Shown in pieces: positions 1 to 64,000 of a stretch of 64,000 nt of DNA (position 1 is the first letter of the stretch; every line of letters begins with the position of its first letter). Below the pieces are notes generated by a model. That model saw only the letters and a program-made list of their open reading frames with translations, was not told where the DNA came from and did no database searches. The position numbers and the translations under genes were made by a program. The DNA comes from Liolophura sinensis (lineage: Eukaryota > Mollusca > Polyplacophora > Chitonida > Chitonidae), in NCBI RefSeq assembly GCF_032854445.1, contig NC_088296.1:4179246-4243245 (forward strand), given 5' to 3'.

Positions 1-183
1 CTTAGGGAGAAAATGAGATAGAAATAAGGGAGAAAACCGGCATCTGACTCGTGAGATTTGGGCGTGATAATCGCATATTTTAGAATCCACTGCTGGGCGA
101 CAGGAAAAGTTCGCCTGGTGTCAAAAGGCTGAGAAAGTGCGGAAGTTTAGCTGACGAATCTCCGTGCGATCTCCCGGTGACTG
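1..183 (+). other. Candidate non-coding first exon of the CDC42SE gene
   Basis: A strong donor (CTG|GTAAGT) lies at 183/184 on the + strand. The first coding exon of the downstream CDC42SE gene has its own strong acceptor, so at least one upstream non-coding exon must exist. This is the best nearby candidate. The exon start is not visible, and the link across roughly 9.5 kb is inference that only transcript data could confirm. Confidence 0.3.
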
Positions 184-1235
184 GTAAGTAGAGCCTAGCG
201 ACATACACAGCAGGGGTTATTGTCTGAATGAAACTCCACAGATTTGCACCCAGGCTCCGATTTACGTGTCATAATTTTGTTTTGATGCTGCGTGAAAGGG
301 TCTGCATAAGTGCACAGTTAGTCACCGGGTTACAACAACAACAACACACGCCATGATACATTTTGGTGCATACCGGCATGCCTTAAAAGTTTCAACTGTG
401 ATAATACAAAACGTGTACTTTGTGTAATAGTACTTTCAATCAAGTAAAACCAATCAGATAAATAAAATAATTAAACAGTAATAGCTCCATATAGTTTTAT
501 ACAACTCTGTTCACTTTTATTACCTGCAAAATTTTCCACAGAGGTATACACAGTATTTTAAGCAAAACATACTTAATTCGTTGTTTCCATCCCTGTCAAG
601 AAGTCATTTTACCCCCGAATCTGATTTCATAATTTTATTTTTCGTCAGAAATTGTCAAATAGTGTGAGTTTGTCACATAATATAGCCAAATGATAATAAT
701 AAGCCACACTGGAATTTCAGTAAGTGTGGCACTACATTTCGCAAAAAGAGAGCATCCGTGATCAAATTAGCGCCCAGTTGCGGACAGTGGCCTTTTGAAG
801 TTTGAGATTGCAGATACTTGTCACAGCCAATGAAACTGCAACATATCAAAGTAACACATGCTATTTGTCATTATCAGGTTCTCCATTCTTTTTGCTATAA
901 GTTACTCCGAATGGGAGCACGATTTCCAGTGCAGAATTTTAATGAAATAGATATGTAATGTAGTAAGCATGCTACTGCTAGGTTAAAGTATGAGCAATAG
1001 AGGGAAAAATAGCACCCAGCTTCCGTCTATTGAGAGATCTTGTGACATTTCAAATTCGGCTAAAAATGGCCGTCATCTGTAATGCGAATGTGACCTATAA
1101 AGAATGAAAATTATTCCGCTGCCCGCATCTGCGAATATTCATCCTTCCTAGTGTATAGGTAAATTATGCCCTGAAGCCATTTTAATTAAAAAGTTCTGTC
1201 AAGTTAAATCTAAAGTGAGTTGATCTAGTATTATA

Positions 1236-1496
1236 AGCCCAATCGGCGTGTCAGGGGTCTTGTGAGCTCACGCAAATATCTTCGAGGCAGATGGAAGCTC
1301 CCGCAATCTAACATAGATAAAAAACATTATTTTATGGTAGTTGCCAGATTGAATACACATCTGTCTGTCCACTTGACGGCACCGTTTGCACCTTAAGTAA
1401 AATCATGTCTTTTAGCTGTGGTAGTTTTCGAGAGCTTTCACCTGTGTCGCCAATAATTACGTGAAGTTACGAGACCCCTGACACACCGATTGGGCT
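1236..1496. mobile_element. MITE with 25-bp terminal inverted repeats and TA target duplication
   Basis: The left end (agcccaatcggcgtgtcagg...) and the reverse complement of the right end match over 25 bp with one mismatch. Weaker similarity continues inward. TA dinucleotides at 1234-1235 and 1497-1498 flank the element. A 261-bp non-coding element with TIRs and TA duplications fits a Tc1/mariner-type MITE. No transposase is present. Confidence 0.75.
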
Positions 1497-4274
1497 TAAT
1501 GATGTAATGTTTTATGGGTCAAACTAGGTCACATTTAACACTACGAGGCATATGTCGCAGGCAATATACATATACATTGTGCTTTGTGCCTGTAAACTTC
1601 AGGAATCTGCAAAAATCAGCATTTTGCACATTTAGCTTTCATTTATCACCTCCTGGGCCTTGTGAGGAACCTGGGTGCAGGAAACTATTATTAGCCCTCT
1701 CAGCAGTGACTAGAAAAACTGATACAGGTAAGGATCTGATACACAAAAATCCTGTTAGTTATTGTGATCACCTGTGCGAGTTATGTGCCCTGAATGATGC
1801 ATCTTTTATGTCTCGATGGCTGCATTTCTCTGTATGTATGAGAGGAGGCATTGATGTATATCGGAAATAAATTTAAAGTTGGTATACGGTGGAATGGCAA
1901 GTCTTCCAGCTATTTTCGTTATTAAATAAGTTACTATGTTATTTAGATTTCATTTTTGTCTGGCGGCAAACAGTTTGTCTCTTTCAAAATACTGTTTGGT
2001 GCAGGCCAATGTCCTTATCCTAATGCATATTTCCAGGCTGGTATTTGATTTATAATTTCAAAACTTGACGGGTCAAAGTTCAAAGGCAGTTGATTCAGTT
2101 AAATGAAGGCTTTGCTCTGTTTTTTAAGGCTATAGTAAAGACTATGGTACTGTTCACGTTTAGCTTTTTACATCACTACTTAATTCAATTCATTCACGCT
2201 TCATTGAATGAGGGTGGCCAAACGTGGATGACGCCAATTTCAGATGTACCTCGCTAGTCCATGTGACAAAGGCTCGTGACGCAAGTACATGTATATGCGC
2301 ATTCAACCCTTACCATGTTCATCTATCTAAAGACGTCTAATAAACAGGTTCTGTAATGACTCAAGTGGTCTAGGGGTTTCAGCCTCAGGCTATGAATTTG
2401 ACATGCTGTCTGATGGAAGTTCAAATCCAGAGCTTCTCAAAACAAAAAGAGAAATGACATTCTGAAATGTATGAAACGCGAACAGTTGAGTGTAGAGAAC
2501 ACATAGATGAGAGGGTTACGTGACAGATGACATTGAACATCTCTCCATTCACTTTTAACCAATGAAAAGTCAGTAAAAGCATTTGACTGTGGGGGAAAAA
2601 ATGACATCATAAGACACATGTTAACAGCACCGAAGTCATCCTACTGAAAACATACTGCATGTATTGAGCTCAGGATTTGCACATGTGTAGAGCTCAATAG
2701 CACGAGGGGAATATTCCATCGTTGATTCAGTGTGTGCATATTAAATACCATATATTACTGAATTCTTGACTTAGTGTATTGTGCATTAAATTCAGTGTTA
2801 AACCAAAATGTAAGCAGGTATCTAAAAAAAAATACTGCATTTATTTAGCTCTAGGTTTGCACAGGGAAATTCTTTTATAAATACGTGGACATCCCTAGAA
2901 TAACTTTCACTCATTATGCATCGAATCCATTCTTCAAAAAAAAAAAAACAAATTAAAAAAAAACAAAACTCCAAAATTCATAAACTGAGCAGGTTATATT
3001 TACCCCAAACAGAGAACTTACTAAGTTTGGCCTAAAATAGTACCAGCGACTCTCCAGTCCTATCAGTCACTAATGTAGCTACATGTGGGCAATCACGGCT
3101 ACGACTGGTTAAAATATTGGTGATTACAAATCAAGCAGTTGGGAGCTCATAAAATTCCTATCCGTCTGTAACAATGTCTGGTCCAAAATTTATGAACTTG
3201 TTCTTTCCTTCATAACGTCACAATTATCAGTTTATGTGTGCTCATAAAACACCTAGGTGCATGTAGTACACAAGCACCGCAGCGTCACAGAAGAAGGCGA
3301 TGTGTTCTACCCTGATTGTTCTCATTTTTAGGACGAATAATGGTAGTGCTGAAAGCAAAGAATAACAATTCTCTCCCAGTTTTTGTAAAAAGTGAAAAGA
3401 TATGAATGTTTTTTTCATTAGATTGATTAACCATGTGGAAAAAAAGAAACTAAATATTCTTGTTACAATGACATGTATATTGACTAAAAAGAGCAGACCA
3501 GGTGTCCCAAAAATTAGAAGAGTTAGGGTACTTCAATTAGCTCGTCCTCCACCCTCTCAGTGTAAACCACATTATAGATATGTTTGTGTAATCTTTCATG
3601 AAGAACCTAGCCTGTGAAGTTCCATGTAGAAGTGTAATAATGAGTGAACAGGGGAGCGAGGAAAACATTAAAGGCAAGCAAAGCTTCCAAATACAAAGAA
3701 GTTTATTAGAGTGCTGTGTTGAGTGCAGGGTTTGTACAGGAAATTACACCTGGAATTTAAAACTTTTTTTTTTGTACATGCTCCATTTGAGATTGCACAA
3801 TTTAGTGTTATTAAACCAAACCTGTTTTTGCACATGGCCTGACTGTATTATCTGGCTACCTTGTGCAGCTCATCTTGTGTTTACCTGTCTCTGAGAAGCT
3901 CTGTATACATACATGTGTACATGTGAGGACAGGTAGACACAATTGTTTAGCCAGATGACGTGGAATTCTAAGCTCTTACATGTAATCTGGGGGGAGATAC
4001 TGTACTTGAAATCCCACAGAAATACCTGTCCTGTACCCATTAGCATAGTGTTCATGTTACATACATGTACATTGTTGAACCCTTGAGCTGTTTGACAGAG
4101 TCACAATGCTCTGTGCAGACAGTGAAATCAAGCTTGTTCGTAGACTCAGGTGGTGTTTTTTAAATATAGTTTTAGAGGTCAAAGTACATTCATGCATTTT
4201 TTATCCCTTCACTTGGACTGGTATCTGGTCAGCTTATTATCTGTGAATTTTTGAAGCAATAAAAGGGAACTGCT

Positions 4275-4503
4275 AGTGGCTAGCATGCTAGTGCAGCACA
4301 GCAAACCAAGAGCTTATCACCAATGTGGGTGCTGTGAGTTCAAGCCCAGCTCACGCTGGCCCTCTTAACCCATTTGATTGTGGGGAAAGTCCGGAAGCAA
4401 CATGTGGATGGCCGTGGTTCCCCCCAAACTCTGTCCAGTTTCCTCCCACAATAATGCTGGCCTGCCATTGAGTACACATAAAACACCAATGAAATAAATA
4501 CAT
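4275..4503 (+). mobile_element. SINE family A, diverged full-length copy
   Basis: It shows the family-A order: a tRNA-like head with a B-box-like gagttcaagcccagct, a middle with a ggatggccgtgg-type motif, then tttcctcccacaataatgct, then a tail ending in caccaatgaaataaata. It is more diverged than most copies in the window. Confidence 0.8.
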
Positions 4504-5459
4504 TGAAGCCATAAATGTCTAAATAGATGGAAGATGGTTGGTGTAATTCTTAAACCTTTTCACATGTTTGCAGTGTGTTTATTCAAACATATTCCGAAGG
4601 CATTATAAAATCATACATTTTGTGAAGCCCTGAAATTGGCCAATCCAACCATTGCATTTTTTTTTCTCTGAAACAATTCGAAAATGTGCATAAATTGCAC
4701 TGAAAGCTGCTCTTTCATATGCAAAAATGTTGGAGAATGAGAGATTTTTAAATGCACATCTATATTTAATCTTATTGTGTATAATCCTGGTAAATTTTAC
4801 CTCTATGTCATGGGTTAAGCCAGTGTCTTTGAGACGTTCTATTGTCACAAACTTAACATTGGAGAGACAAAGAAAATATTAGAAACTGGAAAATTAGACG
4901 GCTTATTTCAAATTCTGGCTAACTCTATGGTGTACATGTACCTGTATTCTGAGTATGCTTAGTGCATGCAGTTAAAGTTTAACTTTGACTTCAAAAAACA
5001 ACTGAACTGTTCAACAGTTGCAACCTTGTGGAGTTTCTTACAAGTGCATACATAGGTGTTTGTAAGGATTCAGCCTCAGGTCACATGAATCATTGCCAGA
5101 TCATTTTACCTAATGATTCTGTTGCATGTCAAAGCTAACTGTTACCATGGTAACAACCTTATTTTTATTTTTTTTTTTGAAGCTTGTCTGAAATTTGAAG
5201 GTCACAGAGATAATGGATAGCTATATGTATATACACTGAGCTCTCTCAGTCTGATATGTGATCTATGTACCTGCACAGATCTCGCCAAAAACTGGTTACA
5301 ATTGCTCGGCATTGAGTGTACAGTTCACTTGAACCAAAGGGAGCTCACTTTTATTGTTGCTGGGGATGTAAACATACAGTAAATAATCTAAAAGTTTGGC
5401 CCATGTCTTGAGTTGCACATTTTCCCTCATTCTGAGAGTTTCAGTGATCTTATAAAAGT

Positions 5460-5687
5460 GTTGGTGCAATGACCCAGGAGTTTCTCACAAGTGTGGTCAC
5501 TGAGTTTAAGTGCTGACTTCCTCTACGGCTGTATGTGGGAAGATCTGCCAGCAACCTGTGGATGGTTCAGGGTTTTCCACCAGGCTCGGCCAGGCTTCCT
5601 CCAACCATAATGCTTGCCACTGTAGTATAAGAGAAATATTCCAGAGTACGGCATAAAATACCAATCAAATAAATAAATAAATAATTT
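5460..5687 (+). mobile_element. SINE family A
   Basis: It contains caatgacccaggag, gtatgtgggaagatctgcca, cctccaaccataatgct and the tail gagtacggcataaaatacca followed by (aaat)n. The extreme 5' tRNA head is missing or decayed. Confidence 0.85.
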
Positions 5688-6837
5688 AATAATTGCTTTA
5701 TTAGCACTTATTGGCATCTTTTAGTGGGGGTAGATTTCCAGGTTATTTATTATGACCATGTGTGTTAATTCCCAGCTGATTCTAGACTCAGAAGTGTTGC
5801 AACACTTCAGGGACAGTCATGTAAACAGACTGCACTGACACTGTCACTGTTGTTCCACATGCATACATGTACTATAATTCTTCAGCCTTTACACATATTT
5901 GCAAGATGGTTAACTAAGTACATTCTGAAGGCAGTATTTTGTGTTGACTGATAAAAATATAGTTTTTGTGAAAGGCTAGAGTTTAGCCAACCCATCTTAC
6001 GTAGTGTTGTCGCCAAAATCAGATTATAAAGGTATATAAATTGAACTGAAAGTTTGCTCTTTGATAAGCGAAAATGTTGAGGAATTAGGGTGTGGACTTA
6101 CATATATGTGTACCTTGTAGGACCACGTCTAGGGCGTTTTTTAGTTCCAGAGACATTTTGTTCTCCTAGATTGTTAATCAAGTTATCATGTATCAGTAAT
6201 GAGTAAATTCAACCAACCTGTGATGGTTTACCAGTACAAGGTTAAGTTTTCCTACAAAGTTCTTTTGTTCACAGAGTTAAGTATGAGTTGTCAGAGACCA
6301 TCGCATTTTATAAAATGTGTATCACAGTGTCACCTGTAAGGTTTAGGGGCAGAAATTTCAATTTCAGTGTCCTTGACCCATCTAAGAGTATTGATGAAAT
6401 AGAAAATTAGAGCTATATACACTTCTTTCTTTTCATCATCTTTAACATTTGAAATTACTGAAATGTTGTTCTGTGTATAAGGACTTGTATATCTTCACTA
6501 AGCCTTCTCATGGAGTTCATGAGAGGTGCAAGTTACACCCCCGGGGCTGTTTGTTGGTGAAGTACATCTATTCCGTGAAACTATAGAGGATTTGCTCATA
6601 AAGGTGCTAGAATTTAAATCCATTGTTTTCAAATTTTGGAAATGTTCAAGTAATGGGTTAAATTAGTGAGATGAGATCAAGTGTACAAAGCTTGTCTGAT
6701 TATACAATGCAATTTTGGTTCAAGTGTTTTAGGGAGATGTTCTCAAATTGCAGTTACATACGCGCATGTTCGTAACAAACGCATGTGCGTACCTGTACCT
6801 GTAGGTTGACCATGTGGGGGATTGTGAACAATGCAGT

Positions 6838-7110
6838 TAACATTCAATAGCCCTGTGCCTTAGAATGTATATATACGTATGTGGGAAGATCTGCCAGCAA
6901 CCAGCGGAAGGTCGTGCATTTTAACATTCAATAGCCCTGTACCTTAGAGTGTATATACGTATGTGGGAAGATCTGCCAGCAACCAGCGGAAGGTCGTGGA
7001 TTTTAACATTCAATAGCCCTGTACCTTAGAATGTATATACGTACGTGCGAAGGTCTGTCAGCAACCAGCGGAAGGTCATGGGTTCCTGCCCCCCCCCCCC
7101 CCCCCCCCCC
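6838..7110 (+). repeat. Three-copy repeat built on a SINE-A internal segment, ending in poly-C
   Basis: Three units of about 82-84 bp each join a non-SINE piece (acattcaatagccctgt) to a family-A internal piece (gtgggaagatctgccagcaa). The third copy runs into an uninterrupted C tract at 7089-7110. The poly-C may descend from the ccccc-rich part of the SINE core. Confidence 0.75.
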
Positions 7111-8951
7111 TGTAAAACCAGCAAATACATAAATACAGGGTATGTACCCTAAATCACCTAAAATTGCAACCAAAAAAATAATTTTTTGGAGACAAATAAT
7201 TTTCATGTAATATTACATTAGGTGCTGAAACTTAAGTTTCCCCAGTAGGGTATCACCTTACCTTCCAAACAAACCTTAAAACACCTTTCTGGGATCAGTA
7301 GAATCAGGGGTTGGTGAGGGTGTTTGTGATGATATTAGGCATGAGTGAATTTTTACATCATTTAAGGTAATACAATATATGTAGCTTGAGTGGGAACAAC
7401 TACAAAGTCAACACGTCATTTTGCAATTAATATCACGGTACCTTAGTACATATAATATACAATGTTTATTTATGCATAGGTACATTCAGCATGTTAAGAC
7501 TGAGGACAACACAGTCAATACCACAACTCTCCCCTCACACTTCCTGTTTGCCCGTTTCCCATAGTTAGGCACACTTGTTGATGACCTGGTGAACAATCGT
7601 AGGCCATGCTCTCCCATCATTCCTGCTTTTATGATGGGTTGTCCTACTGCCCTCTGACCTTCACATGTTTTATTGGTACTTTGTAATGTGTCAAACTCAG
7701 ATTAAAGATGGATGGAACCATTTTGCAGGGGTTACACAGGGGTACTGATTAGAAACATGTAATCATGTATACAAAGGTTCACATGATGTCTGGTACAGTA
7801 ACAATATTTGCTCTGTGTATACATGTACATTCCCGTATCTGTTAATTACAGGTGTTACTTACTGTGTGTGTTTACAAGTTTATTCTGTTTGGATCATTAT
7901 AGGTATGGTTGTCATTATAGATAATTCAAGGGACTCTTCAAACCAAGGCCATGTTCTCATGGAATTATTGATTATTTGATAGAATTTCCTTTCCTTTCCT
8001 TTTTTTTTTTTTTTTTTTTTTTTCAAAATTTTTCTGTCTATGTTCATTTCTTTAAAATACCCATCTCTTTCAATAATTTTCTAAGGCTTTTGATTGACCC
8101 TATTTTTTTCTGATAGGGTTGGGTTACCTACATGTACCAGAAAGAACTTTTGAAGGATGGCCTCCTAGATGCATCCTGCCGCTGTAATACATGTGAATGT
8201 TCATGTCTCTGGTGACATGTGGACGTTCATGTCTCTGGTTACATGTGTGTACAGTTCTTGGGTGAGAAGGCTTGTAGGGTGCATCAGGTGGGATGGTTTC
8301 CAGTCCACTCTCTGCCTTCTACCAGTGATAGAAAAACGAGCAATTTTTCCATGAGGCCTTATGCAAATTATCAGATGTTGTTTTCTAACATAATATGGAG
8401 TGTAATGTTGGGTTAAATGCTTCCTCGTGTGGTTAATATGCCAGATACAGCTCCAGCATTATCTGTTTGAATAATGATTGCACATATGCAGGCCATGCAT
8501 ATATCTGCAATCTGAATGCGATGCGTTTAGTAAGGTATTCTGCGTTTGCATGCATGTATACTGCATATGAGGGATGTATCGCAATAATATATATATCTAG
8601 ATGAAGACGTGTTTATACAGTAGGGTTCACGGTTATTTCAAAATTGAAGGAGAGACAACAACAACAGCGACATCAGATTTAAATTGTAAGTAAAATCCAT
8701 ATACTTTTATTTTCGAAAAAAAAAAAAAACAATTAAAAAACCAAATAATTAAATGCATTAAATTATGTGATTTCTAAGGTGGCCTTTTTATTTCCACTAT
8801 ACTACTTTGATATGATATTGAGGGAACTCTGTGTACATATGTAGATGTATGTGTCCATACTGCCAGTTTCCTTTTTAATCGTGTTTCAGTTATCGTCAGA
8901 AAAGCTTGTGTATGTATATACATGTACACATTTTATGTAATACATAGATAC

Positions 8952-9218
8952 AATGTGGCCTAATGGTTAGACTGTCCACCTTGAAGTCAAGAGACCTTGA
9001 GGATTGGGTTATACTTTGGTACTTGCTAGTGCCTTGCTTTGCGCTCAGCCCTGAGAGTCTAGAGCAAGGAAACACGACTGGTTGGCCTGGTGTCAGTATA
9101 ATGTGGCTTGGTGGGGTATCAAGTCTGGTGTCTTTGGTATGATACTTCATTGACAAAAGCGTGACTGAACGACTGAAAGATTGTAAAGTACGACATAAAC
9201 CCCCAAGCATACATACAC
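8952..9218 (+). mobile_element. SINE family B (tRNA-headed, sense)
   Basis: The head tggcctaatggttagac resembles a tRNA A-box. The middle has gactggttggcctggtgtca and gtataatg. The 3' end is taaagtacgacataaacccc followed by caagcatac. The 3' end matches the antisense gcttggggtttaacgtcgta motif of the other family-B copies, although the head differs. Confidence 0.75.
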
Positions 9219-9442
9219 ATTTATGGATGTGACACACAGATGAGAAAGGTTGGGCCATTAGCAAAACATACATTGTACCTGTGCATGAAAAAACATTCCA
9301 AATTCCCAGCAACAGAAATGATGTGCAATTACTCTCACAAATTACTCTTTGATATTAAAAGTCAGAAATTAAACACATGTAACTGTGCTCTCTGAATATC
9401 AACCATGTCAACTGCACATGAGTCCTACATCAGCACGAAAAA

Positions 9443-9678
9443 TCTATTTATTTTATTTGACTGGTGTTTTTTGCCGTACTCGAGTATTCCACTTATACAA
9501 CCGCGACCAGCATTATGGTGGGAGGGAACCGGGCAGAGTCCGGGGGGAAACATTCGGCATGTTGCTTTCAGACATTCCCACGTTTGACCAGAGAGAAAAC
9601 TAGCGTGAGCTGGATTTGAACTGACAGCGACCACATTGGTGAGAGCCTCCTGGGCGATAGTGTTGCACTAGCATGGGG
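9443..9678 (-). mobile_element. SINE family A (antisense)
   Basis: Read on the + strand it starts with the (attt)n tail, then gactggtgttttttgccgta, ccagcattatggtgggaggg, a gagctggatttgaac B-box complement and the tRNA-like head. It ends just upstream of the acceptor for the first CDC42SE coding exon. Confidence 0.85.
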
Positions 9679-9832
9679 ACCTGCACACCTCTGTGTTTGT
9701 ATACGTTTGCATGATATATACATGTGTAAAATTATCTCTTCTTTTCTTAGGTACATTTGGCAGAAGTGCATTTAAAGGGCGTGGCTTTTGCCTGATGACC
9801 AGAGTTTTACAGTGATTGACAGTTGGTGTACT

Positions 9833-12563
9833 ATGGGAGATTTGCTGATGTGTTTTAACTGTTGTGTAACAGAGCAGCCCCGCCCAGCTGTAAGTAGCCT
9901 GAGAGCTCTAGGCTTACATACTTATATAACTGTATGTATGGTTGGATATTTTCCACGTTGTCATATTAGTCAAATATTCATGAGTTTGACATAAAATACC
10001 AATCAAATAAATGAATAAATGAAGATATTTTCAATATGGAATACATATATTTTTTTCATTGTGACACACACCTGATTTGCTTTGACGATGTCTCAAAAAC
10101 CAAACCTTGAGTTCAATCCTAACCTACGTGTAGGCCACATGGAAGGCCTTAAAATTATAAATGTTTGTTCTGTCCTGCCTCAGCTCTGAGCACAAGACGA
10201 GTAACTGTGAAATGTGTCTCTGGCAAACAATGTGTTTTTTAAATCTGCCAGTCCTCTTTGATATAAGCCTCATATAAGTAAAATATTCTTGAGTACGGAA
10301 AGAAACACCAGTTAAATAAGTAAGTATATATAAATTTTTCTTCTAGTGAAAGACATATTTCTGTAGACAGTTGTTTGCCTATAAATGTAGGTACAGTCAT
10401 TTGTAACTAAATATTGTTACATGTAGATGTTGACAAATCACAGGTAAGTCAGACCAAATCTTGTTTGATGTAACCTGTTTAGTGGCCAAACCAATGCTGG
10501 TTTAATGTAACCATGGTAACCTGTTTAATGCCCAAACACAGCTTCTACTGGCATGGGACCAGGGTAAATTTTCAGCCCTGATTTCGTAGAATAGATTGGC
10601 TTTTAAGAATGTTGAAAAGTGCTGAACTACTTCACACTGGTCATGCGGCTTCACCCTACTCATGTGTGGTTATCTCCCTTCGCAGAAGAGGCGTCGGCGA
10701 CTGGACCCTAGTATGATTGGTCTGCCCCAGGACTTCCGCCACACTGGGCACATTGGGTCCAGCGATGCCACCAACGGCACTTACGTATGTCTTCATTGTC
10801 TTCAGTATTCACTGAACATTCATTGTCCAGCGGTTAGAACGCATAACTTTATTGCCATTTCTGCTCACATTGTTTTTTTCATTTCTGCTCACATTGTTTT
10901 TCTCATTTCTGCTCACATTGTTTTTCTCATTGGTTCTTGGTAAATACCTCTTTAATCATGTGAGCCTCATTTCTTATAAACTTTTGAGCTGTTAATTGAA
11001 CACTTGTAGATGAAGGCTATAAAAATGTAGGCGGCCTCTGTGAGTCAGTTGGCTAGCACGCTAGAGCAGCGTAATGACCCAGAAGCCTCTCACCAATGTG
11101 GTCGCTGTGAGTTCAAGTCCAGCTCGTGCTGGGTTCCTCTCCGGCCGTAAGTTGGAAGGTCTTGTCTGCAACCTACGGATGGTTATGGGTTTCCCCCAGG
11201 GTCTGCCCAGTTTCCTCCCATCATAATGCTGGCTGCCGTCGTATAAGTGAAATATTCTTGAATACAGCACATAACACCAATCAAATAATTAAATAATTGT
11301 AAAAATGTAAGGCAAAACTTTACCATGAATAAATGTGGTGCAAACTGAGAAACCCCGATAAGATATCGTTTCCATATTTCTTGAAGATGACAAATTATAC
11401 TATGTCTAAAGATGAAAGCATTGCCAGTGTGGCTTCCTTTTTTCAGCCATGTGTGTTTAAGTTTTGCTTTATGGTAAGTTGGGTATGGGCAAGATCTGTC
11501 CATGATGACTGAGTGTTCCCTTCTCCCTAGGGTTAGGGAAGGGGCCAGCCTTAGGTCAGGCTTGAAAGCACAGTGGCAAAACCTAGGACCGGGGGTGGTG
11601 AGGGATATGTGGGGTGATGGGCCTGAAGTCCCTCCTCTGAAATTAAAGTGGGGGAGCTAAGCCCGTCCTGTAATAATGAAGGAGTCGAGAGAGGCTTTCT
11701 ACAAATCAAATGTACAGTAACTTTGCGACAGGCCTAACTGTACCTGTGACCATGACAGTTGCGCTTTCGCACATTTGCGAACACTGTGTGGAAGGGACTC
11801 CAGGAAGAGGATCTAGGCTAGGCCAGTGCTAAAAAATTCTTTGTTAGACATAATCTGAACCTGTCATATTGGGTAGGGGTGCTCAGTAGATGTGTAGGTA
11901 ATTCTCTTTTCCCCTCTCTGGCGAATGAAAAGAAGAATGACATGTAAACAGGGAAATTACCTCGCAGGAAAAAAAATTCCGTCATGATCAGTCAAGTTTC
12001 GTTCATCTGAGATGTTTCTAAACATGGCACAGAAAGACTTCAAATTGTTTCCTCTTCAGCTCTTCTCTTGGTCTTTGGTCATTTGAATAAAAATGACAAC
12101 AATATGATTCGATGTGGTTGTTCAAGATATTTGACCTCTGAGAAAGTCATTACCCCTGGCAAAGGGCTGTTATAACTTAAGGTACTTCGGTTTTTCCACC
12201 CATGAAACTACCTGAAAAATTTCCTCTCAGACCGTAAATGGGAAAATTGGTAGTGGGTTTCTCCCGGACTCTGCCCGGTTTCCTCCCACCATAATGCTGG
12301 CCGCTGTCGTACAAGTGAAATATTATTGAGTACGGTGTAAAACAACAATCCAATAAATAAAATAAATAAGCGTGAAAAATTTTTGAGTAAGGCATTACAT
12401 ATAAATACAAAAAATAAAACAGTCATCATTTTTTATTCTTCAGATTTCCTCTATACAGACTCAGATGAAATCAAAGGGAGGCTACTCTAATGTATCTCCT
12501 GTCAACATAGAGTTAGATGTGATAGATTTAGATGTACAGAAGCCCAGTAGTAATGGCACATAG
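9833..12563 (+). CDS. CDC42SE: CDC42 small effector (CDC42SE/SPEC family), three coding exons
   Basis: The 91-residue protein is joined from 9833-9889 (19 codons), 10686-10784 (33 codons) and 12444-12563 (39 codons plus TAG). All introns are phase 0 with GT..AG borders. Residues 7-11 (CFNCC) match the palmitoylated cysteines that tether vertebrate CDC42SE1/2 to the plasma membrane. Residues 20-24 are the basic KRRRR run. Residues 30-43 (IGLPQDFRHTGHIG) form a CRIB motif, which in the family binds GTP-loaded CDC42 to modulate actin signalling. The tail keeps the conserved SSIQ-QM-SKGGY block. The start codon aligns with the vertebrate start. The coding exon opens at an acceptor at 9751 (tctcttcttttcttag). 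Its leader holds a six-codon uORF at 9795-9815. A donor directly follows the stop, so the 3'UTR is split. Orthology is recognised from memory of the human proteins, and CDC42SE1 and CDC42SE2 cannot be told apart. Confidence 0.93.
9968..10021 (+). mobile_element. SINE family A, 3' tail fragment
   Basis: Only the terminal ttgacataaaataccaatca followed by (aaat)n remains, inside CDC42SE coding intron 1. Confidence 0.6.
10269..10325 (+). mobile_element. SINE family A, 3' tail fragment
   Basis: It contains taaaatattcttgagtacgg and an aaacaccagttaaataagta tail. It lies in CDC42SE coding intron 1. Confidence 0.65.
11030..11298 (+). mobile_element. SINE family A, near full-length reference copy
   Basis: This is one of the most complete copies. 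It has the head ggcggcctctgtgagtcagt, the A-box-like ttggctagcacgctagagca, the B-box gagttcaagtccagct, ccggccgtaagttggaaggt, cctcccatcataatgctggc and the tail aacaccaatcaaataattaa. It lies in CDC42SE coding intron 2. Confidence 0.92.
12231..12370 (+). mobile_element. SINE family A, 3' half
   Basis: It contains ctctgcccggtttcctccca, ccataatgctggccgctgtc and a tail of caatccaataaataaa. It ends about 70 bp before the third coding exon of CDC42SE. Confidence 0.85.
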
Positions 12564-12599
12564 GTGAGTGAAAATATTTGTCTGTGATTAAGATTTTTG

Positions 12600-14250
12600 T
12601 GCCTAGGCCTCTGTCTACTGTATTTAACCATGTGAAGCAATTGTGTCAAGCAGATTTGAGGCCTCTATCTACCACTGGTAATGATGAGGCCTCTGTCTAC
12701 TGTAGATAACCATGAGGCCTCTGTCTATTGTAGGTAACCGTGAGGGCTCTGTCTACTGCAGGTAACCGTGAGGCCTCTGTCTACTGTAGGTAACCATGTG
12801 AAGCAGTTGTGTCAAGCAGATTTGAGGCCTCTATCTACCACTGGTAATGATGAGGCCTCTGTCTACTGTAGATAACCATGAGGCCTCTGTCTATTGTAGG
12901 TAACCGTGAGGGCTCTGTCTACTGCAGGTAGCCGTGAGGCCTCTGTCTACTGTAGGTAACCATGTGAAGCAGTTGTGTCAAGCAGATTTGAGGCCTCTAT
13001 CTACCGTAGGTAATGAGGAGGCCTCTGTCTACTGTAGATAACCATGAGGCCTCTGTCTATTGTAGGTAACCGTGAGGGCTCTGTCTACTGCAGGTAGCCG
13101 TGAGGCCTCTGTCTACTGTAGGTAACCATGTGAAGCAGTTGTGTCAAGCAGATTTGAGGCCTCTATCTACCACTGGTAATGATGAGGCCTCTGTCTACTG
13201 TAGATAACCATGAGGCCTCTGTCTATTGTAGGTAACCGTGAGGGCTCTGTCTACTGCAGGTAACCGTGAGGCCTCTGTCTACTGTAGGTAACCATGTGAA
13301 GCAGTTGTGTCAAGCAGATTTGAGGCCTCTATCTACCACTGGTAATGATGAGGCCTCTGTCTACTGTAGATAACCATGAGGCCTCTGTCTATTGTAGGTA
13401 ACCGTGAGGGCTCTGTCTACTGCAGGTAACTGTGAGGCCTCTGGTTACTGTAGGTAACCATGTGAAGCAGTTGTGTCAAGCAGATTTGAGGCCTCTATCT
13501 ACCGTAGGTAATGAGGAGGCCTCTGTCTACTGTAGATAACCATGAGGCCTCTGTCTATTGTAGGTAACCGTGAGGGCTCTGTCTACTGCAGGTAGCCGTG
13601 AGGCCTCTGTCTACTGTAGGTAACCATGTGAAGCAGTTGTGTCAAGCAGATTTGAGGCCTCTATCTACCATAGGTAATGATGAGGCCTCTGTCTACTGTA
13701 GATAACCATGAGGCCTCTGTGTATTGTAGGTAACTATGTGAGGCTTTTGTGTCAAGCGGATGTGAGGCCTCTGTCTACTGTAGGTAAACATGAGGCCTCT
13801 GTCTACTGTAGGTAACCATGTGAGGCTTTTGTGTCAAGCGGATGTGAGGCCTCTGTCTGCTGTAGGTAACCATGAGGCCTCTGTCTACTGTAGGTAACCA
13901 TGTGAAGCAATTGTGTCAAGCAGATTTGAGGCCTCTGTCTACTGTAGGTAACCATGTGAAGCAGTTGTGTCAAGCAGATTTGAGGCCTCTATCTACCATA
14001 GGTAATGATGAGGCCTCTGTCTACTGTAGATAACCATGAGGCCTCTGTGTATTGTAGGTAACTATGTGAGGCTTTTGTGTCAAGCGGATGTGAGGCCTCT
14101 GTCTACTGTAGGTAACCATGAGGCCTCTGTCTACTGTAGGTAACCATGTGAAGCAATTGTCAAGCAGATTTGAGGCCTCTGTGTACTGTAGGTAATCAAG
14201 AGGCCTCTGTCTACTGTAGGTGACCATGTGAAGCAGTTGTGTCGAGCAGA
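12600..14250 (+). repeat. 166-bp higher-order tandem repeat in the 3'UTR intron of CDC42SE
   Basis: The marker ccatgtgaagc recurs at 12628, 12794, 12960, 13126, 13292, 13458 and 13624, exactly 166 bp apart each time. Each unit holds about six shorter sub-repeats of the type tgaggcctctgtctactgta. Beyond about 13,700 the order breaks down into mixed sub-repeats. It fills most of the intron between the stop-codon exon and the exon starting at 14301. Open frames within it are by-products. Confidence 0.92.
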
Positions 14251-14300
14251 TCAGTTCATCTGTGTCTGTCATTTACCTTGGACTTAACTGTCTCTTCCAG

Positions 14301-15050
14301 ATTTTCCGTTGTGAGAAAGAGAGAGCTTGATTCATCAGCCTGGATAGCTTGACGGGGAAGTTCCAAACCACATTTTATTCCATGGATATCACAGAGTGGT
14401 GTCTGGGGATTGTTTTCATGGATATCACACAGTGGTGTTCAGGTGTTTTCCGTTGAAATCACAGAGTGGTGTCTGCTGATTGTTTTCACTGATATTACAC
14501 ACCTGTGTCCAAGGATTGTTCTAAACAGATACATACATCACACCATGGCGTGTGAGACATTTTCTGTGGATATCCCAGAGTGCTGTCCGTGGACTCTTCC
14601 ACATATATCAAACCGTTCTCCTGGGGTATCTCGTGGGGACAGAGACCTGTATGCCATATCTTATCTTAAACGTGCCTCAGCACTGTTTTTGTGTATAACT
14701 TCCTGGTGTATCTGGGATGTGATTCTGCGCTGTTTTTGTGAGGAATTTCCTGGTGTATCTTGGATGGCCCTAAGCACTGTTTTTGTGTTCTGTTTTTGTA
14801 TCACAGACTTCCTCAGGGAACTGACCCCTTGACCTCTTGACCTCTTGTTTAGGTGGTATTTGTGTGACCCGGCACCCCCGAGAGATAAGCCAAATAGCAT
14901 ACTTTCTATCTTCCTGGATACCCTACAGTTTATCCTTAATATCATCATGGTATCCATGGCAACAGAAGACAGAGTTTTGTGATCATGAAAATGTATATCA
15001 CCTGTCTAATTACCCTTTTTTATGCAGACCATAATGTAGTTTGCTTTCCA
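14301..15050 (+). other. Probable 3'UTR exon of CDC42SE
   Basis: A good acceptor (ctgtctcttccag) precedes 14301, and the intron donor directly follows the stop codon (TAG|GTGAGT at 12561-12569). The start of this exon is supported by that pairing. The end shown is arbitrary because I could not identify a convincing poly(A) site. The first 250 bases hold imperfect roughly 40-bp repeats around gatatcacagagtggtgt. Confidence 0.45.
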
Positions 15051-15789
15051 GTTATCTGAAAACTTTTTATATAAAACAATAATATCTGAGACACACATTT
15101 GTCACGTTTGCTTACCCGGTTTTATGGTGACATTTTATCTCCTGCTACTGTGATGAATTTATTGAAAAAGGACATTTCGGTATAATTCTTTTCTTTATCA
15201 CAACAACACTTGTAAAAGTTATTAGACATTTACAAGAAAGAAATGGCTTTTTTTATGTTTAGGCTTCAGTTCTTTAGCATAGTAATACCGCTCGGATTTG
15301 GGGCTTTTAATCTGAAAACGTCATTATTGACAAAGAAATAAGGAGCCATCTTCAAGGGTCTTTTTGACACCTGTTTGTCAAGACAGGCTGGAAGGAACTT
15401 GGAAAAGAAAGCATCATCGTTTTCAACTACTTCTGATTTACATGTAAGAGATATCCAAAGTTGTTGGCACTTCTGTATCTGAGAATGCCACTGTTCAGTG
15501 ACCAGAGAGGTTTTCGGCAGTGTTTTTTTTTTTTCCTTTAATAACAGTGACATCCAATAAGGATCCTGAAAGTGGTCGGTATATGTTGAGGAATTATTAA
15601 GCGATCAGAGAAAGAACCACTTTGTCCAGATGATTAGCTCCAGGACCAAGACTTTATTAATCAAGACTCTTTAAACAGTGATGCTGTCTAATGATATGTA
15701 TGTGGTCTTTAGCAATTCCCCAAAGAATATATTTAAAGACGGAAAATATTCCTCAAGCAAATTCCAAACTGACATATTCTTCATTGGAA

Positions 15790-16165
15790 AACATCCATGG
15801 ATGACTGTAACAATCAAGATTTTATATCCTAACATCCTTAAAACATCCAGGAATGACTGTAACAATCAACATTTTGTAACTTGACATCGTTAAAAACATC
15901 CAGGAATGACTGTAACAATCAACATTTTATAACTTGACATTGTTAAAAACATCCAGGAATGACTGTAACAAACAACATTTTATAGCTTGACATCGTTAAA
16001 ACATCCACGGATGACAGTAACAAACAACATTTTATAACTTGACATCGTTAAAACATCCACAAATGACTGTAACAATCAACATTTTATAACTTGACATCGT
16101 TAAAACTTCCATGGAAGACTGTAACAATGAACATTTTATAACTTGACATTGTTAAAACATTCAAA
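15790..16165 (+). repeat. 52/53-bp minisatellite, about seven copies
   Basis: The motif atgactgtaacaatcaac with ataacttgacatcgttaaaa repeats. Starts of atgactg fall near 15801, 15853, 15906, 15959, 16011 and 16063. Confidence 0.9.
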
Positions 16166-17059
16166 AGTTATTATTTTGACCACATACCTGAGCATTGTTC
16201 AGATCATGTTTTTGAAGCGAATTTGTCATGACCGGCTTTTTCGGGGGCTTTTTTTTTTTTTCTTTTTTCTCCTTTTGCAGATTTCTCACAACTATTTATA
16301 AGTTTGCAGATCTGTTTTTGTACCATTATTTCCTTGTTTTAGTTATGATGAGTAATATCAGAATGCTTAAGTACTTACCCAGGAAAGCTGAGTGGACATG
16401 CATACACCCCCCTGTTGTAAAGGGAGATTCTATTTTTTGTAGGAGTAGCCTCCCCTTGATGTGTTACACCCTCTTGACAGGTATGTGGAACCAGTGCCTA
16501 TCCACTTTCCTACTGGTTTAGATTTGCAGGAACCTTTCATATGTTAAGCACTTTTCTGCACCCATCACTTTTATACTTGTATCTTAAGATGTGATCAATG
16601 TTGAATTTTTTGTGTGAATTATATATTATCAAATTATTATTAACTTGTTTTTAACATGTACATATATACACTTGCATAACTTCTTGATGTACTGGTGCTC
16701 TATAAGAATGTAAATAGAAAACTGTTAAAAGCTTCATGGTTTTACGAGACTGTAGCGTGTGCTGTGGGGGGCCGCAGGGGTTGTCTCCCCTTGTTTTAAA
16801 AAAGCATATTTCTATTTATCATATTGGTTCTTTTTTAGGTTGATTTTGTGAATATAGGCTTGTTGGTTCACACATGTTTGTACTCTGCATCTCTGACCTA
16901 CATTTACTTATATATACTGACGTCAGAAAATAACGCAAGAAAAGGTTTGTTAGGTCATCAGATATGTCAGATGTCATGTGCTAGGACAAGGCTCGGAAGA
17001 CCTGATTCGTATTTCATGGACCTTTAAAATCTGAAAAAACATCTTGAGAATATAAAAGA

Positions 17060-17235
17060 GTTGGCCTGTTTTTATAAAGTCGTGGCGACCAGTTGGCCTG
17101 TTTTTATAAAGCCGTGGCAACAGTTTGGCCTGTTTTTATAAAGTAATGGCAACAATTTGGCCAGTTTTTATAAAGTGGTGGCAACAGATTGGCCTGTTTT
17201 CATAAAGTGGTGGCAACCAGTAGGCCAGTCTTAAT
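17060..17235 (+). repeat. About 32-bp minisatellite, five copies
   Basis: The unit is built on ttggcctgtttttataaagt followed by cgtggcaacag, with small changes between copies. Confidence 0.85.
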
Positions 17236-18129
17236 ACCAGTCTTAATACAAATAACTGCTACTTCAGTTTTGAAAAACTTGGCCCTGGTGACAATTTGGA
17301 GCCCAAGTCTACGTAATACAGGCAATTGTGGTGTTCAGAATGTAGATACTGGCGGTTTTGTTAGCAATACGAGAGAAATTGTTAGCCTGAAAATATTCTG
17401 TGCACATGTCTTTTATCAGTTCTAAATGGTCCCCCTGTCGCCAGTAAAAGGCCAGTTTTGATCGGTGGAACATTTGGTATGGTTGGTGTGAGATGACGGG
17501 AATTCTTTGCATTAATGCGCTTGAATATCTCTGAAAGACACCAACCATGATCAGCTGGTTAAAGGACTTCAGAAATGAGTGAAATATCCTTACATGCTGT
17601 TTCCCAGCATTAAAAATAACCAGAATGTATGTATACTCCATGCGAATCTAACATGTTGGTTTTTAATGTCTGAAAGTGTCTTCACAAGAAGATAGAACAC
17701 AATGTGGGAGACAAGGATTATAAAGTGTGTTCTGAAGTTTGTAATCTCTCTTCTTTGGATAATTTTTTTTTATATAATTTTTTATGCAGATTTTTTGTAT
17801 TGCCATCTTTGTAATTTTTGTCTCTTTGCTTTTGATTTTCTACTCTTTTTTTCCCATTGCCTTGTTTGGATTTCATGCTTTTTTTCACCTAATTTATTTT
17901 TGCCTGTCGTAAAGACATAGTGTGTTGAGAACTCAAGTAGAAATGTACTTTGTGTGATAACTGAATGTTTTAAGGTGTTTTGGGGAGGGAGAAGTTCTGA
18001 AATGAAGTTACAAAATGGCACTGGTGAAATAATACATGAGGTGAATCTCTTTAGTGGACTTACTGGTGGACTCAATAGTGTAATCTCCATAATCGACTTA
18101 TTAATATGTATCATAAATAAGGGTAACCA

Positions 18130-18326
18130 GCCCTCTGCAAAGGGAAGCAAATCTTGTTATTAAAGGATTTAACAGGTGCCCTCTGTCTACTGGAATATAG
18201 GTGGCAGTTATTTCAGTGATAGATCACGTGATCAAAGAGAACAGTAGCTGCTATTTTTATTGGAGGATGTCAGAGGCCCTGCTGTTCCATCAGGAACAAG
18301 ATTTGCCTCCCCTTTTAGTGGGGTAG
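18130..18326. mobile_element. Inverted-repeat element (MITE-like), copy 1
   Basis: The left end cctctgcaaagggaagcaaa (then tcttg) is complementary to the right end caagatttgcctcccctttt. It is the same family as 19404-19585, so the two copies define the element. No coding capacity and no clear target duplication were found. Confidence 0.6.
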
Positions 18327-19403
18327 CTTGAACCAGTACCGGTACATCATGGTTGACCTTTTATTCAGGAAACTTTGATCAGACTGAGAGTGTCAAGTTT
18401 TTCATGTTCATGTACCAATCCAAAGAACCTGTGATGTGTTTTCCTCTTTCAAGCTGACTGGGAATTCTGTGGTAATTAAAACATGAGCATATTCCTTGAT
18501 CCTACCATAAATACAGGTGAACCAACTTTGGACAAATCGGGACCAACCTATGTACTTGTGTTGCTTTCCATCATGTCCGTAAGACTTAGCATAGGTAGAT
18601 GTGGGTGTGGCCTGATTCAGGGGCAGATTCAATGACCTCTGTCAATCATGTCTCGCTGTAGCCAATCGGACACTTAGAAGTTTCTTGTTGCTAAGCGGAG
18701 AATATGTAGTGTCCTTAGCAACACAGGAAGAAGCCTGATTGGTCTTCAAAGTAGAATCAGAGTGTTCTGATGCTCCCAGATCTACTGAGGAAGACAGGAT
18801 AAGATTTAGGACCAGACAGTGGCCGTGAAAACTGACTGAGTGTACAATTTAGTAAATATGCTTTGGAAAAAGTGTTCCCCCAAAAATTAAAAAATGTGGA
18901 AACTCTAGATTCTGGAAACCTTCTGATTTAATTTTTCAAGGAAGGATAAGCAGAAATTCCTGGATCCAGGAAAAGTTGTGGGGAAGCTGTTTGTGTTCCA
19001 CAGACTCCTGTACGTTTCTGACGTTTTTATAACAGCTTTTACTAACATCTTAGATAATGGCTACCGATGGGCAGAAGTATTGTTTGGCTAACTGTTTTTT
19101 TTTTTTTTTTTTGCGATGCTATCTACTATGCCGGTAGTGCAGTAGTTGTGTGTGTGTGTGTGTGCGTGTGCAGTTCTGTTAGGTGTATTTGACAATGAGG
19201 AAGGAATAGTTTAGGAATGGTTTTAGCCGAGAAAAAATGCCCTCATGTTTTTGGCCCAGATTTATCTATCGGTCGATTGATTGCTTGCTTGGAATCGGAT
19301 TCCGTCATAACTCAATCTGTTTGGCAAATTTTAATGACACCAAGGGTTGAACAGATGTAGCAGGTTCCTGTCTAGTAAGCTTCAGGAAATGAGGTTGACC
19401 AGT

Positions 19404-19585
19404 CCTCCACAAAGGGAGGCAAATCTTTCAGCTGTAAGAGATGAAACATTAGCGCCCTCTACCTACATAAATTACATAACTAGTTATTTCAACAACAGTA
19501 CAAGGGACCATGAATAACCATAGCTGGTATTAGTTTTTATTCAAGTAAGAACAGAGCACCAAGATTTGCCTCCCTTTGCAGGAGG
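19404..19585. mobile_element. Inverted-repeat element (MITE-like), copy 2
   Basis: The left end cctccacaaagggaggcaaa (then tctt) mirrors the right end aagatttgcctccctttgca (then ggagg). The interior is similar to copy 1 only in part (gccctctacct.., agttatttca). Confidence 0.65.
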
Positions 19586-20124
19586 CTTGTGAGCCTCATT
19601 GTTTTCCCCTTACTATAGCTTTGGACAGAGGTTTTAAGCGGTTTTTAGATGTCTGTATCTGTGCTCCAGTTTTTGTTGTATCGTTAATAATTCTCCATGC
19701 ATATGTTCTTTAACATCCTTTCATTGCAATCATTCACTGGATGTTCCATGAGCACTTAACATCAGACACCAAGGCCAAACTTGAATGAGGCCCTCAAAGC
19801 TTTACAAGCCAGTAACAGTCATGGTGACGTAAGGCCTACAGAGCAGGTTGTTCCTGGACAAGTTGTTTATAACTGGTTTAATAGTTAATACCAAATTTAA
19901 CCTTGAGCCAAGTCTTCAATTTTGCACTTAACCTTAAAAAAGTTGTCTAACATTATATCAAATATGAAAAAAACTGATGCTGTAATGCTTTGTCTTTGGA
20001 AAACTGCAATGGCTGCTGAGATTGGCTGAAATTTTAAGTACAAAATATGAGTTAATACCAGTATTAGCTAGTAGAGTTGTAAACCACTGGGCCATGGGTG
20101 TTACATGCATGTAATACTGAGGGC

Positions 20125-20305
20125 TTTGTGCGTATAAGGCTAAGAGGGCTGTGCGGGGGGTAACACTAAGAGAGCTTTGTGGGTGGTAATGCTAAGATAG
20201 CTGTGTAGGTGGTAACAATAAGATAGCTTTGTAGGTGGTAACGCTAAGATAGCTTTGTGGATGGTAACACTAAGCTGTGTGGGTGGTAACGCTAAGAGGC
20301 TGCGA
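20125..20305 (+). repeat. About 26-bp minisatellite
   Basis: The unit resembles gctaagatagctttgtgggt followed by ggtaac, with about seven degenerate copies. Confidence 0.85.
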
Positions 20306-21369
20306 GTGGGCGTTGCAAGACTTCTAGTGCACTTTGCATAATGTACCTTGTATTCACATGGCACTCTGATAAACAGTGACTTTTAGGTTATGTACACAGA
20401 TCATTATGTTAATCACATTACATGCATGTGTACTATGTGATCTTGCACATGTGCAAGTGAGGGGAAAATAGACAAATCTGTAGTGAAGACGTTACACAAT
20501 AGTTATGTCCCTTTATCACATCATGACACTGGAGAAAATCCACTTACCCAGAGGGGTTTGTATGAAAGCTGTTAAGTATCCAAATTAAATGGCACTGTAG
20601 TCCTGAATTTATTTACAATGACTTTGCTGTTTTGAAGTGTCTACAAATCCCATGCTGTTCAACATTTTGCAGACTTACTTACAGAGACTTCATTCATCGC
20701 AAAGGACTTCGTATTGTTTTGATGCCAGTCTGTACCATGCTTCATTACCTTAACACTATTTTTTAGAACAGTTTTACTCTCGTAGCTTTGTGGTTTTCGA
20801 AATCTATAATTTGCCAAGGAGTTATTTGCAAATACTGGAATACAAGAGGCCTTTATTTCCACATGCTTTTCCAGGGTTTTTTTCTGGTGACTTTACTTCC
20901 AAAAGTTTTTCTCCACCAGCTTTCTTTTATTTTTAATTCTTTTAAAGTGGAGTAATGATAACATGTATTCTAAATTTCGTGAATGAAATGAAGTTTTTGT
21001 GACCATTTGAAGAAGGCTTGTTTTTCCATTTCTTTTTTTTAATACCTTTGTCAGCTGTTTTTTTTTTGGTTTTTTTTTTTCTTACCCATGTGCTGCCCAA
21101 TAGCACTCTCTAATGGCCACGGGCTGTGTTGTCAAATGTAATACATTAACTGTTCCTACTGTACTTTTATTCTGTCATTAGTGTAGTACTTACATCTACT
21201 CTCTCTGTTGCGTTAAAGCAGAGTTCATTGTTTAATGACACGCGCCTGATATTTAGTTACTGTTGGAAGTTAAGCTTATCCACAAATGCTTGATTGAGTC
21301 GCTATGGAAGCGGCTTTGAAAGTAGAGCCAAATAGGTTGTTGTGATCCAGTTTCCATTGTTAAATCCAC

Positions 21370-21515
21370 CGTGTATGCAGTTTGTCTTGTCAAGTCCATT
21401 GCCTTGGCCGTTTGTTTTGTCAAGTCCATTTTCTATGCAGTTTGTCTTGTCAAGTACACTGCCTTATGTAGATTGCCTTGTCAGGTCCACTGTCTGTACA
21501 GTTTGTCTTGCGAAG
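21370..21515 (+). repeat. 30-bp minisatellite, about five copies
   Basis: The unit is tttgtcttgtcaagtccatt followed by a variable ten bases. The copy starts of caagtcc or caggtcc are 30 bp apart (21391, 21421, 21451, about 21482). Confidence 0.85.
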
Positions 21516-21710
21516 GTCTGCCTGAGAAAAGCATGGTGTAATAAATTAAATGTGTGGGATTATATATTTTTGATTTGAATTCTATAATAATGAAACTATG
21601 TGCTCACTTTATTTTAATACACAGAATAAATAAACAATTGTAATAAGTATTTTTCTGACTCTTGGAGCATTTCATGTGTTTGTTGTCCTATAGACCCTAA
21701 TGGTAATAGA

Positions 21711-21812
21711 CCCAGCATTATGGCGGGTAGAAACCCACGACCATCCGCACATTGCTGGGAGACCTTCATACGTACGACCGGAGAGGAAGCTAGCATGCAC
21801 TCCGATAACACA
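21711..21812 (-). mobile_element. SINE family A fragment (antisense)
   Basis: It contains ccagcattatggcgggtaga, cccacgaccatccgcacatt and acgaccggagaggaagctag. The tail half is missing. Confidence 0.8.
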
Positions 21813-21945
21813 GTGGCTAATACTTTAAAAAATTAAAACCTGTGGTGGCTTATTGTCACCCTTTAGCCCTGCTTAATTCCATCTTCCACTTTGCCTCGGA
21901 GTTCTACTCTGTTTCTTCTTCCACCCAATACTTCTATCTCCATTC

Positions 21946-22126
21946 ACGAGCTTCTCACCAATGCTGTCGCTGCGAGTTCAAGCCCAGCTCATGCTGGCTT
22001 CCTCTCCCGCCATATGTGCGAATGGACGTGCGTTTCACCCACGCTTTGCCAAGCTTCCTCCCACGGTAATGCTGACCGCCGTCGTATAATTGAAGTATTC
22101 TTGAGTATGGTGTAAAACAATCAAAT
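21946..22126 (+). mobile_element. SINE family A (sense, lacks the tRNA-like 5' end)
   Basis: It contains gagttcaagcccagctcatg, cttcctcccacggtaatgct and cttgagtatggtgtaaaaca. Confidence 0.85.
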
Positions 22127-24186
22127 ACTTTAAAATTTCAATCCTTGGCCTTTATTCGCTTTCATACTGCACCCACCAGCTGTTTATGTCTGATCTGAAC
22201 TAGTTTTGCTTACTGCCACCTTGGACTCAACGCTGTCCTCTCATTCAACCCTCACTTGTTGCCACCCTGGGCTCTACGCGGTCACCCCCTCCACCCTTCA
22301 CTTATTTGCGACATCCGGTTGCTACTAGTTATTTTCACACTGTTGGCTTCTGTCGTGGTGACAAGCGATTGCATTTAGCCGTTTCCATTATCCAAGGCTC
22401 CTTGAAGAAAACTTGCCTTCCACCAATATATAGTGCGCTTATCTCTATGTTACACGCAAGCAGGTTTGGCAGTGACTTGCCAAACGTCGGTGATGACATC
22501 TGCCGCACAGATTTCCTCCACCGATAAAACAGATCCTTAAAACCCCTTGGGTTCATCATATGAATAAAACACTGCGACCAGCCTTTGGTTCTCTTCGGTC
22601 CCCCTCCCCCTTCTTATTTCCCCTCAATAAACCACGTCTACATGCACCCCGCCTGGTTCACCACGATTGCTGTGGTCGGATGGACCTTGCCTATATGTGT
22701 CTACATATCTTCCGTAGTATTTTTCTCCAAATGTGAATTGGTTTTGTTTTCCGCCCACGTTGTTTGTAACGACAGCAAAGCATTATTAAGATGGAAATTG
22801 GCATTCAAAGTTCCTGGCCCTTTGGTTTATCCACAGGCAGTAAGAAACAAAAATTTAACCGAAATTAGAATGTATCCCGATATAACCGTATTCTGTCGTA
22901 TTCAAAACACGAAATCCTATTAGACTAACGGGTTAAGTAGTTTTAAAAAAAAAAAACGAACAATCTGCTGCAATAGCAAATTATACATTCTAGCACCACT
23001 GTTGAATTTAACACTAGATTTCAGTGTCCTTTAAAACTTTTGCCGTGGATGCCATAAAGATCGGCAAGTGATCACGCCTACGTGGTAAAATCCGGCTGGT
23101 CGATTTACCTCAGTTTTGCTTGAAACTGTTCACGAAAATGCTTTGAAAGTAGCCACTTATAACTCATGCACCATAAAACTACGCGAAATGCCAACACAGA
23201 AAAAAAAATTAAACATTCAGTGAAACTGGTTTAAAAAAAAAAAAAAAAAAATTCCTGTCTAAAACGCAAAAATCCTTGTTCAACTAGAAGTTGATTTCAA
23301 TTCTACCTTAGATTTGGGTTTTGTGGCCAAAAACCCTGCAGTCCATTGGGGGGGGTGTCATTTGTATTGCTCAATTTACTGGTTTGGCATATATTTTACG
23401 AAAGTTGTCCTCGGCAAAAACACAAGGTCACTCACGCGACAATTCTTAAATTACGTTTTAACTTTACGATTTTCCGATAAAATGTTTCACGACCTGCAGT
23501 TAGCTCATGGCATTATATTAGTCAAATAGACACCAATATCGCGATGCGTTTTGCGGGACACGTTTGGGGCACAGTCGAAATTTCATGAACCTGCATATGA
23601 TTTTAAACTTAAAGTATTCTATGCACGCATAAAGACGCAGCTCAATAGAAACTGCAGTGGAAACTGGAATCGAGAAACGACAGTCTTTAAATGGTGAAAG
23701 ATTTCAGGCTGTTAATGCGTAATTAACAACGACTTGGAAAAAAAAAAATTTTTTTTTCAATTTTTATTTTAAGTGAACATTTCATTCGATTGAAATTAGC
23801 TTTATTAAGTGGAGGAAACTGGGGTGTCCCGACTGTCTGGAAGACAGGAGATCAAGTGTTGTAACTAGATGAAATTCCCCTCCGCCCACCCTGGAGGGGG
23901 CTTGTGTACCGATAGCTAGGTCTATTGTTCAATTTTTCCAGCCTCTATTTCGGCTAATTCCAACATCCGATGCGAAGAAACGCGGAAAACCAGAGATCGT
24001 GAAACTGCCATCAAAATGTCATTCGAAATGAAGATCCATAACGCAGCGTTTCTTCGTGATAAAATTAAACTCGTTTAATCGACTGTACTTGGTATACAGA
24101 ATAACAGAATATACTAACGAAGAGACTAACAAATAAAAAGTTAAATTAAAAAAAAATGAAAAAACAAAAAGGACGACTTGAAAAAC

Positions 24187-27100
24187 TCAGTTGAGGTGGA
24201 AAGATCTGGATAGGATTCCAAACGTCCTCCGATCTGAAAAAAGCCAAAAGAAATTATAATGTACAGATTACACAGCAGCAATTTTTATTGCAGGCGGAGA
24301 AAAGAGCACCCTCCCCCCTCTTACTTATAATTGCCCTTATGCTGACGCTTTTACCAAGTTATGCTCACCTGGAACCGATCGCTTTGGCTTGATGACTTCA
24401 ACTTCCACCGCACAAGAATCCTTGAAGGATTGGGAAAAGTGCAGTTACTAAAACGGTCCTTGTGAAAATGTAAAATTTGTGCAGCAGCAGATATCTGCTC
24501 TATTAGAATTTCAAATTTGAAGCAAATCAAAAACCTTTGGAGACAATCATTTAAAAATGTAGTCTATAAACCATATCAGCATTTATAAGCGAGTAAAAGA
24601 AAAGTGGTCTAAAGAATGTAAATACAGATTAGGTCCACGATAACGAAAACAAATGTTTTTATTACAAAATTCAAGGTTTTATTCCTAGGTAAACCTACCC
24701 CATCACAGTTCTCGTTACAGGCCGTATAGGTGCATTCGAACCTAACGGTATTATCTCCCCCTGATAATTTGAAGGCCTCGAACCACGGGCTGTACACGCA
24801 GTTCCCCCGGGTTTCAAATCCAGACGTTTTGGGAAAGATCAAGCCGTCTCCACATCTTTTTTAAAAGAAAAGTTAAAAAATTCAGTAAAATATTAAGTGT
24901 TCAGCATGTAGGTTACTGGCTAGGCTGAAGAATCAGATTGAAATGAAATCCGTCTAGGAGGCCCACTAGCCCTTAACAGAAAAGAAAGTAAACATACCAA
25001 ACTCCAGCAAGTTGCTTTTTGCTTACTTTTTTAATATTAAAAACAAAATTAAAATTAACACTTTGTAGCGCCCTCGGTACAGCGTTGGGGAAAAAAAAAA
25101 TCTTACCCGGCACGCAGGATGTAATAGCGACTGACCGAGTTGACAGCGGCGCAGCTCAGAGCCCGGAAGGAGTTCAATTGTCCTGCGCAATGAAGAGGGT
25201 ATATGTACATATGTATATATGTATATAGCAATATGGAATCTCCGCTTAGAAGCACAGGTGTAATACCGAAAATAGAAAATTTAAGTTTTGCGCACCTGTT
25301 GTATCCCACGCCACCAGCTGGACCTTCCTGCCAATAGCAATCTGCTCTGACGTCACTTCCTGTCCGAGCACATCCATGACCTTCAGGGTGAAAGTAGCGG
25401 TGGAATTGGCGCCAAGAAGCGTTTGCTTCTCCCACGGGTTCAGGAACCTACAAATTTATGTAAGGGAGGTAAGAAATCAATTTTTAAGCGACGAGAGTGG
25501 GTGGGTACTTGGGGGTTTTAACGTCGTACTTAACATTCCTTTAGTTATACGACTAAAGAGTTCGAGTGTAGGTACTGTGCTTCCTTGTTGCAGGACAGCT
25601 TTCCACCGCTCCTTCATTTAGTACCGTTTCACGGAGACTACTTACCGAGGCAAGTAAGGCGCCCAGCCTTAGCCATTATAGGGATACGGGTCAACCAGTC
25701 GTTGCACTTTCTCTTTAATGCTGAACGTCAAACGGCATAGTTCTAATTTCACGATTGACCCCGAGTACACTCCCGAGGCGAACGCTCTACCAAGTGAGCT
25801 ATCGGGGAGGGTAAGACTCGACGAGAAATTAAAAAATGATTTTACTTATTTATATTCAATCATTGCAAGGACCGACTGGAATAACACCGATTGACGCGCA
25901 ACTTCAGGTCAGTACGATTGGAATTCAGTCGTCGATATTGTCACTTTCAATCCCAAAATGAATAACTGGTTATGGAAACCGGCTTTGGTGAAATCATTTA
26001 ATTGGTTGTTTTCGACCTACATGTATATGCGACGGCTGCCAGCATTATTGCTTGAAAGTTGAAGAGAGCGGTTGTAAACCACAGTTTTCTTGCAGACCTT
26101 CCCACGTACAATCCAAAAGGAAGCCGGCACGAGCTTGGAAAGGTCATCGCATTGGCGAGAAGCTTTAGTTATTCAGAGACCTTTAGTGAAGAGTTAAGTT
26201 AAATCTCTGGTGTGCTGCTATAAACACGTTAGCTAGTTCGGTCACGTAGGTATCTTGCTCACTGGTCTGGACACCACCGTTTCCATAGCTACAACAAACT
26301 GCAGAACAGCTGTATGCTTACCAATCAGCAATGGTTTCTGTTTTTGAGACCGCTTTGCCATGGGCGTCGTAAGCACAGGATATGGTGTGGATTTTTCGTT
26401 GCTGAATAATTTGTGTGTCCCGGTCTCCCCAGCCAACTTCAACGTCCACTGTGTACGTCCGGATACCGGCCTTTTTCTGTGGGCAGAAAAGGCCTAAAAT
26501 ACATTCGTAATCTGTTATGCAAAATTTTAGGGCTTACAAATAAAAAACAAGGATACAATTTTTAAAACTGTTTGATAACGTTAAAAAGCTGGAAAGACAA
26601 AATAAAAAAGACGTGTAAAAGCAAGACGATAATAGGATATAATGCCAGCTTATTCGCTCCAAGAGAAAAAAAAAATTCCTTGCTTCTCACAAGGCATTGT
26701 TGGTAAAAAGGCAAAGTTTATGTCGTCGATGTGTTAGGGAGGAAGCAGATATTAGTAGAGATTTTAAATTTCACTGTTACCTGACGCACAATTTCCCGCA
26801 AACCCCACGGGTTACAAAGAAATGCCGCCCCTACATCCGGGTCCCCCCCCCCCCCCCACCACACGCCCAATAAATCCCAGTAAAGCCCAGGAGGGGTTAG
26901 GCTATTAGCACTTCAGAAATACTAACGTAGAACTGGCAGCGCTCGCCCACAGAAGACTGATCGAAGGAGCTGTCTAGTTTGAAGTTGACTACATCCACAG
27001 CAATCAGCGGCTTGTCACCGTTTCGACACCTGGCCAGAGCGTATGACGGGACGTCAGCGGTCAGGCGGAGAGTCGGCTCATCAGCGTCACTAAGCGGACA

Positions 27101-27809
27101 TTTGGAGAACACTGGGAGAAAAAAAAATACACAAGTTAAGTGTATCAGCGGAAAAGCAGATTGAAAACAATTCAGCGCAAAACTATCTTTCACATTTCAC
27201 ATTTAGGGTTTCTTATCTTCCAAAGCCACGCATTATATCGGACCCATGTTGAAACAGGAGACAGATTTGTAAGTACTATTGAAGTTGCTCAGTGGCGGTT
27301 ATAAACACTCACGGTGGACAATAGGGTCGTCTCCCAGAACAAAGGTCACCTACAACAACAGAACACAAACAAAACGAGTTAGCTTGGACACGGCGATCAA
27401 GAGTAAAAATAATTACCTTCATCTAGAAAGCCATTACAGCGAGCCACAGTGCTGGTAAATAACGCTTTGACACCTTTTAATACCATAACACTGTTTTCAA
27501 AATCACACTCCCCTCCAAAAGGCTGCAAATGTAGTGTGGAGGAAACCAGAATGCCCAGGGCGAAGCAGAGATCTTGGGCAAGTTACCGACTAACTCCTTC
27601 CACAGGTTTCAAACGCATACACTACATGTATATGGTCTTCTAGAAACGTTACATTTCGCGTAGGGTTAAGCGAGCTTTGTGGAACGTTTTGGTCACCAAA
27701 AGATCCCTCTAAGAGAAGTGAAAAAGGTAAAGGGAAAAATTCTAAATAGAAAAGTGCTTGTAAGCAGTTGTATACTTACGGAAGCAAGGATTAAACCCAA
27801 CGTGAACAT
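24187..27809 (-). CDS. Secreted ZP-domain protein, nine exons, complete
   Basis: Coding exons (- strand, 5' to 3'): 27809-27780, 27349-27313, 27111-26927, 26476-26322, 25447-25296, 25182-25107, 24855-24699, 24420-24369, 24233-24187. All have GT..AG borders and compatible phases, giving 296 residues and TGA. Residues 1-16 are a hydrophobic signal peptide. The ZP-N half (about 27-120) has the expected four cysteines (27, 51, 81, 118) and ends in the typical IHTISCAY. The ZP-C half (about 136-274) has the hallmark FEAFKLSGGDNTVRFECTY and a Cys-rich end. KPKR at 275-278 is a furin-like site. After it come only 18 residues and no membrane segment. ZP modules polymerise into extracellular filaments (egg coats, mucus, cuticle, shell matrix), and cleavage at the furin site normally releases the assembly block. 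The specific role is unknown. The absent anchor is unusual for the family. Introns hold one SINE B and one SINE A. Confidence 0.9.
25492..25812 (-). mobile_element. SINE family B, full length, in a ZP-gene intron
   Basis: On the + strand it begins with cttgggggttttaacgtcgt. It passes through ccttgttgcaggacagcttt and gggtcaaccagtcgttgcac, and ends in the complement of a tRNA-like head (acgctctaccaagtgagcta). It lies in intron 4 of the ZP gene in the same orientation as the gene. Confidence 0.9.
26029..26165 (-). mobile_element. SINE family A fragment in a ZP-gene intron
   Basis: It is degenerate: cgacggctgccagcattatt, cagaccttcccacgtacaat and cattggcgagaagctt are recognisable. Confidence 0.7.
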
Positions 27810-28040
27810 GACTGAAAACAGGAGACACTGAAAAGGTAAATAGTAAAACGGATCAATACCGAATTGATTTACGCAACTGTCAGTAATAAGACAACTAAAC
27901 CGTTTATAGAAGCGAAAATCCGTCTTACACAAACCTTAACCACTGAAAATATCTAAAAAAAAAATAAAGATATCCAAATCAAAAACAACGTGACTTTAGA
28001 CAGAACAAAATTACAGTGACGAGCTTTCGACTGTCGTTTG

Positions 28041-28048
28041 CTTTTATA
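28041..28048 (-). promoter_or_regulatory. Candidate TATA box of the ZP gene
   Basis: TATAAAAG reads on the - strand about 230 bp upstream of the start-codon exon. That exon opens at an acceptor at 27827 (ccttttcag). Possible 5'UTR donors follow the box near 27,930 (AAG|GTTTGT or GT|GTAAGA), so a short non-coding first exon is plausible but unproven. Confidence 0.35.
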
Positions 28049-28331
28049 ACCTGAACTACATCACGTGATTGAAAAAACTGGATATTAATGTACTTTTCGC
28101 ATTTGCATTTGAAGCGTTTTCCGTCACCGACTGTACGAGCTCGATTATCCTGTTGACAGGGAAAATCAACTTTCTCACGGAAGGCCTTCACGTTGTGGTG
28201 TAGTATTTGCATCATTGGCGTAGCCTTACACGAAGACCGGACTGAAAGCACTGTCTCAATGCTCAGGTGGCTTCGGCTGGGGCTTCTAGCCAGGGGTTGT
28301 CAAATACTTGACAAAGACGGTGGTTTTATGT

Positions 28332-28450
28332 GTTTATTTATTTCACTGACCAGCAATACGGTGGGAGGAAACTGTGCAAAGCCCTGAGGGAAACCCACGA
28401 CCATTTGCAGGTTGCTGGAAGACCTTGCCTCGTACGTCCAAAGAGGAGGT
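28332..28450 (-). mobile_element. SINE family A fragment (antisense)
   Basis: It contains cagcaatacggtgggaggaa, cccacgaccatttgcaggtt and a gaccttgcctcgtacgtcca segment. A detached sense tail (gagtaccaatcaaataaata) follows at about 28,513-28,541. Confidence 0.75.
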
Positions 28451-28714
28451 CAATTGAGAAAAGAGTTTCGCCACCAAGGTCCCGGTCCCCCCCACCCTTC
28501 CTGAGCAATCTTTGAGTACCAATCAAATAAATAAATAAACTTAGAGAGAAAGCGGTAACAAATTTACTGGCAACAACCAAAAAGTGGAAGTTGTATATTA
28601 GATCACATCTTTTAATGATTGCTTAATAACAAAATAACCCTTCCATGTTGATAGGCTGGTGCTGTGCTATGTAAAGAATCAAAGCCCTCTCTTACATAAA
28701 ACAATTCACCTTTC

Positions 28715-29352
28715 CCAGAGATGGTTCAGGCATCGCTATCTGGGATGGTTCAGGAATCGCTATCTGAGATTGTTCAGGCATCGCTATCTGGGATTGTTCA
28801 GGCATCGCTATCTGAGATTGTTCGGACATCGCTATCTGGGATGGTTCAGGCATCGCTATCTGAGATTGTTCAGGCATCGCTATCTGGGATGGTTCAGGCA
28901 TCGCTGTGTGAGATGGTTCAGGCGTCGCTGTCTGGGATTGTTCAGGCATCGCTATCTGGGATTGTTCAGGCATCGCTATCTGAGATGGTTCAGGCATCGC
29001 TATCTGAGATGGTTCAGGCATCGCTGTTTGAGATGGTTCAGGCATCGCTGTCTGGGATTGTTCAGGCATCGCTATCTGGGATTGTTCAGGCATCACTATC
29101 TGAGATGGTTCAGGCATCGCTATCTGAGATGGTTCAGGCATCGCTATCTGAGATGGTTCAGACATCACTATCTGAGATGGTTCGGGCATGGGTATCTGAG
29201 ATGGTTCAGGCATCGCTGTCTGAGATGGTTCAGGCATCGCTGTCTGAGATGGTTCAGACATCACTATCTGAGATGGTTCAGACATCGCTATCTGAGATGG
29301 TTCGGGCATGGGTATCTGAGATGGTTCAGGCATCGCTATCTCAGATGGTTTA
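28715..29352. repeat. 24-bp minisatellite, about 26 copies
   Basis: The unit is gatggttcaggcatcgctat followed by ctga. Because 24 is divisible by three, several frames on both strands stay open (repeating MVQASLSE on +, MPEPSQIA on -). Nothing outside the array continues any of these frames as a protein, so I do not call a gene. Confidence 0.92.
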
Positions 29353-29669
29353 AGTGCTGACTGGCTGTGACCATGGAACCAATCAGCAATTCCTCAGCTT
29401 TTTTCACATATAAAAGAGCAAATTTCAGTGCAACTCCTGCACCTGTTGAATTTGATATTGCAGACAAAACTACACTGGTTGGCCTGGTCAGTATAGAAAA
29501 TCAAGAATCACAGAAAGCTGAGAAGTGGGGCCTGGATGTGTGGGGTCTGGAGGAGTGAGGTCTGGAGGAATGAGGTCTGGAAATAACCTTTAAACGTAGA
29601 AGAAATAAACGTTTACACGATGGACGCTGCAGTGAACTGAAGAATGTAAGCGATATAGATAGAATTATT

Positions 29670-29857
29670 TGTTTATTTTATTGGAGTTGTACGCCGTACT
29701 CATGAATATTTCTCTCATGGGATGGCAGCCAGCATGATCATGGGAGGGAACCGGTCAAGCTCGGTGGAAACCTACGGCCATCAGCAATGTGTCGGCAGAT
29801 CTTATCATACATGACCGGAGAGGAAGCCAGCATGAGCTGGACTTGAACTCACATGAT
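29670..29857 (-). mobile_element. SINE family A (antisense)
   Basis: It contains gttgtacgccgtactcatga, gccagcatgatcatgggagg and ccagcatgagctggacttga. The tRNA-like head is incomplete. Confidence 0.8.
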
Positions 29858-29859
29858 AT

Positions 29860-30968
29860 AAACAAGTGATTGGAAGTCAGACTGAGTACCGTCATATACG
29901 TTTGGACAACATATAAACGATAACTTAAATTTAAAATCGTCAACGTCCTCGTCGTCTGCGATCGCCCCTGGCCAGAGATTTTTCAAGCTAGAATCTAACT
30001 TTAGCTGGTTTATCTGAATTAAATTGCACGCCATTGCAGACTGATAATGGCCTCGGACCCCCTTTAATTTTCCATAAGCCACAATGTTAACGTCTAGCGC
30101 TGTAGCTCAGTCCCAAACATTCCGTGGCCAATGGTGCATACCTGGCCCTGCCTGGGAGAAACAAGCCATAAAAATCTTGACATAGGTTGACCGTCAAAAT
30201 CTGGACCTTTACATGCCGCGGCTGGGAGGCGTGCCTAGCAACGCCAAGGGGACGTCACTCGCAGCCTCATCACTACCTCACACCTTGTGTCCTACCACAC
30301 AGAATTTCAAACTTTCATCAATAAAGCTCATACCTCCTCAAAGTTTAGACAGTTTCCAGAATTTTAATACCAAGCATGCACCTGTGCACCAAAAATGGAC
30401 GCCTGGGAGCAAAAAAAGACTTTATACCCTAAAATTCACAGAACTACAATCGTCCCTACCGAAAAACGGAAGTTGTAATGGGAGTCTGTGTCCTAATGCA
30501 ACTGTCATGACATCGAGCGGTCGAATCCAACTTTCGCTGCATCGGTTGCGGCTTTAGTCAGAAAATTTATCGGGTAACTGGAGAAGGGGGCGGTTTCCTA
30601 ATTCGAGCAATCCGCTTTCCTTCATCTTTTACTTGTCCGCGATCTTATAAGTGAGAAATTCGTAATAAATGGCGTAAATCTCCTCCAGGGTAACACAATC
30701 ATACCCAGGAAGAATATAAGTGACGATATATCCAAACAGACATTGAAATCTCTATTCACAATCTATGAATTTTCACTCCAGAATATTTTGGTAAGGACAG
30801 AATTAAATGTGTCCCCCCCCCAAAAAAAAACCAAAAAAAAAAATAAAAAAAACCCAGCAAATAAACAAAAAAGCAAAATTGGTGTAGAACTTTATTATTC
30901 CTGTATTAATGATAAATGAGAGCAAGTTGGTCCCCATCTTCCGGATTGGGTTTGGCCAGGCTTCCGTT
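29860..30968. other. No gene seen
   Basis: This is a relatively GC-richer, apparently single-copy stretch at 30,090-30,600, followed by A-rich runs at 30,820-30,860. A 114-codon open frame at 30,213-30,557 has no family resemblance. It lies downstream of the cysteine-rich peptide gene and may include part of that gene's 3'UTR (30,968 and below). Confidence 0.4.
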
Positions 30969-33900
30969 TTAAACTCCACAGCTAAACTTCGCCAGCTTGT
31001 TTCCATCCATATAGAAGTCATAGTTACAGCCGCCGCAGTAGTTTGCCCTATTAGCACAACAGATGATAGGATAAATAACAAATAAGCCAATGAATTCAAG
31101 TTGAAGAAGTTATAAGTTGTTAAATCCAGCTTAGAGAAGGCTGGCTAAGGCGCTAAGACAAACAAACCATTACACAAACACGTGGATAGACATCCTATCA
31201 AATATCAGAGCGCATAAACTTACCGTCTTGCAGAAAATCCAACTGACAGAGTGAGGAAAATAAAGGTATATAAAGAAACAGCTCGACTGAGCGACGAACC
31301 CACACACGAGAATGGACAGACAGGCAGGCACGCAGGCATACGGACCCAGAAACAAGCAGAAACAAGTCCCTTAAGTATACGCATAATCACACACACACGC
31401 AAACTGGTGAACACAAAGTGCGTTAAGTACACACATAATCATACACAGATACACACACAGACAAACCGGCGAACACAAAGTCTATTAAGTACGCACATAT
31501 TCATACACATATATACACACAGACATCCAGCGAACACAAAATACATTAAGTACACACATAATCATGCACAGATACACACACAGACATCCGGCGAACACAA
31601 AGTCCATTAAGTACACACATAATCATACACAGATACACACACAGACAATCAGCGAACACAAAGTCCATTAAGTACACACATAATCATGCACAGATACACA
31701 CACACAGACAAACCGGCGAACACAAAGTCTATTAAGAACACACATAATCATACACAGATATACACACAGACAAACCGGCGAACACAAAGTCTATTAATTA
31801 CACACATAATCATACACAGATACACACACAGACATTCAGCGAACACAAAGTCCATTAAGTACACACAAAATCATGCACAGATACACACACAGACATCCGG
31901 CGAACACAAAGTCCATTAAGTACACACATAATCATACACAGATACACACACAGACATTCAGCGAACACAAAGTCCATTAAGTACACACATAATCATACAC
32001 AGATATACACACAGACAAACCGGCGAACACAAAGTCTATTAATTACACACATAATCATACACAGATACACACACAGACATTCAGCGAACACAAAGTCCAT
32101 TTAGTACACACATAATCATGCACAGATACACACACAGACATCCGGCGAACACAAAGTCCATAAAGTACACACATAATCATACACAGATACACACACAGAC
32201 ATTCAGCGAACACAAAGTCCATTAAGTACACACATAATCATGCACAGATACACACACAGACATCCGGCGAACACAAGGTCCATTAAGTACACACATATTC
32301 ATACACAGATACACACACAGACATTCAGCGAACACAAAGTCCATTAAGTACACACATAATCATGCACAGATACACACACAGACATCCGGCGAACACAAAG
32401 TCTATTAAGTACACACATAATCATGCACAGATATACACACAGACATCCAGCGAACACAAAGTACATTAAGTACACACATAATCATGCACAGATACACACA
32501 CACAGACAAACCGGAGAACACAAAGTCCATTAAGTATACACAGACACGGGCAGGTGAACATGCTCACAGTGAGGAACAAACTTATACAGACAGGTAGACA
32601 AATAGACAGACCGACAGGCAGATGAACAGATCGTCACACTGACAAAAGGATACACACACAGATAAATACACAAACAGAGGGAAATATATACATACAGCTA
32701 GTCAGCCAGCCAGCCAGACAGACAGACAGACAGACAGACACACCGATGGAAAGATAAAGAGACAAAAACACACGGAAAGAAAGACAGACATAAAGACAGA
32801 CAAACAGACAACAAATAGACAGGCAAACATATATACAAAGACAAAATGCATAGACCAATAGACAGAGACAAAAACACACACGGTCATAAAGATAGACAGA
32901 CAGACAACACACAGAAAATAGACAAACGATTATATAGCGTACATTTATATACACAGACTATGACATAGACAAACACACTGACAAGCAGATTAAGAGGCAA
33001 AAAATACGCGGACAGAAAAACACACCGACGGACAGACAGAAAGACAGACAGACAAACACACAGACAAACAGACACCACATAGGCAGACAGACAGACAGTG
33101 ACAGACAGACGGGTACTTTACAGGGAGATAAACAGACGGACGAACAGCTAGACGATAGACGGACATACACAGACAAACAGACAGACATACAGACAGACAA
33201 AAGGACAACACACATTAAGACAAACAGGCAAACGTGTACCTGCACTGGGCGTCAGGGTGACCCGGACATTTGGCCATCATACAGGGATCAATGAAACAGT
33301 AGACGAATGAGGTGCCAGGCGGACAGCTCGGGGCCGCTTAAAAAACAAAAGTTCAAATAAGTAACTTCACAGTATAAGCTGTTAGTTATACTGTGCTACA
33401 ATACAGTAATTTTACAGTTTAATTGTTAGGATATACTGCCCTACAATAAACAACGCCGTTGTATTAATTTTGGGGTATACTATCCTCACAATAAGAAATT
33501 CTACGGCAATAATTAGTGGTTATGGTATCCCCACAATCAGTGAGTGAGTGAGAGCTTGGGGTCGTACTTCGTAGTTAACAATTCTTCAGTCATATGGTGA
33601 CAAAGGAATCCTTAGAGCGCATGTAACGTGCCTTGTTGGAGGGCTGATTTCTACCTCTCTTTTATCTAGTGCTACTTCACTGTGACGCCTTATCGAAGGC
33701 AAGTAAGGCGCCCCGCCCGAACCTTTATACTGATTATGGTCAACTAGTCATTGCACTATATCCTTCATGCTGAACCCCAAGCGAGTTACAACTTCCTCTT
33801 TTAAGGTCTTAGGTGTGACTCGACCCGGGATTGACCCTGAATCTACCGGGCCCGAAGAGGACGCGCTACCAAGTGTGCGATCGGGGCCGGTCCTCACATT

Positions 33901-36900
33901 AAGAAATACCACGGCAATTATTATTGGTTATACTAACCCCACAATAAGAAATGCTACGGCAATAACTATTGGTTATACTAACCCCACAATGAGAAATGCT
34001 TCGGCAATAACTATTGGTTATACTAACCCCACAATAAGAAATGCTACGGCAATGACTATTGGTTATACTAACCCCACAATAAGAAATGCTACGGCAATAA
34101 CTATTGCTTATACTAACCCCACAATGAGAAATGCTACATCAATTGTTACTGGTTATACTAACCCCACAATAAGAAATACCACGGCAATAGTTATTGGTTA
34201 TACTAGCCCCACAATAAGAAATGCTACGGCAATAACTATTAGTTATACCCACCACACAATAAGAAATGCTTCATCAATAGTTACTGGTTATACCAACCCC
34301 ACAATAAGAAATGCTACGGCAATAACTATTGGTTATACTAACCCCACAATAAGAAATGCTACGGCAATAACTATTAGTTATACTCACCCCACAATAAGAA
34401 ATGCTACGGCAACAAATCCTGGGTTACACTGTCCCACATTAAGTAACCCAACCCTACAAATTTTTGTGTTACCACATTAAGTAATGATACTGCGCTTCAT
34501 ATGTTGAACTGGACCCACATTAAGTAATGGTACTGCACTTCATGTGTTGCACTGGCCTCACAACTGTACTCACAATATGTAACGCTACACTTTCATTTGT
34601 TTTCTTATTTTGCCCCGCATTAATGCGCACTACTGCGTTGTATGCAGCACTACACATTGCCCCCACAATAATGAGCACTACTGTGTTGTAAGCAGCATTA
34701 TACATTGCCCCCACAATGGTCAGCGAACTTTATTGCTGCTGTATTCATTGTAGTTATACTCACTCATGACACAGCCAAACACAGACAGAGCTAAGATGAG
34801 AAACACTTTCATGTCTGGTGATGGTCAGCGAGCTTTATGGCTGCTGTGTTCATTGTAGTTATACTCACCCATGACACAGCCAAACACAGACAGAGCTAAG
34901 ATGAAAAACACTTTCATGTCTGGTGATGGTCAGCGAGCGTTATTGCTGTTGTATTCATTGTAGTTATACTCACCCATGACACAGTGAAACACAGACAGAG
35001 CTAAGATGAGAAACACCTTCATGTCTGGTGATGGTCAGCGAGCGTTATGACTGCTGTATTCATTGTAGTTATACTCACCCATGACACAGCCAAACACAGA
35101 CAGAGCTAAGATGAGAAACAACTTCATGTCTGGTGATGGTCCGGGAGCGATATGGCTGCTGTATTCATTGTAGTTATAGTCACTCATGACACAGCCAAAC
35201 ACAGACAGAGCTAAGATGAGAAACACCTTCATGTCTGGTGATGGTCAGCGAGCGTTATTGCTGTTGTATTCATTGTAGTTACACTCACCCATGACACAGC
35301 CAAACACAGACAGAGCTAAGATGAGAACACCTTCATGTCTGGTGATGGTCCGGGAGCGATATGGCTGCTGTATTCATTGTAGTTACACTCACCCATGACA
35401 CAGCCAAACACAGACAGAGCTAAGATGAGAAACAACTTCATGTCTGGTGATGGTCCGGGAGCGATATGGCTGCTGTATTCATTGTAGTTATACTCACCCA
35501 TGACACAGCCAAACGCAGACAGAGCTAAGATGAGAAATAACTTCATGTCTGGTGATGGTCCGGGAGCGATATGGCTGCTGTATTCATTGTAGTTATACTC
35601 ACCCATGACACAGCCAAACACAGACAGAGCTAAGATGAGAAACACCTTCATGTCTGGTGATGGTCAGCGAGCGTTATGACTGCTGTATTCATTGTAGTTA
35701 CACTCACCCATGACACAGCCAAACACAGACAGAGCTAAGATGAGAAACACCTTCATGTCTGGTGATGGTCAGCGAGCGTTATGACTGCTGTATTCATTGT
35801 AGTTACACTCACCCATGACACAGCCAAACACAGACAGAGCTAAGATGAGAAACACCTTCATGTCTGGTGATGGTCAGCGAGCGTTATTGCTGTTGTATTC
35901 ATTGTAGTTATACTCACTCTTGACACAGCCAAACACAGACAGAGCTAAGATGAGAAACACCTTCATGTCTGGTGATGATCAGCGAGCGTTATGACTGCTG
36001 TATTTATTGTAGTTATACTCACCCATGACACAGCCAAACACAGACAGGGCTAAGATGAGAAACACCTTCATGTCTGGTGATGGTCAGCGAGCGTTATTGC
36101 TGTTGTATTCATTGTAGTTATACTCACCCATGACATAGCCAAACGCAGACAGAGCTAAGATGAGAAACAGCTTCATGTCTGGTGATGGTCAGCGAGCGTT
36201 ATGACTGCTGTATTCATTGTAGTTACACTCACCCATGACACATCCAAACACAGACAGAGCTAAGATGAGAAACACCTTCATGTCTGGTGATGGTCAGCGA
36301 GCGTTATTGCTGTTGTATTCATTGTAGTTATACTCACCCATGACACAGTGAAACACAGACAGAGCTAAGATGAGAAACACCTTTATGTCTGGTGATGGTC
36401 AGCGAGCGCCATGACTGCTGTATTCATTGTAGTTATACTCACCCATGACACAGCCAAACACAGACAGAGCTAAGATGAGAAACAACTTCATGTCTGGTGA
36501 TGGTCCGGGAGCGATATGGCTGTTGTATTCATTGTAGTTATACTCACCCATGACACAGTGAAACACAGACAGAGCTAAGATGAGAAACACCTTCATGTCT
36601 GGTGATGATCAACGAGCGTTATTGCTGTTGTATTCATTGTAGTTATACTCACTCATGACACAGCCAAACACAGACAGAGCTAAGATGAGAAACACCTTCA
36701 TGTCTGGTGATGGTCCGCGAGCGCCATGGCTGCTGTGTTCATTGTAGTTATACTCACCCATGACACAGTGAAACACAGACAGAGCTAAGATGAGAAACAC
36801 CTTCATGTCTGGTGATGATCAGCGAGCGTTATTGCTGTTGTATTCATTGTAGTTATACTCACTCATGACACAGCCAAACACAGACAGAGCTAAGATGAGA

Positions 36901-37330
36901 AACAACTTCATGTCTGGTGATGGTCCGGGAGCGATATGGCTGCTGTATTCATTGTAGTTATACTCACCCATGACACAGCCAAACATAGACAGAGCTAAGA
37001 TGAGAAACACTTTCATGTCTGGTGATGGTCAGCGAGCGTTATGACTGCTGTATTCATTGTAGATATACTCACTCATAACACAGCTAAACACAGACAGAGC
37101 TAAGATGAGAAACACCTTCATGTCTGGTGATGGTCAGCGAGCGCCATGACTGCTGTATTCATTGTAGTTACACTCACCCATGACACAGCCAAACACAGAC
37201 AGAGGTAAGATGAGAACACCTTCATGTCTGGTGATGGTCCGGGAGCGATATGGCTGCTGTATTCATTGTAGTTATACTCACCCATGACACAGCCAAACAC
37301 AGACAGAGCTAAGATGAGAAACACCTTCAT
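30969..37330 (-). CDS. Secreted cysteine-rich peptide (74 residues), three exons; exon 1 tandemly amplified
   Basis: Exons, using the promoter-proximal exon-1 copy: 37330-37282 (ATG, 16 codons + 1 nt, donor G|GTGAGT), 33336-33240 (acceptor ttttttaag, donor AG|GTACAC), 31047-30969 (acceptor AATAG|G, stop TAA). Phases 1 and 2 join exactly, giving 74 residues. Residues 1 to about 18 are a signal peptide (MKVFLILALSVFGCVM + AA). The mature part has eight cysteines, spaced C-x8-C-x4-C-x4-C-x7-C-x4-C-x2-C-x15-C, with DPC and NYCGGC motifs. From memory, this resembles a small secreted Cys-rich module common in molluscan mucus, shell-associated and other extracellular proteins. I cannot assign a function. 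The alternative start exons between 34,764 and 37,225 could replace the first one and give almost the same signal peptide. Both introns are nearly filled with tandem repeats. The gene model is inference from splice sites, frame and signal-peptide logic. Confidence 0.72.
31380..32550 (+). repeat. 61-bp minisatellite in intron 2 of the Cys-rich peptide gene
   Basis: About 19-20 units of gcgaacacaaagtccattaa plus a CA-rich half (acacacataatcatacacag). For example, gcgaac falls at 31591 and 31652. Two or more alternating variants (attcagcga, atccggcga, aaaccggcga) suggest higher-order spread. Confidence 0.92.
32560..33235 (+). repeat. Degenerate (GACA)n/(CAGA)n tract
   Basis: Long low-complexity sequence of gacagacagacag type. 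It directly precedes the donor of exon 2 of the Cys-rich peptide gene. The Cys/Val/Leu-rich open frames on the - strand are artefacts of the repeat. Confidence 0.9.
33460..34440 (+). repeat. 45-bp minisatellite split by a SINE
   Basis: The unit is acaataagaaatgctacggc plus aataactattggttatacta plus acccc. About 12 units lie at 33,893-34,440. One or two diverged units precede the family-B SINE at 33,540-33,890. All lie within intron 1 of the Cys-rich peptide gene. The + strand open frame (repeat NPTIRNATAITIGYT) follows from the 45-bp period. Confidence 0.9.
33540..33890 (-). mobile_element. SINE family B, full length, inserted in a minisatellite
   Basis: It starts with gagcttggggtcgtacttcg, contains actcgacccgggattgaccc and ends in a tRNA-like head complement (gcgctaccaagtgtgcgatc). 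Minisatellite sequence lies on both sides. Confidence 0.9.
34717..37330 (-). repeat. 25-copy tandem array of a signal-peptide first exon (105-bp unit)
   Basis: Exon starts (first base of the ATG position, - strand) are at 34812, 34917, 35022, 35127, 35232, 35336, 35441, 35546, 35651, 35756, 35861, 35966, 36071, 36176, 36281, 36386, 36491, 36596, 36701, 36806, 36911, 37016, 37121, 37225 and 37330. Each unit carries the 16-codon signal peptide, a donor and about 56 bp of intron-like sequence. Most donors read GTGAGT, but the copy starting at 37121 shows GTGAGTATATC after an altered start of the intron. The copy at 36386 has ATA instead of ATG. The copies at 35336 and 37225 are 104 bp long, with the same one-base loss near codon 5. 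One copy (35966) has ATG to AAG at codon 16. Since 105 is 35 codons, some neighbours read through in frame. Confidence 0.95.
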
Positions 37331-37380
37331 ATCTGGTCCGTGAGAATAATGGAACTGGCCTTTTTAGGTTCGTATACATG

Positions 37381-37388
37381 TATATATA
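37381..37388 (-). promoter_or_regulatory. Candidate TATA box of the Cys-rich peptide gene
   Basis: TATATATA lies 51-58 bp upstream of the outermost exon-1 ATG, in unique sequence just outside the array. That spacing suits a TATA box with a short leader of about 25 nt. No comparable box exists inside the 105-bp units, so this is the only promoter candidate for the array. Confidence 0.4.
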
Positions 37389-37841
37389 CGACAATGTACC
37401 CTGCGAGCTACTGTAAGGATTCTAGTTAATGGTTAGATAATGACTCGATTCCTCTGGTTACCCTACTCTTGGTAGGGTGAGTGTAAGAAGCGCGTTAACA
37501 ATACTTGTGTGGCAGCGTGGGTGATTTTACATGTGTTTTGGACATGTTTTTTTTTATATTTTTAAATATACCATTAATGGTGAGCTGGCTCTGTGGTGGA
37601 CACTTTGTGTGGTAGATACTGGGAAGATCGTTAGCTCCTTACCAAAGACCGCTGGTTTTCTACGAGCACTAAAGAATGTTCTAAGCCAAAAACTGATCAC
37701 CGTATTTTAGGCAAACCACGTTTAACAATAATCAAACAAATAGTACATAAATATGGATAGCTGATAATCAATGGACCTAAACAATCCCAAATCATAGATG
37801 AGATTTTATGGTATGTATGTCAATCTAAGAAGACAAAATCT

Positions 37842-37908
37842 CCGACCATAATGCTGGTGGCGTCGTATAAGTGAAATATTCTTTAGAACGGCGTAAAACA
37901 CCAATCAA
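37842..37908 (+). mobile_element. SINE family A, 3' fragment
   Basis: It contains ccataatgctggtggcgtcg, a taagtgaaatattc segment and acaccaatcaaat, followed by an A-rich tail. Confidence 0.8.
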
Positions 37909-38054
37909 ATCCAAAAAAAAAAAATAAAAATAAAAAAAAATATATAAATTTATTAAATTTGTACAATTCTGCACAAAAATATTGGATAATAACTGCTTTT
38001 TGTTTCATTGAATAAATTAATAACAAGCTGAAATGTTGTAATACATGAACAACT

Positions 38055-38145
38055 ACTATTGCACTGTTGCTGTGATTGGCACTATTAATGTGATTGGCAC
38101 TATTACTGTGATTGGCACTTTTGCTGTGATTGACACTATTAGGTG
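38055..38145 (+). repeat. About 21-bp minisatellite, four copies
   Basis: The repeated element is tgtgattggcactatta, with one to four changes per copy. Confidence 0.75.
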
Positions 38146-38149
38146 ATTC

Positions 38150-39020
38150 GTACGCTTTGCATTATGTCTTTGCATGATTAAAACATCAAAAATCGCTCTA
38201 TGGGTGTCTGACCCAGGAGAGGAGGCGGGGGTGGGGGTAGGAGGGGGTGGTTGTGGGTTGTTGGGGGATAGTCGTGAAACGTGAAGTCAAAATTACAACA
38301 AATTCTGGTTGAAGACATAAGTGTAAAGGTTATAGTTCTCCAATATTTTTTCTCTCAGTCCCTTAAATGATCTCACGTCACATTCAATTCACTTAAAATC
38401 AAAGATAAATGTGAACATCTACGGTAGATATGAGTCAGGTGGTCTAGTTTTATAGGTCGTGCCATTTTAAGGTGTGTATCAAAGGCCTTTCTGATAGTAA
38501 ATAGCAAAGATAAGAGAACATTTCAGGATTCTCACGTAGAGGCGTTTCTGCTTTTCTTTGCCAATGTATGTCAGGTTCATGACTAAAAAATATGAAAAGG
38601 TGCCAGTTCTCTTTCGATGCTGGTAGCTCTTCTTTTCCGCCAACACTGGGTAGTCTTCGCTAAAACACGTCATACATGTCCAACCCTTCTGAGCTGTCAG
38701 AGCTTCGCCATTAAGTTCATTGTTTAAACAGCTGCAAGAGTGTTAACAGGCATAACGAGTATTTCCACGAATTTGTTTCATTTTCTGCATGTGGTCGTCC
38801 TAGGACTCTGGAGTTATTTTTTTTCAAGTTTCTAAACGATTTTACCCTCCGGAAGGTGTTGATTTAGAGTATGAGACGTAAGAATTTCGCACTCGCTAAC
38901 AAACAGACCTATGTTCTCTCGCCTTTTTACAGCTGAAAGTTACGAGAGGAATACAGCTGAGCTCAACAGATTTGGCCACTGTGAGAGCCGTAGTCGTCTA
39001 AAACCTGAAGCATAACTGGC
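38150..39020. other. No gene seen
   Basis: It holds a G-rich tract at 38,220-38,270 (ggcgggggtgggggtaggag) and otherwise unremarkable sequence. No splice-supported frame was found. Confidence 0.4.
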
Positions 39021-39023
39021 CTG

Positions 39024-39235
39024 AGTGAGTGAGTGAGTAGATGCTTGGGGTTTAACGTCGTACTTAAGAATTATTCATTCATACATCGACGAAGGAATCC
39101 TTAGAGCGCAAGTAATGTGCCTTCTTCTTGCAGGACGTATCTGTATAATAGCTCGGGCGGGCCGCTTACTTGCCTTCGGTAAGGCGTGTCAGTGAAGCAG
39201 CACTAGATAAAAGAGCGGTGGAAATGCACTCGAAA
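39024..39235. mobile_element. Rearranged SINE family B: antisense and sense pieces joined
   Basis: Bases 39,024-39,139 are antisense SINE B (gatgcttggggtttaacgtc, then tgccttcttcttgcaggacg). From about 39,140 to 39,235 the same family runs in sense orientation (gtataatagctcgggcgggc, then agtgaagcagcactagataa). The junction is inside the element. Confidence 0.75.
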
Positions 39236-39239
39236 TGCG

Positions 39240-39242
<3 letters not shown>

Positions 39243-39290
<48 letters not shown>
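39243..39290. repeat. (TA)n microsatellite
   Basis: Uninterrupted TA dinucleotides lie directly after the rearranged SINE B. Confidence 0.97.
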
Positions 39291-39292
<2 letters not shown>

Positions 39293-39552
39293 AATAAACT
39301 CAGAAATCATAAGTCTGGCCTGAGATGCCTGTGTCATAAATCGGAAGTTCAACGTCGTTCACTAGGGATTCAAACTGACACTGTACATTTGCTTTTGTGA
39401 AGCTAGAATCCCGCTAAAATGACGTTGTTTTGATTCACATGTTTTACATTCTAAACAGCCTTGGGTTGGCCATTTATGACGTCACCCGCTGAGCCGTAGC
39501 AGGCAGCAGGATGGAGATCTGCTAGCGCAATAAATCCCGGTAATACACTGTT

Positions 39553-39715
39553 TATTTATCTATCTGATAGGTGTTTTACGCCGTACTTAAGAATATTTCA
39601 CTTATACGATGGCGGCCAAACCCTCCCACGCACACATGGAGAGGACACCAGCATGAGATGGACTTGAACTCGCATCGGCCGCATGGGTGAGAGGCCCCTG
39701 GGTCATTGAGCTGCA
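39553..39715 (-). mobile_element. SINE family A (antisense, internal deletion)
   Basis: It contains ggtgttttacgccgtactta and acgatggcggccaaaccctc, then jumps to ggagaggacaccagcatgag and the head. Confidence 0.8.
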
Positions 39716-39841
39716 GAAGTGTGCAAAGGTCCCTTAGACAGATTATAATTAGGATCAGTAGCTAAGTCATAATCCTTTAACTTCTATGAAGTCTCAACAG
39801 TCTTAAAGAAAAAACACAATAAACATAACTGCATTTTTTTT

Positions 39842-39978
39842 TTTGATTGGTGTTTTACGCCGTACTCAAGAATATTTCACTTATACGACGGCGTCCAGCA
39901 ATATGGTGGGTGGAAACCGGACACAGCCCGGGGGAAACCCACGGCCATCTGCAGGTTGCTGGCAGACCTTCCCACTTA
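39842..39978 (-). mobile_element. SINE family A, 3' half (antisense)
   Basis: It contains gattggtgttttacgccgta, tatacgacggcgtccagcaa and gccatctgcaggttgctggc, and ends at gaccttcccactta. Confidence 0.87.
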
Positions 39979-40415
39979 TGAACTGCAATTTTAACACCAG
40001 GTATGATACATAAGGTTTTTATTGAATACAAGGTTCTGAGTCAATAGCACTAGTCAAAATGTCAAAATGTTGTTTACAGAGATTAATAGTGGGCTGGCCA
40101 CAATGAACAACAATAAAATAGCACACAACGAAACTAAGTAAAAAAGTGATCTTTTATCTAATCTTTGTAGTTGATGTATACAGTAAATATAGAAAAGTTG
40201 GAATTTCACGAGGCGCTGCAGTCGTCCGAGTGCAAATATTTCAACTCTTCAGCGGCGCGGGCGTATTCAGCTGACCGGATTTTTTCGCTTGCAGGGCGGA
40301 ACTTAATCTCCCGCGAAATGCACTGCCGATATTGAGTTCAACTGAGTTCAACATATTTGTTGTTTGATTTGTCAACTCGATCGTCCCGATTGCTGAGATG
40401 ATGTCGCGCCTTTCC

Positions 40416-40418
<3 letters not shown>

Positions 40419-40473
<55 letters not shown>
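40419..40473. repeat. (AG)n microsatellite
   Basis: About 27 uninterrupted AG dinucleotides. Confidence 0.97.
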
Positions 40474-40476
<3 letters not shown>

Positions 40477-40623
40477 GCGATGGGCATTTTGCGAAAAAAA
40501 ATTAAATTGGACCTACTACTGGGAACATTTTGGGGAAAAGGAAAACTATACAGTTCACCAAGCACCACCAATTTATGAACATGATACAAGTCTTGGACAG
40601 AGAACGTCGAAATCTCATCTGAT

Positions 40624-40709
40624 ATTCAAGAATATTTCACTTATACGACATCAGCCAGTATTATTTTGGGAGGTAACCGAACAGAGCCTGGGGGGAAAAA
40701 CGACTGTGA
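40624..40709 (-). mobile_element. SINE family A fragment (antisense)
   Basis: It contains ttcaagaatatttcacttat and tattattttgggaggtaacc. Confidence 0.7.
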
Positions 40710-41382
40710 GTCACAGCATATAGTGAAATTTTGACCATTGCAAAGGACGAAATAAACATGTGTTAATACAATATGCAATAAACCTTCTACGCAAGGTTTG
40801 CAATGTTCTTCTACGATGTCCAACAATTACTTGCAAATGTGTATTTCCTATTCGAATGGCGCAGCCACGAGAGGTCGATTATGCAATGCGAAACGATGGC
40901 ATATATGTCCTAGCTTATTTTGCTCTTCATGTGCGCAGATTTGTATTTTGGTTTGGTACATAGTCTAAAATGAACCATGTTGAGGTAGCCGTGCATGAAG
41001 GTCTGGGATAAAAAAAAAAGCCTATAATTTTTCCGAAAAAGAAGATAACGGGAAAATGCGAGTTTGCCGGTGGTATTTTCATAGTGATAAATTCTCAAAT
41101 GCAATGTAGAACTATTAGTGACGAGCAGGCGTGATAACGTTAGACCCTTTGTGACGTCACTTTCCGCCAATATTTCCATGATCACCGGCGGGTATTTCAT
41201 TTCCATACATTAATGATATCGAATGTCGCATCCGCAAGTTACATAAACTGTTGGGCGCTGATAATTCATAGAAATTCAAAAAGTCATGATGGCTTTTATG
41301 TGGTGCTGTTATTAAACTCTAATACATTTTTACTATATTTTTTGCCTAAATTTTAAGATGATATACATGTATATACTTATCT

Positions 41383-41511
41383 ATTTATTCATTTGATTGG
41401 TGTTTTACGCCGTACTCAAGAATATTTCACCTATACGACGGCGGCCAGCATTATGGTGGGAGGAAACCGGGCAGAGCCCGGGTGAAACCCACGACCGTCC
41501 GCAGGTTGCAC
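41383..41511 (-). mobile_element. SINE family A, 3' half (antisense)
   Basis: It contains ggtgttttacgccgtactca, ggcggccagcattatggtgg and cgaccgtccgcaggttgc. It is close to the family consensus. Confidence 0.88.
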
Positions 41512-41584
41512 ATGTATATACGTTTGCTTTATGATGAAATGTTTAAAAGATCCTATTTTAGTCAAATTACCTATGAACTGCATT

Positions 41585-41690
41585 TTCAAGATTTTTCTCC
41601 CACCATATTGCTGGCTGTCGTCATAGAAGTGAAATATTCTTACGGAGTTAAACGCCAATCAGATAAATAAATAAATAAATAAATAAAGCT
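41585..41690 (+). mobile_element. SINE family A, 3' end (sense), tail-out partner of the copy at 41,383
   Basis: It contains tctcccaccatattgctggc, gaagtgaaatattc and an (aaat)n tail. With the preceding antisense copy it makes a gapped inverted pair. Confidence 0.82.
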
Positions 41691-41899
41691 TTCTTGGAAT
41701 GCCAAAATACATGTAACTGTGGTTACACCGATCAATATACATGTGTAGAGCCTGAGTTGTTCTTAAACTGGAACTCGTACTTGATGATATAAACGATCCT
41801 TTAATGAAAGTTTGTTTCAGGACTCGAATATTCGACGTCCGTATTTCAGCTGCGATTGAGCAGGTCTATAAGTTGGTCTGTTGATCTTGTCTGTCTCGT

Positions 41900-42150
41900 C
41901 ATTTATTTTACCTGGAGCCTTAGTGTAAGACCACACAAAATGTTACAGTATCTGTCTATCTTGTCTGTCAGCCGGTGGATCGCTCGATATAGGGGTTTCA
42001 GAACACATCTTCTAACATGAATCATTCATTTAACCTGGGGCCTTACTGTAAAACCGCACGAAATGTTACGGTGTCTGTCTATCTTGTCTGTCAGATGGCT
42101 GATCGCTCGACTTAACCTGGGGCCTTGGTGTAAGACCACACGAATGGTTA
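41900..42150. repeat. Imperfect repeats at the 3' end of the receptor gene
   Basis: Three copies of a segment around acctggggccttagtgtaag and accacacgaaatgttacggt occur near 41,911, 42,034 and 42,115. They end at the receptor stop codon, so they lie in its 3'UTR or just beyond. Confidence 0.75.
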
Positions 42151-44938
42151 CGGTGTCGCATGCAGCTCTTGCGAACTTGTACTTGCTTGTGCTTGAGATG
42201 ACACTTTGCTGGACACGGTGTTAGGCGTTGTCTCTTTTCCAGACCTCTTAGCAGCTTTGCGGCGACATCCGCAGAAGACGTCGGCGAAGGCCTTTCGGAA
42301 AGTACTGGACATAATGAAGATGATGAAGGGGTTGGCCTGGCTGTTCGCGAAGAGGCAAATCCAGGAAATCCAGTACACGATGTAACTTTCGCGCTTCACT
42401 AGAGCCTCTTCGAAGCGGTAGATATCCGGCGAGAGAACGTTGAACAGCTCCAGCATGCAGCGGGGGAATCTGCAAATGACGAAGACGACGACGGCAATGA
42501 GCAGCATGATGACGGTGCGCGTGCGCGGCGACCGGCGCGCGGATTTCGCGTGGTCCGCGCGAGCGACTTCCTCCGTAGGCTTCTTCTTGAGGATCGCACG
42601 GACCATGCGAGCGTAGACGAAGACGAGGATAGGAACGGAGCCGAAGTTGGAGATGACTTCCAAACCTGCCACGTAGCTCTTCATCCATGGCTCGGCGATA
42701 TAGATGTAGCAGAACGTCAACGTCTGGTTTCCCTCGGGGAACGTGTCGTAGCGAGACATGATGTAGGTGGGGAAAGAGAAAGCGACGGTGAGGAGCACGA
42801 TGCTGGTGAGGACGTAGAATGTGCGACGTCCCGACCAGTAGTAAAGCGAGACGAGAGGATGACAGACTGCGATATAACGATCCAGGCTAACAAACAGGAA
42901 GATCAAAGTAGAGCAAAATACACCGCCTTTGTCGTAAAACAGGATGAAATAACCTGAAACATGAAAATATTGTCAAATGTAATGTATGGACAACAACTCA
43001 GCTGTACCAAATTCCTACCAAAAATATAGGACGCTAGACACAATAGCAAATATATAATTTCCAAGACAAAAGCACAAATATATACATGGGTAAAGCTAAA
43101 CACAAAGCTATGTCTAACGAGGCAAAACATATGTAACACCAAGCTAAACACAAGGCTAAGTCTAAGAAGGCAAAACACATGTAACACAAAGCTAAACACA
43201 AAGCGAAGTCTAACAAGTCAAAACATATGTAACACAAAGCTAAACACAAAGCTAAGTCTAACAAGTCAAGACATATGTAACACCAAGCTAAACACAAAGC
43301 TAAGTCTAAGAAGGCAAAACATATGTAACACAAAGCTAAACACAAAGCTATGTCTAACGAGGCAAAACATATGTAACACCAAGCTAAACACAAGGCTAAG
43401 TCTAAGAAGGCAAAACACATGTAACACAAAGCTAAACACAAAGCGAAGTCTAACAAGTCAAAACATATGTAACACAAAGCTAAACACAAAGCTAAGCCTA
43501 ACAAGTCAAGACATATGTAACACCAAGCTAAACACAAAGCTAAGTCTAAGAAGGCAAAACATATGTAACACAAAGCTAAACACAAAGCTAAGTCTAACAA
43601 GTCAAAACATATGTAATACCAAGCTAAACACAAAGCTAAGTCTAAGAAGGCAAAACATATGTAACACAAAGCTAAACACAAAGCTAATTCTAAGGAGGCA
43701 AAACATATGTAACACAAAGCTAAACACAAAGCTAAGTCTAACAAGTCAAAACATATGTAACATAAAGCTAAACACAAAGTTAAGTTTAACAAGCCAAAAC
43801 ATATGTAACAAAGCTAAACACAAAGGTAAGTCTAGCAAGTCAAAATATATGTAACACAAAGCTAAACACAAAGCTAAGCCAAGAAAGGCAGAATATATTC
43901 AACCTAATCTAAATAGAAGGACAAGTTTAGCTAGTCAAAACATATGTAACCTGTACTAAACACAAAGCTAAGTCTAGCAAGGCAAAATATAATCAACCTA
44001 AACTAAAGCCTATCGAGACAAAACATGTTCAGCCTATTCCATATAAAAGTTCATGAAATAAGCCCATGGATAGGTACTCTGGTATCGGTGTTTAAGTCAC
44101 GATAGAACGAGATTACTGTAATGAAATGTTGTCAAACATATACTCTGTACGAAATTTTAAAAGGGGTAAATATTTCCTAACTTATTATCGCGTGTTACGT
44201 CGTCATCCGGCTGACCTATATAAACGGTCTTGAAGGACGTGTCATTAAGTTCATCGCTTTAATCAGTTGATAACCTGATGATGATCCTTATAAGTGAAGG
44301 AGTCCGAAAACAATGTGCACATCAGGGAGAGGTCAAACTCACGACTTTATTGGTCAGGAGCTTCAGAATCTAGCCACTGAGAGATCCTACACTCTTGACT
44401 ACTTAATAAGATGCAGTGTTTATTTCATGTGGAGACCTGCCAATTCCAAATTTTATTTCTTTTTTTTTTATTGAATTAAATCTTTTCAATGATGGTATAC
44501 TATCCTCAAAATTGCGCGCATCATCATATAGATGCGGAAAATTCAAAGTAGTCTTGACGAATTTAGTGTCATTTTAACAAGACTTCGCAAACACCACACT
44601 ATGAGGTCAAGTTTAGTAAGTAAGTGAGAATTGTTGCGTGTCCTTGCTTTTATAAACAACGTCTTACAGAGGTGTTCTCCTAGGTTGGAATCGTCCACTC
44701 CAAACTCCCAGTTCATCGTCACGACTGGCTGATAGACGAGGAACAACACATCCGCCAGACTTAGGAAGGCCAAGCTTTTATTCACCGTAGTCCGGAGCGA
44801 TTTCACCTTGGCAACAAGGAATATGATCAAGAGGTTACCAAGGATTCCAACTGCGGTCATAACGCCGCAGACGGACACCAAGGCAATGCGTGTTCCCATG
44901 GAAGCCTCCCAAATGTCGAACTCATAGTAGCTGTCCAT
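42148..44938 (-). CDS. Class A (rhodopsin-like) G-protein-coupled receptor, peptide-receptor type
   Basis: Two coding exons, 44938-44668 and 42953-42148, join in phase 1 (CTC T|GTAAGA ... TTTCAG|GT). The join regenerates the conserved TM3 cysteine (C91) and gives 358 residues. Visible landmarks: GN at 34-35 in TM1, LSLAD in TM2, W77, C91 paired with ECL2 C172, DRY 115-117 followed by IAVCHPL, Pro in TM5, CRFP 251-254 in TM6, NP at 298-299 in TM7, and an FCGC palmitoylation-type tail. The usual CWxP is CRFP. NPxxY is NPFII. TM4 lacks the usual Trp. ECL2 has an N-glycosylation site (NQT, about 166). The overall look suggests a neuropeptide-type receptor (FMRFamide, allatostatin or galanin-like); the ligand is unknown. 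The start-codon exon opens at an acceptor at 44954, so upstream non-coding exons exist. Confidence 0.9.
43085..44030 (-). repeat. 48-bp minisatellite in the receptor intron
   Basis: The unit is acatatgtaacacaaagcta plus aacacaaagctaagtctaac plus aaggcaaa, with acatatg/acacatg at 43127 and 43175. About 16 regular units are followed by decayed ones. Read on the gene's own strand it is open for about 250 codons with a hydrophobic Leu/Cys/Tyr repeat, which I regard as a by-product. Confidence 0.92.
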
Positions 44939-45104
44939 TATTACGTGAGGGAATCTGTTTAAAAAAAAACCATAGTCAATGTTTCATTTAAACGACGGCA
45001 ATCTGCTTTATTTGCGAAGGAAAGCTGACGGCAGGATTAAATCGTAGCCTTTCACCAGGCACCAGAAACACATTTCGTGCTGCACAGAATTCGTGCTGCA
45101 ATTC

Positions 45105-45246
45105 TGCGAATGGTCGAATGGGCACCACTCTCCTCTCGGGGCTCTGCCTAGTTTCCTCCCACCGTAACATAAGGCCGGCTGACGTAGTGAAATAAGGGAA
45201 ATATTCTATACGACGTCAAACAGCTATCAATAAATAAATAGATAAA
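45105..45246 (+). mobile_element. SINE family A, degenerate 3' part
   Basis: It contains ggggctctgcctagtttcct, cccaccgtaacataaggccg and an (aaat)n tail, with several indels. Confidence 0.65.
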
Positions 45247-45537
45247 TTCAAATTGCCACTGATCCAGCTACGGATGGATTCGAACCGTGGAAATCATCAG
45301 CCAGGGACAGATCTGTTGTGGTGAGGCCATCGCTTTAGGCGAGTTCTCCTTCGTAAGAGTAAGTTCTCATACAATGGAAATCCACTCAGGGTTTTGTGGT
45401 AGTTGTGGCTAATAATGTTTTGAGCACTGTGACACGAAGTCATCTTAACGTTACAAGCACGTAACTGTCACCAGGCAAGGTAGCAGAGCTTCATGTATTC
45501 AAATGGGCCTTGATACCAACTCATCTTAACGTTAACA

Positions 45538-45786
45538 TTTATTTATTTATTTGATTGGTGTTTTACGCCGTACTCGAGAATATTTCACTTATACGACTGC
45601 GGCTAATCATTATGGTGGGAGGAAACCTGGCACAGCCCGAGGAAAACCCACGACCATCTGCAGGTTGCTGTCTGACCTTCCTACGCACGGCCGGAGAGGA
45701 GGCCAGCATGAGCTGGACTTGAACTCACAGCGACCGCATTGGTGAGAGGCTTTTGGGTCATTACTCTGCGCTATCGCGCTAACCTA
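45538..45786 (-). mobile_element. SINE family A, near full length (antisense)
   Basis: It contains gattggtgttttacgccgta, gaccatctgcaggttgctgt, ccagcatgagctggacttga and gcgctatcgcgctaacctaa. Confidence 0.92.
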
Positions 45787-46039
45787 ACTTTAAGGGAACG
45801 TAGCTGTCATGAGGCACGCCAAAAGGGTTTCGTGTATTTAAATGGGACTAGACACAATTATGAGATAAAATCACGAACATTCAGGAGGCAGTAGTCTCCA
45901 GTGCTGACTGATTCATGTTGCCATTATTATCAATATTATCAATAAATTATCAATACCATTAGTATTTACACTGTGGGTACGGTAAGAGGAAACTCCTCTG
46001 AATCTAGGCGTCAACAGATTTTCTTATTGCAATCGTTAG

Positions 46040-46930
46040 CCAAAATGGATGTTCCAAGTAAATAATCGCAAGACCGATTCCCGGATCTAAAAGCTAAGAA
46101 AATATATAAAGTGTGAAATTAAGATGGATCCTTGCAAGGGAAGGCAGTCAGCAGTTTTCAATGATGTTGGAGACGCAAGGGAATATTCTGGGCGAATGAA
46201 TGAAATCAGTATCCAAATTTTGTATTATGCTGGTTTAGTAGTACCCAGGAGCTTCTCACCAATGCGGTCGCTGTGAGTTCAAGTCCAACTCATGCTGGCC
46301 TCCTCTCCAGCCGTAGGTGGAAAGGTCTTCCAGCAACCTGCGGATGGTCGTGGGTTTCAATCGCGCTGTGCCCGGTTTCCTCCCACCATAATGCCCCTCG
46401 CCGTCATATAAGTGAAATATTCATGAGTACGGCGTAAAACACCAATCGAATAAATAAATAAATAGTTTAGCAGATAATCAAATATGTAGCTCAGATGCGC
46501 TTTCATTCACTGTTCATATATCCAACGTGGCCAGGGCTTAGGAAATAGGAGTTGCCGCTCAGACACTTGAGAAACTTCCGGTTTGCCGTGATGCATTAAC
46601 CAATGGTAGGTTGTCCGATCTAACGACTAGCCTACATCTCTCAGATGATATCATGAAGTGATTCTACTGGTGGACTAAGTAAGCCCGAGGCCTAACAATA
46701 AAGCATTTTGAGACCGGTCACGCCAAATATATGGCAATCGACGTCACTGTGTAACTTTTAACTATTTAAGCATTTACATGAACGATTAGAATAAACCCTG
46801 GTCCGTATTTCACCGGTTACGTGTGGCCATTTACCACTGTTGTCTTTGATCTGGTTTTGCTCTTTATGCTGTAGATTTTTATATTGCTGTTGACTTAGGT
46901 GCATATAGGACTGTTAGGAGCATCCGGTGC
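46040..46930. repeat. Unclassified dispersed repeat, copy 1 (interrupted by a SINE)
   Basis: It shares diverged blocks with 55,820-56,170 and 56,990-57,210: aataatcgcaagaccgattc, gaatattctgggcgaatgaa, catttacatgaacgattaga and ttttgctctttatgctgtag. A family-A SINE (46,241-46,464) sits inside. The blocks occur in a different order from that in the 55.8-kb copy, so this is probably two partial copies. Confidence 0.6.
46241..46464 (+). mobile_element. SINE family A (sense)
   Basis: It contains gtacccaggagcttctcacc, gtgagttcaagtccaactca, cctgcggatggtcgtgggtt and acaccaatcgaataaataaa. Confidence 0.9.
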
Positions 46931-47040
46931 ACAAGATCTAGTGGCGCTGGTTACCATGGCGAAGAGTGGTCTTCATGTTAACTGACATATCTCTTACGTC
47001 ATACTATTGTCTTCGTATAAGCGGGAAGTTGTGCAGAAAT

Positions 47041-47135
47041 TTGATGATCGTGGGTTTCGTCCGGGCTCTGTCTGCTTTCCTCCAACAGCAACAGTAAATA
47101 TTCTTGAGTGTGGTGTAAAACATTACAGATCACAT
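47041..47135 (+). mobile_element. SINE family A, degenerate 3' part
   Basis: It contains gatcgtgggtttcgtccggg, ctctgtctgctttcctccaa and cttgagtgtggtgtaaaaca. Confidence 0.65.
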
Positions 47136-47295
47136 TATATTCAATGTCATATGGACAGCTTTCCTTACCCGTAGCTCACCTTTTCTCTCTAGCACGGCTA
47201 TATGGAATGGCAAAATGTCTACATCTGCCTCAGATATCCTCGTCTGGAAAACAAAATCTATGCTCTCTTTCATACTATCTGGATTAAGAACCTAC

Positions 47296-47351
47296 CTTAT
47301 TTACGTCGCCGACAAGATCATCGAAGTCCACCGTTATGTGAAAGAAGACTG
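47296..47351 (-). other. Candidate 5'UTR exon of the receptor gene
   Basis: A 56-bp stretch is bounded on the - strand by an acceptor (atcattcgtttcag) and a donor (AAG|GTAGGT). It lies between the receptor's start-codon exon and the candidate promoter exon, on the same strand. Non-coding assignment is inferred. Confidence 0.4.
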
Positions 47352-47455
47352 CTGAAACGAATGATATAAACAGCAATTAAAAACAAAAAAGAATCTGTGT
47401 GCATATCTTACTCAAATTTCTTAGTCATCTGAGTTGTATCTAATGGTCAAGTCTG

Positions 47456-48007
47456 ACATTCGGATGCGTATGGAAGCCGGTAGCGGCCACGCGTGCTTCC
47501 GTCCTTTCTACTGATTATTTAGACCAGAAATTAACGCAAAGTACAAAACAACGAAAAGATGAGGCAACAGTGCGAGGCAAAACCAAGAAAGGACGACACA
47601 AAAGTCCCACCAAACCTCGCACTCTCGTATTCTTTCCTTGGGTTTGTCTTACACACAGCGATTTATTAGCAGAAGGAAAAAGTACGCAAGAACGAGGTTT
47701 GGTGGGACCTCATCCTTTCTTAGTTTCGCTATTTTGTATGTTTTACATCAAAACAAAAGGACGACAGAAAAGCACGAAAGGTCGAGGCGAAAGTACAAAA
47801 GTGCGAAGTGGCAAAAACTTCGTTGTTTTGCTTCGCACTTCGTACTTACGTATTTTTGCATCGCCCTTTTGCCTCGCCCTTTGGCCTCGCCTTTTCGCCT
47901 CGCACTTTCGTTGTTTCCTAATTTCACATTAATTTCTGGTCTAAATAATCCGTAGAAAGGAACGAAAACACGCATGGCCGCTATCTACTTCCATACGCAT
48001 GGAATGT
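47456..48007. mobile_element. Fold-back element with terminal inverted repeats of about 75 bp
   Basis: The left arm (atgcgtatggaagccggtag ... ttatttagaccagaaattaa) and the reverse complement of the right arm (atgcgtatggaagtagatag ... ttatttagaccagaaattaa) match over about 75 bp with few mismatches. The interior has further inverted pairs, for example gtcccaccaaacctcgcac near 47,604 and aacgaggtttggtgggac near 47,690, then gcgaagt/acttcgc runs near 47,810-47,845. No transposase and no clear target duplication are visible. Confidence 0.8.
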
Positions 48008-48009
48008 TC

Positions 48010-48900
48010 TAGTCGAATTAGTAAAGTCCTTTTAGCTTAGTTTCGAAACTTATTTTCTGTTTAGGCCATTCGTATACATCATGAACCGCTGAAAATAGGC
48101 TAAACGGGATAAATACATACATGTCAAAAATATTTTCCCAAAGAAAATAATAAGTTCAGCATTTATCTCAAACCGCGCGATAGTAATGGTGCCCATCCCA
48201 AAAATGTATTTTTCCAAAAAATATAAACTAGGGTTTTATTTCGCGTTCGGAGATAGCTTCAATCAATGGCCATGGGGTTTGCTTTCATTCAGCATATTCA
48301 AGCAGAACCGTGCGATATCTCCATTGGTGGAACTGTTTTGCATATCAGCCAATCAGTGGTTGGGCTATATTCATCTTTGCAGCCAAATTTAAGAACATGT
48401 CTAACACAAAACAAGCTTTTTTGTCGTTGGTCAACAGCGTGATGGACAGAGAGAAAATAAAGCCGTAGAGCGAGGTAAATATCGACAACTATTTACTTTT
48501 ATTGTTTATGTTTATAGGAACGATTCCAAATTTTTTTGGGCTGCTCCGTTTCACGGCATAACTATCTCTTGGTGTGAGAGAAATCCTGAGTTCATTTATT
48601 TTTTCTTATTTTTATTTGAATGAGTGGATTTCCCTTTAACAGCTTCTTAGAGAAACGCCTTTTTTGCAAATTATAATATCACAGGGGTGAAATGATCCAA
48701 CTTTTCTGCTCAAGTTCACGCCACAAGGATCTGTTTACCAACAGTGAATAACAGAAGTATCCGCCAATAAAGCGTCAATGCAAAGTTACATCCCATAGCA
48801 TCTCCCCCCCCCCCCCCCCACAATTAAATGGACAAATCGCCCTATTACAGACAAAGGGACTACTACATTTCTGTCTAATCTGTCCGTAGGGACGGGTCGT
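48010..48900. other. No gene seen
   Basis: Apparently single-copy sequence with a poly-C run at about 48,806-48,820. Short open frames lack resemblance to known families. Confidence 0.4.
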
Positions 48901-48914
48901 GGATCTGCATCTAG

Positions 48915-49145
48915 GTGTGGAAACAGACATTTGTGTGGAAACAGACATTTGTGTCGAAGCTGATATTTGTGTCAAAGCTGACATTTGTGCGTAAACAAAT
49001 GTTTCTCTCAAAGCAGACATTTTTGTGGAAAGCGACATTTGTGTGGAAAGAGACATTTATATCCAAACAGACAATTGTGTGGAAGCAGACATTTGTGTGG
49101 AAACAGATATTTGTGTCGAAGAAGACATTTGTGTTGAAACAAACA
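48915..49145 (+). repeat. 18-bp minisatellite, about 13 copies
   Basis: The unit is gtgtggaaacagacattt with frequent substitutions. Several frames stay open because 18 is divisible by three. Confidence 0.9.
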
Positions 49146-49565
49146 TTTTCATACCAGCCGTCAACAATAATGGACATTTGGATTGCCGTCAAAATTTCAG
49201 AAATTAGTCCGTCGCCTAAGGCTATCCTGGCCACAAAATTTCTTCCAATACACAGCATAATTTTATAACATAACGTCGCTGACTGATACAGACAGAGACG
49301 GACAGCGGACAAACTGGAAGACAGACAATTAAACGATGGCGAAGACATCACCTCCTTAATTGAATGATAAATTAAATGTATGAATTAACAAGAGAATTTA
49401 CCTGCAATGGAGGCAGGTGTATATTAAATCTCAGAGAAGATAAAAATAGCACTTGGATGCCTGTCGATTCAACGCAGATTGTTTTTGAGCACAAAAAAAG
49501 CAGAAAGCAACCTGCGCGAGTTTGACAGTGGCACGGCTTCTTTGCTTTACGCACAGTTGACTTAC

Positions 49566-49627
49566 CTGTAAATCGCCGACAGGAGGACCCTCCTAGAGTG
49601 CCCCCTGTCGGAGCGGCCTCATATATT
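49566..49627 (-). promoter_or_regulatory. Candidate promoter and first non-coding exon of the receptor gene
   Basis: On the - strand a TATA-like gaatatatg (49,619-49,627) is followed about 55 bp later by a strong donor, TTACAG|GTAAGT (exon end 49566). This would give a leader exon of about 25-30 nt. With the exons at 47,296 and 44,954 it forms a coherent 5'UTR. Assignment to the receptor is inference. Confidence 0.35.
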
Positions 49628-49639
49628 CAGGCATGTGTG

Positions 49640-50940
49640 TGTCACGTGACTGATGGGTGACGTGATAATAGCAGGATTTCCCGCACCGCCGGGTTGAGGT
49701 GTCTAATTACCCTCAATACATACGAAAATTTCCATGGTAACGTATAAACAGTTAGGACTCCCGGTTAAGATCTTAGCTGAGAGAAAATTGCATGCCCTTT
49801 TTAATGGTTTGTTTAATGTTGAAATTCCCACAAAAATAAAACAAGCGGCAATAAAAGGCGAGCGCAAGTATTACCTGTCTTATACAGACATACATTCATT
49901 AGTTGGAGACTCCATTCCATGGAATGAGTTGCGGCACAACATGTCTTATATAACTTAAACCTTTTATTCATAAGCCGGTTTTGTAACACAGGACAAACGG
50001 CTATGATGGTCATATTTCTTTTAAAAAAATCGCAATTCCAAGGAAGAGGGGATTTTTGAATTCAAACTTTTTTGTCGTTGAAGGTAAAAGCAATCCTCCT
50101 GTATCGTGTGACTTGTAAAAAATGTTAGGCAGCTGATGGTGGAGGAAGGAAGAGGCGCTGTAACAACGTAATTTGAAATAAAAACGCAAAAGTCAGAGTG
50201 GCTTTTTGGAATGTTATTCCTTTGAATAAAATGGCCATACTGGCATATGTTATGAATGAGAATAACGACAATTTCCTTTAAAAACATATTTGTTACGTAT
50301 CGTGTTGTTATAAATTGCGTTCCAAACGCGATTTGGAATAAAACACAATTTGTAATAACTTCACAAAAATGTATTGAGAGCGTTTGTGGTGACAGGGGCC
50401 TGTAAGTTACTGGTATTTAGTTAGCAGCATACGCAGCTATAAGAAAACCCTAATCTAGGTTGATTGGTAAGAGGCCGGATTTCAGCGGTTAGGTTGGGCC
50501 AATTTGCTACATATCACACAGCCTTTGATGCTGTGGTTTTGTTCCCAATCATGTACTCTTTTGTATAGTGTTTTCTGATTAGCTCAATCAGAGCTAAGTT
50601 TTCAAAAGTAGTTGTAGAAGCAGTTCACAGGCAGGCACTGAGAACGAAACATTTGAAGAAACAGTTTTATAAATGTTGATCAGTCATCATAACAATAACA
50701 GACAAGCAATATGCTGAAAAATAAAATAGTATAAGAAAACAAGTTGAAAGTGAACATTGTTAATTAAAAAATACAAGAAAAAACAAACAGAAGGCACGCC
50801 GACAGAGAAGACAAGTAAAACCCCTCGTTACAGATAAAGAGACAAAACTCTGCAGTTATGTTTTATCATGAAATGATGAAGAATGGTTTCTACCATTCCT
50901 GGATTTTGATCTAAATCCTGATCATCAACAAAAATCAGTG
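49640..50940. other. No gene seen
   Basis: AT-rich sequence with no repeat family recognised and no splice-supported frame. Confidence 0.4.
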
Positions 50941-50954
50941 GACACAAAATGTCC

Positions 50955-51508
50955 TCCAAATCCGGCCATCGTAAAGTTCCTGACAGAGACACAGACTTAT
51001 CCGGCCATCGTAAAGTTCCTGACAAAGACACAGACTTATCCGGCCATCGTAAAGTTCCTGACAGAGACACAGTCTTATCCGGCCATCGTAAAGTTCCTGA
51101 CAGAGACACAGACTTATCCGGCCATCGTAAAGTTCCTGACAGAGACACAGTCTTACCTGGCCATCGTAAAGTTCCTGACAGAGACACAGACTTATCCGGC
51201 CAACGTAAAGTTCCTGACAGAGACACGGACTTATCCGGCCATCGTAAAGTTCCTGACAGAGACACAGACTTATCCGGCCATCGTAAAGTTCCTGACAGAG
51301 ACACAGACTTATCCGGCCATCGTAAAGTTCCTGACAGAGACACGGACTTATCCGACCATCGTAAAGTTCCTGACAGAGACACAGACTTATCCGGCCATCG
51401 TAAAGTTCCTGACAGAGACACAGACTTATCCGGCCATCGTAAAGTTCCTGACAGAGACACAGACTTATCCGGCCATCGTAAAATTCCTGACAGAGACACG
51501 GACTTATA
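50955..51508. repeat. 39-bp minisatellite, 14 copies
   Basis: The unit is cttatccggccatcgtaaag plus ttcctgacagagacacaga, highly uniform. The 39-bp period keeps at least four frames open on both strands, for example repeating DKSVSLSGTLRWP on the - strand. No flanking sequence supports a protein. Confidence 0.95.
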
Positions 51509-51849
51509 AACTCTTTCAGTGACATTTACAAGTTGGGGGTGACATGAAAGGGAAGTCTTTCTGATTATGGATTTACAACTTTTGTTGTTTGGAAGACGGC
51601 GTTTCGAGGTAAACAATAACACAATTGCCATCAAACCACAGTTGGTTTAAAGGCCATTTCCTGTATTGTGACCGGTCACACCAGTGTTTTATTAATAGAT
51701 TTTTCATCGGTAATTGGTTTTAGTTTTCAATGCATATCGTCAGTTTACATTTGTGCGACGATTTTTTTATTTGTATATTTACAATTCAGTAGTTAGACAT
51801 ATTAATTGCTATAATTGCTGTATTTACCGGTACGCAAAAGTTATTCGCG

Positions 51850-52119
51850 TAGCCAAAATGGTTAGCACTTCAACGCGGCGCAATGACCCAGGAGCCTCCT
51901 ACGAATGCCGTCGCTGTGAGTTCAAGTCCAGTAAATGCTGACTTCCTCTCCGTCCGGAGATGGGAATTTCTGCAGCAGCTTGCGGATGGTCGTGCGTTTT
52001 TCCTTGGGCTCTGCCGGGTTTTCTTCCATCATGATGGTGGCGTTCATTGTATAAGTGAAACATTCTTGAGTACGGCGTTAAAGACCAATCAAATACATAA
52101 ATACATAAATAAATAAATA
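51850..52119 (+). mobile_element. SINE family A, near full length (sense)
   Basis: It contains cgcggcgcaatgacccagga, gtgagttcaagtccagtaaa, gcttgcggatggtcgtgcgt and gagtacggcgttaaagacca followed by (aaat)n. Confidence 0.9.
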
Positions 52120-53370
52120 TTGCCTAACCTGTACCGAAGTCAACCCTTTTTGCGCTTCGTTTCTTGTGAGTCATTCGGTACTCGTTGGCATCGAAACAGG
52201 ACTTGATGTAACAGTGGATGTAACCCCCCATTAAAATAAAGAAGCCATTATCTGAAGTGTTATTACGTACAGGCTGCAGATATGGTTGCCATGACTTTTA
52301 CAATGAACAAAGTGCAAATAAAAATTGAGGATTTACGATGGACTGAATTATATTTACGATGGTATTGTTATACCCTTCCTGTAATTGTGATTTGCATTCT
52401 ATGAATTCCACCTGTCCAGTGGTTAATTTTGGATTTTATTCCCGGAATGCTGATTTTCTCGGAGTATTTGGGTATTGTACGTGTATAAATACATTTACAC
52501 GTACTCTAATTCTTCATTCTTTTCAACCACCTGTGCAAACAATATTTTGAAACACTCTGATATAAATATTGGGTGTAGAGAAACAATTTGTACAGCTGTA
52601 TGATGCATACATCTTTAATGACACAAACAAATAATTTTTATACTAATTTTATGCATAAGGTACATTGAGAAAAGTGCTTTCGTGGTTAAAAAACGGTAGA
52701 AAGTATTTGTGTACTTTTATTTTTAACAGTTTGAAAGTTTCTGTGCATTGCAAGAAACTATTATACAAAATCCCTCATGTCTACCTTGGGAGTGAGCCGC
52801 GATCTGGTGTATAATGGCGCTTACGTTTAAGTAAAAAGAAAAAAAGGACGAGAGAGGAACAGGTTCAAAGCTAACCTTGGAAATTTTTCCAAGATTTTCC
52901 CCGCTCAAGCAATGCTTTGTGATAATAACGGTACTTGTCTACGACTCTTGAGTGGCCGTTTGAAGAAACTGCGTCTAACCGCTAAATATGGGTATGCACA
53001 TTTCCAACCTGAACGTAACAGGTAGGGAAGTTCTTCAATAACCTGCTAAACCTTGGCGATTAATCCGGGCACTCCGCTTTCCTTTACCCATATTGACCGC
53101 CACCGGATCAACACGTTTTAATCCGTTATTAACACCTTGTAAGTGCACTAGATAAAACGAGGATCACTCTAGGATTAGAAACAGGCAATTCATTACGTGT
53201 GAATTGCTAATTAATTGAAAAGTGCACCAACAATAATTAATTGCATGTAACATATCAATATTGACAACAGGCATGTAACAGTCGCACCTATACCGTTTAT
53301 TCTGCAACACAACGTGGTGTTGAATTATCGGAGATGTATTAGATACTAATGTGCTATACATTACTATGAC
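52120..53370. other. No gene seen
   Basis: AT-rich, apparently unique sequence without coding evidence or a repeat signature. Confidence 0.4.
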
Positions 53371-53490
53371 ATATTTGGCTGGTCTTTAACGCATTACTCA
53401 AGAACTTTTCTCTTATATGATGTCAGATAGGTTTATGGATGGAAGAAACAGGAGTGCCCGGAAGCAAACCATTGCTAGTGGTCAGATACC
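53371..53490 (-). mobile_element. SINE family A, strongly degenerate (antisense)
   Basis: It contains ggctggtctttaacgcatta, ctcaagaacttttctcttat and agaaacaggagtgcccggaa, at low similarity to the consensus. Confidence 0.55.
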
Positions 53491-53994
53491 TGAAAAAGAA
53501 ACGTTCTATCTTAAACCCGCAGCTAAAACAGCGTGAACTGGACCCATGATAGTCGCGCTGAAAGACAGCACTTTAAGTGTCTTACATGATATTTGTGTGT
53601 TTTTCGTTATTATTTGATGACGATATAGGAGGAATTCTATCACAGACAACACTGATATTTGTCGTTGTGTCGTGAAATTTACAACTTGCACTGTCATCTA
53701 GCATAAAGTATAGCTGAGAGTCATCAAAATGTGCGCTTCCTCTTCAAGGGCAAAGTTCCCTTCCGTCATCTAAGGAGCACTAATGATCGTCGTAGATTGA
53801 ACATGTGAGTGGCTTGGGCTGAGTTGGAGGGCGGGAGGGGCTCTGCCAAACCAATCTGCGTGTGTCATTACCCTAAGGGCAAAATACCTGGGCTTAGACA
53901 TACCGTGAAAACGTGACAAAGAAATTTCTAGCTGGAAAATACGTAAATCTGGCTGAAACGACAGGTAGCACCCACAGCCTCGGTGATGTTGGTA

Positions 53995-54145
53995 TCGAGA
54001 TTCACTTTGTCTTGCTAAAGTTAATGGCAAAATGACTTCGTAGTGTGTTGAACTTAATGGCAAAATGACTTCGTAGCGTGTTGAACTTAATGGCAAAATG
54101 ACTTCGTAGCGTGTTGAACTTAATGGCAAAATGACTGCGTAGCGC
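53995..54145 (+). repeat. 33-bp minisatellite, four copies
   Basis: The unit is gttgaacttaatggcaaaat plus gacttcgtagcgt. Confidence 0.9.
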
Positions 54146-54697
54146 TGTTCGTGTGGTCCTACGTGACATAGGCCTTCAAAGTGAGCTAGATGTAGAGTGT
54201 CAGCTGTGGGGAAATTGGTTAGAGATCAAACAAATCAATCAATCAGGTGTTTGACCTACTCGCATACTTCCTTGTTCGCGATTGCTAGAACTAATAAGGC
54301 TGCCATACTGCCGAGGTGGCGTTAAGTTGTGATCATGTACTTATTCCTCGTCCGTACATATTGCTCTGACACCTTGAATCACGTACACGTTTGGCATTTT
54401 CATTTCAACTGCTGTGAAATTCTGATGGTAAATCTCACAACGAATGTATGAACTTTGATTGCCTATTTGTATGTTGCGAATCTCCCTGTGGTCACTAACA
54501 GCTTTTGTCAGACGTTCTCAAGACCTTGACCAAGGACGTCGTGGGTTGGAATCCAACTTTAGCTCCTTCAGCTCTGATTTCATGTCAGGAGATTTTAAAG
54601 ATACCTGGGAAAAGGCAACGGAAAGCATCAGGTTTGTCGTCAGCGCCGTTGGGAATCTTCTAATATGTGAAAAACGTACACACTATTTATTCCTTTA

Positions 54698-54786
54698 TGT
54701 ATTTAACTAGTGTTTCTACGCCGTACTCAAGAATATTTAACTGATACTACGGCGGCCATCATTATGGTGGGAGAAAACCGGGCAGA
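54698..54786 (-). mobile_element. SINE family A, truncated (antisense)
   Basis: It contains gtgtttctacgccgtactca and catcattatggtgggagaaa, and stops at accgggcaga. The next SINE tail starts immediately after it. Confidence 0.82.
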
Positions 54787-54920
54787 TTTTTTTATTATTT
54801 GATTGGTGTTTAGCACCGCACTCAAGAATATTTCACTTATACGACAGCGGCCTGCATTGTGGAAGGAGGGAGCAAGGCAGAGCTTGGGAGAAACCCACGG
54901 TCATCCACAGGTTTCTGTAC
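54787..54920 (-). mobile_element. SINE family A inserted into or abutting the previous copy (antisense)
   Basis: It contains ttgattggtgtttagcaccg, acagcggcctgcattgtgga and cccacggtcatccacaggtt. Its T-rich tail abuts the break point of the preceding SINE, so this is a nested or tandem insertion. Confidence 0.82.
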
Positions 54921-55815
54921 AAGTAGCTAATAACCGTTAGCAATTTATAACCTATAATACATTATAACTCATAAACTGTTACGCTCATAGATAATTCCCC
55001 GGGCTTGAAACCTGCTATTTCATATCCACATTTTCACAAAGGCACACTTGATGACTTCGTTTTTTGGATCTACGGCTGTTTTTATTGGATAAAGGGTTTT
55101 CCTCTTGTCGTCCGCATAAAATATGATTGTGAGACATTTGCTCATTATACAAGCATTTACAGCGCTGAAGTAGAACGCAAAACAGTTTTCACTGTTTTGA
55201 CGGAGGCAGTTTCCGTTTCGTCCCACGGAAGGACAAAAATACAGCGAAGAATTTACAACCATGAGATCAAAACACTTTACTATGTTGGATACCAAGATAG
55301 CGCACTACTTTCATGCGCGCTTTGTCATAAACCACCGATGGGATCTCACCGGAAATCGGTTTGCGGTCATGTTTATGTGCGCTGACTTCAGATCATCCCA
55401 CGTCGCCATTTAGCTGTCACGGGAGGAAACGGCTCAATATTTACAGCGTCAGAATTATAAATTACAGCTCTATATCACGACATTTTATATCACAGGTGAA
55501 TCTGTTCTAAATCCGAATAATTTAGTCCATGCCAGAAGTGGGCGATCCATGCCTGGCGCTGGCCAAACAATATAACGAGCTCTACCATTAGAGGCCACTT
55601 GTTTTTGACCCGAGATGTTATAGGTGTTCCAGTTCACTTGCAAATCTCCGTCTTTCTCAAGCAAAAGTTTAACACATAAACTGTGTTTTACACATTGACT
55701 GTTGACATTCGCACCGTGAAAATCAACCAGGTATTGTTTATTTAGAAATGTTAATGTTTATTTGTTTGCTTGTATGGAGTTTAATTTAAACGCCAAAGCA
55801 TGCGCATACCATGCA
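54921..55815. other. No gene seen
   Basis: A 126-codon open frame at 55,005-55,385 has no recognisable domain, start context or paired splice sites, so I leave it uncalled. Confidence 0.35.
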
Positions 55816-55819
55816 GACA

Positions 55820-56170
55820 TCGGCTAAAATGGTCCTTGTCAATAATCGCAAGGCCAATTCCCCAAAACCGGCCCCGATAGCACAGTTGGTAGCGCGTCCG
55901 CTTCGGGAGTGGTAGATCCAGGGTCAGTCCTGGATCGAGCAACACTTCATTTCTTTTTACCTAATTCTGCTTTGAAAATAGGCCGTATTTCACGAGTTAC
56001 GTGCGACCATTTGTCATCTATCACACTATCCTCGCTGTTCTGGTCTTACTCTCAATGATGTACGTCTTTGATTACATTGGAAAGATGCAAGGAATGTTCT
56101 AGGCGAATGATTGAAATCAGTGTTCAAAGCGTGTTCGTTTTCATTGCAACTATTCATACATCCAACATGG
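55820..56170 (+). repeat. Unclassified dispersed repeat, copy 2
   Basis: It shares aataatcgcaaggccaattc, cgtatttcacgagttacgtg, tctggtcttactctcaatga and gaatgttctaggcgaatgat with the copies at 46.0-46.9 and 57.0-57.2 kb. A tRNA-like segment (55,869-55,945) lies inside. Confidence 0.6.
55869..55945 (+). mobile_element. Isolated tRNA-like head of SINE family B
   Basis: It reads ggccccgatagcacagttgg, tagcgcgtccgcttcgggag, tggtagatccagggtcagtc, ctggatcgag. The A-box-like part is good, and the B-box-like part is weak. It matches the heads at the right ends of the antisense family-B copies. The acceptor stem does not close, so it is not a functional tRNA gene. None of the SINE body follows it. Confidence 0.7.
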
Positions 56171-56362
56171 CAATCTTATTCAACCTGATGAATAGACCGC
56201 TCCTATCCCCTGGTACAGCTGAATCAGACACGATCATGAAGCAGAGTGACCGAGATTCTGGACGCTCTGTTCATATTTACTTACAAGAGAATTTATACTC
56301 ATCGTAAGAAACTTAGAGTGAAGAAGGTTTGTGTAATAACTTTGACACACTAGTCTTTGCTG

Positions 56363-56830
56363 CAATAACGTGTGACGTTTAACGCTGTACTTAGGAATAT
56401 TCACTTATATGGACGGAAGAAACAGGAGAGCCTGGAGGAAACCGGATAGCCAGGAAGAAACCAGAGAGCAGGGGAGAAACCAGACAGCCACGAAGAAACC
56501 AGAGAGTGGGGGAGAAACCAGAGAGGCAGGAAGAAACCAGAGAGCGAGGCGGGGGACCGGTGAGCCAGGAAGAAACAGGAGAGGGAGAAAAAATACAGTT
56601 TTGGGAGTTTGGGAGAGACGGGGAGCCAGGAGTAAACCTGAGAGCCAGGGGTAAACCGGAGAGCCAGGAGTAAACCGAGGAGAGGAGCCAGGAGTAAACC
56701 GGAGAACCAGGAGTAAACCGGAGAGCCAGGAGTAAACCGAGGAGCCAGGAAGAAACCGGGGAGCCAGGTAGAAATCAGGGAGCCAGGAAGACACCGGAGA
56801 GCCTGGAAGAAGAGGAGTGGCAAGAGTAAA
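56363..56830. repeat. Minisatellite of GAGCCAGGAAGAAACCGGA type, probably SINE-derived
   Basis: It opens with a degenerate antisense SINE-A 3' end (gtgacgtttaacgctgtact, taggaatattcacttatatg). It then runs into about 20 degenerate copies of a unit resembling the SINE core segment gggaggaaaccgggcagagc. Open frames on the - strand are by-products. Confidence 0.7.
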
Positions 56831-56989
56831 CTGACGACCTTCGCCAGATATTCGTTAAAGCCAACACAAGGCGGTCTGGGTTCGACCCGGTGTCCTCTCT
56901 GTGCTGGCAAACATCTTCTGTTATACATTGTTATCCTAAAGCCTGTATTTTCCTATGCTAAATGGCTCGTATAACTATAAACATTCATT

Positions 56990-57210
56990 TCGAAAAATTC
57001 TAGACCGGTCACGTGTAATAAATTATAATTAACATGACTGCATTTTGTTTACCTAATTCTGTCGCGTGAAATTTGCTACTATTTAAACATTTACATGAAC
57101 AGTTAGAATAAAACCCCAACTGACGTAAATTGACAAGATACCTTATGTAGTAGCTATCACACTGTCATCGTTGCTCTGGCTTTACTCTCTATGCTGTAAG
57201 TCTTTAATCA
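56990..57210 (+). repeat. Unclassified dispersed repeat, copy 3
   Basis: It contains tagaccggtcacgtgtaata, catttacatgaacagttaga and ctggctttactctctatgct, matching the copy at 46.7-46.9 kb. It ends close to the start of the 21-bp satellite. Confidence 0.6.
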
Positions 57211-57295
57211 TAGTCATTCACCTTATTCTATTGTTGTCACATATTATACTGTTGTTGTTATACATATTAATTTGTTGTCATGCATTATGCTTCTG

Positions 57296-57662
57296 CTGCT
57301 ACATATTATCCTGTGACTGCTACATATTGTCCTGTGACTGCTACATATTGTCCTGTGACTGCTACATATTGTCCTGTGACTGCTACATATTGTCCTGTGA
57401 CTGCTACATATTGTCCTGTGACTACTACATATTATCCTGTGACTACTACATATTATCCTGTGACTGCTACATATTGTGCTGTGACTGCTACACATTGTCC
57501 TGTGACTGCTACACATTGTCCTGTGACTGCTACACATTGTCCTGTGACTACTGCATATTCTCCTGTGACTACTACATATTGTCCTGTGACTGCTACATAT
57601 TGTCCTGTGACTACTACATATTATCCTGTGACTACTACATATTATCCTGTGACTGCTACAGT
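57296..57662 (+). repeat. 21-bp satellite, block 1
   Basis: The unit is tgctacatattgtcctgtga plus c, about 17 copies. It is interrupted at its right end by a family-B SINE. Confidence 0.95.
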
Positions 57663-57668
57663 GCTTAG

Positions 57669-58010
57669 TGAGTGCTTGGGGTTTAACGTCGTACTCAACA
57701 ATTTTTCAGTCATATGACGACGAAGGAATCATTAGGGTGCATGCACGTGTAATGTGCCTCCTTGTTGCAGGACGGATTTCCACCGCTCTTTTATTTAGTG
57801 CTGCATCACTGAGACGACTTACCGAAGGCAAGTAAGTCGCCCCGCCCAAGCCATTATACTGATATGGGTCAACCAGTCGTTGCACTATCCCCTTCATGCC
57901 GAACGCCAAGCGAGGAAGTTACAACTTCCTCTTTTAAAGTCTTAGGTGTGACTCGATCAGGGATTGATCCTGGATCTACCGGTCCCGAAGCGGACGCTCT
58001 ACCAACTGTG
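57669..58010 (-). mobile_element. SINE family B, full length, inside the satellite
   Basis: It starts with gagtgcttggggtttaacgt, contains ccttgttgcaggacggattt, and ends with the tRNA-like head complement (gcggacgctctaccaactgt). Satellite sequence resumes at once. Confidence 0.93.
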
Positions 58011-58012
58011 TG

Positions 58013-58150
58013 TGACTGCTACATATTGTCCTGTGACTGCTACACATTGTCCTGTGGCTGCTACATATTGTCCTGTGACTACTGCATATTGTCCTGTGAC
58101 TACTACATATTGTCCTACATATTGTCCCGTGACTACAACATACTGTTCTG
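58013..58150 (+). repeat. 21-bp satellite, block 2
   Basis: About six units between two family-B SINEs in the same orientation. Confidence 0.92.
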
Positions 58151-58443
58151 AGTGAGTGAGTGCTTGGGGTTTAACGTCGTACTCAACAATATTTCAGTCA
58201 TATGACGACGCAGGAATCATTAGGGTGCATGTACGTGTAATGTGCCTCCTTGTTGCAGGACGGATTTCCACCGCTCTTTTATTTAGTGCTGCTTCACTGA
58301 GACGACTTACCGAAGGCAAGTAAGGCGCCCCGCCCGAGCCATTATACTGATACGGGTCAACCAGTCGTTGCGCTATCCCCTTCATGCTGAACGCCAAGCG
58401 AGGAAGTTACAACTTCCTCTTTTAAAGTCTTAGGTGTGACTCG
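58151..58443 (-). mobile_element. SINE family B, lacks the tRNA-like head, inside the satellite
   Basis: It is nearly identical to the copy at 57,669, but stops at taggtgtgactcga before the head. The satellite continues directly. Confidence 0.92.
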
Positions 58444-59263
58444 ACATATTGTCCTGTGACTGCTACATATTATCCTCTGACTGCTACATATTGTCCTGTG
58501 ACTGCTACATATTGTCCTGTGACTGCTGTATATTGTTCTGTGACTATATATTGTCCTGTGAGTACTACGTTGTCCTGTGACTACTACATATTGTCCTGTG
58601 ACTTCTACATATTGTCCTGTGACCGCTACATATTGTCCTGTGACTGTTACATATTGTCCTGTGACTACTACATATTGTCCTGTGACTACTACATATTGTC
58701 CTGTGACTGCCAGATATTGTCCTGTGACTACTACATATTGTGCTGTGACTGCTACATATTGTCCTGTGACTACTACATATTCTCCTGTGACTGCTACATA
58801 TTGTCCTGTGACTGCTACATATTCTCCTGTGACTACAACATAGTGTTCTGTGACTGCTACATATTGTCCTGTGACTGCTATATATTGTACTGGGACTGCT
58901 ACATATTCTCCTGTGACTGCGATATATTGTCCTGTGACTGCTACATATTCTCCTGTGAATACTACATATTGTCCTGTGACTCCTACATATTATCCTGTGA
59001 CTACTACATATTGTCCTGTGACTACAACATATTGTCCTGTGACTACTACATATTGTCCTGTGACTGCTACATATTGTCCTGTGAATACTACATATTGTCC
59101 TGTGACTACTATATATTCTCCTGTGACTACAACATACTGTTCTGCGACTGCTACATATTGTCCTGTGACTGCTATATATTCTTCTGTGACTACTACATAT
59201 TCTCCTGTGACTACCACATATTGTCCTGTGACTATTACATATTCTCATGTGACTACTACATAT
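58444..59263 (+). repeat. 21-bp satellite, block 3
   Basis: About 39 units. On the + strand it encodes a repeating CYILSCD or TATYCPV depending on frame, and SSHRTIC on the - strand. These are not genes. Confidence 0.95.
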
Positions 59264-60027
59264 TGTTATGTGCACAACTGTCGTCATCTTCTAAATTTAG
59301 CTTGCCACTGTTTACATATGCTAAGTTCAGGGCCTGCTGTCTGCCTCTACCTTAGAATGTTCCAGAATACGCTCAGTTCGGTACCTGTTTGTTTACATCA
59401 TGTCTTACTAGACTAGACATACTAGACAATTCCACCAGGCTATATAAGACCTATGAAAGCAGGTCAAAGGGGAGAGAAAGGAGAATTATTGAAAGTTTTG
59501 GATGCTTTCGTTGTGTATTACTTTAGTAAGCATTTTGTGCTCAATTTTGGTGTCTCTATAGCCTCCGGCTTTGTTATATCCTATCTCCACCGAGCACTTG
59601 TTCAGTCTGAGCTTGTATATTTGATTCGTGCTCTTGTGTACACAGTGCTTATTAGTACACGGACCCTGTATGTGGAATTTTGTGTATATTTCGTCATACA
59701 CTCAGTTATACTGTGGATCTTCCCTCTTGTGAATTTGCCTCTGAGCATTTATGCCTGTGTGGTATATATTGTGGAATATATGCGTCCGTTTGGACTTGAC
59801 ACCACTGTACATGTAAGTACTTTAGTATTTGTTTGGATACTGCTATCTTTTCTTGTTAAACGTAAGTACTGTAGCATTTGTATAAGTCTTGCTATCTGTT
59901 CTTGCTAAACCTAATAAATTGTTGTAAAATAAAATCTGCTGGTTTTGGTTACTTTTTTGTGCGGCTAAACTGTCGTGTATTTCGAACAAGCCATCTCTTT
60001 ATAATACAGGCGGTTTGGGTCGTAACA
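59264..60027 (+). mobile_element. Solo LTR of a retrotransposon, 764 bp, with 4-bp target duplication
   Basis: It starts TGTTATG and ends CGTAACA (terminal TGTTA...TAACA). It is flanked by ATAT at 59,260-59,263 and 60,028-60,031, and lies inside the 21-bp satellite, so both ends are sharply visible. A TATA box (tatataag, 59,441-59,448) and a poly(A) signal (AATAAA, 59,913-59,918) lie in the order expected for U3-R-U5 on the + strand. An imperfect duplication of about 57 bp lies at 59,815-59,910 (taagtactttagtatttgt and taagtactgtagcatttgt). No gag, pol or env sequence and no second LTR are present. A 4-bp duplication suits several Ty3/gypsy lineages; the class is inferred. Confidence 0.83.
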
Positions 60028-61010
60028 ATATTCTCCTGTGGCTACTACATATTGTCCTTTGACTATTAAATATTGTCCTGTGACTACTACATATTGTCCT
60101 GTGACTGCTACATTTTGTCCTGTGAGTACTACATATTCTCTTGTGACTATATATTGTCCTGTGACTGCTACATATTGCCCTGTGACTACTACATTTTGTC
60201 CTGTGAGTACTACATATTCTCCTGTGACTATATATTGTCCTGTGACTGCTACATATTGTCCTTTGACTGCTACATATTGTCCTTTGACTGCTACATATTG
60301 TCCTGTGACTGCTGTATATTGTTCTGTGACTATATATTGTCCTGTGACTACTACATATTGTGCTGTGACTACTACATATTGTGCTGTGACTACTACATAT
60401 TGTCCCGTGACTACTACATATTGTCCTGTGACTGCGATATATTGTCCTGTGACTGCTGTATATTCTCCTGTGACTATATATTGTCCTGTGACTACTACAT
60501 ATTGCCCTGTGACTAAAACATATTGTCCTGTGACCGCTACATATTGTCCTGTGACCGCTACATATTGTTCTGTGACTGCTACATATTATCCTGTGACTGC
60601 TACATATTCCCCTGTGACTACTACATATTCTCCTGTGGCTACTACATATTCTCCTGTGGCTACTACATATTGTCCTGTGACTGCTACATATTGTCCTGTG
60701 ACTGCTACAAATTGTCCTGTGACTGCTGTATATTGTCCTGTGACTATATATTGTCCTGTGAGTACTACGTTGTCCTGTGACCATTACATATTGTCCTGTG
60801 ACTACTGTATATTGTCCTGTGACTACTACATATTGTCCTGTGACAGCTACATATTGTCCTGTGACAGCTACATATTGTTCTTTGACAGCTGCATATTGTC
60901 CTGTGACTGCTACATATTCTCCTGTGACTGCTACATATTATCCTGTGACTGCTACATATTCCCCTGTGACTGCTACATATTCTCCTGTGACTACTACATA
61001 CTGTTAGGTA
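60028..61010 (+). repeat. 21-bp satellite, block 4
   Basis: About 46 units. Some copies are shortened to 15 bp where one trinucleotide pair is missing (gactatatattgtcct). The 327-codon open frame across it is a by-product. Confidence 0.95.
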
Positions 61011-61269
61011 TTGTTCAGTGAGAACACAATGTATGTTGCTCTGGCTTTACAACACATTGTCCTGTAGTCGCTACATATTGTGAATGGAACCAGAATTTTA
61101 GAGCCTTTTATCTGAAATTCGAAACGCCGTCGCTGCAACTTATGTCCGTCTGTGAATGTTACGTACTATTATTGGATACATTTCATTCTACAATGGGACC
61201 AACCATAAGGTTTCGTTGGGACGAATAGCCCAGCATGTTTACTAGCCTATCTTGTTTCTAAAGAAGTAC

Positions 61270-62235
61270 AAATCTTACCTAATTCAGATATGACGTCTAC
61301 ACCTAATTCTGATGTGACATCTACACCTTATTCAGATGTGACATCTACACCTAATCCAGATGTGAAATCTACACCATATTAAGATGTGACATCTACACCT
61401 AATCCCGATGTGACATCCACACTTTATTCAGATGTGACATCGACACCTAATCCAGATGTGATATCTACACCTTATTCAGATGTGACCTCCACACCTAATC
61501 CAGATGTGACATCCACACCTAATCCAGAGGTGACATCTACACCTGATCCAGATGTGACTTCTACTCCAAATTCATATATGATATAAACACCTAATCCAGA
61601 TGTGATATTTACACCTAATCCAGTTGTGACATCTACACCTGATCCAGATGTGACTTCTACTCCAAATTCATATATGATATAAACACCTAATCCAGATGTG
61701 ATATTTACACCTAATCCAGTTGTGACATCTACACTTTATTCAGATGTGACATCTACACCTGACATCTACACCTAATCCAGATGTGACCTCCACACCTAAT
61801 CCAGATGTGACATCCACACCTAATCCAGAGGTGACATCTACACCTGATCCAGATGTGACTTCTACTCCAAATTCATATATGACATAAACACCTAATCCAG
61901 ATGTGATATTTACACCTAATCCAGTTGTGACATCTACACTTTATTCAGATGTGACATCTACACCTAATCCAGTTGTGACATCTACACCTAATCCAGTTGT
62001 GACATCTACACTTTATTCAGATGTGACATCTACACCTGACATCTACACCTAATCCAGATGTGACATCTACACTTTATTCAGATGTCACATCGACACCTAA
62101 TCCAGATGTGACATCTACACCTAATCCAGATGTGACATCTACACCAAATTCAAATGTGACATCTACACCTAATCCAGATGTGACATCTACACCTAATCCA
62201 GATGTGACATCTACACTGTATACTGATTTGTTTGA
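61270..62235 (+). repeat. 24-bp minisatellite, about 40 copies
   Basis: The unit is acctaatccagatgtgacat plus ctac, with ttattca and ccaaattca variants and a higher-order pattern. A segment around tatatgatataaacacctaa recurs at about 61,575, 61,675 and 61,877. Short frames repeat TSTPNPDV. Confidence 0.93.
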
Positions 62236-62992
62236 GTACATTTAAAGTAATACCAAAATCACTAAGGTAAGATATTTGCCAACTGCATGTACATTTCCTG
62301 TAGTACGTACCAAGCTCATCTAAATTACATATTTGCTAACTCTGTTTACAGTAGTACCAGTAAATTCCACAAAAGTCTCCGTATTATACACCCAGACAAC
62401 ACAACGCAGAATCATTTGTACTGTGTCGTAATTTAATCAAGTTATTAATAAGCGCTTAAAAGTCGAACTAAATCTTAATAATAATATGTTGTTTTTGTTT
62501 TTTCTGGAAGTAAATGTTGATACATGAAAATTGTAAAACAGTATAAATTAGGTTATGACTTGGAGTTGATATTTTCAGGTTTATAATAGTATCTACATTT
62601 TATATAGGATATTAATGCTTGTTGCCACGTATAAAGCAACTTTCGTGGATCTCTATGTTTAATTAAACATACACAAATGCATGCAGTGTTTATTTACAGA
62701 CGAAACTTTACATATTTGCTTCCAAGTGGCATAAAACACGTTCAAGAATGGATAATAATTATCCCGCCATGCTTTAGTTTTACAAAATGTCGTAATATGG
62801 AAATGTGTTTTTTTTTTTTTTTTTTTTTTTTTAGACAGATTCACAGTTCACACTTCAAATGTTTGATGTACGGGTTTCATAGTTCTTCAAATTAGAACAT
62901 CAACCTGAGAAATAACATGTCAAATTTCCCACCTAAAAAGATTGCTCAAGAACTTTTTTTACTTCAGAGTGTCAGTTTTCATGGAGATGCCT
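62236..62992. other. No gene seen; probable 3' flank or UTR of the second ZP-like gene
   Basis: AT-rich sequence with a poly-T run at 62,808-62,832. It lies downstream of the - strand stop at 62,993. Confidence 0.4.
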
Positions 62993-63969
62993 TTAAGCCT
63001 TCCCACCAACTTTCTTCTCCTTCTGCAGGTGATAAGTACGCAGGCATAGCAAAATGGCCGCCACGACAGCAGCCGTCAGCACGATCCCGAATACCGCTAC
63101 AATTGCCACAAAGGCGGTATTCTCCATGCATCGTTCCTTCTCCACGACTGGGGACGTGTCCACTGGCACCATAACTGGAAACAAGTTGAACGTACAGATA
63201 AGAAAATCATATCAGCGGCGTATGCCCTTATCTGGAAAATTTGTGTCATTTTAAAAACATATTATGTTCAGGAATGTGCAGTTTTCATTTATTTATTTGT
63301 TTGGTTGGTATTTTACGCCATGCTCAACAACATTTCACTTACACCACGGAAGCTAGCATTATGATGGGAGGAAACCGGGCAGAGCCCTTGGGAAATCCAA
63401 CGACCATCCGCAGGTTGCTACAGACCTTCCCACGTACGACCGGAGAGGAAGCCAGCATGAGCTTCGATCTGAACTCACGGCAGCATTGGTGAGAGGCTCC
63501 TGGGTCATCGCGCCGTACTGGCGTACTAACCCCAACAGCCACGGGAATAACAAATATTTCTGCAATATTTCAGACCCAAACAAACCCAGGAGTGTGAAAA
63601 TTCATCAGCTTAATCTAATCATGTTTAATGAATTTTCTATATTCTATATACAACACATACGTTAAGGCTGACAGCGAAAAGTGAAGACGTCGCGCTGCTA
63701 AGGGATGTCACTTTTGCATATCCAAAATTGCGTATTTCATCAAAAATCAAAGACGCTATTTAAAAATACGAAAGTAGCCTATTAGCTCAGACTATTCCTG
63801 GGCAGACTTAGATATAAAAAAGTGTACACATTAATTATGCTTGACTTACCGGTGTTGTCTCCAAGGTAACAACGAAGACCTTCCTGGTGACGTTCACTTT
63901 GTTGTCTTCGTCCACCTGTCTTCTCTTACGCCCGTAACCTTTTCTTGTCGAGCTGCCGTCACACGTTTT
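62993..63969 (-). CDS. C-terminal exons of a furin-site, membrane-anchored ZP-like protein (partial)
   Basis: Two exons are visible on the - strand. The upstream one, 63969-63850, lies between a good acceptor (cttttccaccccag) and a good donor (CCG|GTAAGT). It has one open frame containing KTCDG and GRKRR, a furin-type site, followed by VTRKVFVVTLETT. The terminal one, 63174-62993, encodes a short linker, a hydrophobic segment of about 24 residues (AFVAIVAVFGIVLTAAVVAA...) and a short basic tail ending HLQKEKKVGGKA before TAA. Furin site, then membrane span, then short tail is the usual end of ZP-domain precursors. The ZP module itself would lie beyond the window edge. The two exons do not join in phase: the first ends in phase 0 and the membrane frame needs phase 1. 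A small exon may have been missed, or the splice site or assembly may differ. A family-A SINE lies in the intron. Calling it a ZP protein is inference. Confidence 0.55.
63286..63542 (-). mobile_element. SINE family A, near full length (antisense)
   Basis: It contains ggttggtattttacgccatg, gctagcattatgatgggagg, cgaccatccgcaggttgcta, acgtacgaccggagaggaag and the head. It lies in the intron between the two visible exons of the last gene. Confidence 0.92.
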
Positions 63970-64000
63970 CTGGGGTGGAAAAGAACCCATGTAAGAGCAA

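Follow-up and report, generated by a model that had tools for sequence, protein, structure and literature searches.

In the clusters of variable first exons exemplified by UGT1, GCNT2, and protocadherin, several start exons lie above a set of shared downstream exons on one strand, and, in the case of UGT1, a specific promoter is described before each first exon (PMC3325998). A tandem array of 25 units in the chiton Liolophura sinensis, found in a window of 64,000 nucleotides (by which we mean the whole stretch of DNA that was analysed), has this same layout: in 21 of its 25 copies, a start exon ends in a donor that is in phase with the shared exons, as in UGT1 and protocadherin. Unlike those of UGT1, however, the units are only 105 bp apart, are near-identical, and have a single visible TATA box between them. 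As far as the TATA box can show, they do not each have a promoter of their own (the motif TATAWAW precedes one copy in 25), so the array has not been filed as a first-exon cluster.

Intragenic minisatellites (VNTRs) offer a closer comparison. Like them, the array is made of units of tens of bases with shuffled variants, arranged head to tail at high identity, and it lies in a repeat-rich intron. The difference is in the content of the unit, which holds a whole translation-start exon and its donor rather than a piece of an intron or of a coding repeat. The array is filed here as a minisatellite that would have amplified a complete translation-start exon, which would be new among minisatellites; among the matches listed, at the level of titles and the beginnings of abstracts, no case of an amplified start exon was found in one library of open-access papers.

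The pilin and VSG systems keep silent cassette archives, which are converted into an expressed copy. The array recalls these archives in having one probable expressed unit, many homologous silent ones, and signs of exchange between them, but the part exchanged would be a signal peptide, and there is no sign of selected diversity. The micro-exon genes of schistosomes resemble the present gene in encoding secreted proteins by means of short exons (PMC10526429), and the title of Davis et al. (1988), as it appears in the reference list of that paper, refers to tandemly repeated exons encoding 81-base repeats. Going by this title, the repeated exons of schistosomes encode repeats within transcripts, whereas the exon repeated here is a start exon for a signal peptide, and its internal use is putative.

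The array and the gene model

Tandem Repeats Finder (TRF) placed the array at 34716-37337, with a period of 105, 25.0 copies, 92% matches, and a score of 4481. Dividing the minus strand at each start-codon position also gave 25 units, with a spacing of 105 in 22 of 24 cases and of 104 in the other two. The start exon of the consensus unit consists of 16 codons, the first of them ATG, and one extra base (49 nt in all); GTGAGT comes next, and a further 50 nt separate it from the following start codon, which makes G/GTGAGT a phase-1 donor. The ATG is kept in 24 of the 25 copies (it is lost in copy 10), GTGAGT is kept in 24 (copy 21 has GTGACT), and the frame is kept in 23 (copies 2 and 20 have each lost one T in a 1-nt deletion); 21 copies combine an intact start codon, frame, and donor, and four are disabled. 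Altogether, 35 allele types are present at 32 variable columns. The count of 25 tandem copies, their period, and their common strand, as given by the initial annotation, are confirmed by TRF and by the minus-strand split, and so is the presence of a start codon, 16 signal-peptide codons, and a donor in nearly every copy. The same annotation allowed for up to about 22 interchangeable start exons, which comes close to the 21 intact copies, but the use of several of them is unsupported (see below).

A search for GGGTGAGTATAACTAC with up to three mismatches gave 33 matches in the window, where 0.41 would be expected; 25 of them lie in the array and 8 in the adjacent 45-bp array, so the array is no chance occurrence. 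A more general pattern, that of an ATG followed by 10-30 open codons, one base, and GTRAGT, gave 30 matches on both strands, 21 of them within the array. The 45 nt upstream of copy 1 have no significant homology to the unit (115 of 1000 shuffles were as good), so the array seems to begin at the GACCAG beside copy 1; by eye, GACCA is present at both ends of the array. The folding of the 105-bp unit as RNA is unremarkable (z -0.61).

The array probably belongs to a minus-strand gene of three exons that would encode a small, secreted, Cys-rich protein (Table 1). When copy 1 (ATG at 37330) is joined to 33336-33240 and 31047-30969, the resulting 225 nt form one frame of 74 amino acids followed by a stop, and the phases agree at the junctions. 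The predicted protein consists of MKVFLILALSVFGCVM followed by AAPSCPPGTSFVYCFIDPCMMAKCPGHPDAQCRANYCGGCNYDFYMDGNKLAKFSCGV, with eight cysteines after the signal peptide. It had been proposed that the donor joins the Cys-rich exon at 33,336 in the right phase, and this holds, since the donor is of phase 1 and exon 2 completes the codon; the start exon for a signal peptide, which is in phase with this Cys-rich exon 2, also appears genuine. Exon 3, which the initial annotation does not name, would complete the gene model together with its stop and the poly(A) signal, and all three strengthen that model; in a longer view, the acceptor of exon 3 reads TTGTGCTAATAG/G.

Table 1. The array, the predicted gene, and the repeats in its introns (a slash marks an exon boundary).
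Feature	Position	Strand	Remarks
TATA box TATATATA	37381..37388	-	probable core promoter; lies 58 nt before the outermost ATG
Copy 1, coding part of exon 1, MKVFLILALSVFGCVM	37282..37330	-	16 codons and the first base of codon 17; probable working start exon
105-bp unit array, 25 copies	34716..37337	-	unit made of the start exon (49 nt), the first 48 nt or so of the intron, and 8 nt before the next ATG
48-bp repeats, intron 1	34613..34717	.	apparently diverged relatives of the 45-bp family; kinship by eye
45-bp minisatellite, intron 1	33895..34412	.	diverged relatives extend as far as 33356, close to the acceptor of exon 2
Exon 2, 97 nt, AAPSCPPGTSFVYCFIDPCMMAKCPGHPDAQC	33240..33336	-	acceptor TTTTGTTTTTTAAG/C; donor CAG/GTACAC
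61-bp minisatellite, intron 2	31409..32542	.	TRF
Coding part of exon 3, 79 nt including the stop, ANYCGGCNYDFYMDGNKLAKFSCGV	30969..31047	-	acceptor TGTGCTAATAG/G
AATAAA poly(A) signal	30891..30896	-	downstream of exon 3

Using tblastn with each exon in turn (E < 0.2), no other exon 2 or exon 3 was found in the window, nor was an exon 1 found outside the array. The protein has no match to a Pfam or NCBIfam family above the curated cut-offs, and no relatives were confirmed in IMG/VR. A search of PDB sequences returned four weak matches, the best of them with an E of 0.0066 (heteroyohimbine synthase, over 31 residues), which were taken as chance. The arrangement DPC...CP...C...YCGGC presumably recalls secreted and shell proteins of molluscs; motif searches of open-access papers with the Cys pattern gave no relevant match. 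A scan of 37300-37700 for bacterial-type promoters yielded nothing, a method that has no bearing on an animal gene.

One start exon or several

The explanation that we consider probable is that a minisatellite took up exon 1 and grew passively within a repeat-rich intron, copy 1 alone being in use. The unit would correspond to the segment running from just before the start codon to around 48 nt into intron 1, probably bounded by GACCA, and slippage or unequal exchange would have brought it to 25 copies. The transcription start would lie some 30 nt downstream of the TATA box (37388), and copy 1 would act as the working exon 1, with its cap-near donor spliced to 33336; copies 2-25 would be transcribed and then removed with intron 1. 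The likeness of the copies would stem from their youth and from exchange between them, and not from selection on their reading frames.

TATAWAW was found at most 65 nt upstream of the ATG in the outermost copy only (37388), with a probability by chance of about 0.04 per given 40 nt; by itself the TATA box counts as modest evidence, and any start within the array that lacks such a box would be invisible to sequence. A transcript started from this TATA box yields, through donor 1, the 74-amino-acid protein from its first ATG. Through any of donors 2-25 (24 out of 24), the first ATG opens a reading of 70 amino acids that does not include the mature peptide.

Columns vary about as often in the exon (16 of 49) as in the rest of the unit (16 of 56; Fisher p 0.68). 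Codon positions 1, 2, and 3 vary in 5, 4, and 6 of the 16 codons, and variation does not clearly avoid the columns of the ATG and of GTGAGT (2 of these 9 vary, versus 30 of 96 elsewhere; p 0.72). The array also tolerates four disabled copies, two with a frameshift, one without a start codon, and one without a donor. Two observations point away from the passive explanation. Pairs of copies differ less on average in the exon (0.053) than in the rest of the unit (0.079), a contrast equalled, however, by 47 of the 105 circular shifts of the columns; and the loss of the start codon and the loss of the donor are each confined to one copy and hence have not spread. Among the variants in the 16 codons, 5 are synonymous and 12 nonsynonymous, in agreement with the synonymous fraction of 0.23-0.28 expected under neutrality (a 13th nonsynonymous variant, at the junction base, was left out, giving n = 17 changes). 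A dN/dS of 0.2 or below is disfavoured (P 0.005), one of 0.3 is marginal (P 0.04), and one of 0.5 is compatible with the counts (P 0.25); the test is a weak one, based on 17 changes in a signal peptide, a type of sequence that accepts many substitutions.

The initial annotation had put forward two possibilities. That several copies are used finds no support in these results, given the single TATAWAW, the lack of clear constraint, and the failure of all donors but the first to give the protein from the first ATG. The other, that the outermost copy alone is used and that 24 decoy donors are skipped, fits better, insofar as usage can be read from sequence.

Several other explanations may nonetheless be weighed. 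Transcription might begin in several units, each spliced directly to exon 2, as in the variable first-exon clusters. The 21 intact copies are in keeping with such alternative start exons, as is a weak TATA-like motif, TATAACT, located in the consensus unit around 50 nt before the next ATG (compared with 58 nt for the real TATA box). However, TATAACT is a poor match to TATAWAW and is altered in 7 of the 25 copies (A to G at position 56 in six of them and a change at position 59 in one), a true TATAWAW is restricted to one copy, and no clear sign of constraint accompanies the supposed use. Moreover, the mature peptides would differ at most by the A/T variant at the junction, and this only if cleavage occurs at or before that residue; since nearly the same mature peptide would be made, any effect would fall on dose or regulation. 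On balance, alternative start exons are unlikely. A wider proposal, which treats the array as a bank of working start exons, with each unit a minimal cassette of weak TATA-like box, start codon, signal peptide, and donor that either starts transcription or overwrites the expressed copy by gene conversion, seems to us quite unlikely; if it were true, the length of the array would set the dose or the secretion of one fixed mature peptide and would vary quickly between individuals.

The internal copies might also act as cassette exons of 51 nt (CACCAG/AC ATG ... G/GTGAGT), which would put repeated MKVFLILALSVFGCVMD blocks into the signal peptide; because these cassettes are phase-symmetric, any number of them could be added. 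Each of the 24 internal copies does have CACCAG before its start position, 22 of the 24 internal cassettes have an open frame and a length divisible by three, and an example containing copies 11 and 15 reads into the mature peptide. Yet, by eye, the putative acceptor before ACATGAAG lacks a pyrimidine tract, the introns between adjacent copies would be only 54 nt long, CACCAG can be explained as the junction between one copy and the next, and, from general knowledge, repeated hydrophobic blocks make a poor signal peptide, all of which leaves the cassettes very unlikely. A comparably low probability is attached to a passive effect of the donors, whereby the 24 extra sites would bind U1 and alter splicing efficiency, intron retention, or early polyadenylation, such that array length would tune expression. 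The retention of GTGAGT in 24 of the 25 donors and the fit of the copy 1 site to 7 of 9 positions of the U1-complementary consensus (with G allowed at +3) speak for this effect, but the columns of the start codon and donor are not clearly more conserved than the others. Finally, an assembly error could have produced a false copy number by false expansion, or false single copies by homopolymer deletions. Copies 2 and 20 do share a 1-nt deletion in a run of T, which is a common error of long reads; the 25 copies nevertheless carry many distinct variants (the 35 allele types at 32 columns), as in a true array, and an error of assembly is hardly credible.

Among the candidates rejected is the reading of each unit as a short secreted peptide gene of its own (GEYNYNEYSSHNAR and a stop past the donor in the consensus): of the 17 variants in the tail, two (at positions 78 and 90, counted by eye) are synonymous, and a T to G change at position 91 removes the stop in eight copies, copy 1 among them. 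An array of spliced-leader RNA genes was also rejected, there being no Rfam 15 match in the window at gathering thresholds.

Should the internal copies be used after all, they would represent a new way of multiplying the start sites of one peptide. If instead they are unused, they warn that dozens of start exons may be falsely predicted in the repeat-rich genomes of molluscs. With 24 copies of an exon lying in its own intron, the array would offer a natural test of how the first donor is chosen by the spliceosome when many equal ones follow, and it would show how minisatellites can convert exons to intron.

Exchange between copies, and the surrounding sequence

When informative columns were taken in pairs, 63 of the 136 pairs contained all four combinations of alleles. 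No difference separates copy 1 from copy 17 over the 97 nt compared, nor copy 15 from copy 16, where an average pair differs by about 7%. The four-combination pairs, together with the identity of copies 1 and 17, call for either exchange between copies or recurrent mutation, and exchange would be the simpler reading. Copies two apart are slightly more alike than expected, with 47 of 2000 permutations as low (four lags were tried). Exchange between copies would leave the expressed exon open to conversion by its silent neighbours. If copy 1 alone is in use, as we consider probable, a side effect of the array would be a set of 24 such neighbours able to overwrite the expressed exon, copy 1 being already identical to copy 17; the protein could in this way acquire signal-peptide changes that occur among the copies (V to L, V to M, G to H, and, at the junction, A to T).

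The introns themselves are rich in repeats. Tandem repeats cover 16139 of the 64000 bases of the window (TRF intervals, merged by hand), 3372 of the 3945 bases of intron 1 (37281-33337; 85%, array included), and 1480 of the 2192 bases of intron 2 (33239-31048). In intron 1, the diverged copies of the 45-bp family extend from 33356 to about 34588 and are followed by the 48-bp units. A 15-nt stretch around the donor of the 105-bp unit, GGGTGAGTATAACTA, recurs exactly in one 45-bp copy (34375-34389, minus strand; BLAST E 0.017), which may reflect a shared origin of the two units or chance. For a minisatellite to take in a 49-nt exon amid such repeats would, in our judgement, be unusual but not extraordinary. 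The 45-bp array of intron 1 is interrupted by a dispersed repeat (33541-33895), to which six further stretches in the window correspond at 71-86% identity; by eye, the minus strand of this repeat shows A and B boxes like those of tRNA genes, and ARAGORN reported no tRNA in it.

Other repeats and genes were observed elsewhere in the window. On the plus strand, 12605-14251 is occupied by an array with units of 28/166 bp in which CTGTAG/GTAACC, acceptor-like and then donor-like, has the appearance of a recursive splice site (by eye); of the 29 occurrences of TAGGTAA on the plus strand of the window, 26 are in this array. A 24-bp array (28718-29350) and a 39-bp array (50960-51507) are open in several frames over some 195-272 codons and are candidate coding sequences only. 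Around 4 kb downstream of the array gene is a VERL/VEZP-like gene (24612-27196), in which two minus-strand frames, 24612-24860 and 26321-26533, match Pfam VERL_C, the C-terminal domain of the vitelline envelope sperm lysin receptor, above the cut-off (E 9e-20 and 9e-09); a third match on the same strand, at 26900-27196, is weak (E 0.009) and below the family cut-off. VERL is described as an egg-coat protein of abalone (PMC3567151). On the minus strand, 42148-44983 contains frames of a rhodopsin-type GPCR (7tm_1, E 8e-22, and a second match with E 3e-05, below the cut-off), and a 48-bp minisatellite (43092-43991) lies between the two GPCR frames.
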